A model generated the notes under the pieces. It saw only the letters and a program-made list of their open reading frames with translations. It did not search any database and was not told where the DNA came from. DNA of 30,888 nt. Origin: a virus. The position numbers and the translations under genes are program-made. This document shows, in pieces, positions 1-30,888 of this stretch (positions are counted from its first letter, which is position 1; the number at the start of each line of letters is the position of its first letter). Location of the stretch: positions 1-30,888 of the IMG/VR virus record IMGVR_UViG_3300044568_000266. One strand, 5' to 3'.

Positions 1-20
1 AACTTGAGTATTATGTTTTT

Positions 21-26
21 GGAGAG
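21..26 (+). promoter_or_regulatory. Shine-Dalgarno site for the first gene
   Basis: GGAGAG lies five bases before the ATG at 32. It supports this ATG as the true start, so the first gene is complete inside the window. Bases 1-20 are too short to assign; they are probably the end of an upstream spacer or gene. Confidence 0.7.
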
Positions 27-31
27 CCAAT

Positions 32-577
32 ATGATTTCAAAACCACACCCCGCATTTGGTTATGTCATTTTTAGAACATATATGTTAGCTGGAGAAACG
101 CTTAATGATGACCTTATGACAAATAACGTTATGGTTGTCTCACAACAAACTACTCCTACTGATCACGGCAAATCAGGTAATACAGGAAAGCAATATATTT
201 TTTATATATTAAGTGGTAAACATGAGTATAAAAATAAAGAAACTGGAGAAACACACACGTTTAGTCGTGGGTATTGTTCTTTAGAACAAGGATTACCAGT
301 TGGGTCTTACGACGCTAAGTTTTTGGAATCTGGCGATTTTTTATGCTTTAATACCTACGCAGCAAATAAAGATAAACTTTTACCTCCGCTAGAAGTTTTT
401 AAATTAGAAGCTGGTAAGTCAACTACGCTACCTAAAGGTATTAAATTATTTCTTGCGGAAGGGTTACTAACTGTTGACAACACAACTGTACCAAGCATGA
501 AGCAGATTAAAGTAGTTAATGAAGATAAAATTGCCACGGCTGTTAGCGATTGCTATGGACTTATTTTTAAAAACTAA
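32..577 (+). CDS. Cupin-like hypothetical protein, first gene of oxygenase/desaturase cassette
   Basis: This 181-residue protein has no signal peptide or membrane segment. I do not recognise the family with certainty. Its pattern is that of a beta-barrel of the cupin type: residues about 55-110 alternate short beta strands with glycine turns (YIFYILSGKHEYKNKETGE, then FLESGDFLCFN). A second similar stretch follows at about 125-178 (LEAGKSTTLPKGIKLFLAEG), so it could be a two-barrel or one long-barrel protein. No clear metal-binding histidine set is conserved enough to call it an enzyme. A good Shine-Dalgarno supports the start. Its 3' end overlaps the next oxygenase-like gene, and it shares that cassette's low GC. 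An enzyme partner, sugar-binding or purely structural role are all possible; function is unknown. Confidence 0.6.
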   Translation: MISKPHPAFGYVIFRTYMLAGETLNDDLMTNNVMVVSQQTTPTDHGKSGNTGKQYIFYILSGKHEYKNKETGETHTFSRGYCSLEQGLPVGSYDAKFLESGDFLCFNTYAANKDKLLPPLEVFKLEAGKSTTLPKGIKLFLAEGLLTVDNTTVPSMKQIKVVNEDKIATAVSDCYGLIFKN

Positions 578-1103
578 TAAGCGTTTTGAGTTAGATAAAA
601 TTCTATTTAATTTAAATCCGTCTGACGTTATAGAAGAATACAAAATTCCTCAGAAATATGGTTTGGCGCTAAAAAAGAAACAAGACTTTATATCAGTGCC
701 TAATATATTGTATAAAGTTGAAGAGCGTATTAAAGAAATAGTGTATGAACAGTTGCCTAGTAGTTTGCTTGCTGTAGAGAACCCTACCGTTAAATTATTA
801 ACGGTAACCCCGACAAGTAGTAATGAGTCTACGATGTTAGCACCGCATGTTGATATAGGCAGAAAGTGCTGTTTAAACATCTACATCAATACTCATGCAG
901 AACGTACTATTTATTATGAGTACAAAGCTGGGAAGGTGGAAGAGGTATCAAGTTTTATTGCGAGTGATGGAGAATGTTGGTTAATAGATGTATCAAAGCC
1001 ACATGCTGTTTTGCTATCCCCACCTCATATTAGAAAGGCGGTTACTGTTTCTTTTGTATCTACCCCATACGAAGAAGTAGTTAAACATTTTTACAATGGA
1101 TAA
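555..1103 (+). CDS. 2OG-Fe(II) oxygenase-like protein (first of four)
   Basis: This 182-residue protein, counted from the ATG at 555, looks like a small soluble 2-oxoglutarate/Fe(II)-dependent dioxygenase. The expected metal and co-substrate residues are in order and well spaced: H98-x-D100 (APHVD), a distal H150 (SKPHAV) and R160 ten residues later, which would bind the 2OG carboxylate. The strands between them (CCLNIYINT, RTIYYEY, KAVTVSF) fit the double-stranded beta-helix fold. The substrate cannot be read from sequence. A longer reading starts at the ATG at 519. I prefer 555 because 519 would overlap the upstream gene by 59 bases, but neither start has a strong ribosome site. The gene overlaps the desaturase downstream by 8 bases. 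Confidence 0.68.
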   Translation: MDLFLKTNKRFELDKILFNLNPSDVIEEYKIPQKYGLALKKKQDFISVPNILYKVEERIKEIVYEQLPSSLLAVENPTVKLLTVTPTSSNESTMLAPHVDIGRKCCLNIYINTHAERTIYYEYKAGKVEEVSSFIASDGECWLIDVSKPHAVLLSPPHIRKAVTVSFVSTPYEEVVKHFYNG

Positions 1104-1818
1104 AAATTTATTTGTTATAACCCCTAACTGGCAAACTATTATAAATATTGTTGCGCTATTGTTTTCAGCACATGGGGTTTACATGCTATCCAGCGGGGAG
1201 TCATTATGGTGGATAAGTTTGTCGTTTATTGTGTACTCTGTATTTAATATATCTGTAACTGCCGGGTTTCATCAGTTATTTACACATAGGTCTTATTCAT
1301 GCAATAAATTTTGGGAGTACTTGTTTACGATATGTGGAACATTAGCATTTCAAGGGAGTTCAATATCTTGGGTGCATTTACATTACGTACACCACAATAC
1401 TTCTGATACGGCGGAAGACCCACATGTAAGAAGTTTATGGTTTTTTATATTTAAGAAATACAACAGCGTTATTGTTAAGCCTAGTAAGAATGTAATGACG
1501 CTGTTAAAAGACCCCGTGCATAAAGCGTTGCATACGTATGGTGGATTGTTATGTGTTTTATTTAGCGTTGTACTATATTTAATAGACTATAGGCTGTTTG
1601 TTTTTGGATACATGTTGCCGGTGGCGTATTTTTATTTAGCTGTATCTTGCCATCAAATATTTACCCATATTGGTAATAAACCTGTAGACGTACCGTTTTT
1701 TATATTACTGTTTCCTTGGGCTGACTGGAACCATGTTAAGCATCATGAGCGCCCGTCGGATATAAAAGATGGCGGATGGTGTCTAAGTTATGAATTTATT
1801 AAACTGATAAAAAAATGA
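1096..1818 (+). CDS. Membrane fatty-acid desaturase (acyl delta-9 type)
   Basis: This 240-residue integral membrane protein carries the complete three-box histidine signature of the acyl desaturase family: HQLFTH at 59-64, HYVHH at 96-100 and HVKHH at 213-217. A further histidine-bearing segment (CHQIFTHIG, about 185-193) sits where stearoyl-CoA desaturases have their extra iron ligand. Hydrophobic spans at about 15-33, 38-57, 74-91, 147-165 and 167-188 fit a bilayer enzyme. The family uses a di-iron centre and O2 to insert a cis double bond into a saturated acyl chain. It is short beside typical bacterial members of about 270-320 residues, but no motif is missing. Being carried by a phage and coupled on both sides to oxygenase genes (8- and 4-base overlaps) suggests altering host membrane lipids during infection; that role is inference. 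Confidence 0.9.
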   Translation: MDKNLFVITPNWQTIINIVALLFSAHGVYMLSSGESLWWISLSFIVYSVFNISVTAGFHQLFTHRSYSCNKFWEYLFTICGTLAFQGSSISWVHLHYVHHNTSDTAEDPHVRSLWFFIFKKYNSVIVKPSKNVMTLLKDPVHKALHTYGGLLCVLFSVVLYLIDYRLFVFGYMLPVAYFYLAVSCHQIFTHIGNKPVDVPFFILLFPWADWNHVKHHERPSDIKDGGWCLSYEFIKLIKK

Positions 1819-2402
1819 ATGAGTTATTAGAAAAACATGGCGCGTTACATGTAACAAAGTTAATGCAACCAGATTTTTATAAGTTTTTTACACATGTGTT
1901 GATGCGTCAAGCAGATTTAAACCCTCGTGGAGACGCTCAAATACCAAACGCTAAATCTATTCTTGATCACGAATATATGTTTGAGACGTTGCATGAATTA
2001 TATTGGCATGTAATAGAGAGCGTAGTAGGCGAAGAATTAATACCAACTTATGCGTATGCAAGGCTTTATAGTAATGGCGACGTTCTAGAAAAACACACAG
2101 ACCGTCCTGCATGTGAAGTTAGTGTAACTATACAACTTGGAAGATCACATCATTATGCTTGGCCTATCTATATGGGCGGTATGCGTTTTGATATGGCAGA
2201 AGGTGACGGAGTTATTTATAAAGGTTGCGACATAGAGCATTGGCGAGACAAGTGCGACGGTCCTGATGGCTATTATTCAGGGCAAGTGTTTTTACATTAT
2301 GTACGTAAGAATGGACCTTATGCTTCTGAAGCTGGGGACTCCACAATTCGTGATGTGTTTTCTTACATAAAAAATAGAACAGAGTTAATGGGGAATAAGT
2401 GA
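1815..2402 (+). CDS. 2OG-Fe(II) oxygenase-like protein (second of four)
   Basis: This 195-residue soluble protein has a 2OG-Fe(II) oxygenase pattern. The stretch YARLYSNGDVLEKHTDRP gives H94-x-D96, followed by the strand EVSVTIQLG and a distal histidine at 142 (DIEHWR). No arginine or lysine sits at the usual position 9-11 residues after H142. R144 or residues of the later strand SGQVFLHYV may serve the co-substrate instead, so the 2OG pocket may differ from that of the neighbours. Similar small oxygenases are frequent in aquatic phages. The ATG lies inside the ATGA overlap with the desaturase stop, so translation is probably coupled. The substrate is unknown. Confidence 0.72.
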   Translation: MNELLEKHGALHVTKLMQPDFYKFFTHVLMRQADLNPRGDAQIPNAKSILDHEYMFETLHELYWHVIESVVGEELIPTYAYARLYSNGDVLEKHTDRPACEVSVTIQLGRSHHYAWPIYMGGMRFDMAEGDGVIYKGCDIEHWRDKCDGPDGYYSGQVFLHYVRKNGPYASEAGDSTIRDVFSYIKNRTELMGNK

Positions 2403-2887
2403 TTGTAATTATTGATGATGTTCTACCTGAAGATAAAAGGATAGGGGTTAAAGATTACTTTTCTTCTTCTCCAAAAGTTAGAACAAATCATTGGCATAGC
2501 GGTACATTTAATAATTTTTTAACTGATAATTCCCCATTAAGTGATTTAGTAAAGTACGCAGCTAGGTTTATAGATATACGAAATATGGTTGGTTGTGAAT
2601 ATTGGGGGCATTATCAATCAAAACCTAATTGGCACATTGATATAGATGAAAAATTGCAAATAAAAACAGGTGAGATTAGTTTGCCTTTATGTGTAATTGT
2701 TTATTATCCAATAATTGAAAATCTAGTAAGCGGTAACTTTGTAACAGAAACAGAAATTATTGTACCTAAAACTAACAGGATGCTTATTATGTCTCCGGGT
2801 ATACGTCACATGGTTGAAGATTATAGTGGGGTTCGTATGTCAGTAGCTGTGAATATATGGGATTACGTTCTAGAGGAATTTAAATGA
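2399..2887 (+). CDS. 2OG-Fe(II) oxygenase-like protein (third of four), GTG start
   Basis: This 162-residue protein starts with GTG inside a GTGA overlap with the previous stop. Its fold pattern and residues match a minimal 2OG-Fe(II) oxygenase: H79-x-D81 (NWHIDID), a distal H137 (GIRHMV) and R146 nine residues later (SGVRMSVAVNIW). The strand LPLCVIVYYP lies between them. It is close to the smallest size at which the double-stranded beta-helix can be complete. It ends in an ATGA overlap with the next oxygenase, placing four translational couplings in a row. It is the last gene of the AT-rich part of the cassette. Confidence 0.66.
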   Translation: MIVIIDDVLPEDKRIGVKDYFSSSPKVRTNHWHSGTFNNFLTDNSPLSDLVKYAARFIDIRNMVGCEYWGHYQSKPNWHIDIDEKLQIKTGEISLPLCVIVYYPIIENLVSGNFVTETEIIVPKTNRMLIMSPGIRHMVEDYSGVRMSVAVNIWDYVLEEFK

Positions 2888-3486
2888 TTTATCCAATCCC
2901 ACCAAGAAATTTTAACGGCAAAGACAGCCTTGCGTTTTGGGAAGGGTTTCTTACGCCGGAGGATATTAATTTAATCCTAGCCCAACCAGAGTGGCTGAAG
3001 CTGCAAGAGGGCTGCGTTGGTGGAAGCAGTAATACTTCTGTGGTCGATACTACTATTCGCGCCAGTCAAGTATCATGGATTGGCGCTAAACCAGAACTAC
3101 AGCCAATATGGGAAAAATTTTCTGTTGCTGTTGCGGAAGTAAATAGTCGGTTTTTTCATTTTGATTTGACTGGGTTCCATGAGCCGATGCAGCTTGGACT
3201 ATATACCGAACAGCAACAAGGACACTATGATTGGCATACAGATGCAGCGCCTTCGGATAAAAGTGTTCCTAGAAAACTATCATTGGCGATGCTGTTATCT
3301 GATCCGTCTGAGTTTGAAGGTGGCGAATTTCAAGTTAAAACAAGTAATGACGATGTGCAAACATTAGAAACAAAACGAGGTCGAGCGTGGTTTTTCCCAT
3401 CTTACACCTTACATAGAGTTGCCCCAGTAACAAAAGGTGTGCGTCGCTCGTTAGTATTATGGGTAGGTGGCCCACAGTTTAGATGA
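2884..3486 (+). CDS. 2OG-Fe(II) oxygenase, prolyl-4-hydroxylase/PKHD-like (fourth of four)
   Basis: This is the clearest oxygenase of the set, 200 residues long. The motif HYDWHTD gives H118-x-D120, the strand RKLSLAMLLSD is followed by the acidic turn FEGGEFQ, and the distal H177 (YTLHRV) is followed by R187/R188 (GVRRSLVLWV). This is the layout of the prolyl 4-hydroxylase-like 2OG-Fe(II) family (PiuC/PKHD-type), which is often seen in T4-like and marine phages. Such enzymes couple decarboxylation of 2-oxoglutarate to hydroxylation of a substrate that cannot be inferred here. Its base composition is noticeably higher in GC than the five genes before it and matches the structural genes, so it may be an older resident of this genome. 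Confidence 0.88.
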   Translation: MIYPIPPRNFNGKDSLAFWEGFLTPEDINLILAQPEWLKLQEGCVGGSSNTSVVDTTIRASQVSWIGAKPELQPIWEKFSVAVAEVNSRFFHFDLTGFHEPMQLGLYTEQQQGHYDWHTDAAPSDKSVPRKLSLAMLLSDPSEFEGGEFQVKTSNDDVQTLETKRGRAWFFPSYTLHRVAPVTKGVRRSLVLWVGGPQFR

Positions 3487-3498
3487 GAAAGATGAATC

Positions 3499-4119
3499 AT
3501 GATCGACCCGATGACAATAGGGTTAGCTATACAGGGCGTAAAGCTCGTAGTTAACGCAGTTAAATCTGCTGCCGATGAAGCACGAGAAGCTGTAGATGCA
3601 ATTAATGAGTGCGTTGACTCAGGGAAAAAGTTAGGCGATTCACTTTCACCAGTGAAAAAGTTTTTCAGAGCAGCAAGTAAGTACGAAGAAAACAGATCAC
3701 AGTTAGAAGACGCAAAGAAAGCGCAAGACGAAGCAATAGCAAATGGTGAGCCAGTAGTAGACCCAATCACAGACGCTGAGTACGTGATGGATATGATGGC
3801 AGCGGATAGGGAAATCAAGCAGTATTACGACCAGATCAAGCACATCATGATCTATCACTTTGACGAGTCTGGTATGTGGGACGAGTTCTGGACAAGATTA
3901 AGTAAGCTACGTAAAGAGCGTGAAACAAAGGCAGAAGACGCAAGACGTGCAGCAACAGAAGCAAGACTAGCAATAGCAGCAGAAAAGATGCGTAAGAAAC
4001 GCAAGCTACAAAAAACCCTCAACATAATATATAACTGTTTTGGTGGTTTTGTGATTACGCTAATCATCGCAGGGTTTGCATGGTTTATTAAGTGGATGTT
4101 TGATCAGGGGGCGCAATGA
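3499..4119 (+). CDS. Charged helical protein with C-terminal membrane anchor, lysis region
   Basis: I do not recognise a named family for this 206-residue protein. Residues 1-25 form a hydrophobic/amphipathic helix. Residues 25-170 are rich in Ala, Lys, Glu and Asp and probably coiled-coil (a strongly basic stretch AAEKMRKKRKLQK precedes the membrane). A single transmembrane helix follows at about 178-198 (GGFVITLIIAGFAWFIKWMF). It overlaps the next small membrane gene by four bases and lies three genes ahead of the endolysin, so a role in the lysis region (holin accessory or spanin-like) is reasonable. A virion role is also possible. No cysteine or lipobox supports a spanin call. Confidence 0.6.
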   Translation: MIDPMTIGLAIQGVKLVVNAVKSAADEAREAVDAINECVDSGKKLGDSLSPVKKFFRAASKYEENRSQLEDAKKAQDEAIANGEPVVDPITDAEYVMDMMAADREIKQYYDQIKHIMIYHFDESGMWDEFWTRLSKLRKERETKAEDARRAATEARLAIAAEKMRKKRKLQKTLNIIYNCFGGFVITLIIAGFAWFIKWMFDQGAQ

Positions 4120-4382
4120 ACTTTAAGATGGAAGACATAGCTAAGATTCTTTTGCCAATGCTGGTGTCGGCAATCATCTGGTTGTTAAACTCAGTCGGTT
4201 CTTTTAATGAGCGCCTAGTAAAGATAGAAGGGCAGATGCCAGCACTTATTACGCCACAAGGTGTGCCAACAGACTCACCACTATCTGCCGAGCAAAGACA
4301 TAAACTTAAAGAAGCAATTTATAACGACATCCACGACCTACAGGTCAGAATAAAACTTATGGAAGAAAGAGGTAAAAAATAA
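4116..4382 (+). CDS. Small membrane protein, possible holin/spanin accessory
   Basis: This 88-residue protein has one N-terminal transmembrane helix (about 9-27, ILLPMLVSAIIWLLNSVG) followed by a soluble, helical, charged tail that could form a coiled coil. The layout fits an inner-membrane spanin or a holin-modulating protein. It is coupled on both sides: ATGA overlap with the gene before, and a one-base stop/start overlap (TAATG) with the holin after it. Size, topology and position support a lysis role, but no family motif fixes it. Confidence 0.6.
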   Translation: MNFKMEDIAKILLPMLVSAIIWLLNSVGSFNERLVKIEGQMPALITPQGVPTDSPLSAEQRHKLKEAIYNDIHDLQVRIKLMEERGKK

Positions 4383-4882
4383 TGCTACCACTACTAGCCC
4401 CTATATTGACCCAGCTCGCCGGAGCTGGCATGCAGAAAGTTGTTGATGCTGTATTAGACAAAGGTACTGCGGCTGTTGAAGAGAAGCTCGGCATTACTTT
4501 GACTCCTGACGCTGACGGCAAGCTATCAGACGAGAAGCTATCATCCCTCAAAGAAGCTGCCATGAAGCACGAAGAGTTTATGTTTGAGCAGGAAGTCAAA
4601 GACCGTGGTGATGCAAGAGCCATGCACTTAGCTATAGCCACAAATGCAAACGTACACTGGCTTGAGAAGTTAGTAATGCCTATCTTAGCGTTGGGTATTG
4701 TTATGGTAGCGTTTTTGCTAGTTGGTATTTTGATGTTTGTGAACATCCCAGACAGCCAAGAGAACATAGTTATCTACGCATTGGGCTTCCTTACAAGTGC
4801 TGCTACTCAGGTGATCAGTTTTTATTTTGGTAGCTCACAAGGCAGCAAAGATAAATCAGACGCACTGGCGCTTAAAAAATGA
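4382..4882 (+). CDS. Holin, 3TM/gene-transfer-agent type
   Basis: This 166-residue protein resembles the phage and gene-transfer-agent '3TM' holin family (PF11351-like). It has an amphipathic N-terminal helix, a charged middle (about 40-85), and two strong transmembrane helices at about 98-120 and 128-150. The family-typical ending SFYFGSSQGSKDK follows. Holins of this kind accumulate in the inner membrane and open it at a set time, releasing the endolysin to the peptidoglycan. It directly precedes the peptidase gene with a four-base overlap, the usual holin-endolysin pair. Confidence 0.78.
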   Translation: MLPLLAPILTQLAGAGMQKVVDAVLDKGTAAVEEKLGITLTPDADGKLSDEKLSSLKEAAMKHEEFMFEQEVKDRGDARAMHLAIATNANVHWLEKLVMPILALGIVMVAFLLVGILMFVNIPDSQENIVIYALGFLTSAATQVISFYFGSSQGSKDKSDALALKK

Positions 4883-5325
4883 ACCTATCTCCAAACTTCA
4901 CCCTAGAAGAGATGACCGTTAGCGAGACAGCGGCACGGCACGGTATCGACAATATGCCTGACAATGATGCGCTGATGAACTTGCGTCGTCTTGCTTTGTT
5001 CTTAGAAGAAGTGCGTACTGTCTTAGGGGTGCCACTTCGCATAAATTCTGCGTTCCGCAGTGTGGAAGCGAACCGCCTAGTGGGAGGAAAATCAACCTCA
5101 CAACATTGCCGTGGGGTTGCAGCCGATATTAGAGTAAAAGGCATGACACCTGATCAAGTTGTCAGAGCGATAATAAAAGCTGGACTACCCTACGACCAAG
5201 TAATTCGTGAATTTGATAGCTGGACACACGTCAGTATTTCTAATACAAAAGACGAAAAGCCCCGTAAAATGGCGTTAATTATTGATAAAAACGGTACACG
5301 CCCGTTCCCTAAATCCGAGGCTTAA
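4879..5325 (+). CDS. Endolysin, M15-family peptidase
   Basis: This 148-residue protein has the zinc-peptidase layout of family M15 (Peptidase_M15_3/VanY-like). INSAFRS is followed by SQHCRGVAADI, supplying H76 and D83, and by SWTHVSI, supplying H117. These are the SxHxxGxAxD and WxH signatures. Members cut peptide cross-links in peptidoglycan (L-Ala-D-Glu or D-Ala-type bonds). There is no signal peptide, so export depends on the holin encoded immediately upstream (four-base overlap). The size is that of a single-domain phage endolysin without a cell-wall-binding domain, as is common in phages of Gram-negative hosts. Confidence 0.9.
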   Translation: MNLSPNFTLEEMTVSETAARHGIDNMPDNDALMNLRRLALFLEEVRTVLGVPLRINSAFRSVEANRLVGGKSTSQHCRGVAADIRVKGMTPDQVVRAIIKAGLPYDQVIREFDSWTHVSISNTKDEKPRKMALIIDKNGTRPFPKSEA

Positions 5326-5327
5326 AT

Positions 5328-7466
5328 ATGCCATTACAACAGCTACAGTTTCGTCCGGGTATAAACAGAGAGGGAACCACACTTGCTAACGAGGGCGGTT
5401 GGTATGACTGCGACAAGGTGCGGTTTCGTTCTGGCTTTCCGGAAAAAATTGGCGGCTGGTCTGCCCTATCCTATAACACTTTTCAAGGTGTATGCCGCTC
5501 TCTTTGGAACTGGGTAACACTAAAACAGTCTAACCTTTTAGGCGTTGGTACAAATTTAAAGTTTTATATAGAGAGTGGTGGTGCGTACTACGACATTACC
5601 CCCATTCGACTTAGCACGACTAATACTACTACGTTTGCTGCAACGAACGGATCAACAACTATTACTGTAACTGATACCACAACATCTAATTTACAGACGG
5701 GGGATTTTGTTACTTTTTCTGGGGCGGTTAGTCTTGGTGGGGTAATAACAGCGGCTATTCTTAATTCAGAGTTTCAAATCCAGTCCATCCTTTCAGGCAC
5801 CTCGTACACCATAACTTCTTCTGTTGCAGCTAATGCTTCTGACGTTGGGAATGGCGGGGCTAATACCGATGCTGCTTATCAGATTAGTGTTGGCCCTTCT
5901 ATTAATACAGTTGGTACTGGGTGGGGCATATCCCCGTGGGGGGGTTTTATTCCCGGTTCTACGTCGTCTACATTGAACGGCGCAATAAACAACTCCGTAA
6001 CAACTATCACTGTAGTAAGCACTTCCGCGTTTACAGCATCCGGAGCTATATGGATCAATGGCGAATACATAACGTATAGCGGTAAGACTGCAACCGACTT
6101 TACAGGTTGCGTTCGCGGTGCAGACGGTACAACAGCGGCATCTCAGCTTTCTGGTGCAGTAGCATCACAAGCTACAGCGTTCCCCGGCTGGGGTGAAGCC
6201 TATAATAGCTCAAGCGTTCCAATAGAGTTACGCCTCTGGAGTCAGGCGAACTTTGGCGAAGAGTTATTATTTTCACCGCGTGGCGGCGCTCTTTACTTGT
6301 GGCAACCCGGCTCTGGCATAACACCTGCATTTGGTACAAGAGGTGTTTTAGTGTCTGGCACAGATGTGCCAGCGTTTATTAATCAGATCATGGTGTCTGA
6401 CACCTCACGGATTGTTATCTGTTTTGGATGTAACGACTACGGTTCTTACGGTGCAACCCCTATAGACCCTTTACTTATTCGCTGGACAGCACAAGAAAGC
6501 TATACAAACTGGACTCCGGCAATAACAAACCAAGCAGGTAGCTATCGTCTATCTCACGGCTCTACAATTGTTGGTGCTTTGCAAACCCGTCAAGAAATTG
6601 TGGTATGGACAGATGCTGCTATTTATTCCATGCAGTACCTTGGACCACCCTACATATACGGATTTAATCTTTTGGCGGATAATATTTCTATTGCGTCGCC
6701 TAATGCTATGGCTACGGCTAACGGAGTTGTGTACTGGATGGGTGTGGACAAGTTCTACATGTACTCTGGTCGGGTTGAGACATTGCCTTGTTCGGTACGT
6801 ACGTTTGTATTCCAAGATATTAATCGTGAGCAGTTTTCGCAGTTTTTTGCTGGCACTAATGAAGGTTACTCTGAAATCTGGTGGTTCTACTGTTCCGCAA
6901 ACAGCGATGTGGTGGATCGCTACGTCATCTTTAATTACTTAGACCGTGTGTGGTATTACGGATCATTAGCACGTACTGCTTGGTTAGATTCACCGCTACG
7001 TGATTTTCCACAAGCAGCAACCACTGAAAACATTATTGTGTTCCACGAAGCAGCAGTGGACAACGGCGAGACTAATCCTCCTAGTGCTATTAGTTGCTAT
7101 GTGCAGTCCTCAGACTTTGATATTGGTGACGGGCATAACTATGGGTTTGTCTGGCGTATTGTTCCGGATATTACGTTTGATGGGTCTAACACCGCAGGTG
7201 CCACAAGTGATAAGCCGATGGTAAACTTTACTGTGCGCCCGCGCCAGAACCCCGGTTCAAACTACGGCACTGCGGATAGTCCCACGGTAACCTCTACGCA
7301 GAGCTACGCTGGGCAGACTACCTATAACGTGCAGCAGTTTACGGAAATTGTTTACACCCGCATCCGTGGTAGACAGATGGCGTTTAAGGTGGAGTCCAAC
7401 ACGGTTGGTACTCAGTGGCAGCTTGGTGTGCCGCGTATTGATACTCGTCCGGATGGCAGAAGATAA
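5328..7466 (+). CDS. Tail hub/DNA-stabilisation structural protein (P22 gp10-like)
   Basis: This 712-residue structural protein opens with LQFRPGINREGTTLANEGGW, a start shared by many podophage proteins annotated as tail or packaged-DNA stabilisation proteins. Two Thr/Ser-rich beta inserts are visible: about 98-190 (TNGSTTITVTDTTTSNLQTG) and about 215-290 (INGEYITYSG, then TGCVRGADGT). The second is a turn motif often reused in phage tail proteins. The rest (320-640) is rich in Trp, Tyr and beta strands, as in a propeller-like hub. It is the first gene after the lysis set and starts the late virion block. The structural role is solid; the exact position in the tail is inferred. Confidence 0.72.
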   Translation: MPLQQLQFRPGINREGTTLANEGGWYDCDKVRFRSGFPEKIGGWSALSYNTFQGVCRSLWNWVTLKQSNLLGVGTNLKFYIESGGAYYDITPIRLSTTNTTTFAATNGSTTITVTDTTTSNLQTGDFVTFSGAVSLGGVITAAILNSEFQIQSILSGTSYTITSSVAANASDVGNGGANTDAAYQISVGPSINTVGTGWGISPWGGFIPGSTSSTLNGAINNSVTTITVVSTSAFTASGAIWINGEYITYSGKTATDFTGCVRGADGTTAASQLSGAVASQATAFPGWGEAYNSSSVPIELRLWSQANFGEELLFSPRGGALYLWQPGSGITPAFGTRGVLVSGTDVPAFINQIMVSDTSRIVICFGCNDYGSYGATPIDPLLIRWTAQESYTNWTPAITNQAGSYRLSHGSTIVGALQTRQEIVVWTDAAIYSMQYLGPPYIYGFNLLADNISIASPNAMATANGVVYWMGVDKFYMYSGRVETLPCSVRTFVFQDINREQFSQFFAGTNEGYSEIWWFYCSANSDVVDRYVIFNYLDRVWYYGSLARTAWLDSPLRDFPQAATTENIIVFHEAAVDNGETNPPSAISCYVQSSDFDIGDGHNYGFVWRIVPDITFDGSNTAGATSDKPMVNFTVRPRQNPGSNYGTADSPTVTSTQSYAGQTTYNVQQFTEIVYTRIRGRQMAFKVESNTVGTQWQLGVPRIDTRPDGRR

Positions 7467-7468
7467 CT

Positions 7469-7783
7469 ATGTCCACAGGAACTACAAGAAATCCGTCGCT
7501 ACCACTCGCCCCCGTCGAATATGACCGGACGTATATAGATACAGTACACAATATCCTACGGCAATATTTTATCCAGCTGGATAATCCCGGCTCCAGCGCA
7601 GCATCCACTAGCCGCCCTGATGCTAATACAGTAATAGCTGCTTTGAACTTCAGTCAGGTGAACCCAATTACGGGGTTACGCGAAATAAGCTGCCCAACAC
7701 AAGTAGAGTACGCTGCGGGTAAGTTAAGAACTGGGGATATTTACTACGATACGTCTACGTATGTTCTTAAGATTACACCATAA
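7469..7783 (+). CDS. Small structural-region hypothetical protein
   Basis: This 104-residue protein has no membrane segment. Residues 15-45 (EYDRTYIDTVHNILRQYFIQLDN) form a likely helix with a pattern common in small podophage proteins beside tail genes. The C-terminus (GKLRTGDIYYDTSTYVLKI) is a beta hairpin resembling tail-fibre attachment pieces. It begins two bases after the tail-hub stop, and the GNAT gene begins on the base after its stop. It is probably a minor virion or chaperone component; function unknown. Confidence 0.6.
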   Translation: MSTGTTRNPSLPLAPVEYDRTYIDTVHNILRQYFIQLDNPGSSAASTSRPDANTVIAALNFSQVNPITGLREISCPTQVEYAAGKLRTGDIYYDTSTYVLKITP

Positions 7784-8161
7784 ATGACGCCCCAAGATAG
7801 AGCCTTGATTATGGTCTATGAGTCTGTTAAACATAGACTCCCGTTTGGGTTTGAAGAATATGCGGAAGCGGTGAAAGATTTTGACGTTGTTCCCCTGACT
7901 CAAGATGGCAGAGTTATAGGCGGAGTACTAGCTAAAGGCAATGAAATACATGTAGGATACGGTATTAAGCCAAAAGGCACTATACGCTCACATATCAAAG
8001 CTACTTTAAAAGCTATGGTAGACAAATATGGTTACGTGGTAACTGCTGTAATGGCAGACAATAAGTCAGGTTTGAGATTCTGCGAAAGGCTAGGATTTGT
8101 CAAACTTGGTGAAGAAAACGGTACAATTAAGCTAAGATGCGACAGGAGTAACTACTCATGA
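7784..8161 (+). CDS. GNAT-fold acetyltransferase-like protein
   Basis: This 125-residue protein has a GNAT-like pattern. RVIGGVLAKGNEIHVGYG gives paired strands, a helix follows (RSHIKATLKAMVDKYG), and the end ADNKSGLRFCERLGFVKLGEENG is the typical final 'N..a..fyeklGF' strand-turn of GNAT enzymes. The usual Q/RxxGxG/A acetyl-CoA loop is weak (PKGTIRSH), so catalytic activity is uncertain. Similar domains occur as small virion-region proteins in T7-like and other podophages. It begins on the base after the previous stop and ends in an ATGA overlap with the next virion gene. It may be structural or modify another protein. Confidence 0.65.
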   Translation: MTPQDRALIMVYESVKHRLPFGFEEYAEAVKDFDVVPLTQDGRVIGGVLAKGNEIHVGYGIKPKGTIRSHIKATLKAMVDKYGYVVTAVMADNKSGLRFCERLGFVKLGEENGTIKLRCDRSNYS

Positions 8162-9834
8162 GAATCCCAAATAAATTTAACGGTTATATGTCTGATGGTC
8201 GTAGACTATATCCTGACCCAGCCACATCAGCTATTATGGCTAAAGCATTGGCTAGTGCTGGCACTGCTGCTACCACTGCCGCTGTCCCCGCTGCTACTAC
8301 TGCTTTAGCCGCCGCTGCTCCTGTTGCTACTACCGCCGCTACTACTACTGCTGCTAATCTTGGTACTACCGCTGCATTAGAGGCAAGTAAGCAAGCGGCT
8401 ATTCAATCTGGTATACAAAACGTAGGTGCAGAAGCCGCCAAACAAGCAGGTGTAGAAGCTGCTAAGCAAACCGCTGCGCAAGCTGCTAATCCGGGAATTT
8501 TGAACAACGCTGGTCAATTAACTAGCTCGTATACGGCGCCTCCTATGGGCGCTCCTACGGGTACTCCTGCTGTTGCTCCTCCTGTTGCTCCTCCCGGCGC
8601 TCCTCCAACATTTGATGCTAGTTTAAATCAAGCATTAAACACTCAAACAGGTACAGGTACTGGGTTAAAACTACCTAATAGTACTGGGACTGCGACTGAC
8701 CCATACAGCGGGACGACTCTTACAAATGTACCCGGAGGCTCACAAGGTTTAAGTAATAGTGGTGGTGTAGAGGTAGGTGAAGCAAGTTTGCAAGGTAATT
8801 TAGCTACTAAATCCGAGCCAAGTAAACTAATGGAAGGACTCAACACTGCTAAACAGTTTGCTGGCGATGCGGCTAAGTTTGCTAAAGAAAATCCGTTACT
8901 CACTTCTGCCGGAATTATGGCGGCGCAGAATCTGTCACAGCCAAGCTACAGTGGACCTACTAAGAAAAGTTCTAAAGGTTATGGCGGCGGTGACGGTGGC
9001 GACTTTAAGTATAGGGGCGGTGAGACAGGTAGATATGTTCCTATCTTTGAACCAACTCCTTACGCTGTAGGTGGTCCTGTTGAGCAGATGTCTGCTCAAA
9101 ACGCTGTAGGTAGTAATACTGGATACCCTATGGCACACTTGCAAACGCCTATGTATGCTAACCCTATGGCATCGCGTCCTATGGCTACTAATGTAATAGC
9201 TCCTTCAGTAGATGCGGGTGTGGGTACATATACTGGCGAAGCACGTATGGCTACTGGTGGTAAGGTTAATGCTTTCGAAAAAATGATGAAGGAAGAAGAA
9301 GCGCGTAGAAAACAATCGGAAGCGCAAGCTAGAGCCGATATAGAAGAAGGCAGGTCTATTGCTGCTAGAGGTATAAAACCATACAGTAGAACACAAACTA
9401 CTAATAGTCCTTACGCTGCTGCTGTAAAAGAATTACAAGCTCTAAGCAAAAAGTATGGCATTAAAACCGTTGCTCCTGCTAAGACTAATATTGACTTAAT
9501 GGGCGATCAAGATCAGATTGAGTATGCTGCGAACGGTGGCATTATGCACGGTTTAGGTGGTTATTCCGATGGTGGGCGTCTCTTGAAAGGACCCGGCGAT
9601 GGCGTATCTGATTCTATTCCTGCTGTTATTGGTAATAAGCAACCTGCTCGACTTGCTGATGGAGAATTTGTTATCCCTGCACGAATCGTCTCAGAGTTGG
9701 GAAATGGATCGACAGAAGCCGGAGCGCGAAAACTCTATGCAATGATGGAGCGTATTCAGAAGCGTCGTGGCAAGACTGTGGGCAAAGGTAAAGTTGCAGT
9801 CAACTCTAAAGCTGATAAACATCTGCCCGCATGA
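8158..9834 (+). CDS. Low-complexity virion-associated protein with 'DGVSDSIPA' C-terminal module
   Basis: This 558-residue protein has three parts. Residues about 25-165 are Ala/Thr/Pro-rich low complexity. The middle (200-450) is Gly-rich with charged helical pieces (EKMMKEEEARRKQSEAQARA). The C-terminal module at about 460-535 contains GGYSDGGRLLKGPGDGVSDS, ARLADGEFVIPARIV and LGNGSTEAGARKLYAMM. This module recurs at the ends of many phage tail and internal virion proteins. Both neighbours overlap by four bases. It is probably a tail or ejectable internal virion protein; no enzymatic motif is visible. Confidence 0.65.
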   Translation: MRIPNKFNGYMSDGRRLYPDPATSAIMAKALASAGTAATTAAVPAATTALAAAAPVATTAATTTAANLGTTAALEASKQAAIQSGIQNVGAEAAKQAGVEAAKQTAAQAANPGILNNAGQLTSSYTAPPMGAPTGTPAVAPPVAPPGAPPTFDASLNQALNTQTGTGTGLKLPNSTGTATDPYSGTTLTNVPGGSQGLSNSGGVEVGEASLQGNLATKSEPSKLMEGLNTAKQFAGDAAKFAKENPLLTSAGIMAAQNLSQPSYSGPTKKSSKGYGGGDGGDFKYRGGETGRYVPIFEPTPYAVGGPVEQMSAQNAVGSNTGYPMAHLQTPMYANPMASRPMATNVIAPSVDAGVGTYTGEARMATGGKVNAFEKMMKEEEARRKQSEAQARADIEEGRSIAARGIKPYSRTQTTNSPYAAAVKELQALSKKYGIKTVAPAKTNIDLMGDQDQIEYAANGGIMHGLGGYSDGGRLLKGPGDGVSDSIPAVIGNKQPARLADGEFVIPARIVSELGNGSTEAGARKLYAMMERIQKRRGKTVGKGKVAVNSKADKHLPA

Positions 9835-10277
9835 ACAACTACGGAAAGCTAGAATGGTTCGGTGGTAATACGGACGCTTTAAGTATGTACCGTATGCTAG
9901 TTGATCTTGCGCATTTATGGGATGATTTGGTTGATAAAGACAAGGATGTAACTGAGTTAGATATAAATAACTCTTTCCTTATATGCCTAGTCTACTTACC
10001 TCTGAATCCTTTTTATCAGCAGATACAGCGCGATGTGATGCCTATGTGGATAACTGTAGTGTCTGCATATCAAACGGCAAACAAGTTTGAACGTGAAAAA
10101 GATGAACGCGGGTTAGAGGCAGCGCACATGCTTAGATATGCCGCTGGAAATATTTTAGCCTATGCAATACACGTATGTGTTGGACCAGAAAAAGCGGCGG
10201 ACTACATACCAGAAATGTGGAAAGATGTCGTTAATGAACGTTTTGCGGAGTACCGCGAGGAACACTTAAATGCTTAA
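9831..10277 (+). CDS. Helical conserved podophage hypothetical protein
   Basis: This 148-residue all-helical protein has the stretch DLAHLWDDLVDKDKDV (about 25-40), then NSFLICLVYLPLNPFYQQI. This order is familiar from hypothetical proteins encoded between large virion genes in podophages. The DDxxD at 31-35 recalls isoprenoid-synthase metal motifs, but no second metal motif is present, so I do not call it an enzyme. It overlaps the gene before by four bases and the next by eight. A virion assembly or packaging accessory role is plausible but unproven. Confidence 0.6.
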   Translation: MNNYGKLEWFGGNTDALSMYRMLVDLAHLWDDLVDKDKDVTELDINNSFLICLVYLPLNPFYQQIQRDVMPMWITVVSAYQTANKFEREKDERGLEAAHMLRYAAGNILAYAIHVCVGPEKAADYIPEMWKDVVNERFAEYREEHLNA

Positions 10278-12663
10278 TTTATTAAAATTTATTTTCAGCC
10301 CTGAGTGGTTTACGTTTAGCTTTGGCGGCGGTGGTGGTGGCGCACCTACTCAATCCACATCATACACATCCAACATCCCTGAGTACATGGAGCCGTACGT
10401 TCATAGGATGATGGCATCTACGGAAGGTCAAATTTATCAGCCGGGCGGTGGTTTTAGACCATATCAGTCTTATTCTGAATACGATAAAAATCGTGGCGGC
10501 ACAGGTGAAACAGTAGCTGGCTTTACGCCTATGCAAGCTGGCGCTATGAAAGGTTTACAAAACTACCAATTACCGCAGCAAGGTCAGTATGGTTCTATGA
10601 TGGCTATGGGGGCTGGTCTTGGTTCTATGGGTGCAGGTCAGCAGTACGCACGTCAAGCTACTAATCCGTATGCTACCGCTGCATATATGTCTCCTTATAT
10701 GGAAAACGCTGTTGCTCCTCAGATGCGTGAGGCTGCTCGTCAGTCCGAAATACAGGGGCAGCAAAACCAAGCGCAAGCTGTTCAACAAGGAGCATTTGGC
10801 GGAAGTCGTACAGCTATTGTAGAAGCGGAGCGCCAGCGTAACTTAGCCCAACAACAAGCAGATATATACGGTAAGGGTACGCAGAGCGCGTTTGAACAAG
10901 CTCGTCAAGCTCAACAGTTTGGTGCCGATCTTGGTCTAAGAGGTATGGGTCAAGGGCTACAAGCTGGTCAAACTCTTGGTGAGTTAGGTCAGCAGCAGTA
11001 CGGTCAACAGATGGGCGTAATGGGGCAACAATTAGCGGTTGGTAAACAGCAGCAAGAATACGAACAAAACCGTCTGAACCAGATCATCCAAGACTATGCT
11101 ACATCACAGCAATATCCATTCATGCAGTTGGGTATTCTGAGCAACATGATTCGTGGTCAGCCTATGCAAGCGATGACTACCCAGTCCTACCAAGCTCAGC
11201 CTAGTTATTTGCAGCAGGGTATTGGCGCGTTGGGTATGGTTAACGCTATGCAGGGTAATAAGAAAGAAGGCGGCGTCATTAAAGAAATGGCGAGTGGCGG
11301 TATTGCGTCTGGTCTTAATGAGTACGAAGTGGATGCTATGTCCGAGCGTTTAGGTGATAAACAACTAAGCGCTAAGATGGGCGACCCTAAGACTGACCCT
11401 CGTACTAAACAGATTCTTGGCGGAGAAGTAGCGCGTCGTGAACAAACTCGTGCCGCTGCTGGTGTTGGCATGGCGTCCGGTGGTATCTTAGCGTTTAAAG
11501 ATGAAGGACTTGTACCAAAAATAACTACTGGAGATAATCCGTTTGATGATGAAGTGCCGGGCGGTATTATGCCTGCTAAGTTCATAGACGCTACTAAAAA
11601 AGCAGAGAAGAAAGAAGAGAAAAAAGCAGAGAAGAAGCCAGTTACTAAAGCCCCTTCTGGTATTACAAGAGAGAGCGACGAATTTAAACAGCAGATGAGA
11701 GAGATTGGACCTGCATTAGAAGAGCGCAAAAAGATAAGCTCATACGAGCAAACGCTAATGGACGCTATTAAATCAGAAGACCCGTCAAAGAAAACTCCTC
11801 AAAGCTATCTTCAAGAGCAACAAGAATTGTATAGGGCTGCTGGCGCTGACCCTCAGTTCTTTGAGAAAGCTAAAACGCCACTTACAAAGCGTATGACGGA
11901 ACTTGACTCTAGCGCAGAAAATAAAAAACGTATGCGTGAAGCACAGGCATGGGCTATGTTTGGTTCAACCCCCGGTCCTTTGTTATCAAGTGCGATGAAA
12001 GCTTATTCTGGTTATCTAGAGCAAAGTATTACGGACGAAGAAGATTTAGCTAAAGCTAAAGGTGAATTAAACAAAGCTATATTTGATATTGATAAGGCTT
12101 CGTATCTAGAAAAAATTGGCGATGCAAAAGACGCCCGTAAATTTAAATACGACAGCTTTGATAGGTTCACTAAATTAAGTTACGAAGTTGCTGATCTAAG
12201 TGGTAAGCGTTCTAGTGACGTTCTTAAAGCTACAGCTGGCGCATCTGAAGCAGGACTCAAAGCACGTACTGATGTAAAAGAAGCGGCTATACGTCAAGCT
12301 GGTTCTGGTGGTGGAAGTGATAAGTTAGACGTAAAAAGAGTTGAAAATGTTCAAAAAGGTTTAAAGAATTTTGACGATAAATATAAAAAAGAAAAAGAGA
12401 GTTTAGATAGAGCAGTTATGGCATTGCCAGAAGACTCTCCTATTCGTATAAAGGCAGATAAAAGATTAAAAGAAATTGCTAGTCAGCGTATTGCGGAAGA
12501 AGAACGCTTAAACTCGTCATATAAAGTTGAAGGGGCTACTAAGGAAGCTCCTAAAGAAGAAAAGCGTCCAGCAGGTATACCATCAAATGCAATAAAAGCA
12601 GACGATGGACATTACTATGCTCCTGACCCAGCTAGACCCGGTAAATATTTGAAGTATTCTTAA
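10270..12663 (+). CDS. Large internal/ejection-type virion protein
   Basis: This 797-residue protein opens with a hydrophobic stretch and a glycine run (FSFGGGGGGAPTQSTSYTSN), then PEYMEPYVHRMMASTEGQIY, a pattern seen in podophage internal virion proteins. Residues about 60-330 are Gln/Gly/Ala/Met-rich. A short module with EGGVIKEMASGGIASGL (about 335-400) resembles that of the upstream virion protein. Residues 435-465 are a Lys/Glu run (KKAEKKEEKKAEKKPV), and the rest is helical coiled-coil. A good ribosome site (GAGGAA) supports the start. Position directly before the giant protein suggests the two act together in DNA ejection, comparable to the T7 gp14-16 set; this is inference. Confidence 0.65.
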   Translation: MLNLLKFIFSPEWFTFSFGGGGGGAPTQSTSYTSNIPEYMEPYVHRMMASTEGQIYQPGGGFRPYQSYSEYDKNRGGTGETVAGFTPMQAGAMKGLQNYQLPQQGQYGSMMAMGAGLGSMGAGQQYARQATNPYATAAYMSPYMENAVAPQMREAARQSEIQGQQNQAQAVQQGAFGGSRTAIVEAERQRNLAQQQADIYGKGTQSAFEQARQAQQFGADLGLRGMGQGLQAGQTLGELGQQQYGQQMGVMGQQLAVGKQQQEYEQNRLNQIIQDYATSQQYPFMQLGILSNMIRGQPMQAMTTQSYQAQPSYLQQGIGALGMVNAMQGNKKEGGVIKEMASGGIASGLNEYEVDAMSERLGDKQLSAKMGDPKTDPRTKQILGGEVARREQTRAAAGVGMASGGILAFKDEGLVPKITTGDNPFDDEVPGGIMPAKFIDATKKAEKKEEKKAEKKPVTKAPSGITRESDEFKQQMREIGPALEERKKISSYEQTLMDAIKSEDPSKKTPQSYLQEQQELYRAAGADPQFFEKAKTPLTKRMTELDSSAENKKRMREAQAWAMFGSTPGPLLSSAMKAYSGYLEQSITDEEDLAKAKGELNKAIFDIDKASYLEKIGDAKDARKFKYDSFDRFTKLSYEVADLSGKRSSDVLKATAGASEAGLKARTDVKEAAIRQAGSGGGSDKLDVKRVENVQKGLKNFDDKYKKEKESLDRAVMALPEDSPIRIKADKRLKEIASQRIAEEERLNSSYKVEGATKEAPKEEKRPAGIPSNAIKADDGHYYAPDPARPGKYLKYS

Positions 12664-12673
12664 TGGAGTAGTC

Positions 12674-15600
12674 ATGCCAACACCTGTTGATTACGATCCA
12701 TTTGCTAAGTCAGCATTAAAAGCCACGCCGGTTGATTACGACCCTTTTGCAAAAAAGAAAGCGCCTGAGGATCGTGGGTTAGGTACGGTACTTACCGATA
12801 CTGCTATTGCTGTAGCTAGTGCTGCGGCTGGTGGCGTTAAGTCGGCTTCTGATTTTGTATCGCCAAGTAATTCTTTTTCTAATGCTGTTGACTCGCTTAT
12901 TAAAAAAGGCGAATCATATGAGAGTGATGTCGTTAAAGCAGCAAAAGAAAAGTATGCTAAAGATATGGAGAACGCTAAGTCCGTCATGGACGAAGTCGCT
13001 ATTACTGCCAAGTACATTAAAGACAATCCACTTCAATCTGCTGCTATGGCGGTTGGCTCTTTTGCAGGTCCCGGCTTAGCTATTAAAGGCGCAGCCAAAG
13101 CTAGTCAATTACTAAAAGCGTCTGAAAAAGTTTCTTCACGTTTAGGTTTGGGTACAGGTATTGTTACTAGCTCAGCTATGTCTGGCGGTGACGCTGCGGG
13201 TAGTGCGTATGAGATGGTCATGCAAACGCCTAATGATGTTCTCATGCAGAATGATTTTATTAGAAGTCAGGTAGAAGGTGGGCGTAGTTTAGAAGACGTA
13301 AAGAAAGAAGCGGCTACTACCGCTGCTCGCCGTGCCTCTGTAGTCCCTGCTTTAATTGGTGGTGTTACTGGCGCGTTTGGTATGGAGCGCGTTCTGGCTG
13401 GTATGGGCGGTAAAGGAGCTAAGACTGCATTTGGTACTGCTATTAAGTCTGGTCTATCCGAAGCGTTCCAAGAAGCTGTTGAAGAAGGTGCGACTGAATA
13501 TTCAGGTCGTGCTGCTGCACAAGAGTACGACCCAAGCATAGACCCGATGAAAGGTGTAGCGGGTGCCGCTACGATGGGTGCAGCACTTGGCGCTATTCCG
13601 GGTGCAGGTATTGGTGTATTAGATGCACGTCGTCAGTTAGCAGAACAAGCTGCGCAAAAAGAAGCCGAAGCACAACAAGCATCGCAGACCGCAGAGCAAG
13701 CCGCTGCCGCTATCGTCCCACAAGCAGAACAAGTACAAGCGCAAGCACAGCAAGCCGACGCGCAAGCGCAAGCATTACCCTTTGGTATTGTTGACCCTAA
13801 TCAAGTTCAAGATGTATTAGATCAAGCTGGTCCTCAAGCTGAAGATAGAAGCCAAGACAATCTACTCAATGCTGAAGATCAGCTTAAACTTGGAGACATA
13901 AAAACCCAAATAGCTGCATACGAAGCTAAATTAGAAGCTAACGTAGATGAAAAAGGTAAGCCATTAGCCCCACGATATAGAGAAAATATAGAGGGCGTGT
14001 TAACTCGGCTTAGAGCTGAAGAGGAAAAATTAACAGGAGGAGTCGATGCCGAACAGCTTAGCAAATCTAACATCGAAGGAGATCAGTCTGGCGCTCCTCG
14101 CCTTGCACCAGCAGTGGACGAAACCGCCGGAGGAATTAAAACATCTAACGATAGTGGAGTGGTCACTGTTGGAGGGCCTACTGAATCAATTACTAGAACA
14201 GAAGGAGACCAGCGTAATGCACTAGCCGCTGAACAACAAGCCGCATTAGAAGCACAACGCTTAGCCGATGAACAAGCAGCATTAGCCGCAAGCCAAGTAG
14301 CCGTCAATAAAGAAGAGGAAAAAAATGTCGCTCAAGCCACTCAAGCCGTCAAAGCAGAAGAAAAAAGACAAAAGAAAGAACCCGCACCCGACAGGCCAGA
14401 GGTTGTGCAGCAACGAGCCACTCTTGAACGTCTCTTGCCAAAAACAATTGGTAAATTTACTTTAGAAACCATAACTCCATACGCCGGTAATTGGACTGTA
14501 AAATACGTCTCCACTAACGAAAGTGGCATGACCTTTTCGCAAAACGTACCTATTGACGCGGAGATGCTAGAAGGTAAAACAGATGCGGAAATAGAAGCAG
14601 CAATTCGTGAAAGAGCGACAAAAAACGGATTACGTGAACCCGCACCCACACCCGCACCCGCAGTAAATGTAAAAGGGTTTAAGAAAGAACACATGCCTTA
14701 CGTTCAGGCAGAGGTAGAAACCCGCGCAGCTGAACCTAAAAGTATGAAAGAAGCCCAGCAATATGCGGCGGCAGAATCTGCTTTTGATTCGTTTGATGTA
14801 GCAGAGTTAGTATTAAATAGAGAGTTTAAGGAAGAGATTGCTAAAAGAAATAAAGCGGCAAGGGATGAATATAATAAAAATAAAAAGCTAGGCTTGCCTG
14901 TTGAAGCGCCTAATCCTATAGAACTACACGACATCCTAACTGAGATGACTGTAGAAGATCGCATAAAAGCAATTGAAGCCGCTGAAAAATTAGGAGAGCT
15001 AGATACTCAAAAACGTAAAAACCAAAAAAATGAACGCGAGAAGTTTATTAAATCACTGTCACAAAAAGAACAAGATGCTATTGCAGCAAATACTAAAAAA
15101 ATACTTCATCAAGAAATTAAGTCTTTATCTAAGCTAGGCAAGAAAACAGCTTCACAAATACGTAAAGAACGTACAAAGGCTAGTACCGGCACGTCGGTTG
15201 CCACTGCCAAGAAGGGTGAGTCTAAACCTGTTCAAGCTGTTAAGGTAGAAAAGAAAACTGACAGTGAAAACATAATTGATAGACAGACTGTAGAGTCGTT
15301 AAAGACCGGTAACACTGACGAGATACTACGTACTATTGAGAAGGGTTATACCGACCCTGCGACTAAAGCATTTGCAACCCGCATTAAAGCTGTTGTGTCC
15401 CAATTTGGGATTCAGCCAAAAATTGTTATTGGTAAAGTAGAAGGCAACCGTCCCGGTAGTTATGACGGCGAGACCGACACTATTACTATTGATCCAGATG
15501 CACCACGCGGTGTGCAATTAGATGTTGTAGTCCTGCATGAGTACGGACACTTCCTGACTGACCGGATAATAGATAACCCAGAGAACCTGACACCGTCACA

Positions 15601-18600
15601 GAAGATAGCATTAGATAATCTTAAGAAGCTGCACACCTACGTAAAAGCTGAATTAGGTAAACAGTATGAGATAGACACGCTTAAAGAGTTTGTTGCTCAG
15701 TCGTTTACTAACTCAGAGTTTGCCGTCGCTATGGGGAACCTACCCCCACAGAGTAATGTCCTTAAAGTACAGAACGCGCTTAAAGAATTTGCTACACGCA
15801 TAATGCAGTTGCTTGGATTTAAATCCGGTGACAGTACTCTATCTCAGACGTTAGAAAACGTACAAAGTATCCTTACTGGTTCATATAAAGATGGAGCTAA
15901 GACTCCGGGCAAGGCTAAAGGCGTCTCATACATGAGTGAGCCTAAGAAAGCTGAAGAAGAGCCTAAACCTTTGTCATGGGAAGAATTTAAAAAAGCGCAG
16001 CGTCTGCCTGAAGCGCCTAAAGGAGCATTTAAATCATTACGTGAATTTGGTTTTAGTAAAAAATTCTTTAAACGATTGGCTACTAATTTCCAAAACGAAC
16101 GCTATGAGATGAAAGATTTAGAGCGCGAACTAACTCGTTCTGGTTTATTAGTAGTGGGCGACGAAAAGAAATTTAATAACCTGTACACACAGACTACTTT
16201 AGCGGCGGGCAACTACCGCACTATCGACAACACAGAACTAAAGCCTATTACGAATAAAGTTTATTCGTTGATACAAGAGCTTATGGAAAAGTCTGGAAAA
16301 GATTTTGATGTCGTACTTCAAGATTTATCCGCTTATGGTATTGCACTGCATGAGAGTGAAGTACGCCAAGTTAAATTCTTGCGTAAGATAAAGTTACGTG
16401 ACGACATCAACACTGTAGAGTGGGATGGTAAGAAAATATCTCCAGCCACAGCCAAAGCTAGAATCTTTGAAGAGCTTACCTCTAAGAACTTTGCAACCGT
16501 AGCTAAGAGCTACGGCATGACGCCTGAGAAGCTTGCGAAAGAATACCGTAAGTTGCTTGAGAAAATTGTTTCCGTAGATACTAATATCCATCCAGACGTT
16601 AGCAAAGAGCAACGCAGCCCTGATCATTTTGACTACAATGTGGTTGGTAATTTGACGCCTGAAACTGTAAAAGGGTATTTAGAAGAAGCTAATAAAGACA
16701 AGAACAAAGACTTGATGGACAAAATCTTAAAAGAGATGAGCGATCTGTCGAAGAAAACAATTGAACTTAATAAAGAAGCTAACTACTGGTCGCCACAAGT
16801 ATCTAACCTGACAAACTTCTATGGCTACGAAAACTATGTGCCGTACAAAGGTAAATTAGTAAACGAAAAAGATAAGAACCTTTTCTTAGGTGAGTACTTA
16901 GGCAAAGAATATCAACAAGCTGAATACACACAGGAAGGTCGTGTGTCATTGCCTGACAACCCCGTCTTGCAGATGTTTGCAGAAGCGCATTTGGCTGCCG
17001 CTCGTGCTGGTCGTAAAGATGTTTTAAAGTCTATTTACCACATGGTACAACCTAATGAACTATATAAAGATGGTCAGGGTTTAATAAATGCAGAGGTTAA
17101 GAAGATCATTGCGTTTGAAGATAGATATAACTTTGAAGCTAATATAGAACTTCAGAAACTAGCACGCCGTGAAAACATGTTCTTCTACTACATGGAGAAC
17201 GGTGACATTGCAGTTATTGAAATGAAAGACGACGCGCTACGTGACGCTATACGTAAGACCTACCGTCAATCTAATCCAATACTAGACACTCTTAATATGA
17301 TTAATAGTGGCATTGGTCAGATGCACACCCGCTATAACGTAGCGTTTGCTCCTAAGAACTTCGTGCGTGACGCTTTAACTAACGCCTATAACATAAGCGC
17401 AGGATATTCAGTTAAAGCTGCGGGCCGTTATATGGGTGCAATAGCAGAGAATGTAACTCGTGTTGGTCTACTTCATGCCGGTAAAGTAGCTTCTGCTTAT
17501 AACAAAGGCGGCGCTGACCCAGCTAAGAACCCTGCTATGAAAAAACTCATAGACGCAGACAAGTCTGGGTTTACAGCTATGCTGGCTGAATACTTACAGT
17601 ACGGTGGCGACATTGCTTACGTCAGTAGTTTAACTACTAAAGGACAGCTAAGAGACTTTAGTAAAGAGTTAGGTAGATCAGGGAAGGCAAGTGCCACTAA
17701 AGAGGCGATAGAAGGTTTCTTTGATTCATGGACTTCCGCATTTGAATTTACTAGCCGCGCATCTGCTTATCAGATTATGAAAGCGGAAGAAGTAGGACGC
17801 TTAATGGAGAAGGGTTTAACTCGTGCGCAAGCAGAGAAAGACGCTATTAAACCTGCTGTAGCTGCTGTTAAGAACCTAGCTAACTTTGAAGAGGTAGGAC
17901 GCTTTGGTAAGGTAGCTGGTGCATGGTTCATGTTCTTCCGTCCTGCTGCAACGGGCGCTGTGCGTGCTATCGAATCATTGGCTCCTGCATTAGCTTCTAT
18001 AAAGGGTGGTTATAAGGCTGCGGCTGAACGCTCATGGAATGAAGCGCCAAAAAATATAAGAGATAAAGGTAGTAAAGAAGAGTACATAAAGAATTTTGTT
18101 AAAGAAGCAGAACGGGGTAAAACTATTGCTGCTATTGCTATAAGTGTAGGCTCTGCTATATACCTGATGTCTTACTTTACTGCTGGTGATGATGAGATGG
18201 GACGTAACCGTGTAGGTACGGATGACATGTCTCGTTGGCAGCGTGACGCTAGGTTTGTTGTTGGCGATGGTCCAAACGATATAGTTAACTTACCTTGGGG
18301 TTACGGCATTGGTGCATTGGCTGCGCTCGGCGCTCAGATTACTTCTTTAGGTATGTCTGATACATCGTTCTTAGAGGTGATGGCTAACGCTGTACCTATC
18401 ATGATGGACTCGTTCTTACCTATACCTGTATCTAAAGGTAGCCCTGTTGAAAATCCAGCTAATTATCTAATAGATAGTATTGCACCTAGCTTTTTACGTC
18501 CTATTGTTGAGTTCACTATGAACCAGAATAGTCTTGGGCAAGATATCTATAATAAACGTCAGGGTCCTAACGGTAATATTTATACTGGTGGCGATAATGT

Positions 18601-19150
18601 TCCTCAGGCTTATAAGGACGCGTCGACATTTTTGTATGAAGTATCAGACTTTAATTTGCCGATGAATCCTAACGTAGCATACTTCTTTGTTAACTCGTAT
18701 GTTGATGCAATAGGTAAAGCCGTAGAAACTGGGTACAACTTATATTTATTTGGGTCTGGGCAGAAAGACTTTAATCTTAAAACAGACACAGCAGTACTGA
18801 ACGGTATGATAGGTGTTAAATCTAATTACGATGCCCGTAAATGGTCAGCGATTGAAAAGGATATGGAAAAACGCAAGATGCGTTTAAAAGAGATTGAAGA
18901 TACAAATGACCCAGAGCTTTATTACAAATATCTAGAAGCTAATCCACTTGATGATATGTTAATAGATATGTATAACGGCGATGTAGGAGGCGAATTAAAA
19001 GCGTTACGTACGGAAGCGCAACAAATACGTAGAGACCGAACGCTCGACATGAAAACTAAAAAGCTATTATTAGATTCTACTAAGCTAGAAGAAAATTTAG
19101 TTAAGGTGCAGTTAGTTAATATGTACAAAGCGTTTGGAGTTAACCCTTGA
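12674..19150 (+). CDS. Giant ejection/polyvalent virion protein with zinc-metalloprotease motif and LPD38-like region
   Basis: At 2158 residues this is the largest gene here. TPVDYDPFAK occurs twice at the N-terminus (3-12 and 18-27). Residues 40-330 hold Gly/Ala-rich amphipathic helices that could insert in membranes, and 330-870 are Ala/Gln/Lys/Glu-rich coiled coil. H955-E-Y-G-H959 in DVVVLHEYGHFLTD is the HExxH zinc-protease signature, embedded in beta strands (TITIDPD). The region from about 1545 to 1900 (FAPKNFVRDALTNAYNISAG; AWFMFFRPAATGAVRA) resembles the LPD38 domain of phage large polyvalent proteins. A hydrophobic helix lies at about 1812-1835. It probably travels in the virion and enters the host with the DNA, like T7 gp16. 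The start has a GGAG site. Its 3' end overlaps the convergent minus-strand gene by 11 bases. Confidence 0.75.
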   Translation: MPTPVDYDPFAKSALKATPVDYDPFAKKKAPEDRGLGTVLTDTAIAVASAAAGGVKSASDFVSPSNSFSNAVDSLIKKGESYESDVVKAAKEKYAKDMENAKSVMDEVAITAKYIKDNPLQSAAMAVGSFAGPGLAIKGAAKASQLLKASEKVSSRLGLGTGIVTSSAMSGGDAAGSAYEMVMQTPNDVLMQNDFIRSQVEGGRSLEDVKKEAATTAARRASVVPALIGGVTGAFGMERVLAGMGGKGAKTAFGTAIKSGLSEAFQEAVEEGATEYSGRAAAQEYDPSIDPMKGVAGAATMGAALGAIPGAGIGVLDARRQLAEQAAQKEAEAQQASQTAEQAAAAIVPQAEQVQAQAQQADAQAQALPFGIVDPNQVQDVLDQAGPQAEDRSQDNLLNAEDQLKLGDIKTQIAAYEAKLEANVDEKGKPLAPRYRENIEGVLTRLRAEEEKLTGGVDAEQLSKSNIEGDQSGAPRLAPAVDETAGGIKTSNDSGVVTVGGPTESITRTEGDQRNALAAEQQAALEAQRLADEQAALAASQVAVNKEEEKNVAQATQAVKAEEKRQKKEPAPDRPEVVQQRATLERLLPKTIGKFTLETITPYAGNWTVKYVSTNESGMTFSQNVPIDAEMLEGKTDAEIEAAIRERATKNGLREPAPTPAPAVNVKGFKKEHMPYVQAEVETRAAEPKSMKEAQQYAAAESAFDSFDVAELVLNREFKEEIAKRNKAARDEYNKNKKLGLPVEAPNPIELHDILTEMTVEDRIKAIEAAEKLGELDTQKRKNQKNEREKFIKSLSQKEQDAIAANTKKILHQEIKSLSKLGKKTASQIRKERTKASTGTSVATAKKGESKPVQAVKVEKKTDSENIIDRQTVESLKTGNTDEILRTIEKGYTDPATKAFATRIKAVVSQFGIQPKIVIGKVEGNRPGSYDGETDTITIDPDAPRGVQLDVVVLHEYGHFLTDRIIDNPENLTPSQKIALDNLKKLHTYVKAELGKQYEIDTLKEFVAQSFTNSEFAVAMGNLPPQSNVLKVQNALKEFATRIMQLLGFKSGDSTLSQTLENVQSILTGSYKDGAKTPGKAKGVSYMSEPKKAEEEPKPLSWEEFKKAQRLPEAPKGAFKSLREFGFSKKFFKRLATNFQNERYEMKDLERELTRSGLLVVGDEKKFNNLYTQTTLAAGNYRTIDNTELKPITNKVYSLIQELMEKSGKDFDVVLQDLSAYGIALHESEVRQVKFLRKIKLRDDINTVEWDGKKISPATAKARIFEELTSKNFATVAKSYGMTPEKLAKEYRKLLEKIVSVDTNIHPDVSKEQRSPDHFDYNVVGNLTPETVKGYLEEANKDKNKDLMDKILKEMSDLSKKTIELNKEANYWSPQVSNLTNFYGYENYVPYKGKLVNEKDKNLFLGEYLGKEYQQAEYTQEGRVSLPDNPVLQMFAEAHLAAARAGRKDVLKSIYHMVQPNELYKDGQGLINAEVKKIIAFEDRYNFEANIELQKLARRENMFFYYMENGDIAVIEMKDDALRDAIRKTYRQSNPILDTLNMINSGIGQMHTRYNVAFAPKNFVRDALTNAYNISAGYSVKAAGRYMGAIAENVTRVGLLHAGKVASAYNKGGADPAKNPAMKKLIDADKSGFTAMLAEYLQYGGDIAYVSSLTTKGQLRDFSKELGRSGKASATKEAIEGFFDSWTSAFEFTSRASAYQIMKAEEVGRLMEKGLTRAQAEKDAIKPAVAAVKNLANFEEVGRFGKVAGAWFMFFRPAATGAVRAIESLAPALASIKGGYKAAAERSWNEAPKNIRDKGSKEEYIKNFVKEAERGKTIAAIAISVGSAIYLMSYFTAGDDEMGRNRVGTDDMSRWQRDARFVVGDGPNDIVNLPWGYGIGALAALGAQITSLGMSDTSFLEVMANAVPIMMDSFLPIPVSKGSPVENPANYLIDSIAPSFLRPIVEFTMNQNSLGQDIYNKRQGPNGNIYTGGDNVPQAYKDASTFLYEVSDFNLPMNPNVAYFFVNSYVDAIGKAVETGYNLYLFGSGQKDFNLKTDTAVLNGMIGVKSNYDARKWSAIEKDMEKRKMRLKEIEDTNDPELYYKYLEANPLDDMLIDMYNGDVGGELKALRTEAQQIRRDRTLDMKTKKLLLDSTKLEENLVKVQLVNMYKAFGVNP

Positions 19151-19376
19151 TCTTCCATACCCTAACGCCCAAGTGACCTTCTTTCTCGCAGGTGAATATC
19201 TTAACTCTCACCTTTGAGTTCTTCGCGGCAGTATCTACCGCATAGGTCATTTGGGCAGGGCGTAGCGTGGGGATGAAGAAGCTCTCCCCCACTGCCATAT
19301 AGTCAAACGGAAATATCCACTCAGGCTCCTCCGTCGTCAGGGAAGAAGGTATCTGGGATTGCTGATGCAAAGACAT
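19140..19376 (-). CDS. Small conserved phage hypothetical protein, start uncertain
   Basis: This is a 78-residue protein if read from the ATG at 19376. Its core is FPFDYMAVGESFFIP, then a helix (AKNSKVRVKIFTCE) and the ending GHLGVRVWKIKG. I recall short phage proteins with a similar 'vGdSFfvP ... RvWR' layout, function unknown. The ATG lies 56 bases inside the primase gene. A strong GGAGGA at 19327-19332 instead points to initiation just after the primase stop, where only a non-standard ATA (19316) is in frame; the next ATG is at 19298. The downstream end overlaps the stop of the giant plus-strand gene. Confidence 0.6.
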   Translation of the reverse strand: MSLHQQSQIPSSLTTEEPEWIFPFDYMAVGESFFIPTLRPAQMTYAVDTAAKNSKVRVKIFTCEKEGHLGVRVWKIKG

Positions 19377-22173
19377 AGGTGTTCACATTCATGTTTTTGT
19401 CTAGGATACTCAACGCCTGTTTCCAACCAGAGTCGAGACGCGATTTCTTAATCTCAAGGAGAATCTTCTTCTCCTTCATGTTCTGTTCAAACTCTCGTGA
19501 GCTAACATTCTTCTCAACCAAGTACTTCTTGAACTCTGTTGTTGATACATAGATTAAACCTGTAGCCAGATCAATACGTCCAACCAGACTAGTGCGCGGC
19601 TCCATCGTTACCTTACCGTCGTTGATTCCTAAGAATCCGGTGTAGTATTTATTGATGTAGTCACCGATCAGCGATGAGTAATCTGTCTCGCCAAGCGTTA
19701 TTACCTTGTCACGGATGTTGATCATCTCGCCACAGACCTTTGCATAGATGCGCTCTAAGTCGTAGTTTATGATACCGAACTCATTACCTACCATGCCACC
19801 TGCCATAGTTGAACCGATGATGTTCTCATAGAAACGGTAGATAGCGTCGTTGCCAAAGTCTCTTTTAAATCTACTAATCCACTCGTCAACCATCTGCTTC
19901 AATGCCACCTCACCGTGAGCGAAGTAAGCTGGAATAAGTTTACGCGACGCATGACCATAGTTGTACTTCAGTATGTCAAACACTTTGGGTCCGAAGTCTG
20001 GCTCGTCTATCAACAGCTGTGGTTTCATTACAAGAAACTCAATCATACGTGCCATCTGACCTGTAGCCATAGAGTTCTTAGACATGATCATATCCAGTAG
20101 TGGCATGTTACAAGTCATCATCGCAATCGCCGACGCTAAGAGTTCGTGTTCCCTCTCTGCGTTGACTGACCCTTGTAGTCTAATCTTAGCCTTACCTTGT
20201 GAGATAGCGTGAACCATCTTACTTAGCTCTTCTATCTTACGCTCGTGCGCCTCATCAACGCCGAACCCTGCGTTCTTTAATGTGACGTAGCGTTGGTTCA
20301 AGCCATTACTTGTAGCATCAAACACAGATATACCAACAGGGTTACACCATACACTTAGGTTGGCGTACAGCGCACCCGTCTTACCGTTGCCTGATTTACC
20401 AGTATAACTAACGACAGCGCCCGGTGTAGATGTCAGCGGCATAAGTGGTGAACCTAAACCAATCAACGTACCAAACGCGTGCATCTCCATCGTAGGTCTA
20501 TTAAGTTGTTGTATAGCTTCCTGCCAAGTCTCGTAACTTCCTTTCGGCTCAAAATGTTTTGCAACACTACGCACCATCGGGGAGGCCGGGGTAGCTACTA
20601 GACTTCCGTCTGGCTTAATTAAACTATTACCGATGACATACGCACGGCCCAGCCTCTCATCGCCAACTGGCTCGGTCCATCCCATCTGTGTCTGTACTAA
20701 CTCTGCTTCTGCCTGAGTCTGTAAGTAATGTCCCCACTTCATTATGTATCCTGTTAAATGTTGCAGCTTGTCTGCATTGCCTGTAATACCCATGAACCCG
20801 ATGACCTTCTTAAACTCGTCTGTAGCATTTAAGCTGCGAGTAGTGATCATGAAGTCTCGTGGCGTATCCTTAGGCAATATAAGGCGCATCATTAAAATCT
20901 CACCATCCATCTTGCTGTACATACGACGGATAGGAAACAACTCATGCGGATAAATTAGTTTCGCTTCTTGCTCTTGCTTGTTACCTTTCTTGTCTATCTT
21001 TGGCGGCGGCTGATAGTAGATGCCACCTGTCTCGCCTCTGAAGTATGGATATAACGCTTGCGGATGATCAGGTATTACCGTTCTCTGCGTTTCGAAAGTG
21101 GCACTCTCCGTCTCCCGTACTGACTCCGCTTTGGCGATCTTAATGACTCTGCCGAGTGCGAGGGGGTTGGTGAACTTTCCTTTGTATTTGCAGGTGTCGC
21201 AGATTCCGGGATTTTCATTATCAAATGTGATGCAAGAGTAGGGCTTTCCCTGCCTAAGTGTAGCTTTTCGTTCCGTCGCTGCGTGAGAGTAACCCGGATG
21301 ATCTTCTGATAGTCTATGAATTGATGCATCTCTATCTGAGCAGTGTTGAGCAATTGATAAAGCTGCTGTCCATATTGGCTCTGTAAGAGATGCTGCATTT
21401 TCAATTGCGAATCTAATTTGCTCACACCCGTCTCCTTCTAAGCTACGTATAGCTATCTTCTCAAATAGTGTCTCCTGATTGTCTAACTTCATCAGGGCTT
21501 TAGTGTCCTCGTCTAAGCCTTTAGGTATGTGCTGAAATATATCCTTAGGCTCTTCTATTATCCCTAAGAACTCTTTAAACTCATCGAATGAATAGACAGG
21601 TAACTCGTTAGAAATTACTTCGCACTTACTAGGCGGCGTAGTCTTGTAGTTATATGTCTCAGGGCAGCGCATGATACGCGCCACATCTGCCGTAACCACT
21701 GGGTCAATATGTAACTCATTCTCAAGGCAGAACGCTTTAAACTTTTCTGCGTACGGTTTCCACTCTGCTGTAGGGATGTCCCTATCGAAGAACCAATAGG
21801 CATGAACCCCCGTGCCTGAGTCAACAATAACGGGTTCGGGGAGTTGACTTCTAGCCAAGAAGACTTGGAGAGCAATGTGGGCGTCAGCTTTAGTTGCGTA
21901 GCCTCTACCGATTTCAGCCTTTGAATCCCCAACGTCCAAGTCAATGAAGAATGAGCGTAAGAATTGCGAGTCATCAGCCTTTCGGCTATAACCGTCGAAG
22001 GAAGATAACGCCACGTAGACATTGTTTTCTTCCATTCCAAACTTAGCTGCAATAATTTCAAGGTCATCTATGCTCTCCGCAAATTCCTGTACCGTCCGTT
22101 TAGCGGGCGTTATCTTTGCAACACAATAGACACCCTGCGAAGGTAATGCTTTCTCGTAAAATTGTTTTATCAT
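19321..22173 (-). CDS. AEP-type primase fused to DUF927-like helicase
   Basis: This is a 950-residue replication protein. The N-terminal archaeo-eukaryotic primase (AEP) motifs are FFIDLDVG (D78, D80), SGTGVHAYW (H124) and HIDPVVTADVARIMRCPE (D157). A cysteine set at about 314-328 (ICDTCKYKG) could bind zinc. The C-terminal half is a DUF927/superfamily 3-like ATPase: Walker A GKSGNGKTG at 592-600 and Walker B GVDEAHE around 638-644. Such fusions unwind the duplex and lay primers for the phage polymerase. No separate replicative helicase is seen in this window, so this protein probably serves both jobs. The start at 22173 has only a weak ribosome site and lies just after a stable hairpin. Confidence 0.87.
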   Translation of the reverse strand: MIKQFYEKALPSQGVYCVAKITPAKRTVQEFAESIDDLEIIAAKFGMEENNVYVALSSFDGYSRKADDSQFLRSFFIDLDVGDSKAEIGRGYATKADAHIALQVFLARSQLPEPVIVDSGTGVHAYWFFDRDIPTAEWKPYAEKFKAFCLENELHIDPVVTADVARIMRCPETYNYKTTPPSKCEVISNELPVYSFDEFKEFLGIIEEPKDIFQHIPKGLDEDTKALMKLDNQETLFEKIAIRSLEGDGCEQIRFAIENAASLTEPIWTAALSIAQHCSDRDASIHRLSEDHPGYSHAATERKATLRQGKPYSCITFDNENPGICDTCKYKGKFTNPLALGRVIKIAKAESVRETESATFETQRTVIPDHPQALYPYFRGETGGIYYQPPPKIDKKGNKQEQEAKLIYPHELFPIRRMYSKMDGEILMMRLILPKDTPRDFMITTRSLNATDEFKKVIGFMGITGNADKLQHLTGYIMKWGHYLQTQAEAELVQTQMGWTEPVGDERLGRAYVIGNSLIKPDGSLVATPASPMVRSVAKHFEPKGSYETWQEAIQQLNRPTMEMHAFGTLIGLGSPLMPLTSTPGAVVSYTGKSGNGKTGALYANLSVWCNPVGISVFDATSNGLNQRYVTLKNAGFGVDEAHERKIEELSKMVHAISQGKAKIRLQGSVNAEREHELLASAIAMMTCNMPLLDMIMSKNSMATGQMARMIEFLVMKPQLLIDEPDFGPKVFDILKYNYGHASRKLIPAYFAHGEVALKQMVDEWISRFKRDFGNDAIYRFYENIIGSTMAGGMVGNEFGIINYDLERIYAKVCGEMINIRDKVITLGETDYSSLIGDYINKYYTGFLGINDGKVTMEPRTSLVGRIDLATGLIYVSTTEFKKYLVEKNVSSREFEQNMKEKKILLEIKKSRLDSGWKQALSILDKNMNVNTYVFASAIPDTFFPDDGGA
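19327..19332 (-). promoter_or_regulatory. Strong Shine-Dalgarno at primase stop
   Basis: GGAGGA on the minus strand forms two glycine codons next to the primase stop (Asp-Gly-Gly-Ala-stop). It lies ten bases before an in-frame ATA and 28 before an in-frame ATG of the small downstream gene, so it bears on which start that gene uses. Confidence 0.4.
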
Positions 22174-22189
22174 ATCCGCAGAGACAAGA

Positions 22190-22211
22190 AAGGCAGGATT
22201 GCTCCTGCCTT
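22190..22211 (-). terminator. Hairpin between HTH gene and primase (attenuator or terminator-like)
   Basis: In the minus-strand RNA, AAGGCAGGA-GCAA-UCCUGCCUU forms a perfect nine-pair stem with a GNRA-type GCAA loop, followed by UCUUG. The U-run is short, so termination would be partial. It ends 16 bases before the primase ATG. It could lower primase expression relative to the HTH protein, stabilise an RNA end, or be a processing site. Confidence 0.55.
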
Positions 22212-22232
22212 GTTAATAAAGTAGGGTTTCCC

Positions 22233-22553
22233 CTATGCGCTAATAGGCTTTCCAATCATCTCCTCGATATAAGCCTTTGCACCCTTCACAGACTTGGCAG
22301 GTAGGACATCATTGTTTAAATCTTCCTGCACAAGTTTGATAAAGGCTAGAGCTATATCTTCGTTCTTACCACGCAAGACTGCGCCGCGAAACCAATTGTG
22401 AATAGTCGCCCGTGAGACACCCATCGCAACAGCTACATACTTGGCAGGTAAGTTTGCTTCTACACAAAGCTTTGCCATCTTGTAACCGATGCGGTAGGTA
22501 TCATCAGCAGTCTCTAGTCCACTAAGAAACTTATTACTGTAGGGGCGCGACAT
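22233..22553 (-). CDS. Helix-turn-helix DNA-binding protein
   Basis: This 106-residue protein has a helix-turn-helix at about 35-56 (LPAKYVAVAMGVSRATIHNW) followed by a basic stretch (FRGAVLRGK). The C-terminal half is helical. It is a likely transcription regulator or DNA-recognition protein of the phage early region. Its ribosome site is the strongest in the window (AGGAGG, four bases before the ATG). It sits nine bases after the putative ssDNA-binding gene and is followed by a hairpin before the primase, so it may be made at a higher level than the primase. No operator can be identified. Confidence 0.78.
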   Translation of the reverse strand: MSRPYSNKFLSGLETADDTYRIGYKMAKLCVEANLPAKYVAVAMGVSRATIHNWFRGAVLRGKNEDIALAFIKLVQEDLNNDVLPAKSVKGAKAYIEEMIGKPISA

Positions 22554-22561
22554 AATCCTCC

Positions 22562-23395
22562 TTATTTCTTAGTCCACTTTTTAATAACGTCAGCAGCATC
22601 AGTTGCTTGTGCCGGAGCGCGTTTAGTTGACTCACGTACAGTTGGTTCAGGAGAAGCTACATCAGTTGCCTCTTCCTTCTTCTTATATACAGTTAACTTA
22701 ACAGCAGCTTCAGCAGCAGGTGATTTACTTTGACGGGCTATTACATCATAGTCGCCTGTGTCGACTGCACCAGAGGGAGAGAATAAAACTTTAGGGAACT
22801 GTACTTTCGTGTCAAAAGCAACTTTTGTAACCACACGTCCTGCCGCAATGTTGTTGCTTGCCAACATACCGACGTAAGACTTGAATGGCCATCTTCCATT
22901 TTCTTCTTTGCCAAAAGTCGACGCTGCGGGGATAACAAATTCCAAAACGTCACCACTTGGGTCCTGTGGGAGTACGACAGCTGTGCGCCATGACAACTTG
23001 CATTTCGCACCAACGCCAGAGTCATTTGATCCTTTGGCGGAATTAGGGCAAGTGTCGCAAGTAGGCGCGCACGGATGTTCGACAGCCTCATCAGGTTTAA
23101 CGGAATCGTTCGACCAACAGACTGGGGATACAGCTTTGCCTTCTTCGTACGTACCTTCATAGCATTGTCTCGACGCTGAGTGTGCCATCTTTACAAAGAT
23201 GATGTTCATGTAGCGATCTTCGATAGAGCCGACTTCTTTACCGCCAGACATCTTACGAAACACGCCGCCCTTGATTGATAAGCGCTTAGTTTGATTCGCA
23301 CTATTACCACCTGCTACTGCAAGAGTATCTTCATCGAGACCTGTTTGGATGAGTGCAGGGTTGTTTGCGATTAGGGTTGCTAATTCATTGCTCAT
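22562..23395 (-). CDS. Cysteine-rich putative ssDNA-binding protein
   Basis: This 277-residue protein has a cysteine cluster in the order C93, C109-x3-C113-x2-C116 and C132 (CAPTCDTCPNSAKG, then GAKCKLSWRTAVVLP), which is likely to bind zinc. The surrounding segments are beta-rich: KRLSIKGGVFRKMSGGKE before the cluster and FKSYVGMLASNN after it. The C-terminal 50 residues are disordered and end in basic residues. I recall this arrangement as a widespread phage replication-region protein, sometimes labelled single-stranded DNA-binding. It lacks the acidic tail of bacterial SSB. It lies between the helicase/nuclease genes and the primase. The start has AGGAAAA seven bases upstream. Confidence 0.62.
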   Translation of the reverse strand: MSNELATLIANNPALIQTGLDEDTLAVAGGNSANQTKRLSIKGGVFRKMSGGKEVGSIEDRYMNIIFVKMAHSASRQCYEGTYEEGKAVSPVCWSNDSVKPDEAVEHPCAPTCDTCPNSAKGSNDSGVGAKCKLSWRTAVVLPQDPSGDVLEFVIPAASTFGKEENGRWPFKSYVGMLASNNIAAGRVVTKVAFDTKVQFPKVLFSPSGAVDTGDYDVIARQSKSPAAEAAVKLTVYKKKEEATDVASPEPTVRESTKRAPAQATDAADVIKKWTKK

Positions 23396-23415
23396 GATAT
23401 TTTCCTTTGACTAAA

Positions 23416-23823
23416 TTAAATACTAGCTTTTACTGTGGGCTTACGTACTGTGACGGTGAATTCACGCATCACGTTCACTCCGGGCGGCAAACCATCTGCA
23501 TGTCGCTCAGACATGAATTGCTTGAAGTTACCTTGATGTAAACGCGCTTCAAATAATTCAACAGCGCCCGTCTCTAGTACGAACTTGTTGAAGTTGTCGC
23601 GGTCTGAACAAGTGAACCTTTCTTTCAATGATTTAATAACAGTACCATTAGGTGTCTTAATACTGTCAGCGTTTATTGCATTACAACTTGCGAGTAAAGA
23701 TTGTTCGATGACTGCCATCTCTGCTTTCAATGCGTCATCTTGTTGCTTATACTCAGACTCTATCTTTTCACGCTCGTTTCGAATAGTCAAGTAGGTTTTA
23801 ACTAACTCTTCCATATTATTCAT
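23416..23823 (-). CDS. Conserved phage replication-region hypothetical protein
   Basis: This 135-residue protein is counted from the ATG at 23823, chosen because GGGAG lies six bases upstream. A longer reading from 23874 would overlap the helicase gene by 59 bases. The N-terminus is a coiled coil (VKTYLTIRNEREKIESEYKQ). The C-terminal part is a small mixed domain (TPNGTVIKSLKERF; ADGLPPGVNVMREFTVTVRK). The general plan resembles phage proteins found beside SSB-like and helicase genes, including Gam-like nuclease inhibitors, but no specific family can be claimed. It overlaps the upstream helicase by eight bases. Confidence 0.66.
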   Translation of the reverse strand: MNNMEELVKTYLTIRNEREKIESEYKQQDDALKAEMAVIEQSLLASCNAINADSIKTPNGTVIKSLKERFTCSDRDNFNKFVLETGAVELFEARLHQGNFKQFMSERHADGLPPGVNVMREFTVTVRKPTVKASI

Positions 23824-25408
23824 AGCTTTCTCCCATTCCAATTTCAGCTCTATATAAATCGACAAGTTTTTCATGTGAATCTATTTTGCCTTGCAGCATT
23901 TTGTACATCCTCTTTTCTACATCTGACCCTTGTAGATGAACGACTGTCATCTTATTAACCTGTCCCACGCGGTCAATACGTGCGACGCATTGCAAATATG
24001 TTTCTACACTCATAACAGGAGACCAAAATACAATCGTGTCTGCTGCTGTTAACGTGACACCATGTGACGCAGCTTGTGGTTGTATGACCAGCACTCTAGG
24101 TTCAGGTGTCGTCTGAAATTTGTTTACAAGAGCGCCTCGTGCTGACGCTGATACAGCTCCGTTAATGATGTCATTAGTGATGCCCTCACTAGTTAGAAAC
24201 TTAGATACAACATCTATCGTATGTGTGTATGGCACGAACACAATTACTTTATGCTCTGTCTCATCTATTACTTCTCTTAACGCCGCGAGTCGTGGTGATA
24301 TATCGAACTCAACAATCTCTCTCGTATCTGAGTAAACAGCACCACCAGAAATCTGTAGCAACTTAGATAGCATGGCTGCTGCATTGACAGCACTAACTTG
24401 TTCGCCCGAAGTTTCAATTAGCATGTCGTTCTTTATCCTCGCGTAATACTTTTGTACCTGAGGAGTAAGTGGTATCTCTCTTGTCTGATACAGGACGCTT
24501 GGTAAATCTAAACAGTCTTTCTTAGCAAACCTAACAGCGGGCTGCAACGCATTGAATACTTCTGCTTTAGCTGACGGCTTGGGTAGCCACTTAAACTTAG
24601 TGACTTGAGTCATGACTTTATCTCGCCATGCTGTGCTGTATTTAGGAACATTGTTAGGTGAGACCAAACGCGCTAAACCAAACGCATCGAGTGGGGACTG
24701 TGAAGCGGGTGTACCCGTCATCATCCATAGTCTTGTGTGAGGTTTAATTATCTTAGCTAATATCTTCCAACGCATAGTGCTTGTGGACTTGTACGCATTA
24801 GCTTCATCTACAACGATGAGATCAAACTCTGATTGTTTTATATCTTCAAACAGGACATTCACACCGTCATAGTTAGTAACTATGAAATCGTATTCACCGT
24901 TTAATATTTTCTTACGCTTCGCTGCGGGACCATACGCCACACCAACAGAGCGGTGCATCGCCGTCTTAAACACATCTGCCTGCCACGCGGAGTACATGAT
25001 CGTCAGTGGACATATAATTAGAACACGCTTAACCAACCCCAGCGACATCAAGTAATCCGCCGCCCATATAACAGATGAGGTCTTGCCTGTACCTGCTTCG
25101 TTGAAACAGAACGCACGCTGTCTAACAGATAGGAACTCTGAAGTAACTCTTTGGTGATCGAAAGGCTTGTAGAGGCCGGGGTATGCGTAGTCGCGTGACA
25201 TGGGCGACGGTACGTTTTTAATACCTAATACTTGGGCTAGGAACGTAGCTTCTTTTATTCCCCAATAGACTGCCACCTTCGCAGTCTTACCATCGTCGTT
25301 TAGTATTTCGCACTTATCAATGTACGTTGTAAATACATCTGCTTTCTCTGACGGTACATTAAAAACTAATGCGGTGTTATCCACCACTGTAAACTTAATA
25401 TCACTCAA
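23816..25408 (-). CDS. SNF2-type superfamily 2 DNA helicase, TTG start
   Basis: This 530-residue protein has the full SF2/SNF2 motif order: PFDHQ (83-86), Walker A NEAGTGKTSS (K109), Walker B VVDEAN (D201, E202), motif III MTGTPAS (230-235), motif V GVTLTAADTIVFW and motif VI QCVARIDRVGQ. Phage SNF2-like proteins track on duplex DNA and act in replication, recombination or fork remodelling. The start codon is TTG at 25408 with only a weak GTGAG upstream, which suggests low translation. It follows a 164-base spacer after the HNH gene and overlaps the next gene by eight bases. Confidence 0.88.
   Translation of the reverse strand: MSDIKFTVVDNTALVFNVPSEKADVFTTYIDKCEILNDDGKTAKVAVYWGIKEATFLAQVLGIKNVPSPMSRDYAYPGLYKPFDHQRVTSEFLSVRQRAFCFNEAGTGKTSSVIWAADYLMSLGLVKRVLIICPLTIMYSAWQADVFKTAMHRSVGVAYGPAAKRKKILNGEYDFIVTNYDGVNVLFEDIKQSEFDLIVVDEANAYKSTSTMRWKILAKIIKPHTRLWMMTGTPASQSPLDAFGLARLVSPNNVPKYSTAWRDKVMTQVTKFKWLPKPSAKAEVFNALQPAVRFAKKDCLDLPSVLYQTREIPLTPQVQKYYARIKNDMLIETSGEQVSAVNAAAMLSKLLQISGGAVYSDTREIVEFDISPRLAALREVIDETEHKVIVFVPYTHTIDVVSKFLTSEGITNDIINGAVSASARGALVNKFQTTPEPRVLVIQPQAASHGVTLTAADTIVFWSPVMSVETYLQCVARIDRVGQVNKMTVVHLQGSDVEKRMYKMLQGKIDSHEKLVDLYRAEIGMGESYE
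23830..23834 (-). promoter_or_regulatory. Shine-Dalgarno deciding the start at 23823
   Basis: GGGAG on the minus strand, six bases before the ATG at 23823, sits inside the end of the SNF2 helicase gene. It favours the 135-residue product over the 152-residue reading. Confidence 0.65.
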
Positions 25409-25434
25409 TTTAATCTCACTATAAATTTAAACGG

Positions 25435-25451
25435 AACCCCTTGCGGGGGTT
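25435..25451 (-). terminator. GC-rich hairpin in spacer between HNH gene and SNF2 helicase
   Basis: In the minus-strand RNA AACCCC-CGCAA-GGGGUU gives a six-pair stem followed by CCGUUUAAAUUU. It lies in the 25409-25572 spacer, 27 bases before the helicase TTG. It may be a weak terminator for the upstream unit or a leader structure of the helicase mRNA. The rest of this spacer holds no ORF with a ribosome site and no tRNA that I can see. Confidence 0.45.
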
Positions 25452-25572
25452 AGTCGGTCACATCCGTGTCGGGGAGTGAATCTAGAAAGGTTGACACTAG
25501 GTGACTGATGCGGTTTATGGGGGAAAAGACCGTGCTAAAAACCCCGCCCACTCACACCTTATGGCTTGTGTC

Positions 25573-25857
25573 TTATTTCTTACGTTCTTTCTTACTCGTC
25601 TCTGATGCCATAGCACCTGATGAAGTACGTTTGAACGAACGATTCTTGGACGGCGATTCTAGTCGAATCCCATCAGAATTGCTACCACCTTTTGAAAGCG
25701 CTTTGACGTGGGCTACATCTTTACCCTTACGACTAACGCCTTCCTTGTCTAACTTACGTCTTGCACGTTGACGTTCCATGCGATCAGGATGTTCGCCTCG
25801 TGCTTTCTCTTGCTCGTATTCCTTCTTATAAGGTCTCGGTTTGTTCACGTATGGCAT
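25573..25857 (-). CDS. HNH-endonuclease-like basic protein
   Basis: This 94-residue protein is very basic. GKDVAHVKALSKGGSNSDG and SKNRSFKR (H50, N60, N72) match the layout of the short HNH-like proteins common in phages. The usual first Asp/Glu-His pair is Ala-His here, so metal-dependent cutting may be weak or lost. Such proteins sit in nuclease or packaging contexts, or act as DNA-binding accessories. GGAG lies six bases before the ATG. Its start overlaps the 57-residue gene upstream by 32 bases. A 164-base spacer separates it from the helicase. Confidence 0.55.
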   Translation of the reverse strand: MPYVNKPRPYKKEYEQEKARGEHPDRMERQRARRKLDKEGVSRKGKDVAHVKALSKGGSNSDGIRLESPSKNRSFKRTSSGAMASETSKKERKK

Positions 25858-25999
25858 CTCTTACTCCATGTATATATTTGTTTTGATCTCTTTTTTCGGC
25901 GTGTAAGTACTCATTAGATATTGCTCCCTTACGTATGGTTTTCTGTAAGTTTCTTATAGCCTCGTTTATTTCTTCTTTAATATCTATTCGTGTATCCAT
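25826..25999 (-). CDS. 57-residue hypothetical protein between Cas4-like nuclease and HNH-like gene
   Basis: This short ORF begins on the base right after the nuclease stop (TGA-ATG junction at 26000/25999), with AGGGATAG about six bases upstream. It reads MDTRIDIKEEINEAIRNLQK and ends in HGVRDAIREQTETL. It is a highly charged, helical protein with no cysteine or membrane segment. Without it there would be a 142-base hole in an otherwise gapless operon, so it is probably real. Its last 32 bases overlap the HNH-like gene in another frame. Function unknown. Confidence 0.55.
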   Translation of the reverse strand: MDTRIDIKEEINEAIRNLQKTIRKGAISNEYLHAEKRDQNKYIHGVRDAIREQTETL

Positions 26000-26659
26000 T
26001 CATCTATCCCTATAGTGTTCGCACGTTGATACAGGACACCAACCGCACAGTGGCGTAGGATTCTTCTGCCACATATCTGTCTCGTAAGACATCTTCAGCC
26101 GTTCAATGTCACCCTTAAAACTATCCCACAACTTATCTTGCTGGTCTCTCGTATACTCTTCAGCTATGAAATTATTATGTAATACAAACATAAGCCCAGC
26201 CTTAACGCTTTGTACCTCTGGAAAGTGTGCAAACGTCATGAGCGCCATTAGCCTCAATTGTTTTACGTCTGGATACTTATCACTGCCCGTCTTGTAATCA
26301 ACGATGAACGCTGTGTCGCCTGAGATAATCATCAGGTCAACAATACCTCTTACCCAATAATCTTTTGCTGCCCAAGTACACGGCTCACCCGCTTCCGTAA
26401 TCGCCATCCTATGTTCAGGATACCTCTCACCATCAATCTCGAGCAGAGGGTCAACCAAAGCAGCGAACCTCTTGTAATTGTGGGGTAGCTCTTTACCATC
26501 CTTTGCGTAGTTCTCCAACGCGCTATGGACATCAAGCCCGTATAACATCTGATGGGTCGGTTTTGTTTCATACTTTTTTAACACCTTCACTTCGTAATAT
26601 TGATTAGGACAATTTATATACTGTTTTAGACTTGAGAACGACCACTTGATTGGCTGCAT
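26000..26659 (-). CDS. Cas4/RecB-family PD-(D/E)XK nuclease with four-cysteine Fe-S motif
   Basis: This 219-residue protein has the RecB/Cas4-type nuclease plan: GLDVHSALENY (H45), RGIVDLM (D108), AFIVDYKTG (D121, K123) and a following Q134 (KQLRLMAL). Four cysteines, C17 (YINCPNQYY) and C205-x2-C208-x4-C213 (CGWCPVSTCEHY), sit where Cas4 and AddB proteins hold a 4Fe-4S cluster. Family members degrade or trim DNA ends, often 5'-3' on single strands. Here it lies between polymerase and helicase genes and probably processes ends for recombination-linked replication. No CRISPR array or Cas1/Cas2 is near, so an adaptation role is not indicated. Confidence 0.86.
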   Translation of the reverse strand: MQPIKWSFSSLKQYINCPNQYYEVKVLKKYETKPTHQMLYGLDVHSALENYAKDGKELPHNYKRFAALVDPLLEIDGERYPEHRMAITEAGEPCTWAAKDYWVRGIVDLMIISGDTAFIVDYKTGSDKYPDVKQLRLMALMTFAHFPEVQSVKAGLMFVLHNNFIAEEYTRDQQDKLWDSFKGDIERLKMSYETDMWQKNPTPLCGWCPVSTCEHYRDR

Positions 26660-26674
26660 AGTTTCCTCTATTTG

Positions 26675-28546
26675 TTAACACTCTCCATAACTATGCCCGT
26701 ATTTAGCCTCACACGCAACAGGTAAAGTAGCCGCCCACGACGGTGGCGTAGACATCTTCTCAATAATGAAACTCATCGCTTCGTCTTTGACTGCTTCTGG
26801 TACAACGATCACCGCTGCGTCATGTACTGTCAGGACAACTCTATAGCGTTCATTGATTGCCAACATCTGTTCGCCTACAACTATTCTAGCTAACGCTTGG
26901 ACTACATTCTCAACTACTGCGCCGCCCCAAATACTTATCTCGCCCTTACGTGACTTGTATTTATATTGGGACTTCTCACCTTCTGTATCGAACCGTAGCT
27001 TTGGGTAGCGAATCAATAGATCGTTCGGCAGGTATATACCTTCGCCTGTCACCTGTAATACTTTATGCTCGCCTAGATAATATGGGTCGCTCTTTTCATC
27101 CCAATTGCATATCTCTTCCAACGCCTTATCACAGTCCTTCCATAGATTAATAATATCGCTGTTAACATCTCGATAAAGATTTACTATAGCCTGACATTCT
27201 TCATCATCTATCACAGCTCCGGGGGGTTGTGTCTTTAGCGTGTGCTGTAACTTTCTCCAGCCAGTGCCATAACCCAATCCCAACACGCAAGTCTTACCAA
27301 CGAATCGTTCAACCGGATTAGCTTTCGTTATCGTGCGGTTATAGACTTTGGAAGCAAAGATCGAATATACATCCTGATTTGCCGCGAATTGTTGAACAAC
27401 ATCGTCTTGTCCTGCCAACCAAGCCAACACCCGTGCCTCAATTTGGGACGAATCGCAGTTAATGACCACATAGCCATCTGGGGGTAGAACGGCGTTCTTG
27501 AGGGCTTTCTTCTTTTTATCTCTGCTAGGTAAGTTCTGGAAGTTAACCTTGTCACTACCACTCCATCGTCCAGTATGTGCGCCGTAATATTTAAGTGGGA
27601 TGGGGAGTAAACCTTTGTTTCGCTTTCCAATGTCGATGAATCTACTAATTCGAGATTCTTCCAAAGTTGATTTAGTACCAAGTCTGACAGCGCATAACTG
27701 TTGGATGAATGTATCTTCGTGTTCCGACAATGAAATAAAACCTTCGTCGTTCTTTGCCAAAGCAAATGTTTCTTTTCCTGTTGTCGGGCTGACTTTTGTT
27801 GGCGGTGTAATCCCATGCTCCGTAAGAAGTCCTGCAAACTGTTTATTACTCGCCAACTTCTTCCTAACAGCTTCTTCATCATCGCATTTGAGCCTTTCTT
27901 TTAATGTTGATAGAAGATCATGCTTCTCTTGTTTGAGTTCTTCTAATCGTTCAACTAGCAACGCATCATCGACCTTAAACGCCGGGAATATGAACATCCT
28001 TAGCGTCATATCAATAAGTTTTATCTCATCGGCAGGGAAGTTCGGTGCCATCAAATGAAACAACTTGTATGTCAACTCAACGTCGTTCTTGCAATACTCA
28101 CCATACTGTTTAAGATCAGCCGCCGCAAAGTCCTCTAGCTTCTTACCTTTAGCATCTTCAACTTCTGTACCTTTCTTACCTATCTCATATCTTTCAGCCA
28201 ACGCTGCAAGACTTCCACCCGCATCAACGCCATGAAGCGCACGAGCCATGCTTAATGTATCTAAAAGGAACGCGGGCTTGATACCGAACCGCCACGCTAA
28301 TATCGCACCATCAAAGAGAGTGTTATGACATAGCAACGCCGCATCCGACCAATCGGTTAGTTCTGTCAGCTGTTTTTTAATTTCCTCATGCGTACCTGTA
28401 ACCCAGCGTGCCGGTTCATCATCGACTTTAACGCCAACGCCGATCTCTTGAAAGCGTTTGTCACGGATGTACTCTTCGGTCGTCATAGTACGAAAGCCAA
28501 AGTCCTGTGCGTAGTACGTCTCGTAATCTAGTGTTATAAGACTCAT
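26675..28546 (-). CDS. Family A DNA polymerase with 3'-5' proofreading domain
   Basis: This is a 623-residue replicative polymerase. The exonuclease domain spans about 1-165: LDYETY (D7, E9), CHNTLFDG (N75, D79) and YCKNDVE (Y151, D155). The polymerase palm and fingers show motif A VINCDSSQIE (D365), motif B R414-x3-K418-x7-Y426-G427, and motif C TVHDAAVIV (H575, D576). The residue equivalent to E. coli Pol I Phe762 is Leu422. The residue after the motif C aspartate is Ala, where Glu is usual. No inserted DnaJ-like cysteine repeat, as reported for HMO-2011, is present. The gene overlaps the gene upstream by four bases and copies the phage genome together with the primase-helicase. Confidence 0.95.
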   Translation of the reverse strand: MSLITLDYETYYAQDFGFRTMTTEEYIRDKRFQEIGVGVKVDDEPARWVTGTHEEIKKQLTELTDWSDAALLCHNTLFDGAILAWRFGIKPAFLLDTLSMARALHGVDAGGSLAALAERYEIGKKGTEVEDAKGKKLEDFAAADLKQYGEYCKNDVELTYKLFHLMAPNFPADEIKLIDMTLRMFIFPAFKVDDALLVERLEELKQEKHDLLSTLKERLKCDDEEAVRKKLASNKQFAGLLTEHGITPPTKVSPTTGKETFALAKNDEGFISLSEHEDTFIQQLCAVRLGTKSTLEESRISRFIDIGKRNKGLLPIPLKYYGAHTGRWSGSDKVNFQNLPSRDKKKKALKNAVLPPDGYVVINCDSSQIEARVLAWLAGQDDVVQQFAANQDVYSIFASKVYNRTITKANPVERFVGKTCVLGLGYGTGWRKLQHTLKTQPPGAVIDDEECQAIVNLYRDVNSDIINLWKDCDKALEEICNWDEKSDPYYLGEHKVLQVTGEGIYLPNDLLIRYPKLRFDTEGEKSQYKYKSRKGEISIWGGAVVENVVQALARIVVGEQMLAINERYRVVLTVHDAAVIVVPEAVKDEAMSFIIEKMSTPPSWAATLPVACEAKYGHSYGEC

Positions 28547-29010
28547 ACTGCTCTTACCTCTTTACTCTTCTTAGACTTCTTAGTAACGATCTCATCTAGC
28601 TCGTTGATGATTGCTGCTGTCTCTCTGTCTAATAGATTGATCTGCTTCTTCCATTTAATCAACGTGTGTTGCATTTCTGTGAGTAGTTGTTCTTTTAAAT
28701 CAATGTCCTCAAGTACATCTACCATCATGCGATAGCCGCCACCTGCTACTTGGTCTGCATTGAAACTAACGAACGCACGAATAGGAACATCAGGTGCTTT
28801 CTCTATAGTTACCGTACACTTTTGTATGAGGGAACGCGCTTGCATCCTTCTAAACGACTCTGCCGCTTTTGTGTCATCCCATTGAAAGTGCTTGTGCAAA
28901 ATACACTTTGGGTCTCTCGCAACGCTTAAGACATCCTCTACCATCAGTACACCGCCTGATTGCTTCGCTAGTTTTTCTAAAAACTTACGTTCTACTTTCA
29001 TGTTATCCAT
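28543..29010 (-). CDS. Conserved hypothetical protein upstream of DNA polymerase
   Basis: This 155-residue soluble protein contains HFQWDDTKAAESFRRMQAR (about 41-59), a beta stretch PIRAFVSFNADQVAGGGYR, and a C-terminal coiled coil ending in Lys/Ser-rich KKSKKSKE. I recall a 'HFeWDD.kAAe..R..qAR' pattern from many phage proteins encoded next to DNA polymerase, with no assigned role. AGGAGAG lies six bases before the ATG, at the downstream edge of the G-rich repeat array. Its four-base overlap with the polymerase gene suggests coupled translation. Confidence 0.72.
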   Translation of the reverse strand: MDNMKVERKFLEKLAKQSGGVLMVEDVLSVARDPKCILHKHFQWDDTKAAESFRRMQARSLIQKCTVTIEKAPDVPIRAFVSFNADQVAGGGYRMMVDVLEDIDLKEQLLTEMQHTLIKWKKQINLLDRETAAIINELDEIVTKKSKKSKEVRAV

Positions 29011-29032
29011 CTTTTCTCTCCTGTTAAATTTA

Positions 29033-29489
29033 CCTGCCTGACCCTGCCCTGCAACACCATACCTAATCGAGCCATACCTGCCCTACCTCAACAAACACCA
29101 CCATAAAAGACCAAACCAAGCCACAACATACCTGCCTTACTTAACCAGACCGGAGCGAACCTAACAACACCAAGCCGAGCCAAGCCCAACCTGCATTTCC
29201 GAACCAAATCGCACCGCATCGCACCATACCCCATCAAACCTCGCCTGTACTGACCTGCGTTGCCAAACCAAACCCCACCGCACTCGACCGAACCATACCG
29301 CGACGAACGAAGCCCCACCTGCCATACCGAACCGAACCGTACCGTGACCAACCTTATCGCACATTAACGAACCAAGCCCCACCTGCATGACCAGACCACA
29401 CCTTACGTTGCCCCGCCTTACCGCCCCCACCTGCCAAACCAAACCGGAGCTTGCCCGAACGAACCGGAACCCACCAAGCCCCGCCTGCC
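29033..29489 (-). repeat. Two-level G-rich pentamer array (NNNGG)n with GCAGG cores
   Basis: This non-coding stretch lies between two genes of the minus-strand operon. On the transcribed strand it is a degenerate run of five-base units, mostly ending GG (TTCGG, TATGG, TTTGG, CTTGG). It is interrupted by GCAGG cores, seen as CCTGC on the plus strand at 29033, 29043, 29048, 29077, 29131, 29190, 29254, 29318, 29382, 29430 and 29484. Distances between cores are 10, 5, 29, 54, 59, 64, 64, 64, 48 and 54. From 29048 onward, all but the 48 equal a multiple of five plus four, so each core resets the pentamer phase by one base. GG runs three bases apart could form two-tetrad G-quadruplexes in RNA or DNA. 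Role unknown. Confidence 0.85.
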
Positions 29490-29500
29490 TAGTTATTCTC

Positions 29501-30166
29501 TTACTTAATAGAGAACTTCTTTAGAACATCTTTCTGTTGATCATCTGGCACAACTTCAAACGTACCAAACCCACAACCTGCCGATGATTTTGAATCCGGA
29601 CGACCCTCGCATAATCCAACTTGTCCACCCACACGAGCGACCAAGTTATATACGTCTTGCGCCGAAAATTGATCCATGTCGTAACGAACTCTTAGCTTAC
29701 AAGCCCACTCACGATACATAGGACGTGAACGTACATCCACTACACCTGTCGCATTACGAGTATGTGCTGTGTATGTTTCACTCTTGCCATAGATACGCAC
29801 TAACGGAATACCGTCTTGAACGTCATAGCCGTCTGCTTCCACAAACGTGGACAACTTAGCAAGCGTCATCTTAAATCCTACTAAGCGACACGCACTAATC
29901 ATGCCCGCACGAAACGCTGCTGCGTTAACACCTTCCCACTTCTCACCACTACGATAACGTGCTTCTTCGGCTTCTTTATCGTAATCACGGGCGTTACGCA
30001 CCTTCTTATTTTTAGATGCGCCACCTTCAGCCATCTTCGCCATCAACTCAGCTTTCTTACTGAATCGAGCAACTACTAATGGTGCAGTACCTTGTAATAA
30101 AATCTCTAGCGTTGCGAATCTTGGTGCAGAGATAACTACTGACGTTTCTTTTACTTTCATGTCCAT
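29501..30166 (-). CDS. Conserved phage protein with glycine-rich C-terminal loop
   Basis: This 221-residue protein comes from the start of the replication unit. TAPLVVARFSKKAELMAKM near the N-terminus is followed by a basic disordered segment (50-72), a helix (NAAAFRAGMISACRLVGF), strands (RSRPMYREWACKLRVRYD, 147-163) and the loop GGQVGLCEGRPDSKSSAGCG (180-199). I recall this arrangement from hypothetical proteins in many phages. The opening PL motif and the glycine-rich loop recall RAMP/Cas7-type RNA-binding folds, but that is only a resemblance. AGGA lies eight bases before the ATG. The G-rich repeat array follows its stop. Function unknown; ssDNA or RNA binding is a fair guess. Confidence 0.68.
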   Translation of the reverse strand: MDMKVKETSVVISAPRFATLEILLQGTAPLVVARFSKKAELMAKMAEGGASKNKKVRNARDYDKEAEEARYRSGEKWEGVNAAAFRAGMISACRLVGFKMTLAKLSTFVEADGYDVQDGIPLVRIYGKSETYTAHTRNATGVVDVRSRPMYREWACKLRVRYDMDQFSAQDVYNLVARVGGQVGLCEGRPDSKSSAGCGFGTFEVVPDDQQKDVLKKFSIK

Positions 30167-30186
30167 GATTTTTTCCTTTCAAGGGA

Positions 30187-30480
30187 TTAATAATTGTCAT
30201 ACTCATCTTCAATAAAATAGTTAGACACCTTCATCTTCCTATCTTCGTTACTACGTCTTACTTCAACCTTTTGCATCTTGATTGCGGGAACGTCCTTTGG
30301 TTTGTACAGCCCACGATCATCAGGATATATAACTGGTTTCGCTTCTTTTTCGGGAAGCGTGTGTAGAGACTCCATCGTATGAAATAATTTTTTACAAACG
30401 TCGCACTTGCGTCTGCGTCTGATACCTTCAGGCTTGTGTTCGGTTTGCATTACTACTGACTTACTACCACAGCACCACAT
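30187..30480 (-). CDS. NrdR-like zinc-ribbon protein without ATP-cone
   Basis: This 97-residue protein is read from the ATG at 30480, chosen because GGAG lies nine bases upstream and because a longer reading to 30519 would run into the terminator hairpin. The N-terminus MWCCGSKSVVMQTEHKPEG then IRRRRKCDVCKKLFHTMES follows the NrdR zinc-ribbon pattern (C..C, R-rich segment, C-x2-C, F.T.E). However, the first pair is C3-C4 rather than C-x2-C, and the ATP-cone that makes NrdR respond to nucleotides is absent. The tail (YPDDRGLYKPKDVP) is unfamiliar. NrdR represses ribonucleotide reductase genes. A phage fragment could bind similar DNA or be an unrelated zinc protein. Confidence 0.6.
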   Translation of the reverse strand: MWCCGSKSVVMQTEHKPEGIRRRRKCDVCKKLFHTMESLHTLPEKEAKPVIYPDDRGLYKPKDVPAIKMQKVEVRRSNEDRKMKVSNYFIEDEYDNY

Positions 30481-30489
30481 AAATAAAGT

Positions 30490-30493
30490 CTCC
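30490..30493 (-). promoter_or_regulatory. Shine-Dalgarno deciding the start at 30480
   Basis: GGAG on the minus strand, nine bases before the ATG at 30480, supports the 97-residue zinc-ribbon product over the 110-residue reading. Confidence 0.55.
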
Positions 30494-30501
30494 GTTAAGG
30501 C

Positions 30502-30537
30502 GAAAAAATAGCAACCCACGCAAACGTGGATTGCTAT
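30502..30537 (-). terminator. Intrinsic terminator after the DUF3310 gene
   Basis: In minus-strand RNA the arms at 30525-30537 and 30508-30520 form 13 pairs with one G-U (UAGCAAUCCACG / CGUGGGUUGCUA plus one closing pair), loop UUUG, followed by a run of six U. It begins six bases after the DUF3310 stop. This is a textbook Rho-independent terminator, so the genes downstream need read-through or their own promoter. Confidence 0.9.
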
Positions 30538-30543
30538 ATAAAA

Positions 30544-30888
30544 TTAAACGTGTGCGGAGAGAATCTCTCGCTCGATATACCACTTGGCTTTCTTCAAGTC
30601 CTCAACGCGGTCGCCTTTCAATCCGGCTCGTGTAATATACTTCACAGCGTTACCTAGATTGTAGTTAAGCCCCTTCGCTTCGATGAAGTCAATAGTCTCT
30701 ACACCACCTGCCGTATAGTGTGGCGGTGAATTAACCATATCAACTTCTGGACTTCTATCGACCGTACCTTGCAAGCGCATCTTCGGTCTTGTAAATTTTG
30801 CAGCCACAGCAAACGGCAAAGTCAACTGCGTCGGCTTGGTTTTCTTCACAGCTTTCTTTTTACGCAATGTCTTTCTAGCGTAATACAC
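30544..30888 (-). CDS. DUF3310 (SaV-like) phage protein, possibly cut by window edge
   Basis: At least 114 residues. The C-terminal domain at 51-110 matches DUF3310: NSPPHYTAGGVETIDFIEAK, then NLGNAVKYITRAGLKG and DLKKAKWYIEREI. This family is described as an unusual nucleotide-kinase-like protein of phages, and its biochemical role is not settled. The N-terminal 40 residues are strongly basic (TLRKKKAVKKTKP). The reading frame reaches the last base of the window, where a GTG happens to be; the true start may lie beyond. An intrinsic terminator follows the stop. Confidence 0.85.
   Translation of the reverse strand: MYYARKTLRKKKAVKKTKPTQLTLPFAVAAKFTRPKMRLQGTVDRSPEVDMVNSPPHYTAGGVETIDFIEAKGLNYNLGNAVKYITRAGLKGDRVEDLKKAKWYIEREILSAHV

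What the first reader, a model, noticed from the sequence alone, without database searches (positions are those of the whole stretch)
29033..29489. Hierarchical G-rich pentamer array with phase-resetting GCAGG cores inside the replication operon
About 457 bases are built from NNNGG pentamers on the transcribed strand. GCAGG cores are spaced 10, 5, 29, 54, 59, 64, 64, 64, 48 and 54 bases apart. Most spacings equal a multiple of 5 plus 4, so each core is followed by a four-base piece and the pentamer phase restarts. The sequence of the pentamers drifts while the spacing is kept, which suggests selection on geometry (GG every five bases, about half a helical turn) or on G-quadruplex-forming RNA/DNA rather than on exact sequence. 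It lies between the glycine-rich protein gene and the gene before the polymerase. Candidate roles are replication origin, recombination or pausing site, structured RNA, or nuclease barrier. No standard feature type explains it.
Basis: seen in the sequence. Interest (0 to 1): 0.8.

Follow-up and report, generated by a model that had tools for sequence, protein, structure and literature searches.

The report
Phage guide-RNA array (VIPR system)
The odd G-rich stretch is a set of about eight guide-RNA units of VIPR, a recently described phage weapon related to CRISPR; decoding such units from this phage's relatives shows that they point at DNA-replication genes of rival phages.

Summary
On the minus strand, window 29033-29487 is built of YNNGG pentamers (GG autocorrelation at 5, 10, 15 and at 5n-1; 0 of 1000 shuffles) broken by GCAGG joints. 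All relatives with the flank intact carry such an array at the same place. The role guesses (origin, G-quadruplex, pausing site) are not supported. It matches VIPR (PMC13142463, 2026 preprint): a RAMP protein, Vipr, uses guide RNAs made of YNNGG repeats, whose NN pairs read DNA as NNxNNx. The upstream gene (29501-30166) is Vipr: its profile hits the solved SUSP1 Vipr (E 1.4e-6) and its model matches Csm3/Cas7. I tested the code: of 318 units from this phage family, 14 have matches at E<1e-3 with a 1-base skip, none with skips 0, 2 or 3, none after shuffling. Matches read in frame, skip base on the codon wobble, in rival phages' DNA polymerase motif A, Sak4 and SSB-like genes. A guide of the nearest relative matches a polymerase 24/24; the window's homologous guide (29194-29253) matches it 22/24. 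GCAGG joints bound the guides. Unlike SUSP1, no 3' tail separates them. Targets of the other window guides are unknown; expression and silencing were not testable.

The parts
29033..29487 (-). VIPR guide array (vrRNA units of YNNGG pentamers separated by CAGG joints)
   Evidence: GG autocorrelation; unit parsing; same array at this place in relatives; matches the YNNGG vrRNA described in PMC13142463
29434..29483 (-). unit 1, 10 pentamers, NN code GG TT GG CC TC CG AA CC TT TT
   Evidence: no significant target in held loci
29386..29429 (-). unit 2, 44 bases, 9 repeats of which one is a 4-mer (indel)
   Evidence: the homologous unit in L002 is 5 bases (one repeat) longer
29322..29381 (-). unit 3, 12 pentamers, NN code GG TT TC AA GC AA TG AC AC TC TC AT
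   Evidence: pattern scan gave only chance-level hits
29258..29317 (-). unit 4, 12 pentamers, NN code GG TT TC GC AT TC CG GC GG TT TT AA
   Evidence: no exact hit of a 20-base core or of an 18-position variant
29194..29253 (-). unit 5, 12 pentamers, NN code CA CA GA TT GG AT GC GC GC TT TC AA = Q Q E F G I A A A L S K/N: guide against motif A of family A DNA polymerases of other phages
   Evidence: 22/24 match to L275/L276 polymerase 'DWEQQEFAIAAALSKD', 21/24 to L091/L093 'DWSQQEFGIAAALSGD'; the homologous unit in L002 matches 24/24
29135..29189 (-). unit 6, 11 pentamers
   Evidence: target unknown
29081..29130 (-). unit 7, 10 pentamers; replaced by a different unit in L002
   Evidence: target unknown
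29052..29076 (-). unit 8, short, 5 pentamers, followed by clustered CAGG joints (29033-29051)
   Evidence: near-identical in L001 and L002, so possibly a fixed end element
29501..30166 (-). vipr: RAMP-fold guide-RNA-binding protein, 221 aa (phrog_4652)
   Evidence: profile hit to PDB 36pp_D 'SUSP1 Vipr protein' E 1.4e-6 and to SUSP1 gp39; model matches Csm3/Cas7 RAMPs, Foldseek E 1.3e-4, VIA Z 8.2
28543..29010 (-). candidate vap (Vipr-accessory protein), 155 aa (phrog_15946), directly 3' of the array
   Evidence: next to vipr in relatives and in cluster F mycobacteriophages; fold call inconclusive, best rows are DNA-binding regulators at E 0.07-0.4

Best explanation
The locus is a VIPR system: vipr gene, array of about eight guide units, candidate vap gene, in one operon on the minus strand. 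Inferred working: the array is transcribed with the operon; each unit between two CAGG joints gives one guide RNA (vrRNA); Vipr subunits bind the GGY scaffold of each pentamer; the two free bases of each pentamer (NN) pair with double-stranded DNA, skipping one base per three, which falls on the wobble base of the target's codons. The bound complex silences the target gene of a rival phage in the same cell. Shown here: the array, the RAMP-fold protein related to a solved Vipr, the 1-base-skip code, unit borders = guide borders, and targets of several family members (DNA polymerase motif A, Sak4 annealing protein, SSB-like DUF669). Inferred from the preprint: RNA expression, complex formation, silencing.
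For: Protein: profile of the 221 aa family hits SUSP1 Vipr, E 1.4e-6; fold is Csm3/Cas7. RNA: (CAGG)(YNNGG)n units in 513 distinct forms. Code: of 318 units not used to pick the test loci, 14 match at E<1e-3 with skip 1, 0 with skips 0, 2, 3, 0 for shuffled units (first run). NN dinucleotides of 276 units fit codon positions 1+2 (two-strand mix, divergence 0.015) far better than background (0.073) or the other codon frames. L002's unit matches DNA polymerase motif A 24/24. The first NN of a unit matches its target 1.30 of 2, neighbouring units 0.37 of 2 (chance 0.5), so joints bound guides. Self-avoidance: the window's own polymerase reads SSQIEARVLAWLAG there.
Against: Only one window unit (29194-29253) has a plausible target, and its best match is 22/24, not perfect. 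Scans for two other window units gave nothing or chance-level hits. No 3' tail like that of SUSP1 vrRNAs is seen between units. The vap candidate has no significant similarity to SUSP1 gp38 and no clear fold match. No RNA data.
Confidence: 0.93

Rival explanations
1. The stretch is a G-quadruplex tract or another structured RNA/DNA element; GG every five bases makes two-layer quadruplexes with three-base loops that pause polymerases or regulate the operon.
For: The GG spacing suits two-layer quadruplexes with 3-base loops (sequence itself).
Against: It predicts no information in the NN bases, yet they fit codon positions 1+2 and match foreign coding sequences with 1-base skip only. RNA folding is no better than shuffles, z +0.81 (quadruplexes are not modelled there). 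It does not explain the RAMP gene next door.
Confidence: 0.03
2. Replication origin, partition or packaging site with iterons bound by a phage protein.
For: It lies in the replication gene block and consists of repeated units.
Against: Iterons keep their sequence; here each unit differs, units are swapped whole between close relatives, and the code test succeeds. Cluster F mycobacteriophages and a cyanophage carry the same array beside vipr in other genome settings.
Confidence: 0.02
3. Neutral satellite-like repeat spread by slippage and recombination, without function.
For: Unit copy number varies and some units are shared between phages.
Against: Kept at the same place in relatives with Vipr identity down to 46% in the family alignment, and beside vipr in mycobacteriophages at about a third identity; NN bases carry target information far above shuffles.
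Confidence: 0.01
4. A coding gene: two open frames (29088-29351 and 29161-29442, minus strand) encode a repetitive protein, as annotated for the equivalent stretch in mycobacteriophage Donkeykong (gp48).
For: Open frames of 87 and 93 codons exist; gp48 is annotated as a protein.
Against: A period of 5 is out of phase with codons, the 4-base joints shift frame at each unit, starts are TTG, no family match for gp48.
Confidence: 0.01

Closest known systems
VIPR of Escherichia phage SUSP1 (PMC13142463; PDB 36pp)
   Same: RAMP-fold Vipr with detectable sequence similarity; YNNGG repeats; 1-base-skip code; phage-encoded; targets in competing phages' genes with the skip on the wobble base.
   Different: Here guides abut in one array with only a CAGG joint and no 3' tail between them (SUSP1 arrays read); array lies between vipr and the next gene; protein similarity is weak (31 bits); candidate vap not recognisably related.
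Cluster F mycobacteriophages (Donkeykong, Saal, Pippy and others) and cyanophage Cy-LDV1
   Same: Homologs of vipr, of the adjacent gene in cluster F, and the same (CAGG)(YNNGG)n arrays where read (Donkeykong, Cy-LDV1).
   Different: In Donkeykong the array lies upstream of vipr and is annotated as protein gene gp48; in Cy-LDV1 there are two arrays, one on each side of the gene after vipr.
CRISPR-Cas type III (Csm3/Cas7)
   Same: RAMP fold of the guide-binding subunit; array of different guides.
   Different: No constant repeats with contiguous spacers; recognition here is gapped; the gene neighbourhood read shows no cas genes (not searched exhaustively).

Membership tests
VIPR | vipr gene encoding a small RAMP-fold protein (~20 kDa) | tested here: met
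   profile hit to PDB 36pp_D SUSP1 Vipr E 1.4e-6; SUSP1 gp39 31 bits; Csm3/Cas7 fold, Foldseek E 1.3e-4 and Z 8.2; 221 aa
VIPR | guide RNA genes of tandem YNNGG repeats, roughly 9-16 per guide | tested here: met
   window units of 10, 9, 12, 12, 12, 11, 10 and 5 repeats; family mostly 8-11
VIPR | NN bases specify DNA by the 1-nt skip rule | tested here: met
   14 of 318 units at E<1e-3 for skip 1, 0 for skips 0, 2, 3 and 0 for shuffles; 24/24 match of L002's unit. Met for the family; the window's own best match is 22/24
VIPR | skip base falls on codon wobble in coding targets | tested here: met
   perfect matches translate in frame; NN composition fits codon positions 1+2
VIPR | adjacent vap gene, often a predicted DNA-binding protein | tested here: inconclusive
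   a conserved neighbour gene exists; no similarity to SUSP1 gp38; best fold rows are DNA-binding regulators but weak
VIPR | guides expressed as small RNAs and bound by Vipr | not testable with these tools
   needs small-RNA sequencing and pull-down
VIPR type II (SUSP1 clade) | invariable structured 3' tail after each repeat tract | tested here: not met
   units are separated by CAGG only, while SUSP1 guides carry a tail. Which of the seven published types fits could not be tested (supplement not held)
CRISPR-Cas | identical repeats alternating with spacers | tested here: not met
   no constant repeat longer than the CAGG joint between units

The most novel reading that the evidence does not exclude
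A distinct tail-less VIPR architecture: guides are released from one compact precursor at GCAGG joints, and phages of this family, whose rivals occur in Burkholderiales contigs, draw on a shared, recombining pool of guide cassettes whose NN bases track variants of conserved replication genes (polymerase motif A, Sak4, SSB) of rival phages.
Probability: 0.45. Interest if true: 0.75.

Novelty: new member of a known kind. Interest (0 to 1): 0.62.

Why it matters
In the library searched, VIPR rests on one 2026 preprint. Here its code is recovered in a divergent phage lineage from sequence alone, with skips 0, 2, 3 and shuffled units as controls. It names natural targets (replication genes of rival phages), shows that close relatives exchange whole guides, and explains a class of odd GG-pentamer arrays, at least one of which is annotated as a protein gene in a mycobacteriophage. 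Targeting codon positions 1+2 of a catalytic motif would make synonymous escape useless, a directly testable point.

Tried and rejected
(1) Search of named phages with the DNA of the region: no match. (2) Target search within the VIPR-bearing relatives themselves: no excess at skip 1; the strong skip-3 hits came from the unmasked array copy L082. (3) Unit 4 scans: no hit. (4) Unit 3 scan: 36 hits, bases beyond the pattern match at chance level. (5) Unit 5, 16-base core: 21 hits, mostly chance, but several in polymerase motif A; a longer variant gave four, all polymerases. (6) Rfam: only two snoRNA-like matches below gathering score, outside the array. (7) RNA folding: no better than shuffles. 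(8) Promoter and terminator scans: at chance level. (9) Pfam and PADLOC: no useful match for Vipr or the neighbour. (11) All guides tested against the two polymerase-target phage records: only the polymerase site stood out. (12) The supplement of PMC13142463 was not available, so the VIPR type is not assigned.

Full report
What is there. The window is an IMG/VR virus record of 30,888 bases. The right-hand genes on the minus strand form a replication block: DNA polymerase A, helicase, primase/helicase, PD-(D/E)XK nuclease. Between a 221 aa gene (29501-30166) and a 155 aa gene (28543-29010) lies the reported stretch. Its GG steps recur at 5, 10, 15 and at 5n-1 bases, with none of 1000 dinucleotide shuffles reaching the counts, and GCAGG spacings are as reported.

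Relatives. Protein searches of viral contigs gave 56 and 26 loci. Wherever the 3' flank is present, a comparable array stands at the same place, on the strand of the genes; in the loci read it ends just before the ribosome site of the 155 aa gene. Parsing gave 513 distinct units of the form CAGG(YNNGG)n, n mostly 8-11; position 1 is C or T in 87%, positions 4 and 5 are G in 88% each. Three loci with a 100% identical 221 aa protein (window, L001, L002) share some units, have lost or replaced others whole, and differ inside homologous units by point changes. Named relatives are cluster F mycobacteriophages and cyanophage Cy-LDV1; the two read (Donkeykong, Cy-LDV1) also carry such arrays.

The known system. 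A literature search found VIPR (PMC13142463, bioRxiv 2026): a RAMP protein plus guide RNAs of YNNGG repeats whose NN bases read DNA with one skipped base per codon. I treated this as a lead and tested it.

Test 1, the protein. A profile of the 221 aa family hits one solved chain, 36pp_D 'SUSP1 Vipr protein', E 1.4e-6 with the broad alignment, 9e-4 with the narrow one. SUSP1 gp39, read from its genome, scores the same 31 bits. The AlphaFold model (mean pLDDT 72.6) matches Csm3/Cas7 RAMPs (Foldseek E 1.3e-4; Z 8.2, 141 aligned, 4.0 A). The pLDDT is moderate and Z 8 alone would be weak; the sequence match carries the weight.

Test 2, composition. If NN pairs encode codon positions 1 and 2, their frequencies should show it. 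For 276 non-redundant units they fit a 60/40 mix of forward and reverse codon positions 1+2 of the window's genes (divergence 0.015), against 0.073 for background; the other codon frames fit far worse.

Test 3, targets. Guides were decoded with skips of 0, 1, 2 and 3 and compared with 197 held loci (1.71 Mb) that are not VIPR loci of this family. These loci had mostly been fetched with three guide patterns, so units resembling those patterns were left out of the count. Of 318 remaining units, 14 reach E<1e-3 at skip 1; none does at skips 0, 2, 3 or after shuffling NN order (first run). E-values assume equal base frequencies and units are partly redundant, so the contrast between skips and shuffles is the evidence, not the single E. 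The test loci are enriched for one group of rival phages, which raises the number of hits but does not favour one skip over another.

Targets in detail. GG TA GG AA GG TA GT GC, carried by L002 and several others, hits at least 120 viral contigs (scan stopped at its limit), in frame 'SIEDAGYGKGYVAALNLW' of a Sak4-like annealing protein (phrog_124, AAA_24). Of 80 loci listed, 37 match 5 or 6 of 6 further guide bases that were not in the pattern (chance 1.5). Another unit matches a DUF669/SSB-like gene 20/20. Contigs of bacterial genomes with the Sak4 target belong mostly to Burkholderiales, which hints at the host, no more.

The window's own guide. Unit 5 (29194-29253) decodes to Q Q E F G I A A A L S K/N, motif A of family A DNA polymerases. 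A scan with a relaxed form, two of its positions degenerate, gave four contigs, all polymerases. Two of them, identical in sequence here and so counted as one event, match L002's homologous unit at 24 of 24 bases, including two not in the pattern; the window's unit, which differs at two NN bases, matches 22. Two others have the Gly form and match the window 21/24. The window's own polymerase has a different motif there. Units in L008, L012, L014, L015 and L050 also point at this motif.

Borders. Scoring hits on inner pentamers only, the first NN of a unit matches its target at 1.30 of 2 bases, the last at 0.85, and the adjacent units at 0.37 (chance 0.5). So the GCAGG phase reset is the border between guides. 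The last pentamer is often YAAGG and may partly be a constant end.

Mechanism. Shown: array, RAMP protein, code, borders, targets for the family. Inferred from the preprint and not tested: transcription and processing, binding, and silencing of rival phages during co-infection. The neighbour gene is a candidate vap; its fold could not be assigned.

Limits. Seven of eight window units have no identified target. The collections were scanned for exact patterns only. The published VIPR type could not be assigned, so I call this a new member of a known kind, with a tail-less layout that may or may not be among the published variants.

Noticed in passing
L084:4450-4836 (Mycobacterium phage Donkeykong gp48): An annotated 'hypothetical protein' gene of a cluster F mycobacteriophage is in fact a YNNGG/CAGG guide array upstream of a vipr homolog; other cluster F phages with vipr homologs may carry the same annotation error.
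   Followed up: partly
L083:6621-6830 and 7427-7600 (cyanophage Cy-LDV1): Two guide arrays, one on each side of the gene that follows the vipr homolog, next to an excisionase gene.
   Followed up: partly
L081:1461-1675 and 2826-3390: A divergent relative with arrays on both sides of the vipr and neighbour gene pair; joints often read CACCGCAGG.
   Followed up: no
window 29033-29051: Clustered CAGG joints after a short 5-repeat unit, nearly identical in L001 and L002; possibly a fixed end of the array.
   Followed up: no
L052:2699-3322: The vipr homolog region, read straight through, contains two in-frame stops, so this copy may be broken or mis-assembled.
   Followed up: no
window 12674-19150: A 2158 aa protein with weak similarity to virion RNA polymerase, endolysin and DarB-like families; likely an injected virion protein.
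   Followed up: no
window 519-3486: Several small ORFs that look like 2-oxoglutarate/iron oxygenases and a fatty-acid-desaturase-like protein lie side by side, by eye from the translations; the desaturase-like one had no PHROGs hit.
   Followed up: no
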